Positions 1 to 53,942 of a stretch of DNA of 53,942 nucleotides are shown piece after piece (the first letter of the stretch is position 1; each line of letters starts with the position of its first letter). A model generated the notes under the pieces. It was not told where the DNA came from. It saw nothing but the letters and a program-made list of their open reading frames with translations, and did not search any database. Source of the DNA: Candidatus Eiseniibacteriota bacterium (GTDB taxonomy: Bacteria > Eisenbacteria > RBG-16-71-46 > CAIMUX01); contig CAIMUX010000137.1 in assembly GCA_903844735.1 (NCBI GenBank), positions 1-53,942 on the forward strand. Direction: 5' to 3'. A program made the position numbers and the translations under genes.

Positions 1-56
1 GCGGGTCGCGAGGAAGCGATCCGCGGGGCGGCGACGGACCAGCGGAGGATGCACGA

Positions 57-656
57 ATGGCCGTTGATCTCACTTCCCGCATGCTGGTGGTGGAAGCCGA
101 TATCACCCACCTGGCGGTCGACGCGATCGTCAACGCCGCGAACAGCTCCCTTCTCGGCGGCGGAGGCGTTGATGGGGCAATCCATCGTGCGGCCGGGCCG
201 GAGCTGCTCGTCGCATGTCGTCGGCTGGGGGGATGCCCAACCGGCCAAGCCCGCCTGACCGGCGGATACCGGCTGCCGGCACGGCACATCATCCACACCG
301 TCGGACCGATATACCAAGATGGCCGGTCCGGAGAGCCGGAGCTCTTGCGATCCTGCTACATGGAGTCCCTTCGACTGGTGTCGGAGGCCGGGCTGGAATC
401 GGCGGCCTTCCCCTGCATCTCCACCGGCGTGTATGGCTACCCTAAGGCGGAAGCTTGCCGGGAGGCTGTGGCCGCCGTGTCCGACTGGCTGGCCTCCCAC
501 GAGCTGCCTCGGGTGGTAACCTTCTGCTGCTTTGGCTCCGAGGACGCGGAGCGGTACCGTTCCTGTCGGAAGGAAGAGAGATGGCGTTCGCCACCCTCCT
601 GGCCCAGCCGGCCGGGCTCCAGTACGCCTCCGTGGTGTACCCACCGGCGTCGATAA
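57..656 (+). CDS. Macro-domain protein (ADP-ribose / O-acetyl-ADP-ribose deacetylase family)
   Basis: Macro domains bind ADP-ribose and often remove it from proteins, nucleic acids or O-acetyl-ADP-ribose. Residues 1-170 show the family landmarks: VDAIVNAAN, the glycine loop [16 protein letters not shown], the RHIIHTVGP strand and the second loop [10 protein letters not shown]. The start at 57 has a GGAGG at 44-48. Homology ends at about residue 172 ([10 protein letters not shown]); the last ~27 residues are low-complexity R/S/P/W and look like read-through after a frameshift near position 573. A second, deleted copy lies at 2680-3000 and is about 90% identical in its 3' part. Macro genes are often partnered with ADP-ribosyltransferase toxins, but the next gene shows no such motif. 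Family is confident; substrate is not known. Confidence 0.88.
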
Positions 657-766
657 ACGCCTGGTACTTGGCGTTCGAGACTTCATAGATGTCGATCCAG
701 AAACCCTCGACATAGGTACAAACTACCTGCCAACCCGGCTGGCTTCTATGCTAACGTCTAACCACT

Positions 767-1594
767 ATGCAAAACGTCAATCTCATCCTAACCCTGCCCA
801 GCGGGATGTGCGTCGCGACCAGCCTCGGGATCGAGGGACTGGCCCGGCACTACAGCCCAGGGTCCGGCCAGGTCTTCCGGGGCCGGGCCATCTTCATCGA
901 TCTCAAGATCAAGGACCGCAAGCCGGCCTTCGCCTACCGGGACGAGGGCGGCTGGCGCGACGCGCGGGGCGACACGGAGTCGGCTCTGGCCGAGGTACAG
1001 GTCAAGCGAACGAAGACCGCTCTGTCCAACAACGCGTTCAGCCTCGTGCCGATGGAGGCGTTCGACAGCGTCTGGCTCGTCCGGACCGGGGGCCACGCGC
1101 TCCGACTCGACCCGGCCGAGCAGGTCGTCCGGTTCGCCAGCCATGACTGGCGGAGCGAGTTGAAGCCGGTCGATATCGCCGCCCTCGTCGGCCTGCCCCA
1201 CCCGACTACGCGCGAGCCGCGATGCTACATGGTGCTGGGTCCGGCGGAGCTGGTGATCCTCACCAACCTCTCGCCCGCGGAATATGCGTGGTACGCCACG
1301 CACTGCCGCGGAAAACAGTTCCGCCAGGTCATCTTCACCGAAATCGTCCCCGACCCCCGCCAGCTCATGGCCGAGAAGTCGTTCGAAGCGGCGCATGCCG
1401 AGCTGGTCGCGAACTCGGAGAAGAAGACCAAGACGATCTACTACGGCAGCGCCTACGGCCGGGTGCCGTTCAAGGCGTGGATCGGGTACGACGTGCGCAC
1501 CCAGGGCGGGCTGTACGTCGCCGACCACGACCACGTCGCGGTCTTCCGCCGCCCGGAGGAGATCCCGCGGGCGTGGGACCGGGCCGACGGCTAG
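767..1594 (+). CDS. Hypothetical protein downstream of the macro gene
   Basis: A 275-aa soluble-looking protein with no signal peptide or membrane segment. I do not recognise the family. It is rich in charged and aromatic residues and has a conserved-looking C-terminus (IYYGSAYGRVPFKAWIGYD, then VADHDHVAVFRRPEEIPR). Codon use is normal for this genome, with strong third-position GC, which supports real coding. No Shine-Dalgarno precedes the ATG at 767; a start at 803 (MCVATSLGIEG) or loss of the original 5' end are possible. It follows the macro gene on the same strand with a 110-base gap. I looked for DarT-type ADP-ribosyltransferase motifs and saw none. Confidence 0.6.
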   Translation: MQNVNLILTLPSGMCVATSLGIEGLARHYSPGSGQVFRGRAIFIDLKIKDRKPAFAYRDEGGWRDARGDTESALAEVQVKRTKTALSNNAFSLVPMEAFDSVWLVRTGGHALRLDPAEQVVRFASHDWRSELKPVDIAALVGLPHPTTREPRCYMVLGPAELVILTNLSPAEYAWYATHCRGKQFRQVIFTEIVPDPRQLMAEKSFEAAHAELVANSEKKTKTIYYGSAYGRVPFKAWIGYDVRTQGGLYVADHDHVAVFRRPEEIPRAWDRADG

Positions 1595-1601
1595 CAGCCC
1601 G

Positions 1602-1843
1602 CTAGGGGGCGAGCACCGCCTCGGCCTGCTCGCGCGCCTCCGGGGCGACGAACACCTGCGCGCCCCCCATCCCAGTCGGCTGTACAGGACCAGCGCCGGG
1701 TAGGTCGGACGGCAGAGATCCCAGTAGGCGGTAGAGCCCCTCAACACGCTGGGGCTCGCCGCGCGTACAAACGCCTCCAGACCAGCCTCTCGCAGCGCCT
1801 GACAAGCGAGATCCGCGTCCAATTGGACATCGCTCTCGTACAC
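1602..1843 (-). pseudogene. Remnant of a DUF2007 (putative signal-transducing) protein, frameshifted
   Basis: Read on the minus strand from GTG 1843, the segment gives VYESDVQLDADLACQAL, REAGLEAFVRAASP, then PALVLYSR. It then shifts frame near 1675 to continue TGMGGAQVFVAPEAREQAEA and end at 1602. This is the DUF2007 pattern: a YESD..DA..AC..L...GLEAF start and a GGAQVFVAPE..EQAEAVL end, about 80 residues. The frameshift splits the domain, so it is probably non-functional unless the shift is a sequencing error. It directly follows the SecY-like fragment, overlapping its 3' end. Confidence 0.55.
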
Positions 1844-1849
1844 CGGAAC

Positions 1850-2450
1850 CGGGCAAAGGATAGGGCGCCAAGCAAGGCGAGCAGTCCGGCGCCTGTCCAG
1901 GAGATCCTTTCTTGGATCCGTTCCAGGCAGCGGGCGTCGCCGCTCTTTCCTTGCCGGTCTTCCCCGTTGAAGGTCCATGAGGCGTACAAGAGGCTCGCCC
2001 CGATCACCACGATCGGCGTCAACACCATCTGGACCCATGGAGGCAACACCTCGCCGTGCCACTCCGGACGAATCATGGACATGACGTTCTGGGGGAATAG
2101 CAGCACCGCCTCGGCAGCGGCCAGGGGGATGACGCCGGCAGGGTGTTGACGCAGCACCAGCCAAGTCTCGCTGCGGGTCCCGGGCCCCGCCGGAGTCGTT
2201 CCCTCCTCGGGCACCAGCCGGAGCCGGGCGCCTGCGCGCAGCAGGCAGAGCGAAATCGCGAGGGTGGCAATCGGAAGGAGGATGGCCAAGAAGGGCGGCG
2301 GCATCCCTTCGTTCCCTGCGAACAGCAGGGTCGCCCGGAACATCCGCACGATGTCCGCAGCCAGGGAGGCGAGCATGAGGAGCGCCACGCCGTTGGCGAG
2401 GCCGTGACGGGTAAGGAGATTTGCCAGTCCGACCGCGAGGAGGGCGCCCC
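1850..2450 (-). pseudogene. 5'-truncated SecY-like translocase fragment
   Basis: The minus-strand frame encodes about 200 residues aligning with the second half of SecY. It starts just before TM5/6 (LLTRHGLANGVALLMLA, equivalent to the ITERGIGNGISL motif). It then gives the AGVIPLAAAEAVLLFPQ segment, equivalent to AGVIPxxFASSxLLFP, and the block YASWTFNGEDRQGKSG, equivalent to FYTAIVFNPEEVADNLKKSG. It finishes with the TM10 start WTGAGLLALLGALS. Everything N-terminal of TM5 is missing: at about 2445 the sequence changes to an unrelated gene fragment on the other strand. The protein is too divergent to be the main SecY, so it is a piece of a paralogue or a transferred copy. Family call is strong; decay is inferred from truncation. 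Confidence 0.65.
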
Positions 2451-2660
2451 GGATCCATCTGGACACCGTGGAGCGATTCGGAGAGTTCCTGAAGCTGGAG
2501 GTCGTGCTGCGGGCCGGGCAGACGATCGCGATGCGCGAGGATGTGGCCCGGGAGCTCATGGGGTGGCTGGGGATCGAGGGGGAGGATCTGCTGGAGGAGG
2601 CTTACATCGGCATGCTGGAGAGGCTGGGGGGCCGCCTGAGGTCTCTTGCGGGTATCCCAG
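2441..2660 (+). pseudogene. 3' fragment of a CYTH-domain (class IV adenylate cyclase-like) gene
   Basis: The plus frame reads RIHLDTVERFGEFLKLE, VVLRAGQ, and ends LMGWLGIEGEDLLEEAYIGM. This is the C-terminal third of a CYTH domain (family pattern RIHLDEVEGLGxFLELEVVL...LMxxLGI...LxxGAYxDLL). The N-terminal ExExK part is absent because the frame abuts the SecY-like fragment on the opposite strand. No start or natural stop is preserved; the frame runs on into the second macro copy. It is a dead fragment brought here by rearrangement. Confidence 0.55.
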
Positions 2661-2679
2661 GCGTCGGAGGACAATCCAC

Positions 2680-3000
2680 TTGGCCGATACTCTCGCTTCC
2701 CACATCTTGGTGGCGGAAGTCGATGTCACTCACCTCGCGGTCGGCGCGATCGTGCTATCGGGAGTCCCTCCGGCCGGCATCGGAGGCCGGGGCGGAGTCG
2801 GCGGCCGTCCCTGCATCTCCACCGGCGTGTATCGCTACCCCAAGGCGGAGGCTTGCCAAGAGGCCGTCGCCGCCGTGTCCGACTGGCTGGCATCCCACGA
2901 GCTGCCTCGGGTGGTAACCTTCTGCTGCTTCGGATCCGAGGACGCCGAGCGGTACCGTTCCCGCCTGGCAGGTGTCGTTCCATCCGGCCGTTTCGCTTGA
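2680..3000 (+). pseudogene. Second macro-domain copy with internal deletion
   Basis: It is homologous to 57-573. The upstream GGAGG is kept, but the start ATG has become TTG (2680). Against copy 1 it lacks 224 bp, exactly the interval between two gcgatc hexamers of copy 1 (123-128 and 347-352). A further one-base loss (gccttcccctgc versus gccgtccctgc) restores the reading frame, so the end again reads STGVYRYPKAEACQEAVAA through [10 protein letters not shown]. The NAAN motif and the first glycine loop are gone, so ADP-ribose binding should be lost. The 3' 130 bases are about 90% identical to copy 1, indicating a fairly recent duplication. Confidence 0.75.
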
Positions 3001-3031
3001 CCATTCTGACGCTTCGCTTTACCCTCTCTTC

Positions 3032-3433
3032 ATGGTCATAGACTTAACCTCCTTTCGAAAGGCACTGGACAGTCTCGACCGCGGGCTGGCGCGTGCGGAA
3101 GCGGTCCCCGACGATGAAGAGCTCCGCGATGGGGCAATTCAGCGCTTTGAATATAGCTACGAACTGGCCTGGAAGAGCCTGAAGCGCGTGCTCGAGGCGG
3201 AAGCAGCATCTCCGGACGAAATCGATCTGCTCTCGTTCAGGGACTTGATCCGCCTGGGCGCTGAACGCGGTTTGATCGATGATCCAGCGGAATGGTTCGC
3301 ATTCCGCGAGGAACGCAATATCAGTTCGCATACCTATGACGAGGCCAAAGCGGCGGAAGTCTACCGCTCTACGCTTAGATTCGCTCCGGTTGCGAGGAGA
3401 CTGCTCGAGAAACTCGAGGCAAGAATTCCGTGA
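3032..3433 (+). CDS. HEPN-type toxin / nucleotidyltransferase substrate-binding protein (HI0074 family)
   Basis: A 133-aa helical protein of usual length for the HI0074 family. Residues 32-50 (DGAIQRFEYSYELAWKSLK) and 75-105 (RLGAERGLIDDP, then FREERNISSHTYDE) are signatures. R95-N-I-S-S-H100 is the Rx4H motif of HEPN RNases. It overlaps the next gene (MNT nucleotidyltransferase) by GTGA, the standard arrangement of HEPN/MNT toxin-antitoxin modules. In studied pairs the MNT partner adenylylates the HEPN protein to silence it. The ATG at 3032 was chosen because the family begins there (MVIDLTSFRKAL); no clear Shine-Dalgarno is present. RNase activity is inferred from the motif. Confidence 0.9.
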   Translation: MVIDLTSFRKALDSLDRGLARAEAVPDDEELRDGAIQRFEYSYELAWKSLKRVLEAEAASPDEIDLLSFRDLIRLGAERGLIDDPAEWFAFREERNISSHTYDEAKAAEVYRSTLRFAPVARRLLEKLEARIP

Positions 3434-3723
3434 TCAGCATTTCCGAGGACGAACGACGAATCCTGTTGGACGTGCTGGCCAGGTGGGCACCCGGCGTGGG
3501 GGTTCGAGCGTTCGGTTCACGGGTGCATGGTAACGCAAAACGGTGGAGCGATCTTGATCTCGTGCTCATGTCCGAAGCACCGATTTCCCCCGAAACGATG
3601 ATGATGATCAAGCTGGACTTTTCCGAATCGGACTTGCCCTGGCGTGTCGATGTTCTTGAATGGGCTCGGGTGGACGAATCCTTTCGACACAGCATCGCCG
3701 GCGACTTGACGCCCATCGAGTGA
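3430..3723 (+). CDS. MNT-domain nucleotidyltransferase (antitoxin partner of HEPN)
   Basis: A 97-aa minimal nucleotidyltransferase (HI0073 type). The active-site pattern is plain: FGSRVHGNAKRWSDLDLVL, with GS at residues 29-30 and the metal-binding pair D41-x-D43. A third acidic residue is plausible in WRVDVLEW. The start is GTG at 3430, inside the stop of the HEPN gene (GTGA), so translation is coupled. It is expected to modify the HEPN toxin with AMP and neutralise it. The family is secure; the exact reaction is inferred from characterised HEPN/MNT pairs. Confidence 0.9.
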   Translation: MISISEDERRILLDVLARWAPGVGVRAFGSRVHGNAKRWSDLDLVLMSEAPISPETMMMIKLDFSESDLPWRVDVLEWARVDESFRHSIAGDLTPIE

Positions 3724-3744
3724 CGTCTCTTGAGACCGACCGGA

Positions 3745-3774
3745 TAGAAAAACCCGGGGCCGAAACCCCGGGTT
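3745..3774 (-). terminator. Intrinsic terminator of ilvE
   Basis: A perfect 9-bp stem (aacccgggg at 3751-3759 and ccccgggtt at 3766-3774) encloses a 6-base loop. Read on the minus strand the stem is followed by TTTTTC (complement of 3746-3751), as in a Rho-independent terminator. It lies between the converging MNT and ilvE genes. The plus-strand side has no U-run. Confidence 0.8.
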
Positions 3775-3842
3775 CATGAAAGCTTACCGGTGGAGCCTGT
3801 CCAGCCGGCGGTGCCCGTCCGGCCGGTGCTCTCGCCGCGGGC

Positions 3843-4931
3843 TCAAGCCACGCGGGCTGGCACCTCCACGGTCCGCACCCAGCCGTAGGGATCCTTCGTC
3901 TTGCCGTACTGGAATCCGGTGAGGACATTGTAGAAGTGCTTCGTGATCGGGCCGACCTGGTTGTCGGAGATGGCGTAGTCCTTCCCACCCCAGCCGACGA
4001 TCCCGACCGGTGTGACGACCGCCGCGGTGCCGGCACCGAACGCCTCGGTGACAACCCCACGCTCGATCCCCTGGGTCAGCTCCTGGATGGACAGGGGGCG
4101 CTCGTGCACCTTCATTCCCTCATCGGCAGCAAGGCGGAGGATCGAGTCACGGGTGATCCCCGGTAGGATCGAGCCGTGTAGCGGGCTCGTCACCAGCTTG
4201 CCATCGACGACGAAGAGGATGTTCATCGCCCCGATCTCTTCCACGAAACGATGCTCCTTGGCATCGAGCCAGAGGACCGCGTCGAACCCCTCGCTCTTGG
4301 CAATGTTCTGGGCGAGGAGCGAAGTCGCATAATTGCCCCCGCATTTGGCGTCGCCGGTGCCGCCCTCAACCGCGCGCACATACGCCGGTTCGGCCTTCAC
4401 CCGCACCGGAGCGAACCCCTTCGGGAAATACGGTCCCACCGGCGAACAGATGATGAAGTAGAGGTACTCCTTCGCGGGACGCACGCCCAGGGCCGCCTCG
4501 GAGGCAATCATGGTCGGCCGGACGTAGAGGGTCGAGGGGGAGGACGGAATCCACTCGGCCAACTGCCCGACGAGCGTCAGCGTAGCCTGAACCAGATCGT
4601 CCGGCGGTATGGGCGGCATGCAGAGACGCTGCGCTGATCGATTCATGCGGGCGGCATTGGCGTCGGGCCGGAACATCGCAATGCGCCCGTCGTCCCACCG
4701 ATAGGCCTTCTGCCCCTCGAAAATCTCCTGCCCGTAGTGCAGTACCATGGCGGCCGGATCCATCTGGAGGGCTTGGTACGGAATGATTTCCGCGTCGTGC
4801 CAGCCCCTCTCCTCGTTGAACTTCATTTGAAACATCCGGTCGGCGAAGTAGCGCCCGAACCCCAGATCCTTCTCCAGGGTGGCGCGGGCTTTCGCGACAT
4901 CGGTTCCGGCCGCGCGTACGGCTATTTCCAT
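3843..4931 (-). CDS. ilvE: Branched-chain amino acid aminotransferase
   Basis: A PLP enzyme that makes leucine, isoleucine and valine from their 2-oxo acids with glutamate as amino donor. 362 aa, the long class-IV type seen in many bacteria and eukaryotes. Landmarks are LHYGQEIFEGQKAYRW, ARMNRSAQRLCMP, and the PLP lysine in GDAKCGGNYATSL (about residue 194). FVEEIGAMNILFV and EAFGAGTAAVVTPVG complete the pattern. Start taken at ATG 4931 (MEIAVRAAG), which has a GGGGG purine run just upstream; an in-frame extension to 5000 lacks family similarity. Single gene, converging with the HEPN/MNT pair and ending at a clear terminator; divergent from rpiA. Confidence 0.95.
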   Translation of the reverse strand: MEIAVRAAGTDVAKARATLEKDLGFGRYFADRMFQMKFNEERGWHDAEIIPYQALQMDPAAMVLHYGQEIFEGQKAYRWDDGRIAMFRPDANAARMNRSAQRLCMPPIPPDDLVQATLTLVGQLAEWIPSSPSTLYVRPTMIASEAALGVRPAKEYLYFIICSPVGPYFPKGFAPVRVKAEPAYVRAVEGGTGDAKCGGNYATSLLAQNIAKSEGFDAVLWLDAKEHRFVEEIGAMNILFVVDGKLVTSPLHGSILPGITRDSILRLAADEGMKVHERPLSIQELTQGIERGVVTEAFGAGTAAVVTPVGIVGWGGKDYAISDNQVGPITKHFYNVLTGFQYGKTKDPYGWVRTVEVPARVA

Positions 4932-5140
4932 GACATCCCCCTTCTTGCCCCACACCCATAGCGAACGTTTGATCGAGTCTCTGCCCGAACCCGGCCGCAA
5001 CCCTCAACATCCGGCCAAGCATCCCCATGGTCGCGCTCGGCGAGGGAAAAGGCAAGACTGACTGAGGGACACCACTGCGGAGTGCGCCGAATCCGTGTAC
5101 CATCCTCCCGCGAGGCCGGGCACGCCTCCGGGAGGTCCCC

Positions 5141-5842
5141 ATGACTCTGAAAGAACAGGCCGCCGTCGCCGCGGCCGGACTGGTAGAAAGCGGCATGCTT
5201 CTCGGCCTCGGCACTGGATCCACGGCTGCCCTCGTGGTCAAGGAACTGGGACGGCGCCTGCGGGACGGCGAGATCCGTGACATACGCGGTGTGCCGACCT
5301 CGGAGGGAACGGCGCGTCTTTCCCGCGCCGAACGGATCCCGTTGCTCAGTTTGGAGGAGGCCCCGACCCTTGACCTCACCATAGACGGCGCCGACGAAAT
5401 CGACCCGGCGTGGAACCTGGTGAAGGGTGCGGGAGGCTCGCTGCTGCGCGAAAAGATCGTGGCCCAGATCTCACGGGCCGAGGCGATCGTGGCCGATGAT
5501 GTGAAGATGGTGGCGCGGCTCGGCGACCGGATGCCGTTGCCCCTGGAGGTCGTGCCGTTCGGGTGGAACACCCACCTCGATTTCCTGCGGGGACTGGGCG
5601 GCGACCCGGTCCTGCGGCGCAGCGCTAACGGCGCACCGTTCATCACCGATGAGGGGAACTGGACCATCGACTGCCGATTCTCCGGCGAGACAGGGCAGCG
5701 CATGCTGGAAAGCCCGGCGGCCCTCGACGAGATGTTGCGCTCCCGCGCGGGAGTCATCGAGACCGGTTTTTTTCTCGGCTTGGCCACGATCCTGGTGATC
5801 GCCCGGGAGTCGGGAGTCGAAGTGTTGCGGCAGGACGCATGA
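5141..5842 (+). CDS. rpiA: Ribose-5-phosphate isomerase A
   Basis: Interconverts ribose 5-phosphate and ribulose 5-phosphate in the pentose phosphate pathway. 233 aa, normal length. All RpiA signatures are present: phosphate loop GLGTGSTAALVVKELG (residues 22-37), TSEGTARLSRAERIPL, DLTIDGADEIDP (catalytic Asp pair), LVKGAGGSLLREKIVA, and a C-terminal GVIETGFFLG. The ATG at 5141 is preceded by GGGAGGT. First gene of a three-gene operon with the thioredoxin-like protein and a methyltransferase; its stop overlaps an upstream ATG of the next gene. Confidence 0.96.
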   Translation: MTLKEQAAVAAAGLVESGMLLGLGTGSTAALVVKELGRRLRDGEIRDIRGVPTSEGTARLSRAERIPLLSLEEAPTLDLTIDGADEIDPAWNLVKGAGGSLLREKIVAQISRAEAIVADDVKMVARLGDRMPLPLEVVPFGWNTHLDFLRGLGGDPVLRRSANGAPFITDEGNWTIDCRFSGETGQRMLESPAALDEMLRSRAGVIETGFFLGLATILVIARESGVEVLRQDA

Positions 5843-5865
5843 TCCCGGCCGGAGAGAACCATCCA

Positions 5866-6516
5866 ATGCAGGACCGACCGATGCAGGACCGACCAAAGTA
5901 TTACGATATCCGCGCCCGCTTCTGGCAGCGGCACTTCGAGGCCGCGCAGGGCTACGCCGCCTACCTCGCGGCCTCCGACCCGGCGAAGGCACAGAAGTGG
6001 CACGATCTCGAGGCTCAGCTCCCCGTGGTGACCGACGCACAGCGGAGGCATTTGACCGGCCACTCCGAAGGGGGGCACGGCCCCCTACGGGGGGACACCG
6101 GACGGACCATGCGCGTCCTCGTCTACAGCGGCGTGTGGTGCGGGGACTGCGTCCGGCAAGGCCCAATGTTGCATGGTATCGCCGAGGCCTGCGGCCCCGA
6201 AGTCGAGCTCCGGCTGATCGACCGCGATGCGTCGGCCGAACTGACCGACGAGCTCCGCATCCTGGGCGCGATGCGCGTCCCGATGGTCGTCTTTCTCTCC
6301 GAAGACTGGTTTGAGGTGGGCAGGTTCGGTGACCGGCTGCTGACCGTCTACCGCGCCAAGGCGGCGCGCGAGCTCGGCCCGGCCTGCGACAGCGGCATCG
6401 TGGCGCCCCCCGCGGACCAACTCGCAGCCGAGCAGGACGAGTGGGTCGGAGTTTTCGAGCGCATGCTGCTCATGCTGCGGCTTTCACCACCGCTGCGCGA
6501 GAGGTACGGGGACTGA
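5866..6516 (+). CDS. Thioredoxin-family protein
   Basis: About 216 aa, cytosolic, with a thioredoxin fold in the second half. RVLVYSGVWCGDCVRQGPML contains the redox motif WCGDC, followed by RLIDRDASAELTDEL and the cis-proline motif MRVPMVVFLSEDW. This matches the thioredoxin_9 type found in Bacteroidetes-like genomes. The start at 5866 is preferred because GGAGAG lies 9 bases upstream; ATG 5839 overlaps the rpiA stop (ATGA) and 5881 is also possible. The first codons contain a perfect 15-base tandem duplication (atgcaggaccgaccg twice at 5866-5895), giving MQDRPMQDRP and two alternative starts. Lies between rpiA and the methyltransferase. Confidence 0.85.
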   Translation: MQDRPMQDRPKYYDIRARFWQRHFEAAQGYAAYLAASDPAKAQKWHDLEAQLPVVTDAQRRHLTGHSEGGHGPLRGDTGRTMRVLVYSGVWCGDCVRQGPMLHGIAEACGPEVELRLIDRDASAELTDELRILGAMRVPMVVFLSEDWFEVGRFGDRLLTVYRAKAARELGPACDSGIVAPPADQLAAEQDEWVGVFERMLLMLRLSPPLRERYGD

Positions 6517-6519
6517 ACT

Positions 6520-7500
6520 ATGGACAAGCTGCTGCAGATCGCGTCGGGGTTCATGGAGGCCAAGGTCCTCTTGGCGGGAGCCGAGCTGGGGGTCTTCGAT
6601 CACCTCGGACACGACGGCGCCACCGCAGCGGAGGTGGCCCACGCCATTGATGGAGACCCGCGGGGAACCGAGATCCTTCTCGACGCCCTCGTCGCCACCG
6701 AGGTCCTGCGCAAGGAGAGTGGCCACTACCACAACCTGCCCGAGTTCGAGCACTTCCTGCTCGTGGATGGGCCGGCCCATTTCCTCGGACTCCTGCGTCA
6801 CCGCAACCGGATGTTCCGGACCTGGGCAATTCTGGAGGACCGGATCACGGGGAAGCAGCCGGTGGAACCCCGCCCCGAGATCCTCGATGACCCACAGACG
6901 AACGCAAACTTCATCCAGGCGATGTACGCGGGCGGAATGCGGCAGGCACCGGCGGTAGTCGATCACCTCGACCTCAAGGACGTACGCACGGTCGCCGACC
7001 TCGGCGGTGGTCCCGGCCACTACCTCGCCGAGATCGCGCGGCGGTCGCCATCGATCGAGCCGTATCTGATCGACCTGCCGCTAACCCTCGGGGTGGCGCG
7101 GCGTATTCTTGCGCGGACCGAGGTCTTTGTGCGCCTGCGATTCGTCGAGTGGGATTTCTACCGGGAGTCGGAGCCTCCGCCGCTGCCTCCGTTCGACCTC
7201 GTGCTCATCTCAGCGGTCCTGCACGCCGAGTCCCCTGAGCGCAATCGCGACCTACTCCGGCGAGTCTTCCCACTGGTCGCGCCGGGTGGGCGCATCGTGG
7301 TGCAGGAGAACATGGTGGAGGGCGACCGCACCCGACCGAAAGACGCGGCGCTCTTTGCCATCAACATGCTCACCGCCACACCGGGCGGGCGTGCCTACAC
7401 CGAGACCGAGATCCGCGGCTGGGGCGAGGAGGCGGGGTTCCGTTTCGAGGGGTGCGAGCGCTTGAGCCCGAGAAGCTCCCTGCTCACACTGCGAAAATAG
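6520..7500 (+). CDS. SAM-dependent O-methyltransferase (plant-type/AcsM-like family)
   Basis: 326 aa with the two-part build of the O-methyltransferase_2 family. An N-terminal winged-helix dimerisation region (GFMEAKVLLAGAELGVFDHL; GTEILLDALVATEVLRK) is followed by the Rossmann domain with VADLGGGPGHYLAEIAR as SAM-binding motif I and PFDLVLISAVLHAES as motif IV. Also seen are PGGRIVVQENM and the C-terminal GGRAYTETEIRGWGEEAGF. Such enzymes methylate small phenolic or polyketide-like molecules. The substrate is not predictable; no biosynthetic cluster surrounds it. Start at 6520, three bases after the thioredoxin-like stop, so it is co-transcribed. Confidence 0.88.
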   Translation: MDKLLQIASGFMEAKVLLAGAELGVFDHLGHDGATAAEVAHAIDGDPRGTEILLDALVATEVLRKESGHYHNLPEFEHFLLVDGPAHFLGLLRHRNRMFRTWAILEDRITGKQPVEPRPEILDDPQTNANFIQAMYAGGMRQAPAVVDHLDLKDVRTVADLGGGPGHYLAEIARRSPSIEPYLIDLPLTLGVARRILARTEVFVRLRFVEWDFYRESEPPPLPPFDLVLISAVLHAESPERNRDLLRRVFPLVAPGGRIVVQENMVEGDRTRPKDAALFAINMLTATPGGRAYTETEIRGWGEEAGFRFEGCERLSPRSSLLTLRK

Positions 7501-7518
7501 CGAAGGTTCCGTACACTC

Positions 7519-7605
7519 CCCCTGGTGATTGCGCCGGGGCACTTCGACTGGATCGATGACACGCGCGTGTGTCCCTTTACCTCGCCGAGGCGGTGCCGGC
7601 CCGAG
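7519..7605 (+). pseudogene. Internal fragment of an ADP-ribosylglycohydrolase gene
   Basis: Plus-strand codons give VIAPGHFDWIDDTRV, then after a one-base shift SLYLAEAVPARES. This matches the ARH core (…WTDDT.MSLYLAE..), whose TDDT aspartates bind the catalytic Mg ions; here the Thr has become Ile. Nothing N- or C-terminal of this short piece remains. The same core recurs at 8639-8680 and 18007-18055. From 7606 to 7986 I see no gene that I can support; short frames there lack family similarity. Confidence 0.5.
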
Positions 7606-7986
7606 AATCGAGCCGCGGGCATCTGGGCGCCAATCCCGCATGGGCATCGCCGGCTGGACGAGCGGTCCATTCCACCCGGGGACGGTGGATGGCGATCGCC
7701 AAGTGCCCTGGGGCCGGCCGTTATCGCCGCCCTCCGTTGGGGTCGCGACCTTGCCACCGCCGCGGAGACCCGGCACCCATGCGATCCGCCGGACAGGATA
7801 CTACAACCACAGGAACCGTGAGGGGATCTACCTGGCCTCCCTACGCCCCGCAGCCTGAACACGTCTGCCGTCGTCTCAACATAGAGCCGCAGTTCCAGTA
7901 GGGACCTGATCCGTGGGCGCGCTCCACCGGGCGGTACATGTGACGGATCGTTCCCGGAAAATCCCCGCGCGGGGTTGCCGCAACCG

Positions 7987-8226
7987 CTACGCGAGGAGCT
8001 TCAAGCGCCGGAGGTCGTCGTCGGACCATCGAGTCCCGGCAAGCATCGCGGCGAACGTCTTCGGTGGGAAGGTTGCGCCAGGACGGTGGAAGGCAACGAT
8101 GACGCGACGGCCATCCGCGTGACGATAGACGCGATGGCTTCCAGCGCTTCGGACCCACTGGAAACCGTCTGCTTGGAGCGCCTGGATGAGACGCTGTGCC
8201 GTGACGGCCCGGAGTTCGGGACTCAC
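7987..8226 (-). CDS. hicA: HicA-family mRNA interferase toxin
   Basis: 79 aa, typical HicA size. Residues 10-20 (AQRLIQALQAD) and the double-stranded RNA-binding-like core GFQWVRSAGSHRVYRH contain the catalytic histidine in the GSH motif. FHRPGATFPPKTFAAML matches the conserved P-G…L.P.T..+I pattern. The start is GTG at 8226, overlapping the stop of hicB (GTGA). HicA cleaves mRNA and HicB binds and blocks it. In this pair the antitoxin gene comes first. Confidence 0.9.
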   Translation of the reverse strand: MSPELRAVTAQRLIQALQADGFQWVRSAGSHRVYRHADGRRVIVAFHRPGATFPPKTFAAMLAGTRWSDDDLRRLKLLA

Positions 8227-8456
8227 GCCGTGACGACGCTCACGGCGGGAGCGTCGATAGCCGTGTCGGCCGGCGGGATCGTTTCCCCCACGGCGACGAG
8301 GTCCGCGACGTAGGCAGCCACAGCCTCTTGGATGTTTCGGAGGGCCTCCTCCTGGGTGTGACCCCACGTTGCGCAGCCGGGCAGGACGGGGCAGATCGCA
8401 GCCCACCGTCCGTCATCGTCCTCTTCGATCTCGACCCGAAACAGGTGGGTCTTCAT
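8223..8456 (-). CDS. hicB: HicB-family antitoxin
   Basis: 77 aa with the partial RNase H-like HicB fold: FRVEIEEDDDGRWAAICPVL, then LPGCATWGHTQEEALRNIQE and AVAAYVADLV. The GCATWG…T.EEAL.N..EA pattern is diagnostic. A strong AGGAGG lies upstream of ATG 8456. No separate DNA-binding domain is present, so this is the short HicB form. It is upstream of and overlaps hicA. The pair sits between two ARH remnants, as if inserted into or left behind by decay of that gene. Confidence 0.9.
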   Translation of the reverse strand: MKTHLFRVEIEEDDDGRWAAICPVLPGCATWGHTQEEALRNIQEAVAAYVADLVAVGETIPPADTAIDAPAVSVVTA

Positions 8457-8528
8457 GGAACACCTCCTACCCTGGAATGCTTGTCTCCACTTTATGATAC
8501 CCTGCCGGCGACCTGCAAGGAGACCTTC

Positions 8529-8687
8529 ATGCCCTTCCTCGACCGCGCCACCGCCGGCTTCCTCGGCCTCGCCCTCGGTGACGCCTTCGGTCGCCCGCTG
8601 GAGTTCGTCCGCGGCCCCGCAGTCCGTACGCTCCCCGTGGTGATTGCGCCGGGTCACTTCGACTGGACCGATGAATCGGGACGATGA
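8529..8687 (+). pseudogene. 5' fragment of an ADP-ribosylglycohydrolase gene
   Basis: The frame from ATG 8529 (AAGGAG upstream) reads MPFLDRATAGFLGLALGDAF, GRPLEFV, then VIAPGHFDWTDESGR and stop. The ARH N-terminus (R..G.LLGLALGDA.G.P.EF) and the first half of its metal-binding WTDD motif are clear. A full gene has about 300 codons, so 80% is missing. The break falls inside the TDDT motif. The translation start signals are intact, so a 52-residue peptide could still be made. Divergent from hicBA. Confidence 0.65.
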
Positions 8688-8786
8688 CGATGCCCGCAAC
8701 ATAGCCAAGACCGCCCGGATCGAAGGAAGGCCCCGAGTTCCGGCGTAGTTTCCGCGGCCTTGTTTCACAGATCAGCTCCCGAGGAT

Positions 8787-9560
8787 TCACTGCGCCCGAT
8801 AAACCAGCTCAATCCCCTCCACCGGAAACGCCGCAAGCCGCGCGACGTCCTGTGCATCAAACGCGTACTCCACGCCTCCGACACGCAAGAAAGGCCTGGG
8901 ACGGACACCCGAACCCTCGACGGGCGCATCCTCGTTCACCAAGACCGCCGTCGCCCCTTCGCCCGACTCGTTCGGAAAGATGCGGACTAAGAAACGATCA
9001 TCACCGGAGCTCAGCGTGAGAACCCGCGTCTCCCAGGCCGGTTCGGACGGAGGCCCGTCGCCGGGTGTCGCCGCGGCCAAGGCGTATTCGAGCTCGGGCG
9101 TTTCGTCGACGTCCACGGGAGGCCGGCATCTCGATCGGTGATTCCGGGGATGAAGCTCGATGACCCGGACAGGAGTCCCGACATGGGCGGCGGCCGCGAC
9201 ACCGGCGACCTCAAGGAGGAAGGCGGGAATCTCTTCCGGCGACGTGGAGGAATCCTCCTCCACAACGGCAAACGATCTGCGGAAATCCTCCTCCACAACC
9301 GCAAACAGATGGAGGACGTCCCGGCATCGAAAGCACTCTCGGGCGTGGCCGAGCAAGCGTAGCGCGTCGGAGTCGAGCTCGGGGCCCCGGCCGGGTGGCG
9401 CAGGCAGAAAAAGCCCATCCACCCCTTGTGTTTCGGTCCAACCTCTTCGGACGAGGAGTTTCGCCACCCTCTCGATCGTCGGCTCGCGAAAGCAGGCCAT
9501 GCCGGGCGGATCCCCCGACATCTGATGCTCGCGTTCGGGACCCGGTGTATTCGTGCTCAT
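8787..9560 (-). CDS. Unknown protein with anti-sigma-like zinc-finger motif
   Basis: About 257 aa, no membrane segment. Residues 25-90 (ACFREPTIERVAKLLVRRGW … LRLLGHARECFRCRDVLHLF) contain H-x3-C-x2-C. This is the zinc ligand arrangement of ZAS anti-sigma domains and related zf-HC2 domains. Immediately after it is an in-frame tandem duplication of 33 bases, giving FAVVEEDFRRS then FAVVEED again. The C-terminal half is β-rich (RFLVRIFPNESGEGATAVLV, then VGGVEYAFDAQDVARLA) and unrecognised. The start at 9560 is favoured by GGAGGA seven bases upstream; 9563 is also an ATG. Same strand as and downstream of the Lon-like gene (163-base gap), so probably part of the same module. Binding of a regulator by the zinc domain is inference. 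Confidence 0.65.
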   Translation of the reverse strand: MSTNTPGPEREHQMSGDPPGMACFREPTIERVAKLLVRRGWTETQGVDGLFLPAPPGRGPELDSDALRLLGHARECFRCRDVLHLFAVVEEDFRRSFAVVEEDSSTSPEEIPAFLLEVAGVAAAAHVGTPVRVIELHPRNHRSRCRPPVDVDETPELEYALAAATPGDGPPSEPAWETRVLTLSSGDDRFLVRIFPNESGEGATAVLVNEDAPVEGSGVRPRPFLRVGGVEYAFDAQDVARLAAFPVEGIELVYRAQ

Positions 9561-9722
9561 CATCTTTTCCTCCAGGGTGTTCCGGTGGCTCGAACGACCC
9601 GACATCCCGGCTCTCAGGTCATCCCGTCACTACTGAACCTACTTCCCTCCGGCCGACCTCTCAGAGGGAAGCTGCGCTTCCAGGTGAGAGTCCATCTCTG
9701 AAGACCGCGGTCCTCTCCACCC

Positions 9723-12026
9723 TCAATTTTCACTCCGAAGCCCTCGCAGACCACTCGCCCCGAGCACGCGAACCTCGCCGGCGAGTCGCTGTTCTTCCCG
9801 CGCAATGTCGCGCTCGATCGGTAAGCCCGGCGGCCGGCTGCGCAACTGCTGCCGGTAGGCATCGGTGAACTGAACACCCCGCAGAGTCGGATCGCCCGCT
9901 GTGTTGAATCGCAGGATGTACAGGACATCACCGTTGGACTGTCCGGTCACGCAGACCGCGACAGCCCCGGCCGCATCCGGAGTCAGACTCAGGGCGGCCA
10001 CGCGCTCACAGGTGCTGAATCGGTCCTTGGGAAAAAGCACCACCGTCCGGACGCCCCGCCCGATCTGAACCGGATCCAGGAGATACGGCAGGTCCATCCA
10101 ATCACCCGCGGAAGGCAGGAGCATGGCCGACGGATCGATCACCGCCAGAATACCGCGGTCGGACGCATTGTCGGTGCCGAGAAGCACCCAGTCGGGTACC
10201 CCGTCCCCGTCGACATCGAAATGGCGGATGGATTCGAAGTGCCCATCATTCCACAGCGCCCCGGTGGTCCGGCCGGTCGCGGCATCTACGCGCTCCGCGA
10301 GGCAGAAGGAGCCCGAAGACGACTTGCGGATCGCGAGCAGCCCAGGATTCGACGACGCGTCAGATAGAGGCGCAAAGCAGAACCAGTAGAACCTCGTCTG
10401 CTTCTCCTGATCGGACGTCAACCCCACCGATGCGCGACGCTCCCAGATGACGCGTTTCTGTCGAGAAAACATTGTCAGCAGGTCCGGAAGTTCGGTCGCC
10501 GCGTAATGAATGGCGGCGACTTCGTTCTTCCCATCCCGATCCCCGTCGAAGACCGTCTGGATGAGGCCCACGGCACCCCAGCCCAGAACCGGTGGCGTCA
10601 GGTTCCCCGGAAGGATCGGAATACGAAGACAGGAGCGTCCGTAGCGATTGTGCGCGACCAGGGCATGGTCTTCCCGCAGTACATCGACCGGCAGGTTCAC
10701 CGAGTACATCGCCTCGCGCACCGCCATCCCCCCGGCCAGGAGCACCCCCAGGAACACGAGACCGAGAGCCATCCGGCTCACCGCCGCCCGCCGGAGCAGG
10801 TTTCCCGCCATGCGCCGGACGGGCCGCGCCGAGGCCGCCACCACCATGGGATCCCGCCACACCGCGCGGACGTCCTCGCAAGGCCGCACGAGAAGCTGCC
10901 GGTTGGGGTGATGCTCATTAAGCCGTCGCACCTCGGCGAGCGCTGCCTCCTGCTGCTCCGCCGGAACGCACAGCACCCCCGCCGGAGAGAAGAAACAGGC
11001 CCGCACCTTGAGAGCCAACGTCCGCGCGTCGACCGGCCGGACCGCCGTTCCCTTCAGGTCACCGGTCGCCGCAACGTCCGGGAGGAGTCCCATCTGCACC
11101 GGCAGGGTCGAGAGCCTGGCCCAGGCAGTGGCCGCCGCGAGGAGAAACGCCAGCCGGGCCGAGCGACCGATCACCTGCGCCGCGGAACCCGCGTCCCAGT
11201 TGGCCTCGAACAAAATGTGCCGCAGCGGCGGCGCGCCCGCGATTCCCAGATCTCCACAGACACCCAGGACCTCGCGCAGGCCGCCGAGCATCTCTTCAAA
11301 CAACTTGCCGTTGGTCATCAGGTGGGGACCGGGTCCGCGCCCCTGCACCGTCAGGGCGCGGACTCGCAAGGTCAACATGCAGGCGGCTTCCAGCGACCGG
11401 TACAGGGGTGGCACTTGACCGTTCGCGCCGGACATGCAGGCCACTACCGGGACTAAGATCACCGTCTCGTCGATCGCGGCGGCAGATCCGGCGGCAGACC
11501 CAGCCGCGGCCCCAATCCGAGGCTCGTGGGCACGGTCCGTGGCCGCCTGGCCTGACGCACCGGCCTTGAACGAGGGAATGAGATGGCTCCACCGTCGCGA
11601 GCTCGGCAAGGCGGCCGCTTTCCCATCGAGGATCGTGGTCAGGTCGGCGCGATGACACTCGACGGCCGCCACCGCGTCGCGCGTGCCCCGCCGCCAGGTC
11701 TCCTCTTTCACGAACGTGGGCACCGGCCGGTCAGCGATCCAGCGCAGGAGATCGAGGAGACGATCCAGCTCCTCCGGAGAGGTGCCGTGCCACGAGACCT
11801 TCGGCACGGCGTGGACCAGCGAGAGCGAAGCGGAAACACCGTAACCGAGCCACACGCGTTCACCCAGTTCGCGCACCGCCTGCACGAAGGCGCCGCGGAG
11901 TTTGATCCCAAGGATGGGCGGCTGGCCCAGGCCCAAGAGCCGCGGCAGCTCCTCGGAGAGCTGGTGAATCTCGGTCAGCCTGGACGAAGCTGTATCTTCG
12001 GCATCCGGCGTGAACGTCCCGCTCAC
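9723..12026 (-). CDS. Membrane-anchored Lon-like (S16) protease with FG-GAP-type outer domain
   Basis: About 767 aa; residue numbers here count from the longer frame at 12077. Residues 200-410 resemble the Lon proteolytic domain. GRSARLAFLLAAATAWARL replaces GPSAGxA and keeps the catalytic serine (S306). DVAATGDL corresponds to DVAMTGE, LALKVRACFF carries the catalytic lysine (K357), and GVLCVPAEQQEAALAEV corresponds to the final strand. No AAA+ ATPase domain is attached. One membrane helix follows (MALGLVFLGVLLAGGMAV, about 436-453). Then come ~330 residues with calcium-loop motifs FDGDRDGKNEV and FDVDGDGVPDWVLLG, as in FG-GAP/VCBS propellers. The protease is thus inside and the propeller outside. 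GTG 12026 has AGGAG upstream; 12077 is an alternative that overlaps the preceding gene. No substrate is known. Confidence 0.7.
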   Translation of the reverse strand: MSGTFTPDAEDTASSRLTEIHQLSEELPRLLGLGQPPILGIKLRGAFVQAVRELGERVWLGYGVSASLSLVHAVPKVSWHGTSPEELDRLLDLLRWIADRPVPTFVKEETWRRGTRDAVAAVECHRADLTTILDGKAAALPSSRRWSHLIPSFKAGASGQAATDRAHEPRIGAAAGSAAGSAAAIDETVILVPVVACMSGANGQVPPLYRSLEAACMLTLRVRALTVQGRGPGPHLMTNGKLFEEMLGGLREVLGVCGDLGIAGAPPLRHILFEANWDAGSAAQVIGRSARLAFLLAAATAWARLSTLPVQMGLLPDVAATGDLKGTAVRPVDARTLALKVRACFFSPAGVLCVPAEQQEAALAEVRRLNEHHPNRQLLVRPCEDVRAVWRDPMVVAASARPVRRMAGNLLRRAAVSRMALGLVFLGVLLAGGMAVREAMYSVNLPVDVLREDHALVAHNRYGRSCLRIPILPGNLTPPVLGWGAVGLIQTVFDGDRDGKNEVAAIHYAATELPDLLTMFSRQKRVIWERRASVGLTSDQEKQTRFYWFCFAPLSDASSNPGLLAIRKSSSGSFCLAERVDAATGRTTGALWNDGHFESIRHFDVDGDGVPDWVLLGTDNASDRGILAVIDPSAMLLPSAGDWMDLPYLLDPVQIGRGVRTVVLFPKDRFSTCERVAALSLTPDAAGAVAVCVTGQSNGDVLYILRFNTAGDPTLRGVQFTDAYRQQLRSRPPGLPIERDIAREEQRLAGEVRVLGASGLRGLRSEN

Positions 12027-12060
12027 GCCCGTGGCTCTCCTGTGGAATCCGGACGGATCA

Positions 12061-13197
12061 TCAGGCCTCCCAGACACACCGCACCCGGCGGATCAGGTAG
12101 TCCATGCGGGTACAGTGACGTTTCTCCTCGGCATCGATCTTGGTCGACAGCAGTTTCCGCAGCAGCTCGGCCTGGGAGAGATCTGCCCAGTCGGGTCGGC
12201 CCAGGTTGTATCCGCGGCAGATCATCTCAACGCAGACCTGCAGATAGGCGGCCTGTTCGGGCTTGCTCGCGCTCGACGGCGAGGCGAGATCGGCTCCCTT
12301 GCGGTCCTTCGGCGGCGCGCTGCGGACTTGGCCCTTCGCCGCCGCGCAGACAGCTCCGCGACCGGCCGCCTTGCGCGCATCCGCCTCCAAGTACTGCGCC
12401 GCGAGTTTTGCCAGACTGCGCCGGATGCGCTCGGCCCAGAGAGCCAGCGGCACCCCGCGCCAAGTCCGCCCGGATCCCGGGTCAGCGGACTCCGAATCGT
12501 TCGGTCGCGAATCCCAACCCAACGCTTCCAGGTGGATCCGGGCGGCGATCCGCACCAGGTCCAGGAGATAGCACCAGCCTCCGTAACCGTCACGGGGTTG
12601 CAAGACCGAAGGAAGCTCCTCGAATCTGACCGCGATGGGCAGGTGGAGATGGCCGAACAATTCCTCCAGCTCCCGGGTAGGAACCGGGGGAAGGTCCAGC
12701 CGCGACGCGGCGCTCACGACCAGGTTCCCTCGCAGATCCCGCTGGAGCCGTGGATCCGTGCTCCCCTTGAGAAGGCACTTGAACAGTTTGAGGAGCCGCG
12801 CCTCCTGGGGACGCTCCCGTTTCCATTCGGCGATCAGGCCGTGCTCGCCCAGGGTCCGCAGCAGTCGACGGAAAAAGTACAACACATCGTCGTCTGTCGC
12901 GGTAGCCAGGTCCACGACCCGCGTCAGGAGGAGTTCCAACGGGACGCGCTCGCCCATCACTCCATCGCCCGTGGGCCGCAGAAGGTGGCCGACCTCCCAT
13001 GTTGCCACGTCCTGCACCACCTCCGAGAAGGGCCTCTGAAAGCCAAATCGGGAGCGAGAACGCCGCGCGCGCAGGAACGCGCCCACGTAGGCATGCGCGT
13101 AGCGTGTCAGGGTGTCTCTGTCCTTGGTCGACAGTCCGCCGGGCAGCCTGCGGAGAATGGCAATGACCTCGAGATCGTGCGGCTCCAACATGCGCAA
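12061..13197 (-). CDS. Unknown ~380-aa protein, first copy of the duplicated module
   Basis: Soluble, arginine- and leucine-rich, mainly helical; family not recognised. Conserved blocks are judged against its decayed paralogue at 18059-18617: an N-terminal EPHDLEVIAIL, then RFGFQRPFSEVVQDV, then the central FRRLLRTLGEHGLIAEWKRE, RPQEARLLKLFKCLLKGS, and PVPTRELEELF. A Cys/Tyr-rich C-terminus (QVCVEMICRGYNLG) has no counterpart there because the paralogue is truncated. Start: aligned with the paralogue's GTG start (AGGAGG eight bases before), the matching codon is TTG 13197 with GGGAGGG at the same distance; ATG 13191 and the frame opening at 13248 are alternatives. It precedes and nearly touches the Lon-like gene, so the two are probably co-transcribed. 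Confidence 0.7.
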   Translation of the reverse strand: MRMLEPHDLEVIAILRRLPGGLSTKDRDTLTRYAHAYVGAFLRARRSRSRFGFQRPFSEVVQDVATWEVGHLLRPTGDGVMGERVPLELLLTRVVDLATATDDDVLYFFRRLLRTLGEHGLIAEWKRERPQEARLLKLFKCLLKGSTDPRLQRDLRGNLVVSAASRLDLPPVPTRELEELFGHLHLPIAVRFEELPSVLQPRDGYGGWCYLLDLVRIAARIHLEALGWDSRPNDSESADPGSGRTWRGVPLALWAERIRRSLAKLAAQYLEADARKAAGRGAVCAAAKGQVRSAPPKDRKGADLASPSSASKPEQAAYLQVCVEMICRGYNLGRPDWADLSQAELLRKLLSTKIDAEEKRHCTRMDYLIRRVRCVWEA

Positions 13198-13344
13198 GGG
13201 CCAACCCTCCCACCGACGCGTCGCCCGAGGTTGAGCTCGTTCCGCCACTAACTGCGGTCAAGTCGAGAGATGATAAAGTTCTAGGATCGTCAGGGCAACT
13301 TGCTTGTTGGGGTGTTGTCTGTTGAGGTCTTGCTTCTGGGAGTC

Positions 13345-13670
13345 CGCAGTCCAGCCCATCACGAAGCACAAACACCGGGCTCGACTTGCGGTTCACTCCG
13401 ACGAGGCCGCCAAACGCAAGTGAACTATCGAAGAAGATGCTGGTCGACTGTCCGTGGCCCATGTCGATGCCGAGTTCCTCTCCGACGTTGTTCATGGTTC
13501 GGATCGGCCTTCCGTCCAGGCCCAGGCGCGATCGTAGCTGTTGCGCGGCAGCATAACCCTGCTTCCAGCGTGAAACCTCCGCCGGGTCCGACCGGGCCCT
13601 GACTTCGTTTCGGAGTCGTTTCAAAGCGGCCAGCTCACCGGCATCACTTTGAATGCGGTGACAGCACATG
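13345..13670 (-). pseudogene. Possible ImmA/IrrE-type metallopeptidase remnant
   Basis: The minus frame from ATG 13670 reads …VSRWKQGYAAAQQLRSRLGL, GRPIRTMNNVGEELGIDM, and SSLAFGGLVGVNRKSSPVFV. The pattern GY.AA..LR..LGL....I..…LGI……GG..G.…SP.. resembles the N-terminus of ImmA/IrrE peptidases. The zinc motif HExxH is absent because similarity stops near 13350. This fills most of the 480-base gap between the ~380-aa gene and the divergent 1336-aa gene. In the second copy of the module a metallophosphoesterase gene occupies the corresponding position. The assignment is tentative. Confidence 0.35.
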
Positions 13671-13689
13671 GCGCGCGGCCCGTGCCCCC

Positions 13690-13757
13690 TGCTAGACTCA
13701 TCCCGATCGGCCCCCGAAGACGGGTAGCCCATGCAGAATCGTTCTTCCCAGGCGAGC
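13690..13757 (+). promoter_or_regulatory. Promoter and leader of the 1336-aa gene, conserved in the second copy
   Basis: An extended -10 (TGC-TAGACT, -10 hexamer 13693-13698) is followed by tcatcccg-tcgg-cccg and a cgggta block, then ccaggcgagc before the start at 13758. The same order and most bases occur at 19567-19632 before the second copy, although neighbouring genes differ. No good -35 is visible at normal spacing, as is common for extended -10 promoters. Conservation outside coding DNA supports a function. Confidence 0.5.
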
Positions 13758-16700
13758 ATGCAGGACGAATACGACCCTTTCGATGACGAGACCACCACCC
13801 GTCCCAAACACGGGCGGCTGAACTCGGAGAAGAAGGCGGGGGCAAAGCGCCTCCTTCGGGCGATGCAGTGGGTAGAACAGCCGCTTCTCTTCTGGGCCGG
13901 AAGTTTTCCGCCGGACACAACCCCGAAGCCCCTTCGGTACAGACCGGTGCTGCAGGAGTTCGCCCTCCAGCTTGGTCAGAAGCCGGCCGGCCTCTACACG
14001 TTCGAGCTGACCTCCCACGAGAAGGACCCGAAGGTCGTTTTCGATACCGAAGCGTCGCACACGCCCAGACTGACGGACCTTTGCGCCATCAACGAGGATC
14101 GCGTTCTCGAGGCCAACCAGAACCTGGTGGCCGCGCGCAGGTTTCCCATTGCCCTCCCGCCCCTGCTGCCCTGTTCCCTCAAGGACTGGGAGTTCCGCAT
14201 GGAGGGGCGATTGCGCCTGCTGGGAAACCTCGTCCGCGCCGGCCAGTGCCTCGCAACGACGCGCCCCGGTTCTCCGACATCTCCGGTCGCCGATCCGTGC
14301 CGCACCCTGGCCATCGAGGAAGAGTGTCTGTGGGTGGGGCCGGATTCCCTTCGGCCGTCCCAGACCACCCCGACCCTCTCTCTTCGTCCATGGTTGGCGT
14401 CCGCGACGGACCGGTCGCAGGCGGATCCGCTACCTGGCGCCCGCGTCGCGGCCATCGGCCTGGGACGACGACACGCCGGCGCTCCCCTACCGGGCGATCT
14501 CGGCGCCTGGAGCGCATGCGGTGTGCGCCTCCCATCCTGGCCGGCGGATCTGATCGTCCGTCTGGCCCGGGTCCTGGGGGGACCACGGGGGGTTCTTCGC
14601 CTGGCCGGGGATCTCGACAGAGACGCCGAGGCCTATGCCCCGGCGTTCCTGATCGAGCTGCTGCTCGCCGATCCCACGGCGGACGCTCCTTCGCTACTCT
14701 CGGGGTTGCCCTTGTTGCTCGCCGGCCTCGGCTCCATCCGAGAGGAAATCCAGCGACGACACGATCTGCTGCTCGGATCGGTGCAGCAGGCCTTCCATCG
14801 CGCACTGATGGCATATCCGGAAGGCGACCGCATCCCACTGTCGCTTTCTGTAGTGGCTCGTCAGTTCCACCAGGACCTCGCGAGTACCATAACGGGGGTC
14901 GTGGCGAAAGGAGTCGAGATCGAGCTCGGCGTCTGCGCCTCCCCATCCAAGAGCATCGCCGGCGCAGCCCGCTGGTCGTTGGGACTGGACTTGGAATTGC
15001 CTGGTGCTGAGGTTCGCCCCGGGCCGACCGTCGGCGCCTGGTCCAGCTTCGCCAGGGAGACCCTGGAGTCGCTGGCCTCGGAGACCCGGCTTCTCCTCGA
15101 CGAGCTACCGATCGACCACTGGAAGAGCACGATGGCCGGACTGGCAGGCCGGATCTGTGCGATCACCTCTGAGCCCGAGACCTTGCTCCACCTCGGCGAG
15201 TTCCTGGAGAGCGCCCTTTCGACGGTGCCACCCGGCCCCGATGGCATGGGGGCGCTCACCACCGCCGTGAGAATTCTGGAACACGGCTTGTGGTCATGCG
15301 GGCGAAAGCCGGAACATCTGCGGTGCTTCCTGGATCTACTCGCCTCGGATGGAAGCGGGATCCTGTGGGGCATTCATATGCGGAATGCCGACTCCTGCTC
15401 CGGCGCGGCTCCGAGGCCGTCGTTTGCGAACGGCCCGCCGCAATCATCGCGTGTCCTCGGCCTGATCGAGCGGGAGGCCGATAGGCTCAAAGAGAACCTT
15501 CCTGGAAGTCAGGATCTATCGCACTGGTTCGCAGTCCGCCTAGTCGAGCAGTTGCCGGTCTGGCCTCTCGCCCGTCTCGGAGATCTGCCACGCGAGCAAG
15601 CGCATCGCCTCGTACGCCAACGATGGATCGGCCAAGTCGTGCCGTTGATGCTCACCCATCCGGCAAACCTGCCTCTGTACGCCGACTGGTTGGAGAGAAC
15701 CGATCCGGACTTTTGGACGTCTGCTCATAACCGCCTCCGCTGGTATCTGCTCTTTGTCAACCCACAGACCGCGTTCATTTCTTCGATGGTCCAGCTCGTC
15801 GAGGACCTGAAATCGACACACGGCCTTTGTTGGGCGGAGACGACCGGCTTCTTCCCTGACGTCATAGCAGAATGGACTTCCGGCTCGGCAACCCCGGCCG
15901 CGAGGACCTACTTACAGCAACGGCTCTGGATCGTGAAGGCGATTGTCGAGGCGGCCGTGCGGATACGGACTGCGACCTCCGAGGAAGAACCGCCCCGCGA
16001 GCTCGAGGGTATCCTTAGCGATCTCGACGTGATTCTCTATCTCGCCTTTCACTGGAATCGGAACGGATTCAAACGGGAAAATCACATGATCCGCGTTCTC
16101 CTGCAGGCCGCCGAAGGGGAGGTGGCCGCGTTCGGAAAGAAGCGGGACTACGGCTGGCTGCGAGATGATCCGGAGAGCCGGAGCCCACTGGTCGACCTCT
16201 CCGCCGGGGATCCCGACCGGCTGGTCTCCCTCTTTCAGCATCCACTCCTGCGCCGGCGCGGATACGAGATCCTCAACGCACTGGGCGGCCTGCTGCGTCG
16301 CTCTCCTGCAGTCTTGCGGCTGTTTCTGGCCGCATCCGGGAATGAGACCGCGACCGCAGAGATCCGCCGCCTGGCTTCAGCCTGGCCCGCGATGGAACGA
16401 ATCCTGGCCGAAGACGAGATCGACAGCATCCTTGGAACATGGCGCTGCGCGGCCGGGCTCGACGACTCTGTCGAGACCGCCGGTGACCCGGTCGAAATCC
16501 TTCGCCGCTGCGGGCTACTGATCGCGGATGCACCGGCTCTGCCCCGGACCCTTCGGGCGTTCACCGATCCCTGTATCGCCTGGCGTCATGAGCTCGAGAT
16601 TCTGGAATTGCTGGACAGCGAAAATCGCCTGCCCCCTGCCGCCCACGGGCGACTCCACAACCTGCGGGATTATCTGGCCCATCCTGACCGGTCACGAGCC

Positions 16701-17768
16701 CACAGCCAAGCGAGACTCACCCGTTGGGCGGAACGTCGTCTGCCCACGATCCAACTCGCGGCCCTGCACTCCCTTCTGCAGCACCACATCCGGACATGGA
16801 AAGACAAGGTAGGTCTCGCCGCCATCTCGATGAACGAGAAAGACTGGAACAACGCCCTGCGACTCTACCTGTTGACGAAACGGAACCGGCGCCTGCTGAT
16901 GCGGGTCATGCGGGATCGGGCCGCCGGTGGATACCGCTACGGCCGGGATCATCCCGTCAACCGCGCCTTCCTGCGCTCGATGGAGGAGCGGTCACTCAAG
17001 ATGCAGGTGTGGCTTGATCCTCCCACCTGGAAACTCCCGCTTGGATCGACGACGCTGAGCCTCTACGCGGAACGCGATCCCTTGAAGATCTTTCAGATGG
17101 GAAACCTGTTCGGAACGTGCCTTTCCGCCGGAGGGATCAACAGCCACGCGGTGGTCGCCAACGCCGTCGAGATCAACAAGCGCGTGCTCTTCCTTCAGGA
17201 CTCGAGGGGACGCATCGTGGGCCGCAAGCTCATCGTCTTGAGCCGCCGGGGCCTGCTGGTCGGGTATCAAAGCTATGGATCCGGCTGGATCGAAACGCCC
17301 AAGAGCTTCCGGCCCTGGGTGAAGATCGCGTTTGATCTCTACTGTCGCGACCTCGCCCTCGAGGTCGGGGCCAGGATACAACCGGATGATGAAGAGCTGC
17401 AGCACGTGGGTGAGCGGGAGAAAGACCTGGCGCTCTTCAGCACGTGGTACGACGACGGGGAGGAGGCGTTCGACCCGTGGATCTTCTTGCGGACGGCACG
17501 AGGCGCTGCGCCGGCGCCGGAGGAACGGGAACCCATACAAGCCTGGGTGGAGTTCGCGGCGAAGTCCGAGGAAGTCGTGCCGGCCCAACTGCGCGCCCTT
17601 CTCTGGTTGGGCAACGCCATGCCGCGAGCCCGGAAGCTCGTGGGGAATGGCACCTGGTCCGAGGAGCAGATCTCTATCTTGGAGCGGGAGTCGGTAGGAG
17701 GCAAACCAATCCCGGGCCTGCCGGGATCCGGCTCTCCATCCATCCAGGCTAGTCCGCGCCAAAGCTGA
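13758..17768 (+). CDS. Giant protein of unknown family (1336 aa), intact copy
   Basis: No signal peptide and no membrane helix; cytosolic. Residues about 5-400 form a conserved block (PKHGRLNSEKKAGAKRLL; QWVEQPLLFWAGSFPP; LGQKPAGLYTFEL; EEECLWVGPDSLRPSQTTP). Residues 400-1070 are helical and leucine-rich, like a repeat solenoid. The last ~250 residues are the best conserved: DPLKIFQMGNLFGTCLSAGG, INSHAVVANAVEINKRVLFL, DSRGRIVGRKLIVLS. The Cys followed by an Asn-Lys strand and a GRKLI strand recalls PcfJ-type domains, but I would not assign it. The start at 13758 rather than 13731 is fixed by the paralogue, where the upstream ATG is followed at once by a stop. Divergent from the ~380-aa gene, with which it was duplicated. 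Confidence 0.75.
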   Translation: MQDEYDPFDDETTTRPKHGRLNSEKKAGAKRLLRAMQWVEQPLLFWAGSFPPDTTPKPLRYRPVLQEFALQLGQKPAGLYTFELTSHEKDPKVVFDTEASHTPRLTDLCAINEDRVLEANQNLVAARRFPIALPPLLPCSLKDWEFRMEGRLRLLGNLVRAGQCLATTRPGSPTSPVADPCRTLAIEEECLWVGPDSLRPSQTTPTLSLRPWLASATDRSQADPLPGARVAAIGLGRRHAGAPLPGDLGAWSACGVRLPSWPADLIVRLARVLGGPRGVLRLAGDLDRDAEAYAPAFLIELLLADPTADAPSLLSGLPLLLAGLGSIREEIQRRHDLLLGSVQQAFHRALMAYPEGDRIPLSLSVVARQFHQDLASTITGVVAKGVEIELGVCASPSKSIAGAARWSLGLDLELPGAEVRPGPTVGAWSSFARETLESLASETRLLLDELPIDHWKSTMAGLAGRICAITSEPETLLHLGEFLESALSTVPPGPDGMGALTTAVRILEHGLWSCGRKPEHLRCFLDLLASDGSGILWGIHMRNADSCSGAAPRPSFANGPPQSSRVLGLIEREADRLKENLPGSQDLSHWFAVRLVEQLPVWPLARLGDLPREQAHRLVRQRWIGQVVPLMLTHPANLPLYADWLERTDPDFWTSAHNRLRWYLLFVNPQTAFISSMVQLVEDLKSTHGLCWAETTGFFPDVIAEWTSGSATPAARTYLQQRLWIVKAIVEAAVRIRTATSEEEPPRELEGILSDLDVILYLAFHWNRNGFKRENHMIRVLLQAAEGEVAAFGKKRDYGWLRDDPESRSPLVDLSAGDPDRLVSLFQHPLLRRRGYEILNALGGLLRRSPAVLRLFLAASGNETATAEIRRLASAWPAMERILAEDEIDSILGTWRCAAGLDDSVETAGDPVEILRRCGLLIADAPALPRTLRAFTDPCIAWRHELEILELLDSENRLPPAAHGRLHNLRDYLAHPDRSRAHSQARLTRWAERRLPTIQLAALHSLLQHHIRTWKDKVGLAAISMNEKDWNNALRLYLLTKRNRRLLMRVMRDRAAGGYRYGRDHPVNRAFLRSMEERSLKMQVWLDPPTWKLPLGSTTLSLYAERDPLKIFQMGNLFGTCLSAGGINSHAVVANAVEINKRVLFLQDSRGRIVGRKLIVLSRRGLLVGYQSYGSGWIETPKSFRPWVKIAFDLYCRDLALEVGARIQPDDEELQHVGEREKDLALFSTWYDDGEEAFDPWIFLRTARGAAPAPEEREPIQAWVEFAAKSEEVVPAQLRALLWLGNAMPRARKLVGNGTWSEEQISILERESVGGKPIPGLPGSGSPSIQASPRQS

Positions 17769-17942
17769 AGCCCCTGCTCTCGAGGCGGAACCCACGGCCC
17801 TCCCGCTCGAAGATGACCTAGACCTCGTCACCCAAAGACCCTTGCACGCAAAGACGGACGTCCCGACAGCGTGGCCGGCCTCCCGCCCCCAGGGGTAGTC
17901 GCTGGGCGTCACGGCGCGCCAACGATGGTCGGACATGGGCAT
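17752..17942 (-). pseudogene. Scrambled remnant of an unidentified gene
   Basis: From ATG 17942 (or 17936) the minus frame gives MSDHRWRAVTPSDYPWGREA, resembling the N-terminus (W..VTPS.FPWEREAL) of NERD/PglW-like kinases and some helicases. A few residues on, similarity ends. In another frame near 17823-17752 the string VIFEREGRGFRLESRGF, then FGAD and stop, looks like a genuine C-terminus. I read this as two ends of a gene joined by a deletion. The middle is lost, so the identity is weak. It overlaps the last bases of the 1336-aa gene. Confidence 0.25.
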
Positions 17943-18004
17943 GACCGGGGTCCTTTGCTTCGCTTCGGCTTTCTGGCGAGTCGGGCCGGCTCTGCCGGGT
18001 AAAT

Positions 18005-18058
18005 CGGGCGCCGGGTCACTTCGACTGGACCGATGACACGCACATGGCCCCGTACCTT
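18005..18058 (+). pseudogene. Third ADP-ribosylglycohydrolase core fragment
   Basis: The plus frame reads PGHFDWTDDTHMAPYLV, an intact ARH metal-binding motif (WTDDT.M). It is joined at about 18058 to the broken end of the ~380-aa paralogue on the other strand. The 34 bases around gccgggtcacttcgactgga are nearly identical to those at 7531 and 8646. No other ARH sequence flanks it. Confidence 0.5.
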
Positions 18059-18617
18059 GTGGGCTGCGATCGGCGAACAGGCGTTCCAACTCCCGGGCGG
18101 GAACTTGGGGAAGCCCCGGCCGGGAGTCGCCGCTGATGACGAGGAACCCGTGGGAACCCTTCAGGATCCGAGGGTTCGGGCTTCCCTTCGGCAGGCGCCT
18201 GAAAACTCGGAGGAGCCGCGCCTCCCGTGGATACCGGCGCCTCCACTCTGCGACGAGGCCATCCTCTGCCAGGGTCCGCACCAGTCGACCAAAACGGCAC
18301 CGCACCTCGTGGTCCGACTTCGCACCGACGCCCATGGCTCGCCGCATGCGAACCTCTACCCGGCAGTGCTCTCCCCCGACTTCCCCGCCCCCAAGGCGCG
18401 GAAGGCCGGCGACCACTCGGGCAATCACGTCATCCATCACCTCCTGGAAAGGTCTGTCGAAATCAAAACGCAGGCTGGAACCCCAGGCCTGCAGAAAGAG
18501 GCTCACGTAGTCGTACACCCAGCGTAGCAGGGTGTCTCCGCCCTCGGGTGGCAGTCCTCCGGACAGCCCCGGGAGGGTCGCGATGACCTCGATATCACAC
18601 GGCTCCGACGCTTGCAC
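18059..18617 (-). pseudogene. Truncated second copy of the ~380-aa unknown protein
   Basis: It starts at GTG 18617 with AGGAGG eight bases upstream. About 185 residues align with the protein at 12061-13197: CDIEVIATLPGLSGGLP, RFDFDRPFQEVMDDVIARV, RRYPREARLLRVFRRLPKGS, and QVPARELERLFAD. The alignment then stops at the ARH fragment near 18058. The C-terminal half is missing, although the frame stays open by chance well beyond. It lies 15 bases after the metallophosphoesterase stop, so the 5' part is probably still transcribed with it. Confidence 0.7.
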
Positions 18618-18632
18618 GGGCTCATCCTCCTG

Positions 18633-19490
18633 TCACCGGCAATCAAGCACTCCCTGGATCTCCGGCCGCCCGTACTCCGCGCCCCCCGTCCGGACCTCCA
18701 GATTGGGGAGAACGAAGCACCGGCCTGCTCCGTGCGTGTGGCCGCACAAGACCGTCAGGTGCCTGTCCGGTCGTCGGGACATGGTGGAGCGAAGCATCTC
18801 TCCGACAGCGTGGCAGCAGAAGTACGGAAGCCAGTCATCCCCGCTTGGCTGCCCTTCGTGGACGGCGGCCTCTCGAAACGGTGGAACGTGGGCCAGCAGA
18901 ATGACCCTCTGAAAGGACTCCAGGGCCTGCAGGAGGGATTGTCCCAAGCACGTCGCCGCCTCATCACCAAGAGCGTTCAGGATCTTGGCGCGCTGCTTGA
19001 TCGAGAGCCCCTGCAGTTCGGAGATGTGCCGGAAGTCATTGAGTTCGACGGGGCTGCTCCGAACATTTCCGAGCCGCGCGTCTCCCCAGCTACCATGGCC
19101 GATCAAAGCCGTCTGCTCGGCCAGTCGGACGACTCCGGCGGTGTTCAACCAGGTCAGATTCTCTGCTGCGGAAACGAACAGGGTGACCGCGGCATTCACG
19201 GACGAGATCGAACCACCGTAGAAATCGTGGTTGCCCAGCACGAAGAAGACGGGGCGGTCTGCGAGGGTGTCCAACCGCCTCAGATAGTCGAGCAGGCTGC
19301 CTGCTTCGCCGGTGTCTCCCCCCAAGAGGAAGGCGTCGGCATCGACCCCGGACAGCCTATGCAGAAAAGCATCCGAGCCGGCCCGGGAGAGGAAGTTCAG
19401 GTGGAGGTCGGTCAGCCAAACCACCCGAGTCACTCCTGGGGTCAGGGACGATTCCGGCTGTGGCGCAGAGGGGCGTTCGAATCGCTTCAT
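18633..19490 (-). CDS. Calcineurin-like metallophosphoesterase
   Basis: 285 aa with the five metal-binding blocks in order: VVWLTDLHLN (D-x-H), AFLLGGDTGE (GD), FFVLGNHDFYGG (GNHD), ILLAHVPPF (H), and LTVLCGHTHGAG (GHxH). There is no signal peptide, so it is cytosolic. The family covers protein phosphatases, nucleases and cyclic-nucleotide or lipid phosphodiesterases; the substrate cannot be read from sequence. Start placed at ATG 19490 (MKRFERPSAP); the frame extends to a possible start near 19577 inside the divergent promoter region. It is the first gene of the second module copy, followed by the truncated ~380-aa gene and divergent from the deleted giant gene. Confidence 0.88.
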   Translation of the reverse strand: MKRFERPSAPQPESSLTPGVTRVVWLTDLHLNFLSRAGSDAFLHRLSGVDADAFLLGGDTGEAGSLLDYLRRLDTLADRPVFFVLGNHDFYGGSISSVNAAVTLFVSAAENLTWLNTAGVVRLAEQTALIGHGSWGDARLGNVRSSPVELNDFRHISELQGLSIKQRAKILNALGDEAATCLGQSLLQALESFQRVILLAHVPPFREAAVHEGQPSGDDWLPYFCCHAVGEMLRSTMSRRPDRHLTVLCGHTHGAGRCFVLPNLEVRTGGAEYGRPEIQGVLDCR

Positions 19491-19566
19491 GATCGCAGAC
19501 TCTATCCGATCCGGTTCTCGGGTCAAACTGCACGACACGGTTCCCTGGTTCTCGCGCGGTTCCGCT

Positions 19567-19632
19567 GCTAGACTCATCCCGGTCGGTCCCGTCGTCGGGT
19601 AGGCCATGTAGAGACCCACTTTCCAGGTGAGC
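19567..19632 (+). promoter_or_regulatory. Promoter and leader of the second giant-gene copy
   Basis: Extended -10 TGC-TAGACT (hexamer 19569-19574) plus the downstream tcatcccggtcgg, cgtcgggta and ccaggtgagc blocks match 13693-13757. An ATG in the leader is followed directly by TAG, so translation must begin at 19633, which fixes the start in both copies. Confidence 0.5.
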
Positions 19633-21608
19633 ATGAGCGACGAAGACGATCCTTTCGATCACCAGACCACCGCCCGCCCCAAACACGGGCGGCCGAATCC
19701 GGCGAAAAAGGCAAACGCCAGGCGCCTCCTTCGGGGCCTGCAATGGGTCGAACAGCCCCTCTTCTTCTGGGCTGGAAGCTTCCCTCCGGGCACCACCCCG
19801 GAGCATCTTCGCTACAAGCCGGTGCTGCAGGAACTCGCCGTCCAGCTTGGCCAGAAGCCAGCCGGCCTCTACACGTTCGAGCTGATCTACACCGAGAGGG
19901 ACCGGCATGTCCTCCTCGACACCGATACGTCCATCGCGCCCCGACTGACGGACCTTTGCCCCATCAACGAGGATCGCGCTCTCGAGGCCAACCAGAACCT
20001 GGTGGCCGCGCGCAGGTTTCCTCTCGCCCTCCCCCCCTTGCTGCCCTGTCCCTTCACGGAATGGGAGGCCGGCATGGAGAGACGATTGCGAAACCTGGGC
20101 AACCTCGTCCGCGCCGGTCAGCGCCTCGCTGCGTCGCCACCCGGTTCTCCGACCACTCCGGTCGCCGATCCGTGCAGCACCCTGGTCATCGAGGAAGAGT
20201 GTCTGTGGGTGGGGCCGGATTCCCTCCGGCCGTCCCAGACCACACCGACCGTCGCGCTTCGCCCATGGCTGGCGTCGGCGAAGGACCGGTCGCACGCGGA
20301 TCCACCTCCGGGAGCCCGCATCGCGGGCATCGTTCTGGGGCAACGACACACCGGGGCTCCCTTGCCGGGCGATCTCGGCGCCTGGAGCGCGTGCGGCGCG
20401 CGCTTCCCGTCCTGGCCCGCGGATCTGATCGTGCGTCTGGCTCGGGTCCTGGGAGGACCACGGGAGGTTCTTCGTCTGGCCGTGGATCTCGACAAGAGCA
20501 CGGAGACACACGCCCCCGCATTCTTAGTCGAGCTGTTGCTCGCTGATCCCGAGGCCGACGTTTCTTCGCTGCTGTCGGGACTGCCGCTCTTGCTCGAGAG
20601 CGTCGACTCCGCCCGGCCCGAGATCCAGCGCCGACGCGATCTGCTGCTCGGGTCGGTCCAGCAGGCCTTTCGGCGCGCGACGGAGGGGATTCCGGAAGGC
20701 GTTGACATCCATCTGTCGCGCCGGAAGGTCGCCCGTCGTTTCCACCTGGATCTTGCACGCACGATAACAGGGGTCGTCGCGAAAGGAATCGATATCTATC
20801 CGGGTTTCTGTGACTCCCCGACCGCTATCTCCAGGAGCTCCCCCTCAACCGCGCGTTCCTGCGCTCGATGGAGGAACGATCTCTGAACATGCAGGCGTGG
20901 CTCGCCCCTTCGACTTGGAGGGTTGCGCTTGGATCCGAGGTCGTAAGCCTCTTCGCGGAACTCGACCCACTGAAGGTGTTCCAGATGGGGAACCTCTTCG
21001 GCACCTGCCTCTCGACCGAGGGGATCAACAGCCATGCGGTGGTGGCCAACGCCGTTGAAGTCAACAAGCGTGTGCTCTTCCTTCGGGACTCGCGAGGGCG
21101 CGTCCTCGGCCGCAAACTCATCGTCCTGAGTCGCCAGGGACTGCTGATCGGCTTTCGAAGCTATGGTACAGGCTCGACCAACGCTCCGGAGACCTACCGT
21201 CCGTGGGTCAAGATCCTCTTCGATCTCTATTGCCGCGATCTCACCATCGACATGGGATCACCCACACAGTCGCGGGATCCGCACGGCCGGGACGAGATGC
21301 AGACGGAGAGTGATCTGGTGCTCTTCAGCGAGTGGTACAACGACGGCGAGGAAGCCTTCGACCCGTGGATCTATCTGCGGATGGGCCGCGGACCCGCGCC
21401 GTTGCCGGAGGAACGGGAGGCGATGGAAGCCTGGGTGCGGGAAACGAGCGGATCCGGGTGCGACGTGCATGCCCAACTGCGCGCACTACTGTGGTCGGGG
21501 AATGCCATGTCGCTGGCCCGGGAGTTCGTCAAGGACGGTGTCTGGTCCAAGGAGCATCTCTCTATTCTGGAGCGGGAGTCCGTCCGTAGCCCCTCGTTCA
21601 CAGACTGA
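19633..21608 (+). pseudogene. Second copy of the giant unknown protein with ~2-kb internal deletion
   Basis: Residues 1-395 match the N-terminal block of the protein at 13758 at about 75-80% (PKHGRPNPAKKANARRLLRG; EEECLWVGPDSLRPSQTTP; SSLLSGLPLLL; RTITGVVAKGIDI). Near 20815-20848 the sequence jumps to what is residue ~1070 in copy 1 (NRAFLRSMEERSLNMQAWL). The 246-aa C-terminal domain continues from there in a different frame: DPLKVFQMGNLFGTCLSTEG and NKRVLFLRDSRGRVLGRKLI. About 675 residues of the helical middle are missing. The N-terminal frame reads on to 20886; the C-terminal part could be made from ATG 20868. The C-terminal domain shows no internal stop, so it may still be expressed. Confidence 0.75.
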
Positions 21609-21825
21609 ACCGGGCGAGGAGCACGTCGGCAATTCCATCGAGATCCGCCCGGCAACACGGCAGCGCCATACCGCGTGCGTTCAAGAACGGGCCGAGCGAT
21701 CGCTTCATCAGCAGCAACTCGGGCGGCGTGGAATTGTAGGTCCTGTGGGCGTACGGTTGCAGTCGGAGTTCGCCCAGGCGCTGATCCAGATAGTGCTGGG
21801 CGGCGTCATGCCCCTTGGTTTCCAC
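21598..21825 (-). CDS. Short hypothetical protein, possibly a 3' fragment
   Basis: 75 codons from GTG 21825, converging on and overlapping the end of the giant-gene copy by 11 bases. The end reads TPPELLLMKRSLGPFLNARG and ADLDGIADVLLARFSL, which looks like real protein, but I do not recognise it. Two stops (tga, tag) occur just upstream inside a strong hairpin at 21822-21852, so this may be the tail of a longer gene interrupted by the palindrome. No Shine-Dalgarno. Confidence 0.35.
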   Translation of the reverse strand: METKGHDAAQHYLDQRLGELRLQPYAHRTYNSTPPELLLMKRSLGPFLNARGMALPCCRADLDGIADVLLARFSL

Positions 21826-21852
21826 CGCCCGCTATCACGCGGGCGGCGGTGG
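21822..21852. repeat. GC-rich hairpin
   Basis: Arms ccaccgcccgc (21822-21832) and gcgggcggcggtgg (21839-21852) pair over 11 bp with a three-base bulge around the loop tatcac. There is no U-run, so it is not a typical terminator. It could be a REP-like element. It precedes the short frame at 21598-21825. Confidence 0.5.
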
Positions 21853-21910
21853 AACCAGGTTCCGGCCTCGCGGTGTTTCGCCTTGACGGTCTTCCCCCTC
21901 GCCCCACAAC

Positions 21911-22219
21911 CTACGAGACGTCCTGAGCAAGACAATGGAGATCGGAGGTGACCCGTGAAAGCCGACCGCTTCTTTCTGTTCCTGCAACGGTGGATTTCGT
22001 TTCTTCCGGCTCATCATCTACGCCGAGTTTCCGAGAGAGGGCGACGAGGGAGTCGTACCGAGCCTCTCTCCACTCCATCAACGGAACTTGGATCGACTCG
22101 TCCACAATCAGATCCGGTGACGGATCGGACGACAACGCGATGCGCTTCGCGATGTCGTGCAAACGGGCCCCAGCGTAGATCTCTTCGGTCCTCCTCACGT
22201 GCTCTTCATACGCTCGCAT
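21911..22219 (-). CDS. Small hypothetical protein
   Basis: 102 aa, charged and helical (MRAYEEHVRRTEEIYAGARL; IALSSDPSPDLIVDESIQVP; WREARYDSLVALSRKLGV), without membrane segments. A GGGGAAG lies about 12 bases before ATG 22219. In-frame residues upstream (LKEIGEDPEK) also look coding but lack a normal start codon. It follows the DUF3857 gene on the same strand with a 65-base gap. Size and composition resemble small TA-type or regulatory proteins, but no family is recognised. The last ~25 residues may be non-native. Confidence 0.4.
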   Translation of the reverse strand: MRAYEEHVRRTEEIYAGARLHDIAKRIALSSDPSPDLIVDESIQVPLMEWREARYDSLVALSRKLGVDDEPEETKSTVAGTERSGRLSRVTSDLHCLAQDVS

Positions 22220-22284
22220 CTTCTCAGGGTCTTCCCCGATCTCTTTCAGTCGCGCGGTTCAGATTCTTCTCGCTCTCATCGTCC

Positions 22285-25200
22285 TCACTCTCCCACCCCA
22301 AAGAAGATCACCGACAGGATCTCCCGGCCCTGATCCGCCCGCTCCAGGCACTGCCGTGACTTCTCCACCCAGTCCCGCTCGCGGGGCGCCCCCGCGCCGC
22401 GCTCGACCACCGTCTGCCAACGGCTCCTTGCCTCCTCCTTGCGGCCGAGTTCCCACTCGCAGATCCCGATGAAGAACTCGTTCACGAGGAACGTCTGCGG
22501 CCGGTCGTCCGAGTCACGAACATCCCGGAAGAGATCGCGAGCCCGCGACCACTCACCCCGGCGGGCATAAAGGGCGCCGAGCGTGTTGCGCATCGACACA
22601 TCATCCGGGGCGAGCATGATGCTGGATTCGAGAAGGTCGTCCGCTCGGTCCAGGTTGCGGCCCGCCAGGACGTAGCCCCATGCGAGGTTGTTGCAGATCA
22701 TGTGGTTCAAGGGATTATCGTCCCACATCTTTTCCAGCAGCGGGATGGCCTTCTCCACATCCCCGTACTGGATGTAGAAATCGCTCTCCAGCGTGCGGCG
22801 GGTGTCGGGATCGCTGCGCGCTGCCAGGTCCGCCAACGCCTTCTCGGCTTCGGTACGCTCCGATCGAGCCTTCCAGCCTAGGTAGCGCGCCTCCAGCATT
22901 TCCGTGGTGTCCGACTCTAGGGAGTTCAGGGCGAAGAACCTCTCTTCCACAGCCCGCGCATCATCGGGCCTGTCGAGCGTGTACAAGTCCTCGACGAGGG
23001 CGAGGTCCACTCCCCGGCCGCCGCGTTCGCGCAACCGGCCGAGCAGTTCCACCTCCTGGTCGACGCGCCCGAGTTGACGTTTCGAAAGGCGGCACTGATT
23101 GAGGATCATGGGATCTCCCAGCGCCCGGGCGGACGCCGCCGCCAGGAGTGAGTCGGCACGCTGGTACGTGCCGTCCTTCATCGCGATGAAGGCCAGGTAG
23201 AGGAACGCCTCCGGCCCGGCATCCGGGCTCGTTGCCGGTGCCTGGAGGAGGCGCCGGACGAGGTTCCGACGCTCTTTCCCGGCATCCCCCTCGCCCCCCA
23301 TGTCGGCGCCGAGGATCTCCCCAGCCGCGTTCACCGCGAAGATCCCGTCCTCGGGATGGGCCGCCGCGTACGCCTCGATCCGCTTCGTCTTCGCCTCATC
23401 GGGCACGCGGCGATACCGGTAACTCTGGAAGACGCCGACGAGGAACCGGATCCAGTCCTTCCGAAAGGCACGGTATTCCTCCACGGAGAAGTTCTGGCGG
23501 TCGAGCGTAAAGGCCTGCCGCACCTCGACCCAATGGTCCTCTCCATCCCTCTGTTCCTTCGCATCGATCCGGCCCGTGTATCCAGGGCCGGTCACAGTGA
23601 CCGTGGGCAACTGTGGCACAGGCTCCCAGTCCGCGCCGGCGTGGAGACGGATCACACCCGTCGAGGAGAACGGCGCTTCGAGGCGCACGGCGTGCTCCCG
23701 TTCCTCCGCCTCGGGGAACTCGATGGTGAAGAACGGAACCCGGGTGGGCAGACTGAAGCCAACGGTGTGCCTCTGCGAGGCCCAGGCGGTGTCCTGGAAG
23801 ACTCCCGAGAGGACCACCCCGTCACAGTCATCGCGTTCTGTTTTCCAGGAACGGCGCAATAGGGTAGACCAGCGGCTGGGCAGGAACTCGCGCTCCACGA
23901 AACCCGCCACGGCGGCCGTGTCAGCGGCACCGAGCGCCTGCCGCATGACCGACGCTCCCACGCCGCGATAGGTCGAGCGGACGCGCACGTCGGCGAACTG
24001 ATCGGAAACCGGGTAGAGATCAATCTCTGTCGCCATCCCGTGGTCCTCCGCCCGGGCCGCCGGCAGGGTCGTGAAGACCGCGGGGGCGTTGCGAGGGAGA
24101 ATGAGCGCGCTCTCGCCGGCCAGGGAAGGCGGGAGACCCACGCGGCAGGAGTCGCCCAGCGTGGCATCGTAGAAGGTCCCACTCCGCAACGTGGGGAGAT
24201 AGAGCAACACGTGGTTGATGAATTCCGGCTCGGCAAAGTCGCGCCGGAGGTCGGCGTCGGAACGGCTGGACAGCAGCGTCGGCGACGACTCCACCCCCGC
24301 CGCATCGAGCATCGCGGCCAGCAGCGCCACCATGTCTTTGCAGTCGCCGAACCCCCGCGTGAGGACGGTGTCCGCCGGCGTCGGCACGATCCGGCCGCGT
24401 CCGATCTCGATCGCCAGATACTTGACGTGACCGGCGAGGTAGCCGCGGATGCGGGCGAACGTTTCCTCGTCGTTGCGCGATCCGCGAATGAGTTCCGCCA
24501 CGAAACGCCGCGTGTCCCCGGAGATCACGGCACGTTCCCAGAACTCCTTCCTATACGGATCGAACAACTGATCCCAGGAGGCATGCGTACTGATGCCCAC
24601 CCACGGGTAGTCCCGGTAGACACCGAGAGACGCCGCCTCGGGTCGGATCGCCGGCAGGTCCTTCCAGGTCCAACGGCGAAACTCCCAGCCGGTCTCCGTG
24701 CTCGTTGCCGGTGCGGGCACCGTTTCCTCCTGCCGGACCGAGAGGCGCAGGCCGGGCAAGGCTTTCACATCGAAACCGGAGACGCGCACCGGCGCATAGT
24801 CGCCCGGCAGGTAGCGCATCGACCAGCCCGATGCCAGCATCCCGCTCTCCACGTGGTCCCAGACGACATCCAGGATCGAACCGACCCGCAGCCCCGGAAG
24901 CGGGATGACGAGTACCTTGGCGTCGTTGACGGTCCCGCCCTCGGTCGCCCCGGAAACGATGATGTCGGACCGTGGAACCTCCGTCACCGAGCCGTCCGGC
25001 TGGATCACCCGGGCCGCGCGGATCTCCGGGGCCCCGTCCATCGGAAGGAAGGAGATCCGAAACGGCTGATGCCGTTCCAGCGCCTCTTCCCGAAGGATCT
25101 GCACCGTCCGATGGGTCCGCACGGGGTAGCGGTCCAGTCGGCCGATCACCACACTGACTCGCTCCTCAAGAATGACCGCATCGTGCCCCGGGAATGAGTC

Positions 25201-27219
25201 GGGCACCACCCGCGCCGCCTTGATCCGATCGATCGACTCCAGGTCGTTGTCGAAACCGGCGAAGGAGGACGCCAGATCGTCGGCCTGACCCTGCTCCTGT
25301 GGCTGGATCGGCGGCTCCCCGCCCGAGTCCTGAAGTAAGCGCCGGTAGTTGCTCGCACCGGGAAACTGTTGCGCGAGGGGCTCCACCAGGTCCCGGGCGC
25401 CTTTCAGGTCATTCCGTCCTTTGAGATACACGGCCCGCGCCATGACCGCGGCGGCCCGCCCGGGTCCTTTAGCCTCGGCCCGCGTGATGAGGCTGTCGGC
25501 CAGCGCCTGGTCCCCGCTGTCCATCGCGTGGTACGCCAGTTGGGCGAGGATCTCTGTCGATGCCTCCGGCAACGCTGCGATCCGCCGGATGCGGGGGCGG
25601 ACCTCCGTTCTGGGCGCGACCTTCTTCACTTCCTCGATGATCGCCAATTGATCAAACGCCGCGTTCGGAGAAATGCGATCGATCCGGTTGGCCAACTCCA
25701 GCACGCCCTCCGGATCCTGCTGGAGGGCCAGCCATCGCATGGCGGTGCGGAGGATTGAAGTATCCCGGGGGTGAATCGCGGCGGCTCGCTCGATCAGGCG
25801 CCGGCAGCGGCCATGGTCGCCACGGCGCACGGCGGAGGTGGCCATGTCTACCAGGACCATGGACGCATCGCCGCGCCCCATCCCCCGCACCGCCTCGGAG
25901 ACGGCCAGGGTGTCCCCGACTCGCTCTCCCAAACTTCGTCGCAGCTTGGCATCCGCCTCAAACTCCACCCCGGCCGCCCGCAGCGAGTCGAGCACTGCCA
26001 GCGCGGCCTGCGGATCGTCCACCTCGAGCCCGTCGATCCGGCGGCGAATCCAGTTCCCCGGAGACTCACGGCGCAGGCTGTCGAGGCATGCCTGGGCCCG
26101 CGTCTGGTCCCCGAGCAGCATCTGCTTGTTCCGGAAGATGCCGACATCCCAGGGATCGAGCGTCTCCCCCCAGGACCGCGCGAGGCGTTCCTCCAAGGCA
26201 GGACGGTCTCCGGCGTCGACGGCGTAGAGGGCACGCATCGTCCAGCAGGTGCCATCGCAGCAGCCGGTCGACGCCAGGAAAGAGTCGGAAAGGGCGGGCC
26301 GCAGATCCTCCTGCAGTACCCCCGCGAGCCGCCCGGTCCAGCGGGCGCGGGCCAGGGACGGCGGCTCTGCCGTTACCCGCCGCCGGAGGAACTCCTGCGC
26401 CTCGGCGGACGGCAGGGACTGGCTGACCCACCAAGCCACGGGCCCGCAGAGCCCGAGGTGGAAGAGAGGATCCCGAGAGTCGATACGTTGCCAGAGACCT
26501 TCGACGCCTTCCAGCGTAAGGGCGACTGTCTCGAGGCTGTCCTCCACCAGTCGCGTCGCCACCTTGTCCGCGAGCCATGGAACCGCGTATCGGCCGAGGA
26601 ACAGCCGGTAAGCCTCGGCCACGGTGGCGTCGGGGTTGGCATCGGGGATGTACCTCCTCCGGGCCAGGTAGCTGAGCACCACCGGCACGACCTCGGAATC
26701 GCCCAGGGCAGCCTGGAAGTCGGCCTCGCACTCGGCGCGCGGCCGCAAGAGGACCTCTTTCGCGCGCCCACGATAGTAGAGGATCCAGCCGGAGCCGGGC
26801 CTGAGCTCTAAGGCGCGGTCGAAGTGCGGAAGGGCCGTGGCCACGCGCCCCCGGTAGTATTGGAGCAGCGCCCGCAGAAACTCCACCTCGGGTTCCGTGA
26901 CCTTCAGACCTGCAGGCAGAAAGCCGGTCCCCGCCGGAGGAAGCGTGGCCAGGGCACTTTCCAGCCCCCCACAGTCCGAGGCGCGAATCGCATAGTCCCG
27001 AAGGGGATACAAATCGGCAGGATCGAGCCGACGGATTTCCCTGGCCACTTCCGCAAATCGCGCGCCGTCGAAGCGAATGCGGGCGTAGGTCATCTCCGCA
27101 CGAAGCGTGTCGAGATGAGTGACCGGGCGCTCCGGGAGAGACGAGACGTCCATCCCGCGGGCGGGCCCGGGCGCGAAAAGCGCCGCAACGAACATCGCCG
27201 TAGTGACCCATCCGCGCAC
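22285..27219 (-). CDS. Exported TPR protein with DUF3857 and transglutaminase-like domains
   Basis: 1644 aa from GTG 27219, which has AAGGAGG five bases upstream. A signal peptide follows (VRGWVTTAMFVAALFAPGPARG). Residues 40-640 are TPR-like helical repeats (YYRGRVATALPHFDRALELR; ADSLITRAEAKGPGRAAAV). DUF3857 begins near SIDRIKAARVVPDSFPGHDA and includes PDGSVTEVPRSDIIVSGA and LPGLRVGSILDVVW. The transglutaminase-like core has Cys in TRGFGDCKDMVALLAAMLDA (about residue 960), His in FINHVLLYLP and Asp in YDATLGDS, so the triad is complete. A second TPR block closes the protein (NPLNHMICNNLAWGYVLAGR; MRNTLGALYARRGEWSRARD). Such proteins are periplasmic or surface proteins common in Bacteroidetes-like phyla; function unknown. 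Confidence 0.85.
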   Translation of the reverse strand: MRGWVTTAMFVAALFAPGPARGMDVSSLPERPVTHLDTLRAEMTYARIRFDGARFAEVAREIRRLDPADLYPLRDYAIRASDCGGLESALATLPPAGTGFLPAGLKVTEPEVEFLRALLQYYRGRVATALPHFDRALELRPGSGWILYYRGRAKEVLLRPRAECEADFQAALGDSEVVPVVLSYLARRRYIPDANPDATVAEAYRLFLGRYAVPWLADKVATRLVEDSLETVALTLEGVEGLWQRIDSRDPLFHLGLCGPVAWWVSQSLPSAEAQEFLRRRVTAEPPSLARARWTGRLAGVLQEDLRPALSDSFLASTGCCDGTCWTMRALYAVDAGDRPALEERLARSWGETLDPWDVGIFRNKQMLLGDQTRAQACLDSLRRESPGNWIRRRIDGLEVDDPQAALAVLDSLRAAGVEFEADAKLRRSLGERVGDTLAVSEAVRGMGRGDASMVLVDMATSAVRRGDHGRCRRLIERAAAIHPRDTSILRTAMRWLALQQDPEGVLELANRIDRISPNAAFDQLAIIEEVKKVAPRTEVRPRIRRIAALPEASTEILAQLAYHAMDSGDQALADSLITRAEAKGPGRAAAVMARAVYLKGRNDLKGARDLVEPLAQQFPGASNYRRLLQDSGGEPPIQPQEQGQADDLASSFAGFDNDLESIDRIKAARVVPDSFPGHDAVILEERVSVVIGRLDRYPVRTHRTVQILREEALERHQPFRISFLPMDGAPEIRAARVIQPDGSVTEVPRSDIIVSGATEGGTVNDAKVLVIPLPGLRVGSILDVVWDHVESGMLASGWSMRYLPGDYAPVRVSGFDVKALPGLRLSVRQEETVPAPATSTETGWEFRRWTWKDLPAIRPEAASLGVYRDYPWVGISTHASWDQLFDPYRKEFWERAVISGDTRRFVAELIRGSRNDEETFARIRGYLAGHVKYLAIEIGRGRIVPTPADTVLTRGFGDCKDMVALLAAMLDAAGVESSPTLLSSRSDADLRRDFAEPEFINHVLLYLPTLRSGTFYDATLGDSCRVGLPPSLAGESALILPRNAPAVFTTLPAARAEDHGMATEIDLYPVSDQFADVRVRSTYRGVGASVMRQALGAADTAAVAGFVEREFLPSRWSTLLRRSWKTERDDCDGVVLSGVFQDTAWASQRHTVGFSLPTRVPFFTIEFPEAEEREHAVRLEAPFSSTGVIRLHAGADWEPVPQLPTVTVTGPGYTGRIDAKEQRDGEDHWVEVRQAFTLDRQNFSVEEYRAFRKDWIRFLVGVFQSYRYRRVPDEAKTKRIEAYAAAHPEDGIFAVNAAGEILGADMGGEGDAGKERRNLVRRLLQAPATSPDAGPEAFLYLAFIAMKDGTYQRADSLLAAASARALGDPMILNQCRLSKRQLGRVDQEVELLGRLRERGGRGVDLALVEDLYTLDRPDDARAVEERFFALNSLESDTTEMLEARYLGWKARSERTEAEKALADLAARSDPDTRRTLESDFYIQYGDVEKAIPLLEKMWDDNPLNHMICNNLAWGYVLAGRNLDRADDLLESSIMLAPDDVSMRNTLGALYARRGEWSRARDLFRDVRDSDDRPQTFLVNEFFIGICEWELGRKEEARSRWQTVVERGAGAPRERDWVEKSRQCLERADQGREILSVIFFGVGE

Positions 27220-27552
27220 GGCACCCTCCTTGGCCGGTCTCGGGCTGCCGGCATCGCACCTGAAGACCTCTGGCGAGAAGACCCGGGTAGGTCGCTCCCG
27301 GAAACCCGGGACCGTCGTCTTACACGACTGGGCCCGCACGGTCCCGTATCCTGCCTCGGGCGATTCGCGTCGTCTATCACCTAGGTGCGTGGCGGATGGG
27401 GTTCAGAGGGAAATTCATTCCAACCATGGTGCGTTGGACATTTGCTGTGATGCGGCTTCGTGGCGGAAAGCACGCACCGGGAACAGGACCGAAAGGGATG
27501 GATCCTCGCTATGGGAGGCTCGGACCTCGTCGATCTACCACGTGGGGTCAGC
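27220..27552. other. Non-coding stretch upstream of the DUF3857 gene
   Basis: It holds the Shine-Dalgarno and presumably the promoter of the minus-strand DUF3857 gene. A pair of cccggg arms around 27280-27310 could form a weak hairpin. I see no gene and no clear promoter hexamers. Confidence 0.4.
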
Positions 27553-27810
27553 TCACTCGCCGACCGCGGCTGAGGCCACGGGAACCATCTCCGCAAGCAG
27601 GGTCTCGGGAGCAATGTCCTGCTCGTTGGGCCAGGTCACCGCACCAAACAGAATGCCGACCTGATTGAAGTAGTGCTCGTCCCGAAGCTCGCGAAGAACG
27701 CCGCGGTCCAGATAGGGCTTCAGGTCAAACACCCCCCGGCGCCCGTCCATAATCTCAACATAGATGCGGAAATCGGCCAACGGCTTGACAAGTGTCACAT
27801 CCCAATACAT
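27553..27810 (-). CDS. DUF2442 protein
   Basis: 85 aa: MYWDVTLVKPLADFRIYVEI, then MDGRRGVFDLKPYL, and GVLFGAVTWP-type text (VGILFGAVTWPNEQDIAPET). The W…V.PL.D..L.V.F..G....D..P.L and V.W.NG.DI.PE patterns define DUF2442. GAGG lies upstream of ATG 27810. It follows the DUF4160 gene by 8 bases. DUF4160-DUF2442 pairs are very common in mobile bacterial DNA and behave like toxin-antitoxin modules in layout, but no activity is established. Confidence 0.88.
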   Translation of the reverse strand: MYWDVTLVKPLADFRIYVEIMDGRRGVFDLKPYLDRGVLRELRDEHYFNQVGILFGAVTWPNEQDIAPETLLAEMVPVASAAVGE

Positions 27811-27818
27811 AGGAAACC

Positions 27819-28085
27819 TCACAAGGGAGAGATTTTGTATGGGGTCTCGCCACTGACAGCAAGGTCCCAATCAGCCATCAGTTCATCACGGTGGATCTCG
27901 ATCCATGCTTGTACCAGGCGCAGCTGTTTGCGCGGTAGTTCACCAGAGAGAATCTCGCCGTCGGGGATGTCGATGGACGCCTCGAACTCGGCGTACTTGG
28001 CATGTATGTGCGGCAGGTTGTGATGCTTGTTGTCGATCAGGAATAGGCGGATGAGTATCCCGTAAAACATTGAAATTACTGGCAT
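27819..28085 (-). CDS. DUF4160 protein
   Basis: 88 aa: MPVISMFYGILIRLFLIDNK, then HHNLPHIHAKYAEFEASIDI, then GELPRKQLRLVQAWIEIHRD and ELMADWDLA. The P.I..F.GI.I..…H..PHIHA.Y.E..A...I..G..L.G.LP..…V..W.…EL...W pattern is diagnostic. Start at ATG 28085. First gene of a two-gene unit with DUF2442. Confidence 0.9.
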   Translation of the reverse strand: MPVISMFYGILIRLFLIDNKHHNLPHIHAKYAEFEASIDIPDGEILSGELPRKQLRLVQAWIEIHRDELMADWDLAVSGETPYKISPL

Positions 28086-28344
28086 GGCCTGCTTACCTGC
28101 TTTCTGCCGTCTGATCCGCCGAACGCCGGGCGCACCGACCGGTCGGTGCCGAAAGACAGACCATCGTCGCCACCCCCAACGAGGCACGGCCGGCACCCTT
28201 CGCCCCACTTCGAGTGGCCACCTACGAGGCTAGCTGAGCTCCGGGGCGCGTTCAAGCGAGTTCACAGCCGGGGATGAGCGCGAGCGCTCGGTTTCATGGC
28301 CCTGCCGCCGCTCCCCAACCCAAATACCCAAGTCATCACCCGAT

Positions 28345-28705
28345 TCGACCCCACCCGCGTATGCGCCAGGCGCGCCTCGATCACATGCTCCCCGGGCCGA
28401 ATCGACCAGCGAACTGAATACGGATACCCGGCCACCTGGTAGGGCGCTCCATCCACGTACCACACAACCTCCGACGTAGGAGGATCCACCACCACCTCCA
28501 AGCCGATGGTCGCCAGGTCCGCCGGGGTTTCCGGATCGCGCAGCAAGCGCGTGCCGATCTCGGGCTGGGTGACCCTGACCTGAACGCCGGGCTCGGTGTC
28601 GCCCGGGCTCCCGGTCGGATGGGCGGGAGCGGTCCGGGCCGAAAGAGAACCAGGCAGCCCGCCCGCGCCGCCCAGGCGGCAACCCGAAGGCGGCGCCACA
28701 GCGCA
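28345..28705 (-). pseudogene. Displaced copy of the 3' end of pbpC
   Basis: About 360 bases, roughly 93% identical to 33880-34240, the end of pbpC. It encodes the BiPBP_C-like β-domain (VQVRVTQPEIGTRLLRD; SEVVWYVDGAPYQVAGYPYS; RPGEHVIEARLAHTRVGSN). The final residues diverge (RVMTWVFGLG instead of RVRIWVE). No start belongs to it; the upstream part is replaced by the end of an AAA_14/DUF4143 gene. Confidence 0.85.
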
Positions 28706-28724
28706 CCGAGCGGCTCGGTGCGGA

Positions 28725-29133
28725 TCAGCCGCCCACCGTTGGTACGTCAGGAAAGGCAACTCCCAGCAATCGATCCAACTGCCCGATAGCGTACAGCGGA
28801 AGCGACAACAGCTTCACCATGCGCTCTTCTCCCGGCAGTTTCACGTCCTCGAGCACGGCCGAACCGGTGTGAAGAGGTCTTCCCCGGTCGAACGGCGCTC
28901 CCCTTCAAGACCGACAGTTCTTCCAGCGATCGCTGCGGATCCTGCTGCGAGAACAGGCTGTGCAGATCCTGCTCGCGCTCCAGGTCCACGGTCACGACGG
29001 ATTCGAAGTGTGCTGCGCCCCAGGCCTCGATCAGGTACGTCTTGCCGACTTGGCGCGCACCGCGGACGACCAGAGGCTTGCGGCCGGGCCGAATCTGCCA
29101 TGCGGACAAGTGGTCTTCAGCGGTTCTCTTCAT
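28725..29133 (-). pseudogene. AAA_14/DUF4143-type ATPase with internal deletion
   Basis: The N-terminus is intact from ATG 29133: MKRTAEDHLSAWQIRPGRKP, Walker A GARQVGKTYLIEAWG, and FESVVTVDLEREQDLHSLF. After about 75 residues the sequence jumps, in another frame, to an authentic C-terminus (EERMVKLLSLPLYAIGQLDR, LLGVAF) ending at stop 28725. A normal member has about 400-450 residues, so roughly 300 are lost, including Walker B and DUF4143. Non-functional. Confidence 0.7.
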
Positions 29134-29602
29134 AGTGGGTTGTATTTTTGGCCGGGACTCCGCTGAAAGACAATTGGATTTGGGCACCTGCCGTGTCAGA
29201 GCCGAGTGCCGACCGTCCATCGCCGGTCCGGATTCGCTCTGGCGGGAACTTCGCTCTCTGTGGTCGAGGCTGTGGTGTATCGAGCCACCGCACCACGTTA
29301 CGCATTCCATCGCAACAGGTTGCGACCTTCGACGATCCCGAGTCTGTGGACGGATGGCCGCGGTACGTTGAAAAGGAACCGTCGGCCGGGATGCCCGCCA
29401 CCTCGGCCACCGCGGAGCACCAGACCCGGAGCTCCTGGTAGAGGGCGGCATCGGCAGCGCTCAGCAGGTCGCCTTGCGGACCGCCTCGCGAATCGCCCCG
29501 CGGGTCGGCACCCGTGGATGGGTCCCCCGCTACCGCCCCCCCCAGGCAAAGCCGCGGACGCCGGTAGCGTTGTCGGTTCGTGGGTCATCAGTTCGGAAGC
29601 TG
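29134..29602. other. Stretch without a supportable gene
   Basis: Short overlapping frames only. On the minus strand around 29390-29470 the string AALYQELRVWCSAVAEVAGI faintly recalls an HRDC-type or other helical fragment, too short to name. No promoter or RNA structure is obvious until the hairpins beginning at 29603. Confidence 0.3.
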
Positions 29603-29748
29603 GCCTTGCGCAGCTCTTCGGCTGCGCAAGGCTCTCGGCTCATGCGGAAATGATCTCGTCCGCGCAATCCGAAAGCGGGGCGCCTCACGGCGCCCCTCGG
29701 GGCGGCCGGCCCCTGGCCGTCACGGGGCTACGCCCCTCCTTGACGGCC
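29603..29748. repeat. Cluster of three perfect inverted repeats
   Basis: Hairpin 1 (29603-29632) has a 12-bp perfect stem, gccttgcgcagc / gctgcgcaaggc, loop tcttcg. Hairpin 2 (29677-29696) has an 8-bp stem, ggggcgcc / ggcgcccc, loop tcac. Hairpin 3 (29715-29748) is nested: outer stem ggccgtca / tgacggcc around inner stem ggggc / gcccc. None is followed by a U-run. They lie about 60-200 bases beyond the stop of the SUMF1-like gene at 29811 and could be 3' mRNA structures, a REP-type element or a small RNA. Confidence 0.6.
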
Positions 29749-29810
29749 CTGGTCCGACCACCCTGGTTTTCAGAGCGCGACAAAGGGAACAAGTGTAAGA
29801 GTACAAAGGG

Positions 29811-30737
29811 TCATGGGGCAGTCCTGGAGAGACGCAGACCGAGCTCGTTGTAGATGCCGCCGGGGCCGCCGCTGCCGCGACCCGCAGACCGGCAGCCCCG
29901 CGCGTCGTCGCCCCAACTACCGCCGCGCCCGACGCGGGACGAGCCGGACGCGGGACCGGTCGGATCCGTCAACGGTCCCGCAGGATACGTTCCGTACCAG
30001 TCCCAACACCACTCAAACACATTCCCGTGCATATCCTTCAGGCCCCACGCATTCGCAGCCTTGCCGCCCACATCGTGGGACGTGCTCGAGGCATTGCCGC
30101 AATACCAACCAACCTGGTCGAGGTTCGGGTCCAACGGCGAGCAGATGAGGTTCGTGATGGCCCCGTTGCAGAACGCCGTCGTGCTCGTCGCCCGGCAGGC
30201 ATACTCCGATTCGGCTTCGGTCAGCAGGCGATACCCATTGGCGGCCTGATTCCAGGTCACCGTGGCGCTGGCGATGTGATTCCCGCTGTAGCTCGCGCCC
30301 GCGATCGTGTAGACAGGCGTATACCCATCGAGTGTGGACCGCTGGTTGCAATAGCTCACGGCATCGTACCAAGTCAAAGTCTCCACCGGACGATTCACGC
30401 CCGAGAAGTAGGACGTGTTCCAGCCCATCACCGCCAGCCACTCCGACTGCGTCACCTCGTACGTGGAAACGTAGATCGCCTTCGTCAAGGTCACCTCGTG
30501 CTGCGTCTCGGCGGAGTAGCGCCCCGGCTCACTCGTCGGGCTGCCCATCGTGAACGTGCCCGCAGGAATCAGGACCATGCCGTCATCGGAGAACGTCACA
30601 CTATCAACATCAGCCAGAAAGTGCCTCTCTACGGTCGCCCCCTTATGGATCTGCATTCTCCACTCGCCCTGACTCACCGACGCTCCGAACACCAGGCACA
30701 GACCGAGGCCCAGAATCAAACCCATGAACCACTTCAT
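29811..30737 (-). CDS. Exported SUMF1/FGE-type (formylglycine-generating enzyme-like) protein
   Basis: 308 aa. A signal peptide MKWFMGLILGLGLCLVFGAS is followed by a short β-module (WRMQIHKGATVERHFLADVD, SVTF) also hinted at in the protein at 30886. Then the FGE-sulfatase domain: MVLIPAGTFTMGSPTSEPGR, YEVTQSEWLAVMGWN, PVETLTWYDAVSYCNQ, NGYRLLTEAESEYACRA, KDMHGNVFEWCWDWYGTYPA, and SSRVGRGGSWGDDARGCRSA. The family fold is secure. Most bacterial exported members are not sulfatase-activating enzymes and are probably binding or structural proteins. AGGGAG precedes ATG 30737. The upstream leader is shared with a broken paralogue (33262-33767). Confidence 0.9.
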   Translation of the reverse strand: MKWFMGLILGLGLCLVFGASVSQGEWRMQIHKGATVERHFLADVDSVTFSDDGMVLIPAGTFTMGSPTSEPGRYSAETQHEVTLTKAIYVSTYEVTQSEWLAVMGWNTSYFSGVNRPVETLTWYDAVSYCNQRSTLDGYTPVYTIAGASYSGNHIASATVTWNQAANGYRLLTEAESEYACRATSTTAFCNGAITNLICSPLDPNLDQVGWYCGNASSTSHDVGGKAANAWGLKDMHGNVFEWCWDWYGTYPAGPLTDPTGPASGSSRVGRGGSWGDDARGCRSAGRGSGGPGGIYNELGLRLSRTAP

Positions 30738-30774
30738 CGTGGTGCTCCCTTCTCTGTTGGTTGCGGCTTCCTCG

Positions 30775-30821
30775 TTCGCCCTGTCCCCGCAGGGGGGACC
30801 AGGGATCGAGACCGTCGGGAC
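30775..30821 (-). promoter_or_regulatory. Conserved hairpin leader of the SUMF1-like genes, copy 1
   Basis: 47 bases identical to 33805-33851, each about 40 bases upstream of a SUMF1-like start. On the minus strand it contains CCCTGGTCCCC-CCTGC-GGGGACAGGG, a 10-bp stem with one bulged G. Exact conservation while the coding parts differ by 10-15% suggests selection on RNA or DNA structure, or recent conversion. Confidence 0.55.
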
Positions 30822-30822
30822 G

Positions 30823-30880
30823 CGCTGCTATTCTGAATTCTGAATCCTGACTCCTGAATTCTGCCTACTGGGTAGCAGCG
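30823..30880. repeat. Heptamer tandem repeat inside an inverted repeat
   Basis: Five 7-base units, attctga attctga atcctga ctcctga attctgc (30830-30864), are enclosed by an 8-bp inverted repeat, cgctgcta (30823-30830) and tagcagcg (30873-30880). It begins 5 bases after the stop of the secreted protein at 30886. Heptamer arrays of this TTCTGAA-like type (STRR) are known from cyanobacteria and other phyla. Confidence 0.65.
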
Positions 30881-30885
30881 GGTTA

Positions 30886-31491
30886 TCAAGGCAACAGGAT
30901 CATCCGCCGACTCTCGTCCACACCCGCTGCGGTGAGCTGATAGAAGTAGATCCCGCTGCTGGCTTTCACACCCGCGTCGTCCCGGCCATCCCAGCTCGCG
31001 GTGTGCCGCCCGGCTGCGCGGGTGTCCTTCACCAGACTCCGGATCTGCCGCCCGTTCACACCGTAGATCACGAGCTCCGCCGGACCGGCCGTGGGCAGAT
31101 CAAAGGCAATGCTCGTCTCCCCCCACGGGGACACGGCGGGAGAGAACGGGTTCGGTTGATTCTGGAAAAGGTGGACGGCCTTCACGAGTGCCGCCGCGTC
31201 CCGAGGATCGACCACGCCGGAGTTGGCCGGCGACCAGAGGAACTCGATCCGCACGACCGTCGCCGCGCCATAGCGTTCGGTGCCGCCGGCATGCACCACC
31301 ACCAGCGTGTCACCCTCGAAGCCGATCCGACTCAAGTCATTGACGGGATAGTTCGCCATCCCGCCCCCGACCAGCCGGACCGAGAGCCACGGGACAGCCG
31401 CGCGCGCGGGGGGCGCCGCCCCGAGGAAGGCCAGGAGCACCAAAGCCATCCACACAAGACACAGAACTTGGGACCGTGATGTTCGTCTCAT
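30886..31491 (-). CDS. Secreted protein with FlgD-like C-terminal sorting domain
   Basis: 201 aa. Signal peptide: MRRTSRSQVLCLVWMALVLL followed by AFLGAAPPARA. A short β-region (VNDLSRIGFEGDTLVVVHAG) is followed by a linker with the classic LFQNQPNPFSP. The FlgD Ig-like C-terminus ends the protein: TSIAFDLPTAGPAELVIYGV, GRQIRSLV, GRHTASWDGRDDAGVKASSG, and IYFYQL. This tail directs surface attachment or secretion in many FCB-related phyla. ATG 31491 has GGAGG upstream, preferred over GTG 31497. The N-terminal part is too short to be an enzyme, so it may be mainly a carrier or anchor protein. Confidence 0.85.
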   Translation of the reverse strand: MRRTSRSQVLCLVWMALVLLAFLGAAPPARAAVPWLSVRLVGGGMANYPVNDLSRIGFEGDTLVVVHAGGTERYGAATVVRIEFLWSPANSGVVDPRDAAALVKAVHLFQNQPNPFSPAVSPWGETSIAFDLPTAGPAELVIYGVNGRQIRSLVKDTRAAGRHTASWDGRDDAGVKASSGIYFYQLTAAGVDESRRMILLP

Positions 31492-32186
31492 CGTCACCTC
31501 CGGTGGAAAATAGAAGCCGCCGCGCCGGATCGCAATCCGGTATGAGCATTAGACTATGGCGGGGGGGGTGAGAGTAACGCCAAGGGGTATCGTCGGTCGA
31601 GCGGCTGTTTTCGGGGGAGCCTGGTTCGGGGCAGACTGCCGTCTCCCGGGCATCGAAGCTCCGCACCGCCGCCTTCTTCATTGAGAACAGCGCGCCCGGG
31701 CGGCTCTCGGGCGACAGAGTCGGCGGGCGGGCTGAGGCCATGCAATGGCCGTTTCGGGCCGGACGAAGACCACCTGGGCGGATCACAACCCGAGACGGGG
31801 AAAGCCTCGAGTAAGCAATTCGTTGCCCCGGTATGTGTTGTGGCTATGACCCCCCTCTCTCTCGGGGGTCGGTTCTCAAATATTGCGGATGCACACCACG
31901 ATGATGCGGCAGGGCCACGAGGGCGGTAAAGGCCTCGACCGAATAGCCACGACGCCCGGCGGACACTTCGCGCAACGACTACGAGCCGGGGCCGGCCGGT
32001 CTGTTTTCGCCCTGGTCCGGCTGGATGCCCGGCCAGGTGTTCGGCGACGGGGCTGCGGGTGCTCTTCGTGGCTTCCCCCGCAGAGAAGCACGGCGGGATC
32101 GAGCGAAACAATCCGCTGAGAAGGCACCCCCGTCGGGTGCTATGCTGTCAGGGGTGACGCTGTGGGAGAAGAGCAGACGAGAAGAA
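31492..32186. other. ~700 bases without a supportable gene
   Basis: Frames on both strands here are proline/arginine-rich and lack family similarity. A run of nine g at about 31559-31567 and low-complexity GC are seen. The right end should hold the promoter of the DUF4258/DUF2283 pair, with a possible extended -10 TGC-TATGCT at 32138-32146. Confidence 0.35.
32138..32146 (+). promoter_or_regulatory. Possible extended -10 for the DUF4258/DUF2283 pair
   Basis: TGC-TATGCT lies about 40 bases before the DUF4258 start, at a suitable distance and matching the extended -10 pattern seen before the giant genes. No convincing -35. Confidence 0.3.
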
Positions 32187-32462
32187 ATGGCCGGACGTGT
32201 AACTGAATACATGATCAGCCGACACGCCGCCCTCCAGATGCAACGGCGTGGGCTTGACGAGGCGATCGTCCGGAGCGTGTTGTTGACGCCTGGACAGCGT
32301 GAAGTTGTGCGATCGGGACGAGTTGTGATGCAGTCACGCGTCGAGTTCCCGAACGGAATCTACATAGTTCGAGTGTTCGTCGACATCGATCGATGTCCCG
32401 CGGAGGTCGTCACCGCGTATCGTACAAACAAAATCGAGAAGTACTGGAGATCTGAACCATGA
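32187..32462 (+). CDS. DUF4258 protein
   Basis: 91 aa: YMISRHAALQMQRRGLDEAI, VRSVLLTPGQREVVRSGRVV, VEFPNGIYIVRVFVDI and EVVTAYRTNKIEKYW. The SxHA..M..RGI....V...L..P……G……R…….VV..…V.T.Y.T.+..KY pattern is that of DUF4258, related to RelE-like/BrnT-type folds. Start at ATG 32187 with GAGAAG upstream; ATG 32211 is possible. The stop overlaps the next gene by ATGA. DUF4258-DUF2283 is a recurring two-gene unit in accessory DNA, presumably toxin-antitoxin-like. Confidence 0.88.
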   Translation: MAGRVTEYMISRHAALQMQRRGLDEAIVRSVLLTPGQREVVRSGRVVMQSRVEFPNGIYIVRVFVDIDRCPAEVVTAYRTNKIEKYWRSEP

Positions 32463-32659
32463 AAGTCACCTATGATGCCAAGACCGACACCCTGACCGTT
32501 ATCCTGAGAGAGGGTGTCAGCGTATCCGAAAGCGATGAGGACAAGCCGGGCGTGATCCTCGATTACGACGACTGCGGGAACTTGCTGTCACTCGAGATCC
32601 TGGACGCCTCCCGGCGCGTCACCGAAGCGCGCAGGATCGAATACCAGATGACGGAGTAG
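32459..32659 (+). CDS. DUF2283 protein
   Basis: 66 aa: MKVTYDAKTDTLTVILREGV, SVSESDEDKPGVILDYDDCG, and NLLSLEILDASRRV. This is the standard DUF2283 pattern (M...YD...D.L.I.…...S.E..PGVI.DYD..G..+.+EILDAS). ATG 32459 overlaps the DUF4258 stop. Probably the antitoxin-like partner. Confidence 0.9.
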   Translation: MKVTYDAKTDTLTVILREGVSVSESDEDKPGVILDYDDCGNLLSLEILDASRRVTEARRIEYQMTE

Positions 32660-32689
32660 TCTGCGGGCAGGCAGAGCCTCCGCAAAGGC

Positions 32690-32965
32690 GATGGTGGCCC
32701 GGTCCGCCGGGGTCTCGAGATCACCCGGCAGCCGGGTCCGCGCCGCCCGAACGGCAGGGCATCGGCTACGTCTATCTTGGGACGAAGGCCGACGCACGCG
32801 ATCGGCGTGTCCCGGCGGACCGTTGCGCGCGTCCCCGGTGATACTCCGGTTGGCCACACAGGCATTCATCGTTTCGCCGCCCGGGGGAAGCCATCCGACA
32901 AACACCTGGTTGCAGTCGAGTGGGGCCAAACTGCCGGTGAGAGCGCAGACCCTTCACGCGACAAC
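32690..32965 (-). pseudogene. Displaced internal fragment of pbpC
   Basis: Homologous to 34190-34460. The minus frame reads DCNQVFVGWLPPGGETMNAC, then VANRSITGDARNG, matching DCNQVFVEWFPPGGEPMDAC in the intact gene. Frameshifts follow (LPGDLETPADRATI appears in another frame). It lies immediately after the DUF2283 gene and is another product of pbpC 3'-end duplication. From 32966 to 33261 I see no supportable gene. Confidence 0.7.
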
Positions 32966-33261
32966 TCCGCCTGCAGGCCCATGGCCTCGGACTCGAGGTT
33001 CCAGAGGAAGGGCCACACCTCGGGTCGACGCTGCTTGCCCCGGGCGGCGCGACGGACGGCAGCGAGGAGCGACGCGAAGCAACTGCCAGTCCCTGGCCGA
33101 ACGACGCATGGTTTCGTCGCATTCGCCCGGGTATGCTCGGTCGCGACCCTCCCGGGCGCGGCAGCGAGTCAAGAGCCGATGCGTCCATGGCGGGGCAAAG
33201 GTGGTCGTCAGCCAAGAATACTCGTCAACGAGACGATCGAGGTTGAGGGATGATCCCACGC

Positions 33262-33767
33262 GCTCACATTGGCGGCCTGATTCCAGGTGACCGTAGCGCT
33301 CGTGATGTGACTCCCGCTGTAGGTCGCGCCCGTGATCGTATACGCAGCGGTCAGCTCCTCGCCGGCGGACCGCAAGTTGCAGTAGCTCACGGCGTCATAC
33401 CAAGTCAAGGTCTCCACTGGACGATTCGCGCCCGAGAAACCGGAAGTGTTCCAGCCCATCACCGCCTGCCACTCCGACTGCGTCACCTCGTACTTGGACA
33501 CATACATCGCATGCGTCAAGGTCACCTCGTGCTGAGTCTCGTTGGCGTTCCGTCCCGGCTCACTCGTCGGGCTGCCCATCGTGAACGTGCCCGCAGGAAT
33601 CAGCACCATCGCGTCATCGTAGAAAGTCAAACTGTCAATGCTCGCCAGAACCCGTTCCCCGACAGTCGCCCCCTGGTGGATCCGCATCTTCCACGCGCCA
33701 TGGCTCACCGACGCTCCGAACACCAGGCACAGGCCGAGGCCCAGAATCAAACCCATAGACCACTCAT
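33262..33767 (-). pseudogene. Broken second SUMF1/FGE-like gene
   Basis: It matches the first ~165 residues of the protein at 29811-30737: MGLILGLGLCLVFGASVSHG, WKMRIHQGATVGERVLASID, MVLIPAGTFTMGSPTSEPGR, and YEVTQSEWQAVMGWN. It stops at TVTWNQAAN, where the sequence becomes unrelated (near 33268). The native start (ATG 33767) is also broken: against the intact copy one base is missing in the second codon, so translation from it ends after six codons. An in-frame ATG at 33756 remains. It lies directly between the pbpC 3' end and the fragments at 32690-33261. Confidence 0.8.
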
Positions 33768-33804
33768 CGTGGTGCTCCCTTCTACGTTGTTGATCGCTTC
33801 CTCA

Positions 33805-33851
33805 TTCGCCCTGTCCCCGCAGGGGGGACCAGGGATCGAGACCGTCGGGAC
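33805..33851 (-). promoter_or_regulatory. Conserved hairpin leader of the SUMF1-like genes, copy 2
   Basis: Identical over 47 bases to 30775-30821, including the CCCTGGTCCCC…GGGGACAGGG stem on the minus strand. It begins 16 bases after the pbpC stop. Confidence 0.55.
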
Positions 33852-33866
33852 ATCTAGGGCATCTAT

Positions 33867-36293
33867 CTACTCCACCCAAATCCTAACCCGATTCGACCCC
33901 ACCCGCGTATGCGCCAGCCGCGCCTCGATCACATGCTCCCCTGGCCGAATCGACCACCGGGCCGAATACGGATACCCGGCCACCTGGTAGGGCGCTCCAT
34001 CCACGTACCACACAACCTCCGACGTAGGAGGATCCACTACCACCTCCAAACCGATGGTCGCCAGGTCCGCCGGGGTTTCAGGATCGCGCAGCAACCGCGT
34101 GCCGTTCTCGGGCTGGGTGACCCTGACCTGCACGCCGGACTCCGTGCCGCCCGGACGCCCGGCCCCGGCCGGATGGGCAGAAGCGGTCCAGGTCGAAAGA
34201 GAACCGGGCAGCCCGGCCCTCGCAGCCCAAGCGGCATAGCGCGGGGCTAAGTCGACAACGTGGCGGACTTCAACACACTCGGTCGGCGTGTCCCGGCCGA
34301 CCGGACGCCCGTTGCGTGCGTCCACGGCGACGCTCCGGTGGGCGGCACAGGCATCCATGGGTTCGCCGCCCGGGGGAAACCATTCGACAAACACCTGGTT
34401 GCAGTCAAGTGTGGCCAGGCTGCCGGTCAGAGCGCAGACCCGTCGGGCGAGATAACCCGCGGGCGGAGGGAAGGCCAGATCTTCCAGACCCGCCGCTTCC
34501 ACCGGATGCAGCCGCAGCATCACATCCTGAACCAGACCGGCCGCCGACACCGCACCGCTCAGGTGGTCCATGGGCCGGCTGGCGGGATGGCCGACCCAGG
34601 CGCCGACCAGATAGCGGCGGGAGAACGCCACCGCCCAGGCGTCGCGGAAGTTCGTCGAGGTGCCGGTCTTGACCGCCACGGGGAACGGATACTCCGTCGA
34701 GCCCATCCGCGGAAAACTGGGAAGCCGGGCGAGGGGGTCGGAAAGAAACAGGGTGATTTGCCTCGCGGTGGCCTCGGAGAAGCGCGCCTCGCACTTGTAC
34801 AGGTAGGAGTACTCCTCCCTTTCGCCTCGGTAACAGAGCCAGCGCAGACTCCCGTATCGGCCGCCTCCCGGAATCGTGGCATAGGCCCGCACGATCTGTT
34901 CTAACGTCACGGGCGTGCCCCCGACGGCCAGCCCCAACCCCGAGAGTCTCGCAACCTCAGGATCGTCCACCAACCCGAGGCCCTGCAACACGGAGATGCC
35001 TTCATCGAGCCCCAGCTTGGCCAGCAGATTGACCGCCGGAACATTGCGCGAGTTGGCCAAGGCGACCCTGGGAAGAAGCGGACCCAGAAAGCGTTCATCG
35101 GCGTTGGTGATGCCGCCGGCGCCCCGCTGAACGTCGTCGAGAATCGTGGACGGCGTGATCAGGCCGCGATCGAGAGCGTCCGCGTAGAAGAACGGTTTGA
35201 GGAGGCTGCCGGGGGAACGCAGCACGCGCGTGTAGTCGATCGCGCCGGCATGCTGGTCGTCGAAGTAGCCGGACGATCCGATGCTCGCCAGCACCTCCCG
35301 CGTCTGTGGATCCAGAACCATCAGGGCCACATTGCCGGCCCCGCGGCTTTCCCAGTTTTGCAGATGCTTCGCGGCCAATTCGGTGAGCCGGCTCTGGAGT
35401 TCCAGATCGATAGACAGGTCCAGGATGGTTCGGCTGCCGAGCGCCGCGCGGGCCCGCGGATCCAGGAGTTCTCTTTCCAGGCGGAGGACCAGATGCAGCG
35501 CTTCGATCGGCCGTTGACCCGGCTCCGGGATGATCAGCGTGAGAATTTGACGTTGCGCCAGCTCGTACTGAGCTTCGTCCAGAGCGCCGCGCTTTCGCAG
35601 AAGCTGCAGAATGCGCTGTCCGCGAGCAACGGCCGCGGCCTTGCCTTCGGGTCGGAAGGGGTTCATCCGGCCGGGGGCCTGTGGTATAGCGGTGAGGAAC
35701 GCGGTTTCGGCCCAGCTCAAGTCCTCGACCGGCTTATCCAGATAGCGCCTGGCGGCATAGGCGATCCCATGGATCGAGTTGCCGTACGGTGCTAAGCGCA
35801 GGTAGTGCGCCAAGACCTTCTCTCGCCCATGGCGTGCGGTCAGGAGAAGCGCGGTCGCGCCCTCGACCAGCTTTCGCCCCGGGCTTCGCGAACCGGGGCG
35901 CTGCATCCGGGCCACCTGCATGGCGACCGTCGAGGCCCCGGAAAGGCGCCGACCGTGGGAGAGGTTCTGGATCGTGGCCCGAACGATGGCCAGCGGGTCG
36001 ACCCCGGGATGCCGGTAGAAACGACGGTCCTCTACCGCCAAAGTGGCCGCGGCGACGCGGGGGGGAAGTGCGGCGATCGGCCAGTACCCGGCTTCGGCGG
36101 TGGCATCCGATCCCGGGATCTCGGCCACGCCCCGGATCTCGGCCATGAAACGACCGTGACGGTCCCGTAAAAGCACAGTCGGTTGCGGTGCATCAAGGCC
36201 TGACCGTGACCAGCCCAAGCCCAGTGATACCACGATGGACACGAGCAGGCAAATGAGAGACAGCCCAACGGACTTGTGCCCTCGCCGGTTCAT
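33867..36293 (-). CDS. pbpC: Penicillin-binding protein 1C (bifunctional murein glycosyltransferase/transpeptidase)
   Basis: 808 aa. Residues 10-30 form the membrane anchor (LSLICLLVSIVVSLGLGW). The GT51 domain has the catalytic Glu in LAVEDRRFYRHPGVDP (E88), plus GASTVAMQVARM and ETAFLTAIPQAPGRMNPF. The transpeptidase domain has SPGSLLKPF (SxxK, about residue 361), ANSRNVPAVNLL (SxN) and VAVKTGTSTNFRDAWAVAFS (KTG, about 540). A PbpC-specific C-terminal β-domain follows (DPPTSEVVWYVDGAPY). All catalytic motifs are intact. It is the last gene of the operon with alpha-2-macroglobulin. Its start is reached through the repeat at 36294-36416 and overlaps the last repeat unit's stop (ATGA). PbpC/A2M pairs are conserved widely and thought to act together in envelope defence. 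Confidence 0.95.
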   Translation of the reverse strand: MNRRGHKSVGLSLICLLVSIVVSLGLGWSRSGLDAPQPTVLLRDRHGRFMAEIRGVAEIPGSDATAEAGYWPIAALPPRVAAATLAVEDRRFYRHPGVDPLAIVRATIQNLSHGRRLSGASTVAMQVARMQRPGSRSPGRKLVEGATALLLTARHGREKVLAHYLRLAPYGNSIHGIAYAARRYLDKPVEDLSWAETAFLTAIPQAPGRMNPFRPEGKAAAVARGQRILQLLRKRGALDEAQYELAQRQILTLIIPEPGQRPIEALHLVLRLERELLDPRARAALGSRTILDLSIDLELQSRLTELAAKHLQNWESRGAGNVALMVLDPQTREVLASIGSSGYFDDQHAGAIDYTRVLRSPGSLLKPFFYADALDRGLITPSTILDDVQRGAGGITNADERFLGPLLPRVALANSRNVPAVNLLAKLGLDEGISVLQGLGLVDDPEVARLSGLGLAVGGTPVTLEQIVRAYATIPGGGRYGSLRWLCYRGEREEYSYLYKCEARFSEATARQITLFLSDPLARLPSFPRMGSTEYPFPVAVKTGTSTNFRDAWAVAFSRRYLVGAWVGHPASRPMDHLSGAVSAAGLVQDVMLRLHPVEAAGLEDLAFPPPAGYLARRVCALTGSLATLDCNQVFVEWFPPGGEPMDACAAHRSVAVDARNGRPVGRDTPTECVEVRHVVDLAPRYAAWAARAGLPGSLSTWTASAHPAGAGRPGGTESGVQVRVTQPENGTRLLRDPETPADLATIGLEVVVDPPTSEVVWYVDGAPYQVAGYPYSARWSIRPGEHVIEARLAHTRVGSNRVRIWVE

Positions 36294-36416
36294 ACGTGCT
36301 CGCCTACCTCGACCCTGCGTCCGCGCCGATTCATCAACGCTTGCCTACCTCGATCCTGCGTCCTCGCGCGTTCATGGGCGCTTTCCCACCTCGATCTTCC
36401 GCCCGCGTCCCGTCAT
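36294..36416 (-). repeat. Three 41-bp tandem repeats forming a chain of overlapping stop/start codons
   Basis: Between the A2M stop and the pbpC start on the minus strand are exactly three 41-bp units. Each carries a Shine-Dalgarno-like GAGGTGGG or GAGGTAGG followed 8-9 bases later by an ATG, at 36416, 36375, 36334 and finally pbpC at 36293. The units encode 14-, 13- and 14-codon peptides (MTGRGRKIEVGKRP, MNARGRRIEVGKR, MNRRGRRVEVGEHV). Each stop overlaps the next ATG (ATGA, TGATG, ATGA), and the A2M stop overlaps the first. The peptides resemble the A2M end (AAIEVERRP) preceded by the PbpC start (MNRRG), so the unit arose by duplicating the original junction. Confidence 0.85.
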
Positions 36417-39400
36417 GGACGCCTCTCCACCTCAATCGCCGCCCCGGGAGAGCATCCGCTGACCCCCAAGTCATACATCATCTCCGATCGCGCCGGCGGC
36501 TGTATGAAGCGGCCTTCCACCGTGGCCCTAGTCCGGAAGTAGAAGTCATAGGTTCCGGTCGGCAGCACGTCATAGTAGAAGCAGACCTGGTCGTCGAGAT
36601 AGGACGCATAGGTCGGCGGCTGCGTAATCCGGCCGCGCGGCTGGGCCTCGGGGGGCGCCGTGGCCAATCGCGGATTCAAGACTTCCATCCCGGCAGCCAA
36701 CGGAACGACCACGGCGACAAAGTTCCGATTGTCGGCATTGACCACTCGGACATGGTCCTCGATGACATCGCCAACCCGAAACGTGTACAGCTTTCCCGGA
36801 GCGTCGATCTTGATCCGCTGTGGAGCATCGCCCTCGGCGCCAACCAGGACGATTTCGCGCGTGACCGCAAAACCGGCGGCGCGCGCAGGCGCCTGGCTTC
36901 CGTCGGCCGCGGGCAGGTAGGAAGTCTCGACCCTTGCGATCACGGGTCCGTCGCCTGTCTTCCACTGGACCTCACCTGCCTCGACGCTGCTTGTCGACCA
37001 GGTTCCCGTCGGTGTGTCGGGTCCGAGCTGTATTGTTCCATCCTCCGCTCCAGAGCGAACAGCGATGGAAGCCGTGGCCGCGCCGGGGAATGGCGCCTTG
37101 TATAACCCGGCCAGCGCCAGGAGGGCGGCCGCATTGGCCTGGGTGCTGCCCCAGCCGTCGTCCATCCCCAACGTGACCAGGGCATCGGTCAGAAGCTGGA
37201 GGCGAGGATGGGTGCCCGGCGTGGCGACCATGGCGCGCACCAGCTCGGCGATCGTGCGGGTCTCGCTCTGCAGGATGAGTCCGGACGAAGTCCTTGTTTC
37301 CTGCAAGCCGCCATAGATTTCTCGACCCTGGTAGAGTCGGGTGACCACACCCTGAGAGAGTTTCTCCGCCAGGGCCGGCAGCACCGGCGCATCGGCCTGT
37401 CCTCCCGCGGCGAAAGCCTGCACGACCTTGGCCGTGGATTCCAGATCGAGAAACTCGGAGCGTCGGGCCAGTTCCGCCGCGTAGGAGGGCTCGAACTTGC
37501 CCGCCGCGGTCAACGCCACCAGCGCCCAGGAGCGCTCGGCGTACGCTTCCCCGTCGACGAACCGGGCGTAGTCGGATCGCAAGGACTGGGTCAGCGAACG
37601 CGTGAGCGTGGCCAAGAGGTCATCCGAGACGGCATAGCCGGCGTCCTTGGCCTCGACCAGAAACTGCGTCGTCCAGGCGGTCAAGGACACATAACCGGGG
37701 CTTCCCGGCCAGTAGGCCACCAGACCATCCCGGTCCATGGCGGAAGGGATCCACTCCAGGGTTTCCCGCACGATCCGATCGATGCTCTCCTGCGAGGCGT
37801 CCTGCTGCAGGACGGTGCGCAGTTGCTTCGTGGCCACCCCGGCCCGAGCCCGGGAGATGCGTTGCTCGGTGCAGCCGTACGGATACTCGAAAAGGTACTG
37901 CAGTCCGGCGGCCATGCGCACCAGCGCCGGTTGGCCACAGACAAAGACGCTGCGGTGCACCGTTCCCGGCCGCGCCGGGTCCGCAATCGCGGGAAAGGCC
38001 CAAGACGCGTCCTTCGACAGATCGGCCATGGCGCGGGTGGTGATCGGGGACCGATCCTCCCGAATGGGCAGCTTCACCTCGAAGGCATCGGTGGCGCCAT
38101 CGGAATCGCGGGCCACGCCGACCCGGAAGGTCGCCTCCGTGAGGCTCCGTTGACCATCGGCTGTATACGTAGGCGCATAAGGAGCCGCATCCGTAGCTGC
38201 GAACGTAGGCGTCGATACGATGACCTCGAAGGCGATGCGCTCCGGCTGGTTGGGCACAAACGTCAGGGCGCGCCGGGTCTCGCCGGTGAGGGTCACGCCT
38301 TGGACCTGGATCTGAGCGCTTCCCGGACCTCCCTCCCCCTCGACGACCCGACCAAAGGCCGCGGCCACGAACCGATCCCCCGGACGCAGGAATCGAGGAA
38401 GGGCGGGCTGGACGATCAGGGGCAAGCGCACGGCGATCACACCGGTCCCGTAGCCGAAGCGCTGGGCACCGCTGACCACCTTCGCGCGGATCTTGAAGTT
38501 CGTCAGGTTGTCGGGCAACGTCACGGTGACCGTCGCCATCCCGTCGTCTCCTACCATGATCTCGGGATTGTAATAGGGAACCGACTGGAAGAGCTTGCGG
38601 ATGGTCGCCCGGTCGAGAATCTCCTCCTCTTCGGCCCCGGCGCCTCCGCCCGGCCGCTCGGCGAAGGGAAGGTAGCCGAAGGCCGAGTTGCGGGTATCGC
38701 GCAGGCTAAGTTGGGAGCTGACCTCCGTGATGAAATCGGGCACCGGGTCGAGCGGCTGCTCCTTACCCAGGGCGAGGACCGCGGCATCGACCAGCCAGAG
38801 GGTGACCTCTCCCGGCAGGGGTTTCCCCGCGGGATCGGAGAGGCTGATCTTAATGTCGATCTTCTCGCCCGGGCGCCCCTTCTGTGGAGCCTCGAGCTTC
38901 ACCTCGGCGCGGTTGTCGAGAGGGTTGACCTTGATCCAAGCCGTGGAGGCCATGGTCGTGGGTTTTCCCAAGTCGGTGGTCGATCCGGCTTGCGGAACCG
39001 AGCCGGAAGGACGCCCGCGCATGAGGACAAAGTGCACCGGCACGCGGGGGGTGTAGATGCCGCGAATCGGGAGACGGAAGGTGGCGGCCCCGTTGCGGAT
39101 CTGGATCCACTGGACCTCGTTTCCTTCTGGACCCTCGACGATGACCAGCGCCTCCGCCTCCCGGAAGGGACTCTCCAAGACCAGGGCCGCGGTCTCTCCG
39201 GGATCGTAGCTCGGCTTATCCGAGGCCACGGAGAAGACAGGGGTCGAGGGCTTCGGCCAGGTCACCGGCTCGTCGCCACCCGCATAGAGATCGACCGAGA
39301 CGACCAGAGCCCGGCCCAGACGGTCGTGCGCCTCCAGTTCCACGATGTAGACCCCGGCCGTCTCCACCGGTAGAGAAAGCGTGACTGCATCGGCGGCGCT

Positions 39401-42400
39401 CTCGATCTTCTTCTCCATCACCTTCACGTCGACCACGTCGGTCAGGTAACGCGCCTCTCCCGAGGAGAAGTCGCTCTCCCGCAGAACCGAGTGCCATTGC
39501 CGATGCAGCAGACGCACGGTGACGGGCAGCCCGGCCAGCGGCTTGCCCGCGTGGTCTAAGACCAGGATTTCTGGATCGATCGAGCGCGCATGTTCGATAT
39601 AGCGCGGAACCTTCAGCCCCAAGACGAACGGAGGCAGGGCCACGACTCTGCACATGCCCGTGACCGTCTGGTCATCCGGTCCGGTCACGGTCGCCTCGAC
39701 GACGTAGGTGCGCGGTTGGGCCGTGGGCTCAATCGTGGGGTTGAGCACCAAAGCCGCGGTTCCACCCTCGTCCGTTCGGTCCTGCCGCTCCTGTTTGGGC
39801 GTGGACTGGAAGCGACCCAGACCTGAGAACCTCCCGTCCGAGGAGAAGAAGAATCCGGGCCGTCCCTCCGGACGCCAGGGGTAGGGAAACTGGGTCACCC
39901 GCCACTGCACCGGCCGATCGGCCACCCGGCCGCCCGCATAGTAGGTTGCGGTCAACGTGATCTCGGCCTCGTGGTCCAGAGGTATGCGGTCGGGGGCGTG
40001 CAACTGGACCTCGAACTCGGGAAGCCGGTAGGCATCGAGTTTGAAGCCCACCGTCGCGTAGGTCTGCTCCTTGATGTCCACAAGCCGCGCGAGGTAGTCC
40101 CCAGTGGGCAGCTTCTCCTGGGTGAAGGGATAGTAGAAGCTGCCTTGAGAATTCAGGGTCACGGGGTACTTCCACTTCAGACTCCCCGGACCTTCGATGA
40201 CCAGAAAGGCGTCCATGGAGAGGATGGACAGAGAGCCCTTCTCCCGCTTCCGAAGATACCCCTTGATGTGAACCTTTTCCTCCGGGCGGTACACCGGACG
40301 CTCCGTGAAAAGGTGACAGAGAGTGTCAGGTCGGGCTCCTCGCTCTCCCAATGTCTCGCCGGCCCAGGCTAGCCAGGTTCCGTCCGATGGAGACCAGTGG
40401 TTGTCTGTATATGTGTCAGGCGCGTCATCAGGATCGAGAATCAGTTGATCATCGGGTGTGCGCACGACGATTCGTCTCATCGATACATCCCGGCGCGCGA
40501 AGGTGGAGGGCGGCTCCCACACATAGAGGCCCTTCTCGTCGGTGATGCCTTCGGCCAAGGTCGTCCAGCCGAGGGAGCCATCGGCCCGCACGTCCCGGCG
40601 GTCCATGCTCGTGTCGATGGTGAGGACTGCGCTGCGGGCCAGGCCATCGAGCACGACGCGGGCGCCGACGACCGGCCGGCCGGTGGAAAGCGAGGTGACG
40701 ACAAAACGCACCCCCTTGGGCTCCTCCACCGTGGTCAGCGACAGATCGGTCACCTGCACGCGCATCCATTCCCGGGTCGTGTCCCCATTGAGCCGGCGGA
40801 TCCCCACGAGGTACGTGCCCGAAGCACCTTTCCCGGAAGCCATGGTCAGGTGGGGGGCGAGGTCGAGCCCGAAGTCGGCCGCTCGCCCCCGCCGATTCAG
40901 CGGGAGATCGACGATTCTCGAGACCACCGGCGTGCCCAGCGCAACAATGCGACGCAGCAGCTCGTGAGGCGGAATCGGACCCGGCGTGTCATCGAAGGGT
41001 TCCGGTTCCTCGCCCGGGCCGGGCGGTGCCGGGGACTCATCCACGATCATGCTCCCATAGTAGGGGGGGACATTTCTCGAACGGCCGCGGAAACCAGCCC
41101 CGTAGCTCTTGCGGGAACGTTCCCACCTCTCTCCACCGCCCCCCTCATCCCCCTCATCTCCGTCATCCCCCTCGTCCCTGCGGTTTTCCAAGCCCGGGAA
41201 CGGCCAAAAGGAACGGTCCAAAGGATCGATCTTGTACATGCGCAGATCCACGCGATCGTCATCTCTTCCCTCGAGCGGGACCATCTGGGGTCCGTACCGC
41301 TCCACAATGCCGGCCCGTCTTCCCCAGCGCAGATAGGACGGCTCACTGCGAAAGTAGAAATACAACTCACTTTCCCCGTGGAGCTCCAAGGCTCGTCCCT
41401 TGCGGTCGGTCATGGGTGTGGGAACGATGGTCGCCCGATAGACCGTCTCCGGAAAGAAGTCGCCCGTGACCTCCAGAGTCGTCCGGGAGAGCTGGAAGGA
41501 GAGGTTGTCCACCGAGGGGGTGAAGCGTACCAGGTTCCTGCCCAGGGCCGGGCCGAAGCTGGACGGCTCGGCGTTGAATGCGATCAGCAACTGCGGGGTG
41601 TCCCCGTCACCGGCCAGGGCCTGCTCACGGGTGTAGCGCGTCCCATTCGGCGTAATCGGGTATCGATTCCAGCTCGGGCCCAGGCCGACGATGCGGAAAG
41701 GCTCCGCCGTCCGAAACCCGAATTCTGTGAAAGACCGCTGCGGGTCATCGTCCAGGGAAAGGCGCAGGTGAACGATCGCTCTGGTCTCCAGAGGAATCGG
41801 CTGCGCCAGATCGAGCACATAGGTGGCCGGATCTTCAGTGCCGGAGCGTTCCAGAGCCTTGACCTGGAAGTCCTCCGCCCGGCGCCAGCGGGCCTGCGTG
41901 CGGTCGATGCCGGGGAGGGGGCGAAGCTCGATCGAGATCATGCGGGCCAGCGCCTCGACGTCCACCGCCTCGGGAAAGGTCAAGGTGATCAACTCCACCG
42001 ACTCCAGGCTTTCGTCGCCATCGGACGGGATCGTCGAAATCGGGGCGGACATCAGGGTGTTGAGGGTGGCCTTGGCCCCTTCGACCCGGACCATGACGCG
42101 CGCCAGAGGCGGCCAGGGCGAGGCGGGCCGAAACTGCAGGGTCCGGGCATCCAGCCACTGGAACGCGCCCGGGTGGCTGGGAGAAAAGGTGACGAAGCGA
42201 TCCGGATGATCCTCAGGACCTCCGGTGTCCGGACCGGTGTCGCCGGAGAAGAAGACAGTCACCGGGTCCCAACGGCGAAGAAAGGTATCGGGAACGATGA
42301 CGTTGCCCTTGGCCCCGGCGGGCCGGTGGACGCCGGCCGCTCGAACGGCAGGCACCGAAGCCGGGGCCGCGGGCTCGGAAACCTGAGCGACGGGCCCCGA

Positions 42401-42511
42401 AGCCGCGGCAGCCGGCTCGGAAGCCTCGACCACGCGTGTCCAGAAGAGGGGCGCGATTACGACACAAAGGCCTATCACAAGGAACGAGGATCGAATGCGC
42501 GTGGGGTACAT
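36413..42511 (-). CDS. Alpha-2-macroglobulin family protease inhibitor
   Basis: 2032 aa, longer than the ~1650 of E. coli YfhM. Signal region MYPTRIRSSFLVIGLCVVIA; no proper lipobox. A low-complexity Ala/Pro/Glu linker follows, then the macroglobulin domains (DRFVTFSPSHPGAFQWLDAR; HLFTERPVYRPEEKVHIKGY; YRLPEFEVQLHAP). The central A2M domain has SVPYYNPEIMVGDDGMATVT and TVTLPDNLTNFKIRAKVVSG. The thioester motif is intact in LFEYPYGCTEQRISRARAG (about residue 1544). A thioester-domain helical barrel and a receptor-like C-terminus follow. It should trap attacking proteases at the cell surface. Upstream neighbour: a giant secreted protein; downstream: pbpC. GGAG lies 10 bases before ATG 42511. 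Confidence 0.94.
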   Translation of the reverse strand: MYPTRIRSSFLVIGLCVVIAPLFWTRVVEASEPAAAASGPVAQVSEPAAPASVPAVRAAGVHRPAGAKGNVIVPDTFLRRWDPVTVFFSGDTGPDTGGPEDHPDRFVTFSPSHPGAFQWLDARTLQFRPASPWPPLARVMVRVEGAKATLNTLMSAPISTIPSDGDESLESVELITLTFPEAVDVEALARMISIELRPLPGIDRTQARWRRAEDFQVKALERSGTEDPATYVLDLAQPIPLETRAIVHLRLSLDDDPQRSFTEFGFRTAEPFRIVGLGPSWNRYPITPNGTRYTREQALAGDGDTPQLLIAFNAEPSSFGPALGRNLVRFTPSVDNLSFQLSRTTLEVTGDFFPETVYRATIVPTPMTDRKGRALELHGESELYFYFRSEPSYLRWGRRAGIVERYGPQMVPLEGRDDDRVDLRMYKIDPLDRSFWPFPGLENRRDEGDDGDEGDEGGGGERWERSRKSYGAGFRGRSRNVPPYYGSMIVDESPAPPGPGEEPEPFDDTPGPIPPHELLRRIVALGTPVVSRIVDLPLNRRGRAADFGLDLAPHLTMASGKGASGTYLVGIRRLNGDTTREWMRVQVTDLSLTTVEEPKGVRFVVTSLSTGRPVVGARVVLDGLARSAVLTIDTSMDRRDVRADGSLGWTTLAEGITDEKGLYVWEPPSTFARRDVSMRRIVVRTPDDQLILDPDDAPDTYTDNHWSPSDGTWLAWAGETLGERGARPDTLCHLFTERPVYRPEEKVHIKGYLRKREKGSLSILSMDAFLVIEGPGSLKWKYPVTLNSQGSFYYPFTQEKLPTGDYLARLVDIKEQTYATVGFKLDAYRLPEFEVQLHAPDRIPLDHEAEITLTATYYAGGRVADRPVQWRVTQFPYPWRPEGRPGFFFSSDGRFSGLGRFQSTPKQERQDRTDEGGTAALVLNPTIEPTAQPRTYVVEATVTGPDDQTVTGMCRVVALPPFVLGLKVPRYIEHARSIDPEILVLDHAGKPLAGLPVTVRLLHRQWHSVLRESDFSSGEARYLTDVVDVKVMEKKIESAADAVTLSLPVETAGVYIVELEAHDRLGRALVVSVDLYAGGDEPVTWPKPSTPVFSVASDKPSYDPGETAALVLESPFREAEALVIVEGPEGNEVQWIQIRNGAATFRLPIRGIYTPRVPVHFVLMRGRPSGSVPQAGSTTDLGKPTTMASTAWIKVNPLDNRAEVKLEAPQKGRPGEKIDIKISLSDPAGKPLPGEVTLWLVDAAVLALGKEQPLDPVPDFITEVSSQLSLRDTRNSAFGYLPFAERPGGGAGAEEEEILDRATIRKLFQSVPYYNPEIMVGDDGMATVTVTLPDNLTNFKIRAKVVSGAQRFGYGTGVIAVRLPLIVQPALPRFLRPGDRFVAAAFGRVVEGEGGPGSAQIQVQGVTLTGETRRALTFVPNQPERIAFEVIVSTPTFAATDAAPYAPTYTADGQRSLTEATFRVGVARDSDGATDAFEVKLPIREDRSPITTRAMADLSKDASWAFPAIADPARPGTVHRSVFVCGQPALVRMAAGLQYLFEYPYGCTEQRISRARAGVATKQLRTVLQQDASQESIDRIVRETLEWIPSAMDRDGLVAYWPGSPGYVSLTAWTTQFLVEAKDAGYAVSDDLLATLTRSLTQSLRSDYARFVDGEAYAERSWALVALTAAGKFEPSYAAELARRSEFLDLESTAKVVQAFAAGGQADAPVLPALAEKLSQGVVTRLYQGREIYGGLQETRTSSGLILQSETRTIAELVRAMVATPGTHPRLQLLTDALVTLGMDDGWGSTQANAAALLALAGLYKAPFPGAATASIAVRSGAEDGTIQLGPDTPTGTWSTSSVEAGEVQWKTGDGPVIARVETSYLPAADGSQAPARAAGFAVTREIVLVGAEGDAPQRIKIDAPGKLYTFRVGDVIEDHVRVVNADNRNFVAVVVPLAAGMEVLNPRLATAPPEAQPRGRITQPPTYASYLDDQVCFYYDVLPTGTYDFYFRTRATVEGRFIQPPARSEMMYDLGVSGCSPGAAIEVERRP

Positions 42512-42535
42512 GGATTCACACTCCGGGTTGCCGGT

Positions 42536-45500
42536 TTATCTCGGTTCGGGCCGCACCGACGGGCTTGCGTCCGGGCCTGTCTTAGCGAGGTACTCGCGGA
42601 TGACCTCTGCCGGAGGGCCCGTGCCAGGTGGGCTGACTCCGGCCAGTGCCGGTCGTACCGTCACCGGCCCGGCCGAGGGCGGGGCCCGCAAGATCAGAAG
42701 GTAGGTGCCCGGGACGAGGGTCGGCATCTGCGCCAGGCCGGTACCCAGCGTGTGGCCGGCGGTGTCGAGGAGCCGAACATCCACCAGGTCGGAAGAGGCG
42801 CGGGCGCCCACCCCCACCGCCCCTTCACGCCGCACGTCAAACGAGTAGACCGCCGAGGCTCCCGGAGCCAGAAGCGTTTCCGGACCGAGGCCTTCCGTAA
42901 TCGGAAGAATCGGGCTCGCCGTGACCTCGGCCTCGCCGGAGAGGGCGCCTCCGGCCAGTGCCCTCAGGCCGACCTCCATCACGCCGGGAGGGTGATAGAG
43001 GTCCAGGGCGACATCCTCGGGATGAAGCTCGACGTCGGGTGGGTTCGCCCCGACACGAACCATGCTTACCGATGGGCCGGCACTCCGCAGGTGAATCATC
43101 TGTGGCACCGGGGTCACAATCCGCAGCATCTGCGACGTTCCATGCAGAGAGAGGATCGCGGGAGGAGTCACCGGCTGGGCTTGGGTACCCTCGGTGGACG
43201 GCCACAGATCCCGCGCTTCCGCTCCCGGCGCATCGAGGTAGACCAAGACATAACCCGGCCCGTGCGGAAGAACCAGCGTGCCGCCGATCCCGGCGCCCAT
43301 ACCGTCGCCGATTCCACCGCCGATCCCGGCACCGAACCCGACGCCGCTCCCGAGCGCGGCCAGGTCGGTCCCCCGCCGCACCGTTCCGTCCCGACCGATG
43401 AAGGTCGGCGACTCCAACGCCGCGGATCCGGCTGACGTCGAGGGTGCGGTACGGACATGCAGCGCGGAGGCAGCGGTCCCGGTCGGAAGGAGGACGGGAA
43501 CGCGGAGACGGCCCGCGGAATCACATCGACGCTCGAAAGGCCGCCCCGCACGCACCACGTTGATCGTGTCTCCGGCAGCCACAGGCAGCAGATCCACGGC
43601 GTAACGGCCGCCGGCCTTTCCCACATGAAGCAGCGTGAGGGTGGGCGCATCGGTTTCCAGCGTCTCCTCGAACGGCTCCCCTGCGGCCCAATGTACACTC
43701 TCGATCGCGTTTCCCCGAGAGACGACACCGGCGGTGGAATCGGACAAGGCGAGCAGCACGCGCTTACATCCGGGCGGCAAGGTAAGCGTCCGCGATTCGC
43801 CGCCGACGAGTGCGCCACGCAGGGATCCGAGCGACAGCGCCTCACCGCTGATCGCCTGAAACTCAAAGGTCTCAAGGCGCACGTCCATGGGCCGATCCGG
43901 CCGGTCGGCGGACCAGATGATGGCAACCGATCCGGCCGACACGAATCCAACGGCGAAAGCGGATCCGGGACTGACGGCCATCGATCCGCCTGTCGGCTCC
44001 AGGGAAGCTGCGTCTTCCGTGTCTGCGATGCGAACGCCTGGCTGACCGGAAGAAGACGTCGCCAGCACGGCGACCAGCGTGCCAGGTGTCTCCGTCTTGA
44101 CACGGAGATCACACCGGGCTTGTCCTGTGGGCGACAGGGTGAACTGGATCGGAGTTGCCGGGCCCAGGGCCGCCCTTCGGCCCCGAACCCTGACGTCCGA
44201 GTCGCCGGCCAGGTACAGCATCTCCCGATCGGCGGCGATCACAGGCTCGCCAAGGACTGCACAACCCTCGTCCAAGGCCGCAGACCAAGCGATTCCTCGC
44301 CAGGGCCGCTCGATCCGGAACAGACCCGGACTGCTCAGGTCCACGATGGCGGCTGCCACCGGAAGAGTCAGGCGAGACGCCGGCCTGTCGGCGGATGCCG
44401 GGTAGTCGGCGGACGCCGGCTTGTCAACGGACTCCGGCCCTTCAGAAGACGGCGGCGTGTCCGCGGACGCAGCAGCCAGGGTGATTCCGCTTCCGAGGTC
44501 GGATTCTGTGTAACGCCTGGCATGGATCGCGGAAGCAGAGAGAGTGACCGATCTACCCTGGCGATCGACGGACCAGACCCGCAATCGGAGCGGGCGCCTT
44601 TCCGCAGACAGCGGTACCGCCAGGCGGACATCGAGTCCGGTGGCCGAAGCCAGGATTTTCCAGGAATCCACAGCCATGCCCTCCACGGCACAGGCGACGG
44701 CCTCGCCGGCTCGGACCGCGATCAGGAGAAAGTCGGTGGGCTGTGGGGGTAGCTCCAGCGGAAAGATGTGTACCGGACCACCCAGGGCGAGCGTTCGGCG
44801 GGCCGGAAGAAGAAGGCCCGGCTCCGGCCTCTCCTCGGGCATGAGCATCCTGACCGTCGTCTCGGCCCGTCTCTCGCCCACCGGATCCAGCTTCAGACGG
44901 TAGCGACCGGCAGGCAACGGAAGGGCCATGTGGAAGTTCCAGTCATTCGGTCGGTCGTCGTCGCGGGCCACTATGTCGCCGTCAGCGTTGTACAATTCGG
45001 CACGGACATCGGCGCGGCCGCTCGACTCCAGCTCGACGAGGCCATCCCGTCCCACAGAGAGATCGAGGGTTACCGGAACGGTGACCAGGCGGGACATCCC
45101 CGAGACGAGCTCGGCCGAGTTCACCTCGATCGCGTATGGCGCCCGGTGATTGCGGCGAGAGCAAACCGCTTCCAGCAGGTAATCACCCGCCTCCAGCTCC
45201 CCTTTCCACCCCCGCCCCGGAGGCAGAAACGCCACCTCGTCCCCCGCCCCACTCTTTCCTCTCTCCTCTCCACTCTTTCCTAGTTCCTTGCGCAACACCC
45301 CCTGCATCTCCCCCGACAAAGTGATGGAGGCTTTCATCGGAGCCTCCACGGAGACCTTCCACACGTCCGGCATCCGGGGCTCTCCGGAGGCCGGTTCGAG
45401 CCAGGTATGGTCGAAGCGCACATCGAAGGGCAAGGCATGGGGCCCGTGGCCTTCGCAGTGCGGGGGCGGAACAATCTCCTCGAACCGGGTCACCGCACGC

Positions 45501-48127
45501 ATCTCGGTCGCCGCGGGGAGCAGCACCAATCGGTATCGCCCCTTCTCGAAGCGGCGCTGAAACGAGGCCGCGCCCCCCGGCGACTCCAGCGGCCATCCGT
45601 CGTCATCTTCCAGGCGGCAACGGAGCATCCCGCTCAACCCGACCGACTCCAGTCGGTACTCTCCGGAGGACGGAATGTCGATCCAGTAGGCCGCCGCCTG
45701 CGTCCCCTGCAGCGTGAGGCGCCCCACGCCACCCGGCTTCAGGTTTCCGGCCTCGACGACAGGATTGCCCGCCAGGGTGAGTCCCAGATGTCCTTTGCTC
45801 AAACCGGTCGTAGTGACCGTGAACTGGTAATCCCCCTCACGGAGATACTGCTGGATCAGGAAATTCCTGCCGGCACCGTTTCCACTTTGAGTATCGAAGG
45901 AGCAGATCGTGCGCCCGCGCAGGGTTCCCTGCATAGCCAGCAGGCCCGTGCTCTCAAGCCTGTACAGACCGGGCGAGGCCGCGTGCACCACATAGGTCGC
46001 GGCACTCTCGCGATCCAGATCCACAAAGACGGGCGCCTCGGCGGACAGCGTCGGGAACTCGGGAAGAAGGGTGTCGGGCATGACGGGCAAGGGCGTCTGG
46101 GGGGCCAATCGCACAGGCTCGGCCAGCAGGGCATAGAGAACCGGGGATTCTCCCGTGAGCACCACGGATGCCTCGTGCAGCCCCGGACGCACCCGGGGCG
46201 ACGGGGCCGCGGGAGCACGATCAACGGAGACATCGAGGAGCGTCCCGTCCTCCGCTTCGGCGCGCAGGGTGACAGGTTCATCGGTCTTGAAGGAAACCCT
46301 CACGGTGTCACCCGGGACCTGACCTATCGGGAGCGCCAGCGTCAGATCGAGCGGCAGCGCACGAAGGACAAAGCCTTGCTTGGTCTCGGGGACAAGGTTC
46401 TGAATGGCCTGGTAGGATCTTCCTTCATAGAGGCTCACGCGGGGGAAGCACACTGAAGGCCGCGGAGGTTGTGGGGACCTCGGATGGCGGTCACGCCCCA
46501 ACAGGCCCATCAGGGACTCCTTGAGCCCCACGAACTGGATACCCAGTTCGATGATCCCGTGGGTCTCCGGCTCGATGGTGAGAGTGTAATAGCCGACGTC
46601 AAGATCCCAGGGTTTCCCCACCGGCTGCAGATCGGGAGCCCGATAGTCAGGAGGTCGAGTCACGAGAAACGGCTCGATGCGAAAGTGGGACAAAACCCCC
46701 TCGGCGAGAACCTGATACTTCCCGGCCTCCCGCACATGAAGAAAAACGGTCATCGTTCCGAGAAGATTGCAGTGCCGGACCCATGGCTGGGCGGAAGAGA
46801 TCTCCACGACTCCGGCCGCGATCGGTTCGACCGGAAGCTCCTTGGCACCCGGAGTGGCCGGCGTTGCGTTCGCCCCCGGGACGAGGATCACCGTGGCATC
46901 ACCGTTGTCGGCCGCGGCCCCGGTCCGGATCGAGGAAATCCAATAGTCGCCCGATCCGGAAAAGGCATACTCCCGAGCGAAACGGAACTCTTGAAGCACG
47001 TAGGGTTGGTCCGCCTCGGCCCGTATGGTGATTCTGCGGAATGCCTCCGCGCTCCCTTTCGGCCGACGGAGCGGGCCGAGATCGAGCTCCGTCGCGGGAG
47101 GAGAGCTGGTCTTCGTGATCTCCGCACAGGGCCCCTCCGCGTCGGCGAAAGGGGTGTCCGGATCGAAATCATCGCACTGCAGGGTGGCCGGCCGCGATTC
47201 GGGCAGCTCCAGACGGAAGAAGTTGGTCCGGCTCGGGACCAGCCAGTGATCGAAGCCGAATTTGCTGACGACCATACGCCTTCGGCCGGCCTCGGCCAGC
47301 TTCGGGATGCCGAAGCGCAGGTAGAAAGGATGCTCGCCGCTCTCTTCGCCCCAGATCTGCGGCGACCCGCCATAGGCGGTGAGGAGGTAGCGCCCGGTCG
47401 GCAGCTTCGCGTTCAGGCGGCAGAGGGTGAGGGAACGTCCCTGTCGGGGCGTAATCACCTCGATCACCGGATCGGCATCGACCAGCCAGGTGCCGTCCCG
47501 CCAGAGTCGCAGATCAGCCAGATCGCGACCGGCGGCCTCGAAGCTCACGTTCCGTTCTTGGGAGATCTCCAGGCCGTACGATCGCTGCTCAAGATCCTCA
47601 AGGCGGCCCTCTACCGACTTGAACTCGACCAGGGCCGGCGTCGGACGGTTCCTCTCTTCGAATGGATGAACGGTGAGGCGGGCATCGCCCTGGCTCTTCT
47701 CCGGTCCGAAGGTGACGATCTTGTAGGTTCCCTGGTCCAGGAAGGCCTCAATCCGCCCATCCTGCTCCCCGGCCTTCCCGTAGATCTCACCCGGTCCGGC
47801 CATACGGTCGATCAACTGCAAGGCAATCCCCTCGGCGCTCTCCACCGTCACCGCATAGCGTCCGAATCGCGCCACTGTCAGGATCGCCTCTCCTCGCCCG
47901 GTTGAGGGCAGAGTGGAGAAATCGATGACCGGCTCTACCGACTCATTCGTCTTTCCGCGGGATTCTTCGCCGGTTTCAGCCCTGGACGGCGCACCGGTCA
48001 CAACCATGACGGCCCAGGTGATGAGCAGAACGAGCGCCGGAAAGGCCGGGCGCCCGCGGGCAGCCACCCGCCTTGCCTGAGCGCTTCCTTGCCCGGTCGC
48101 TCCTTGGGATCGACGTACACCTTCCAC
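42536..48127 (-). CDS. Giant secreted protein of unknown function in the A2M-pbpC operon
   Basis: About 1863 aa. A positively charged start is followed by a signal peptide (AFPALVLLITWAVMVVTGAP, SRA). The rest is almost entirely β-rich with repeated sandwich-type units, for example YAVTVESAEGIALQLIDRMA, YRLESTGLLAMQGTLRGRTI, YRLESVGLSGMLRCRLEDDD and FRIERPWRGIAW. The recurring G.Y.LES.G…..L.L.D pattern resembles pre-peptidase C-terminal type domains. A Gly-rich stretch (GSGVGFGAGIGGGIGDGMGA) lies near residue 1585. No enzyme motif is visible. GTG 48127 has a GGGGG upstream; an in-frame ATG at 48199 would add 24 residues. It ends 24 bases before the A2M start, so it is the first gene of that operon and probably works with A2M at the surface. 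Confidence 0.75.
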   Translation of the reverse strand: MEGVRRSQGATGQGSAQARRVAARGRPAFPALVLLITWAVMVVTGAPSRAETGEESRGKTNESVEPVIDFSTLPSTGRGEAILTVARFGRYAVTVESAEGIALQLIDRMAGPGEIYGKAGEQDGRIEAFLDQGTYKIVTFGPEKSQGDARLTVHPFEERNRPTPALVEFKSVEGRLEDLEQRSYGLEISQERNVSFEAAGRDLADLRLWRDGTWLVDADPVIEVITPRQGRSLTLCRLNAKLPTGRYLLTAYGGSPQIWGEESGEHPFYLRFGIPKLAEAGRRRMVVSKFGFDHWLVPSRTNFFRLELPESRPATLQCDDFDPDTPFADAEGPCAEITKTSSPPATELDLGPLRRPKGSAEAFRRITIRAEADQPYVLQEFRFAREYAFSGSGDYWISSIRTGAAADNGDATVILVPGANATPATPGAKELPVEPIAAGVVEISSAQPWVRHCNLLGTMTVFLHVREAGKYQVLAEGVLSHFRIEPFLVTRPPDYRAPDLQPVGKPWDLDVGYYTLTIEPETHGIIELGIQFVGLKESLMGLLGRDRHPRSPQPPRPSVCFPRVSLYEGRSYQAIQNLVPETKQGFVLRALPLDLTLALPIGQVPGDTVRVSFKTDEPVTLRAEAEDGTLLDVSVDRAPAAPSPRVRPGLHEASVVLTGESPVLYALLAEPVRLAPQTPLPVMPDTLLPEFPTLSAEAPVFVDLDRESAATYVVHAASPGLYRLESTGLLAMQGTLRGRTICSFDTQSGNGAGRNFLIQQYLREGDYQFTVTTTGLSKGHLGLTLAGNPVVEAGNLKPGGVGRLTLQGTQAAAYWIDIPSSGEYRLESVGLSGMLRCRLEDDDGWPLESPGGAASFQRRFEKGRYRLVLLPAATEMRAVTRFEEIVPPPHCEGHGPHALPFDVRFDHTWLEPASGEPRMPDVWKVSVEAPMKASITLSGEMQGVLRKELGKSGEERGKSGAGDEVAFLPPGRGWKGELEAGDYLLEAVCSRRNHRAPYAIEVNSAELVSGMSRLVTVPVTLDLSVGRDGLVELESSGRADVRAELYNADGDIVARDDDRPNDWNFHMALPLPAGRYRLKLDPVGERRAETTVRMLMPEERPEPGLLLPARRTLALGGPVHIFPLELPPQPTDFLLIAVRAGEAVACAVEGMAVDSWKILASATGLDVRLAVPLSAERRPLRLRVWSVDRQGRSVTLSASAIHARRYTESDLGSGITLAAASADTPPSSEGPESVDKPASADYPASADRPASRLTLPVAAAIVDLSSPGLFRIERPWRGIAWSAALDEGCAVLGEPVIAADREMLYLAGDSDVRVRGRRAALGPATPIQFTLSPTGQARCDLRVKTETPGTLVAVLATSSSGQPGVRIADTEDAASLEPTGGSMAVSPGSAFAVGFVSAGSVAIIWSADRPDRPMDVRLETFEFQAISGEALSLGSLRGALVGGESRTLTLPPGCKRVLLALSDSTAGVVSRGNAIESVHWAAGEPFEETLETDAPTLTLLHVGKAGGRYAVDLLPVAAGDTINVVRAGRPFERRCDSAGRLRVPVLLPTGTAASALHVRTAPSTSAGSAALESPTFIGRDGTVRRGTDLAALGSGVGFGAGIGGGIGDGMGAGIGGTLVLPHGPGYVLVYLDAPGAEARDLWPSTEGTQAQPVTPPAILSLHGTSQMLRIVTPVPQMIHLRSAGPSVSMVRVGANPPDVELHPEDVALDLYHPPGVMEVGLRALAGGALSGEAEVTASPILPITEGLGPETLLAPGASAVYSFDVRREGAVGVGARASSDLVDVRLLDTAGHTLGTGLAQMPTLVPGTYLLILRAPPSAGPVTVRPALAGVSPPGTGPPAEVIREYLAKTGPDASPSVRPEPR

Positions 48128-48261
48128 GTGCGAGGTCCCCCTTTCGCCGTTTCTCGACGGGGCATGTTGGCACCGAAGGGATGAAGGTTCAAGAGGCAAA
48201 CGGAAAGAACAGGTCGGCGGCGGAAGTCACAATCCGGGAGTCGGAATGAGGACGCTCCTCG

Positions 48262-48303
48262 ATGGCACTTGAGGACCTGGCGGTGTGGCGAAAGGACCGC
48301 TAA
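48262..48303 (+). pseudogene. Possible start of a four-helix-bundle (S23-type) gene
   Basis: ATG 48262 gives MALEDLAVWRKDR and then a stop. The M..EDL.VW.KA pattern is the N-terminus of the 23S-rRNA intervening-sequence four-helix-bundle protein. Only 13 residues remain, directly against the end of the GT39-like gene. Tentative. Confidence 0.25.
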
Positions 48304-49961
48304 CGAATAGCATAGACTCGGTAGTTCTCGTCCCCGACGGCCGTCTGGAAGTTCGCGACGAGGGCGGTAGACCGGCGGAATGTCGCCAACTCGTCTGCAT
48401 TCCAGGAAAACACCTTGTTATACGAAAACCGCAACTCGCCGGAGCGGTTCCGCCCGACCTCTCGGTGCCCCATTACAACCAAGATTGGCCGATTGTATTG
48501 CGCCTTCAGGTCGCGGGCCGTCGCGAGCAGCTCACCGAGCGAGAAATGAGTGACGGCATCGGTTGTGAAGGAGACTGTCGTTCCCACACGATGCTCCCGA
48601 GGTATGTAGATCAGATTGCCTGCATAGTAAGGCAAGGACTCGACCAGGTAATCCGGTTCGGCGACGATGATCGCGTCCCGAGAGGCCGACGAGGTGTTCA
48701 GGAACTCGCCGAACGCCTTGCTGGCACTCATCTGAAGCCGGAAGTCCTGCCACGCCGTCTTGGGCATCAGATTGAGACTCGCCAATATCAGAACTGCCAT
48801 GGCGCCGTAAAGCCCCGCCTGGAATAGCCGTCGCACTTTCTTGGTTACGACCTCGTGCTCCGTTGAATCCAGAGCGATCCAGTACAACACTACGAGGAAG
48901 ATCAGGAATAGTCCCTGGTGGCGATAGCTGCCGGAATACACCACGCGGAAGAACACGCCCAGGGCGATCTGCGCGACAAGCGCAGCGCAACAGAGCTCGG
49001 GCCGCTTGAGCAAGCCCAAGACGGCGAGATACACGATGAAGATGCCGGCCAAGGGCGGAAGCGCGACCGGCAGGAGCGCCCGGGGAGTCTTCTCCGGCAA
49101 AATGGACGGAAACGTCCTCTCCGGATGCAAGAGCGCTCCTATTCCCGCCTCCGCGAGCCCGTTCGCATTCAACGAGGAGGTATGTGTCAGGATCGTTCCT
49201 TCGCCGGGCATCGTTACGGCCAGGCTGAGCAGGATACCGGCGGTCATGATAGTGAGCGGCGGACCCAGATACCTGCCGCATGCCCGAAGAGATCGCATCT
49301 TCTGCGTGACAATCGTATCCCAGAGCCACACAAGCGCAATCGCACACGCCAGGATGAGCGAATGGGCGTTGGTGTTGGCCAGCAAAGCTATGACAGCGGC
49401 CAAGGCCAGAGCATGTTTCCTTCGCCTGCGGAACAGCACCGCGACCACGAACAACAGCAACATGCTGATGCCGTAGTTCCGCGCCATGACAGCATACTCA
49501 TAGAGAGGAAGGCAGCCGAACATGAAGAGGCTCTTCCACCAGAGAGAAAATGGCGAACAGAACACGAAGATGGCTATGGCGGCAAAGGCGATGACGATAC
49601 TCGTGACGGGCAAGGCGAGCGGGATGTCGCCGAGCAAGTGGCCCATATACAACAACACATACCACAGAACCGGATGCCCCTCGTGCCTGATCAGGACAAT
49701 AAGGTCGAGGGGTGAACTCGCGGCGCGCACCAGCGACAGTGCCCGCACTTCATCGCGCCAGAATTCGTGCCGCGTTGCGAGGATAACGACGACGGCAAGC
49801 CACAGAGCGAGAAGGAACGCCGCGACGATGACGAAGCGTGCGTCAGAGAGCGATCCTTTAGAGCCCGCCAACGCCGACACGCGAGCGACGAGGGTTCTGA
49901 GTGAATCCAAGACCGGTCTTTCTATGGACGACCGTCTCTCGGGCTTCCCTGCAGTCGGCAT
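48300..49961 (-). CDS. Polytopic GT39/ArnT-like membrane glycosyltransferase
   Basis: 553 aa with about ten hydrophobic helices. After the first (FVIVAAFLLALWLAVVVILA) comes ATRHEFWRDEVRALSLVRAA, the acidic loop motif of GT-C enzymes (RDE..A…), then IVLIRHEGHPVLWYVLLYMG, equivalent to the E.HPPLYY motif. A soluble C-terminal part (about residues 420-553) follows the last helix. Such proteins transfer sugars from polyprenyl-phosphate carriers to lipids or proteins. The donor and acceptor are unknown. Start at ATG 49961 (TTG 49964 also possible). Single gene, with about 170 bases to the operon downstream. Confidence 0.7.
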   Translation of the reverse strand: MPTAGKPERRSSIERPVLDSLRTLVARVSALAGSKGSLSDARFVIVAAFLLALWLAVVVILATRHEFWRDEVRALSLVRAASSPLDLIVLIRHEGHPVLWYVLLYMGHLLGDIPLALPVTSIVIAFAAIAIFVFCSPFSLWWKSLFMFGCLPLYEYAVMARNYGISMLLLFVVAVLFRRRRKHALALAAVIALLANTNAHSLILACAIALVWLWDTIVTQKMRSLRACGRYLGPPLTIMTAGILLSLAVTMPGEGTILTHTSSLNANGLAEAGIGALLHPERTFPSILPEKTPRALLPVALPPLAGIFIVYLAVLGLLKRPELCCAALVAQIALGVFFRVVYSGSYRHQGLFLIFLVVLYWIALDSTEHEVVTKKVRRLFQAGLYGAMAVLILASLNLMPKTAWQDFRLQMSASKAFGEFLNTSSASRDAIIVAEPDYLVESLPYYAGNLIYIPREHRVGTTVSFTTDAVTHFSLGELLATARDLKAQYNRPILVVMGHREVGRNRSGELRFSYNKVFSWNADELATFRRSTALVANFQTAVGDENYRVYAIR

Positions 49962-50064
49962 CAAGGCCTACACTCCGTTCGGCTTCCTATCCTGTGTGGT
50001 CTGACAACTCGCTCATCCTCTCGGCGCACCGATCCCCCGGGCCCGGAACCAAGCGTAGGGCGTC

Positions 50065-50975
50065 GTGACCCGGAGCCTCCGAACACCTATTGTAACCGAC
50101 CTCCGCGAGCCAAGCCACCCCTCCCCCGCGGGGGCTCAGCGAATCAACCCCGAGCACGTCGGGTTGCCCCTGGCCCTTCCGGGCTACCTCTACTATCCGC
50201 TGTGGAATCGTTTTCTCGCTGAACTCGGCTGCACGGTCGTTTGCTCTCCGGCCACCAGCAAGGAGATACTTTCCGCCGGGGTCAGGGTGACCATCGATGA
50301 CATCTGCATCCCGGTCAAACTCCTCGTCGGACACCTGCTCCACCTGAAGGCCTGTCGGGTCGACGCCATCATGATTCCCCGTGTGTACGCGATTGAGAGG
50401 TCCGCCTTGCCGCGGTTCACCTGCACGAGGTTCATGGGTCTCCCAAATCTGCCCCGGGCCCCGCTCGATGGGTCTCCGCGGTTGCTGGACGCCGATGTCA
50501 ACGTCCGCGAACGACCCGAGATCCGGTCCTTTGTCGACATCGGGAAGATGCTCGGGCGCGGGCGCGGCGCCTCGGAGAAGGCGTACCGGGCCGCCTTCGA
50601 GGAGCAGGTTCGTTTCGAGGCGGGGTTGGCTTGTGGGTGGGACTTTGCCTCATCAGTCGCCGGGGCGTCGGATTTCGGATTCCCCTCGTCGTCTTTAGTG
50701 GCATCCGTCGCTCTCCGAGGCGACGACGAGGAACTTCTCATCGCCACGGTGGGCCACCCGTATCTCCTCTTCGATGACTTTCTTTCTCTCTGCCCGAGAG
50801 ACTGGCCGCCCTGGGGTGTCGGGTGACGGATCAACGCGCTTTGACGCGGGCCGAGCTGGAGGAAGAACTGGGGAAGTACTGGGAGGTGTCGTGGAGCTAT
50901 GAACGGGAACTGCTGGGGGCAGTGAGCCGCTTCATGGGTCGACAGGAGGTGGACGGCATTCTGTCGCTGAATCAT
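50065..50975 (+). pseudogene. DUF2229 (CoA-substrate enzyme activase-related) gene, frameshifted and 3'-truncated
   Basis: Residues 30-110 match DUF2229: VGLPLALPGYLYYPLWNRFL, LGCTVVCSPATSKEILSAGV, DDICIPVKLLVGHLL, VDAIMIPRVYAIER, and CTRFMGLPNLPRAP. The frame from 50065 ends in nonsense at 50826 (CPRDWPPWGVG). The true continuation, LPERLAALGCRVTDQRALTR, ELEEELGKYWEVSWSYEREL and RQEVDGILSL, lies in the next frame from about 50788 to 50975. A one-base indel near 50788 therefore splits it. After about 50975 similarity ends, well short of the usual CxxD/iron-sulphur C-terminus. Relatives assist 2-hydroxyacyl-CoA dehydratase-type enzymes. Confidence 0.7.
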
Positions 50976-51077
50976 GCTCAGGGCATCCATGGTGCTTCGC
51001 CCGCGGCGAAAACCATAGGAGATCGGATAGAAGTCCGCCTTGAAGGGACCATGGGTAAGAGAATAGAATGTAACCCG

Positions 51078-52067
51078 TCATGGGGCCGCCCTCGTAACAC
51101 GCAGGCCGACGCCGTTGTCGTGGTCGGTCCGCCCGTAATAGAGCCGGTCAGCGGAGCGGCAGTACTGTGCGCGGCTGAACCAGGCCCCGCCCCGGAATAC
51201 CCGGTTGCCGCCCCAGGAGGGACCGGCCGGATCGGAAACCGATCCGCTCGGGTAGTCTCCATATCGATCCCAGCACCACTCATTGGCATTCCCGTGCATG
51301 TCCTTCAGGCCCCATGCGTTCGCCGCCTTGCCGCCCACATCGTGCGTCGTGCCCGAGGCATTGCCGCAGTACCAGCCGACGAGGTCCAGGTTGGCATCGT
51401 CGGAGCAGTCATAGCCGATCATTGCGGTGATCGGGCCATTGCTGAACGCCGACAAGCTTCCCGCCCGACACGCGTACTCCCACTCCGCCTCGGTCGGAAG
51501 ACGGTATCCATTGGCATCCCGAATCCAGGAGACGATTGCATCCGTGATGTGCCCGCCACTCGTATCGACTTCACTCAGGGTGTAGACAGGCGTCAGGCTC
51601 TCATCCACCGACCGCCGATTGCAGTACTCGATGGCGTCGAACCAGCTCACCTGCACCACCGGAAGGTTGTCGCCGGTAAGACCCGACGGCCTCGTCTGCA
51701 TCACCGCGTACCACTCCGCCTGCGTCACCTCGTGGCTACAGAGGTAATACGGCCTCGTCAAGGTCACCTGGTGCTGGGTCTCCCGATTCCCGTACGAGCT
51801 CCGGCCGGGTCCGCTGGCCGGGCTGCCCATGGTGAAGCTGCCCGCCGGGATCAGTATCATGTCAGGCGGAACCGGCGGTGGACACGGATTCGGGTCGCAG
51901 ACGCCTGCTTCGGCCCAGGTTCCGGCGCACGCAGCCTCCGGGGTCACTGTGCAGACACCCTGGACCGCACAGCAGGAGCCGGTCGGCTCGGGCGGTGTCG
52001 GTTGGTCGTCCTTCCCGCAACCGGCGAACAGCACGGCCACCAGTCCGGCGATCACGAGTCTGCGCAT
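51078..52067 (-). CDS. SUMF1/FGE-like lipoprotein
   Basis: 329 aa. A lipoprotein signal (MRRLVIAGLVAVLFAGCGKD, lipobox FAGC) is followed by a Cys-rich module (GSCCAVQGVCTVTPEAACAG, then VCDPNPCPPP). Then comes a full FGE-sulfatase domain: MILIPAGSFTMGSPASGPGR, HEVTQAEWYAVMQ, VVQVSWFDAIEYCNRRSVDE, NGYRLPTEAEWEYACRAG, KDMHGNANEWCWDRYGDYPS, and NRVFRGGAWF. It ends GLRVTRAAP, like the paralogue at 29811 (GLRLSRTAP). It differs from that paralogue at the N-terminus and leader. Start ATG 52067 with AAGGGGA upstream; last gene of a three-gene minus-strand unit. Confidence 0.9.
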   Translation of the reverse strand: MRRLVIAGLVAVLFAGCGKDDQPTPPEPTGSCCAVQGVCTVTPEAACAGTWAEAGVCDPNPCPPPVPPDMILIPAGSFTMGSPASGPGRSSYGNRETQHQVTLTRPYYLCSHEVTQAEWYAVMQTRPSGLTGDNLPVVQVSWFDAIEYCNRRSVDESLTPVYTLSEVDTSGGHITDAIVSWIRDANGYRLPTEAEWEYACRAGSLSAFSNGPITAMIGYDCSDDANLDLVGWYCGNASGTTHDVGGKAANAWGLKDMHGNANEWCWDRYGDYPSGSVSDPAGPSWGGNRVFRGGAWFSRAQYCRSADRLYYGRTDHDNGVGLRVTRAAP

Positions 52068-52115
52068 CGTCAGTCCCCTTCCTCCAGCCACACCATACAC
52101 CGCCAGCCACGACGG

Positions 52116-52568
52116 CTACATTCGGCGGACGTGCCACGCCCCCCTGAGGTACACCTGCATGTCCTGTAGATCTACCTTCCGCCACGTGCCGTGAATCATG
52201 GACGCCGACACACGCCCTGCCAGGTAGACAATCTGACCGCTCTCGCGCCCAAGAAACGTCAGGCTCACGCTGTCCCCATACACGTATCCCGCCTTCAGGG
52301 CCCCCGACTGCCGCCCCACTCTGAAAGCGCCGCTGACAACGTCCCATTGCTGATCCAGCACGAAACGCGCACTTGTCGTATCCGCTTCCGGTATGCCCCG
52401 ACCGTTCCATCCGGGCACGATCCCTGCCCACTCACCTGCGACGGCGACTGGGCGCGGCCCGCCCGGCTTGGGTCCCGAATCGCCGCACGAGCACACCCCA
52501 CAGAAGAGCCAACACAGGACTTGGATACCGGAGAGGGCGCCGAGGGCCCATCGATTCCTTGCGGTCAT
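52116..52568 (-). CDS. Small exported hypothetical protein
   Basis: 150 aa. N-terminal hydrophobic export signal ALGALSGIQVLCWLFCGVCS, followed by CGDSGPKPGG. The cysteines suggest a lipoprotein, though the lipobox is imperfect. The rest is β-rich (VAGEWAGIVPGWNGRGIPEA; ARFVLDQQWDVVSGAFRVGR; GDSVSLTFLGRES; GRVSASMIHGTWRK), reminiscent of small lipocalin-like outer proteins. Not assigned to a family. GGAGGAG upstream of ATG 52568. It lies between the β-propeller protein (27-base gap) and the SUMF1-like lipoprotein (48-base gap). Confidence 0.6.
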   Translation of the reverse strand: MTARNRWALGALSGIQVLCWLFCGVCSCGDSGPKPGGPRPVAVAGEWAGIVPGWNGRGIPEADTTSARFVLDQQWDVVSGAFRVGRQSGALKAGYVYGDSVSLTFLGRESGQIVYLAGRVSASMIHGTWRKVDLQDMQVYLRGAWHVRRM

Positions 52569-52595
52569 CGTATCCTATCTCCTCCGGCCTGGCGG

Positions 52596-53672
52596 TTAGC
52601 GATAGTCCGTTACCTGCCAGGCATTGACCACGCCGTCAACGCCGACCTGGCGAATCCACAAGACCCCGTCCTCCGAGTTCGCGTCGCGGGCGGTAAGTAC
52701 AAACATAGTGTCATCCCGGTTGAACTCCGCGTTCAGGCCGAGGTTCAGAATCACTCCGGGACGCAGGTACGGAGACACGTCCCCTCCCTCGGCCGCGATG
52801 GAATACCATGGATCCGGGCGGAAGATCGGGATATTGACCTCGAATAGGATCCGCGCGTCGTTCCGGCGCCACCGCGGGTAGTCGCATATCCACCCCGTGG
52901 CTGTGAGTCGCTTCACTTCGTCGAAGTCCGGCGAGTACAGCATGATCTCCAGGCCTCCGGTCTCGGGACGATAGTGCCTGAAGACAACGCGCCGGCCGTC
53001 TCGGGCGATCCGCGCCTCTCCACCCCACAGGACTCTCCCGCTTCGAAGTCGCAGGGGCTCGTCCAGCCCGGTGTCCAGGTCCACAATCCGGATATTGCCC
53101 GAGTCCGCCGGAGGATAGATGCCGATGCCCCAGCTTACCCGATTGTAGATGATATGTCGTCCATCGGGGTGCCAGTCCGGAGACTGCGCGTCGTGGATAT
53201 TCGTAACCTGCCGAAGCTCGCCAGTCGCCAGGTCCAAGGTATAGATGTCCGCCGACATACAGAATGCCAAGCTCCGCGAATCCGTGGAGTACCGGAGCCA
53301 GGCCACCGCTCCGCGCGGTTGCAGAACGAGCCGCCGATCCGTGGGTCTGTGGAACGCATCCAGCCGGACTTCATAGATGCCCCCCGGCTCGTCCGGCTTC
53401 GAGCGGTGCAAGTAGGCGATGCGGTCATCGGACGGGGCCCACGTGGCCTTCCCGTCCACGAGGCGATAGTCGGCTTCCGCTGGGGGCAGCTCAGGTTCAC
53501 TGGACGGGGGCGGATCATCAAAGACATAATAGGTCTCGGATCGACACGCGCAGAAGATGGGCAGAGCGGCCGCGAGGAACAGAGGCAGCATCCGTCGGAG
53601 GTGGAGGTGAAGGAATCCCGTGGATTCCGACAACAGCAACGCACCGCGCCCGCTAGCGCTGGATCCGCCCAC
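52596..53672 (-). CDS. TolB/PD40-type β-propeller lipoprotein-like protein
   Basis: 358 aa from GTG 53672, which has AAGGAG seven bases upstream; ATG 53591 (MLPLFLAAALPIFCACRS) is an alternative that leaves a compact signal peptide. The body is a run of PD40/WD40-like blades: KATWAPSDDRIAYLHRSKP, WLRYSTDSRSLAFCMSADIY, TNIHDAQSPDWHPDGRHIIY, ARIARDGRRVVFRHYRPE, and GWICDYPRWRRNDARILFEV. These resemble the TolB propeller, so it is an envelope protein that probably binds a partner. First gene of the three-gene unit. No enzymatic motif. Confidence 0.8.
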   Translation of the reverse strand: MGGSSASGRGALLLSESTGFLHLHLRRMLPLFLAAALPIFCACRSETYYVFDDPPPSSEPELPPAEADYRLVDGKATWAPSDDRIAYLHRSKPDEPGGIYEVRLDAFHRPTDRRLVLQPRGAVAWLRYSTDSRSLAFCMSADIYTLDLATGELRQVTNIHDAQSPDWHPDGRHIIYNRVSWGIGIYPPADSGNIRIVDLDTGLDEPLRLRSGRVLWGGEARIARDGRRVVFRHYRPETGGLEIMLYSPDFDEVKRLTATGWICDYPRWRRNDARILFEVNIPIFRPDPWYSIAAEGGDVSPYLRPGVILNLGLNAEFNRDDTMFVLTARDANSEDGVLWIRQVGVDGVVNAWQVTDYR

Positions 53673-53826
53673 CGCTCATCTCCTTGAAGACCCTCTTCCG
53701 CCTGACAGGCTGCTCATGTTTCGTCACCGGACAACGAGAAGCCTGGCGCGCCCACTCGCCCCTGCTCCCCGGCAGCGCAGGAAGTACACTCCCCATTGCT
53801 CCGTAAGCGCCAACTGAACCCCATCC

Positions 53827-53942
53827 TCACCTGAACGCGGGATCCCGATCGATCGTCTCGCGGATTTCCTCCTGCGTGCAGCGCGTCGGAAGCAGCTTCT
53901 CGAAGTCTTCGACCCGTTGTGCCTTCGGCAATTCGGTCAGAA
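53827..53942 (-). CDS. C-terminus of a gene entering from beyond the window
   Basis: The minus frame open at the window edge reads LTELPKAQRVEDFEKLLPTR, CTQEEIRETIDRDPAFR, then stop at 53827. Only 38 residues are visible and the family cannot be named. Its end lies about 155 bases upstream of the PD40 protein start. Confidence 0.5.
   Translation of the reverse strand, partial: LTELPKAQRVEDFEKLLPTRCTQEEIRETIDRDPAFR

Follow-up and report, generated by a model that had tools for sequence, protein, structure and literature searches.

Introduction

Termination–reinitiation at NTGA (−4) overlaps of stop and start codons couples the translation of trpB and trpA and of genes in many other operons. 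Such coupling is most efficient at spacings of −4 to +3 and, in most studies, is largely lost beyond about 30–40 nt (PMC12548453). The same 2025 review discusses short "delivery" uORFs and bicistronic designs, as well as the mycobacterial interspersed repetitive units (MIRUs), in which a −4 overlap brings about coupling of the small ORF that they carry (PMC12548453). In the senX3–regX3 region, three MIRUs of 77 or 53 bp are found that vary between strains (PMC4213456); we take this example, which goes back to Supply et al. 1997, as it is recounted in PMC12548453 and PMC4213456. The pairing in one operon of a thioester alpha-2-macroglobulin (A2M) with penicillin-binding protein 1C (PBP1C) is likewise known (PMC5764988).

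Here we describe an A2M–pbpC operon in a 53,942-nucleotide stretch of DNA from a Candidatus Eiseniibacteriota bacterium (hereafter the window) in which the junction between the two genes is present in four copies, each with its own overlapping stop and start codons.

Results

Anatomy of the A2M–pbpC junction

The operon lies on the minus strand and has the known order, thioester A2M followed by PBP1C. The A2M product is a bacterial alpha-2-macroglobulin of type I with 2032 aa, a thioester motif YGCTEQ around residue 1547 (CXEQ motif search) and the C-terminus ...GAAIEVERRP, while PbpC has 808 aa and the N-terminus MNRRGHKSVGLS (MNRRGHK). The features of the junction, with the mini-ORFs and junction 0 read directly in the sequence, are as follows.

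36413–42511, minus: A2M gene (Pfam A2M, MG2, A2M_BRD (bait region) and bMG10)
36429–36433, minus: GAGGT, Shine-Dalgarno-like, before mini-ORF 1 (anti-SD duplex −7.8 kcal/mol)
36413–36416, minus: junction 0, ATGA, in which the A2M stop (36415–36413) overlaps the start of mini-ORF 1
36294–36416, minus: array of three 41-bp units (Tandem Repeats Finder; lag identity)
36372–36416, minus: mini-ORF 1, MTGRGRKIEVGKRP, 14 aa, ending in ATGA
36388–36392, minus: GAGGT before mini-ORF 2 (anti-SD duplex −7.9 kcal/mol)
36334–36375, minus: mini-ORF 2, MNARGRRIEVGKR, 13 aa, ending in TGATG
36347–36351, minus: GAGGT before mini-ORF 3 (anti-SD duplex −8.0 kcal/mol)
36290–36334, minus: mini-ORF 3, MNRRGRRVEVGEHV, 14 aa, ending in ATGA on the pbpC ATG
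36306–36310, minus: GAGGT before pbpC (anti-SD duplex −8.0 kcal/mol)
33867–36293, minus: pbpC, penicillin-binding protein 1C (Pfam Transgly, Transpeptidase and BiPBP_C)

The repeat is far beyond chance: its Tandem Repeats Finder score of 120–127 is the top of the window, and self-identity is 0.71 at lag 41 versus 0.27 at lags 40 and 42. Together with the A2M end and the pbpC start, the array makes up four junction copies, with ATG starts at 36416, 36375, 36334 and 36293 (minus) that are spaced exactly 41, 41 and 41 nt apart. From A2M to pbpC the overlaps read ATGA, ATGA, TGATG and ATGA, so that co-directional ORFs are joined by four NTGA or TGATG overlaps in series, and a second in-frame TGA follows the TGATG end of mini-ORF 2. 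Because A2M ends in AIEVERRP and PbpC starts with MNRRGHK, each mini-ORF can be recognized as combining the head of pbpC with the tail of A2M. The GAGGT of mini-ORF 1 sits within Glu-Val codons of A2M, and the Shine-Dalgarno sequences of the array (−7.8 to −8.0 kcal/mol) are at least as strong as that of the genome's average called start (−6.35 kcal/mol). The frame of pbpC opens just 54 nt before the ATG at 36293, and no other ATG, GTG or TTG is present in this 54-nt opening as an alternative start.

An earlier note on this DNA had described three units of exactly 41 bp between A2M and pbpC, each stop overlapping the next start, and had interpreted the unit as a duplicated A2M-end/pbpC-start junction that imposes four initiations on the way from A2M to pbpC. 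Direct reading of the sequence, the head-and-tail makeup of the mini-ORFs and the four serial starts agree with this description in all main respects. The motif GAGGTRGG, which the note assigned to every unit, is present in three copies but not in the A2M-end copy, which reads GAGGTGGA. The note was also correct that a unit of 41, not being a multiple of three, shifts the frame; the key property, though, is that 41 = 3 × 14 − 1, by which a mini-ORF ends on the next ATGA.

Several other features lie in the neighborhood of pbpC. Fragments of the PbpC C-terminus are found downstream of pbpC at window positions 28325–28672 (87%) and 32705–32980 (56% identity), and on other contigs of the host genome at C47:27187–27333 (67%) and C3:84291–84413 (76% identity). 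Truncated and full copies of an FGE-sulfatase gene (SUMF1-like; 33208–33756 and 29811–30737, minus) lie near each other and close to the pbpC fragments, which suggests local duplication. A DUF4258/DUF2283 pair with overlapping stop and start (32025–32659, plus) resembles a small toxin–antitoxin-like module.

Divergence of the junction copies

The four junction copies align without gaps. Adjacent copies are identical at 28, 30 and 31 of 41 positions (68–76%) and the outermost pair at 21 of 41; differences between units amount to 10–20 of 41 positions (24–49%). That neighbors are more alike than the outermost pair is what stepwise tandem duplication with later divergence would produce. The longest exact run between neighboring units is 11 bp. 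Over the four copies 19 of the 41 columns are invariant, among them every one of the nine that make up GAGGT and ATGA, a concentration with a hypergeometric P of 2.6e-4 for motif limits that were chosen post hoc. Third codon positions take 8 of the 11 differences between mini-ORFs 1 and 2 (P = 0.009) and, once mini-ORF 3 is added, 11 of 19 (P = 0.024); both counts are post hoc and from a small sample, and the bias hints that the frames may be translated.

The array sequence occurs at a single place in its own genome (E ≤ 0.001). RNA folding predicts no strongly inhibitory structure for it, the fold being weaker than that of shuffled sequences (z = +1.4), and this value gives no grounds for attributing coupling to RNA structure or to a hidden start that becomes unmasked.

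Bare junctions in other A2M–pbpC operons

A search for the array in relatives found no congener, and the A2M–pbpC operon is absent from genomes of the same family. The closest pbpC genes share 59% identity or less and belong to Acidobacteria, Proteobacteria and other groups. The earlier note had proposed a search for bare junctions, and these are present both in other genomes and in the host itself. We compared 73 A2M–pbpC junctions, among them two distant pairs and that of the window. A simple NTGA overlap is present in 15 (a count that leaves out the first junction of the window because pbpC lies further on) and 17 have a gap of 0–30 nt; apart from the window, none of the 73 has a comparable chain of junction copies. 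The second A2M–pbpC pair of the host genome reads TAGGAGATG, a bare junction.

In four loci of Methylosinus/Methylocystis type (L088, L100, L102 and L104), palindromic repeats are inserted at the A2M–pbpC stop/start overlap, in L088 in frame with the PbpC N-terminus. Their relatives L084, L086 and L108 have a bare ATGA.

The same architecture at other gene junctions

The host genome (G000) is a 142-contig draft of 5.4 Mb with an estimated contamination of 5%. We surveyed 2.31 Mb of it with a simple codon-usage gene caller, which yielded 1725 genes and 1177 co-directional pairs, 172 of them with a −4 overlap. Six further duplicated junctions were found in these 2.31 Mb.

L174 9437–9569 (G000:C3:69437–69569), minus: AllF (FdrA-type)–AllG, two extra 44-bp units
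L158 14643–14714 (G000:C2), plus: HemW-like/glycosyltransferase, one extra 32-bp unit
L252 (C33): CBS/MgtE_N protein–Nramp transporter, one 74-bp unit
L244 (C119): MacB-type ATPase–permease, one 44-bp unit
L236 (C103): RbsA–RbsC type pair, a 42+44-bp double unit forming one 29-aa mini-ORF
L156 9403–9520 (G000:C1), minus: RNase HII–MFS, 19–20-bp array with four mini-ORFs

The AllF–AllG relay is GTGA/ATGA/ATGA and reads ...LLGAGAGRKA / VKAHDFRGADAGRKA / MSARDLLGADAGRKA / MNARDLLAGVPEV..., while the same gene pair in a relative of the same class (L272) is joined by a bare ATGA. The HemW–glycosyltransferase junction reads ...PVPVDGTRR / MKTAPVEGRRG / MKTALVQDW.... When tail and head of the flanking genes are compared with the units, which was done for all duplicated junctions but RNase HII–MFS, identity to the unit's own flanking genes is 25–35 of 42, whereas 20,000 permuted comparisons reached no more than 24. 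At each junction the unit derives from its own two genes.

The RNase HII–MFS units, with 65 of 69 matches at lag 19, are near-identical enough for copy-number variation. Gene-end repeats that lack DTGA overlaps (L138, L167 and L263) were left out of the count, and L214 and L239 are not clear junction copies, their repeats being confined to one mini-ORF or to an extension of an N-terminus. In L214 (4695–4805, minus) a 15-bp repeat array occupies one 37-aa mini-ORF that has −4 overlaps at both ends and lies between a zinc-ribbon-like protein and an uncharacterized gene.

As controls we used 1.0 Mb of Burkholderia stagnalis (68% GC) and 0.62 Mb of loci from other phyla, in which the same procedure found no duplicated junctions. 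The difference is borderline, both for tail duplications (8 in the host survey versus 0 in the controls; P = 0.034) and for junction duplications at NTGA-type stops (7/498 versus 0/283; P = 0.042). The clearer signal is that tandem arrays of period 40–45 bp are overrepresented, making up 34 of 155 in the host genome versus 3 of 81 in the controls (P = 8e-5). We read this surplus as a sign that the genome often makes such duplications, some of which land on gene junctions. Many intergenic arrays with a period of 42–43 bp are present in the host genome (for example L182, L191, L192, L206 and L221); they belong to several families and are often at contig ends.

Reading phase of the units

Units of length 3n−1 are found at A2M–pbpC (41 bp), AllF–AllG (44), HemW (32), Nramp (74) and MacB (44). 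A first estimate of strong phase selection (5/5, P = 0.004) was weakened by a simulation of indels, in which relay closure survives most random single-base insertions and many deletions in GC-rich sequence, and by a phase-blind search, which, with the A2M array included, returned units of 2 mod 3 five times, of 0 mod 3 twice and of 1 mod 3 once. Of 70 pairs, 32 have their upstream and downstream NTGA separated by a distance of 2 mod 3 (P = 0.02), an excess that is not significant without the duplicated pairs. Genome-wide, 71 relays stand against 59.5 ± 4.4 in dinucleotide shuffles, a modest excess; a larger one, against single-base shuffles (71 versus 45), shrank in this comparison. Given the mixed phase-blind set and the frequency with which closure survives indels, selection for the relay form or its reading phase is suggestive only.

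Discussion

We propose a model in which an ancestral −4 (ATGA) overlap of A2M and pbpC would have undergone three tandem duplications through a process resembling slippage, of the kind that appears often to make ~42-bp tandem repeats in this genome. Because coupling is limited in distance, a duplication of ~120 nt would break it unless ribosomes were carried across. In our model, ribosomes terminating on A2M would reinitiate stepwise through the mini-ORFs, with four restarts to pbpC, and the Shine-Dalgarno sequence before each start would aid termination–reinitiation. Since the unit is 3n−1 long, each mini-ORF stop would overlap the next start and pbpC would stay coupled to A2M, perhaps with some, at most passive, loss of PbpC per step. 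The sequences themselves show the anatomy of the array, the head-and-tail makeup of its mini-ORFs, the recurrence at other gene pairs and the bare junctions in other places; we infer the slippage origin of the array and, equally, the translation of the mini-ORFs and the preserved coupling. Overall, we consider it probable that the array is a tolerated junction duplication of slippage type, the relay form of which preserves pbpC–A2M coupling, and that it is not an evolved tuning device.

A different possibility is that the array is an inert minisatellite, with pbpC starting de novo and the open mini-ORFs arising as a by-product of in-phase duplication in GC-rich sequence. The Shine-Dalgarno sequence of pbpC itself is intact and equally strong, so that ribosomes may start there de novo and make no use of the relay; moreover, closure is often kept after random indels, and the genome-wide excess of relays over shuffles is small. 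A neutral repeat does not account readily for the invariant columns held by GAGGT and ATGA (P = 2.6e-4) or, post hoc, for the third-codon-position bias of mini-ORF differences (8/11, P = 0.009), and we therefore regard this explanation as unlikely.

The earlier note had viewed the array as a copy-number-tunable attenuator of the PbpC:A2M ratio. If such a device had been selected, the number of units would set the ratio through the fraction of ribosomes lost at each restart, and the arrangement would indeed yield a geometric loss per step; all four starts keep their ATG, an equal Shine-Dalgarno sequence and an overlapping stop despite a divergence of 24–49%. Neither half of this proposal was borne out. 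With just 28–31 of 41 positions identical between neighbors and a longest exact run of 11 bp, the units have diverged too far for their number to change readily; such change is unlikely to be fast at present, and at 68–76% identity they are not the highly similar units of a VNTR. Attenuation, for its part, is not supported: pbpC has a Shine-Dalgarno sequence of its own, from which it may start de novo, and a strong inhibitory fold is not predicted (z = +1.4). The recurrence at unrelated gene pairs points to a general duplication process. A selected attenuator is thus, in our judgment, quite unlikely.

An assembly artefact would be conceivable in a metagenome-assembled genome of 142 contigs with 5% estimated contamination, yet it is very improbable because the units differ at 10–20 of 41 positions, the array is short (123 bp) and the same architecture is found on six other contigs (C1, C2, C3, C33, C103 and C119). 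The MIRU-like anatomy of a small ORF with −4 overlaps in tandem copies might speak for the insertion of a MIRU-type element, mobile or interspersed, at the ATGA junction. This origin can practically be dismissed, given that the unit is at one genomic place and that the unit of each junction is derived from its own two genes.

Returning to the model of a tolerated junction duplication, we tentatively add a broader proposal, which we hold to be unlikely, namely that tandem duplication of −4 junctions is recurrent and retained in this lineage, placing strings of translated mini-ORFs between the genes of operons, and that relay length affects the protein ratio. If true, these arrays would be the genome's self-made equivalent of MIRUs, and small genes could arise de novo by this route. 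The recurrence suggests a route by which short translated ORFs could arise inside operons, through simple duplication without a mobile element. The unrelated gene pairs of this one genome, whose natural junctions range from a single step to three and more, are ready test objects for how efficiently the same ribosome reinitiates, and serial junctions bear on whether coupling passes along a series. In annotations by gene callers that disregard ORFs of this small size, such regions would appear to be ordinary intergenic gaps, and the coupling would be overlooked.

How does this locus compare with known systems? As in classic NTGA coupling, each junction of the array combines a Shine-Dalgarno sequence with an NTGA or TGATG overlap; classic coupling, however, normally has one junction per gene pair, whereas here four are placed in series with mini-ORFs of 13–14 aa between them. 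The mini-ORFs also resemble "delivery" uORFs in that a short ORF would pass its ribosome on to the start that follows, but "delivery" uORFs are fed by a leader while the three serial mini-ORFs of the array would be fed by a large upstream gene. The palindromic inserts of Methylocystaceae (L088, L100, L102 and L104) are in the same operon and at the same A2M/pbpC overlap site; they differ in being hairpin-type repeats and not junction copies, with at most one mini-ORF.

The closest likeness is to MIRUs, in which short units stand in tandem between co-directional genes and a small ORF is coupled by a −4 overlap. The A2M–pbpC array shares with them the start/stop overlaps (DTGA sites) and the tandem units in an operon junction, and both the 77 bp of a MIRU and the 41 bp of the array are 3n−1; the unit lengths differ, with 41 bp here versus 53–77 bp in senX3–regX3 (PMC4213456). 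The earlier note had held that such a relay is in no standard list of regulatory elements; mycobacterial MIRUs, as tandem small ORFs with −4 overlaps (PMC12548453, PMC4213456), contradict this, and small ORFs chained by overlapping stops and starts between operon genes are therefore not new. Beyond MIRUs, no description of units that are junction copies was found in a literature search of limited scope. MIRUs are a dispersed, apparently mobile family, whereas the A2M–pbpC unit does not belong to a dispersed family of related sequences: such copies were sought in its own genome and not found, and the unit, found once, is built from the ends of its own flanking genes. Likewise, the other duplicated junctions of the genome have unrelated units that were made in the same way. 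What sets these units apart from the dispersed MIRU family is thus their source, each being a copy of the junction itself.
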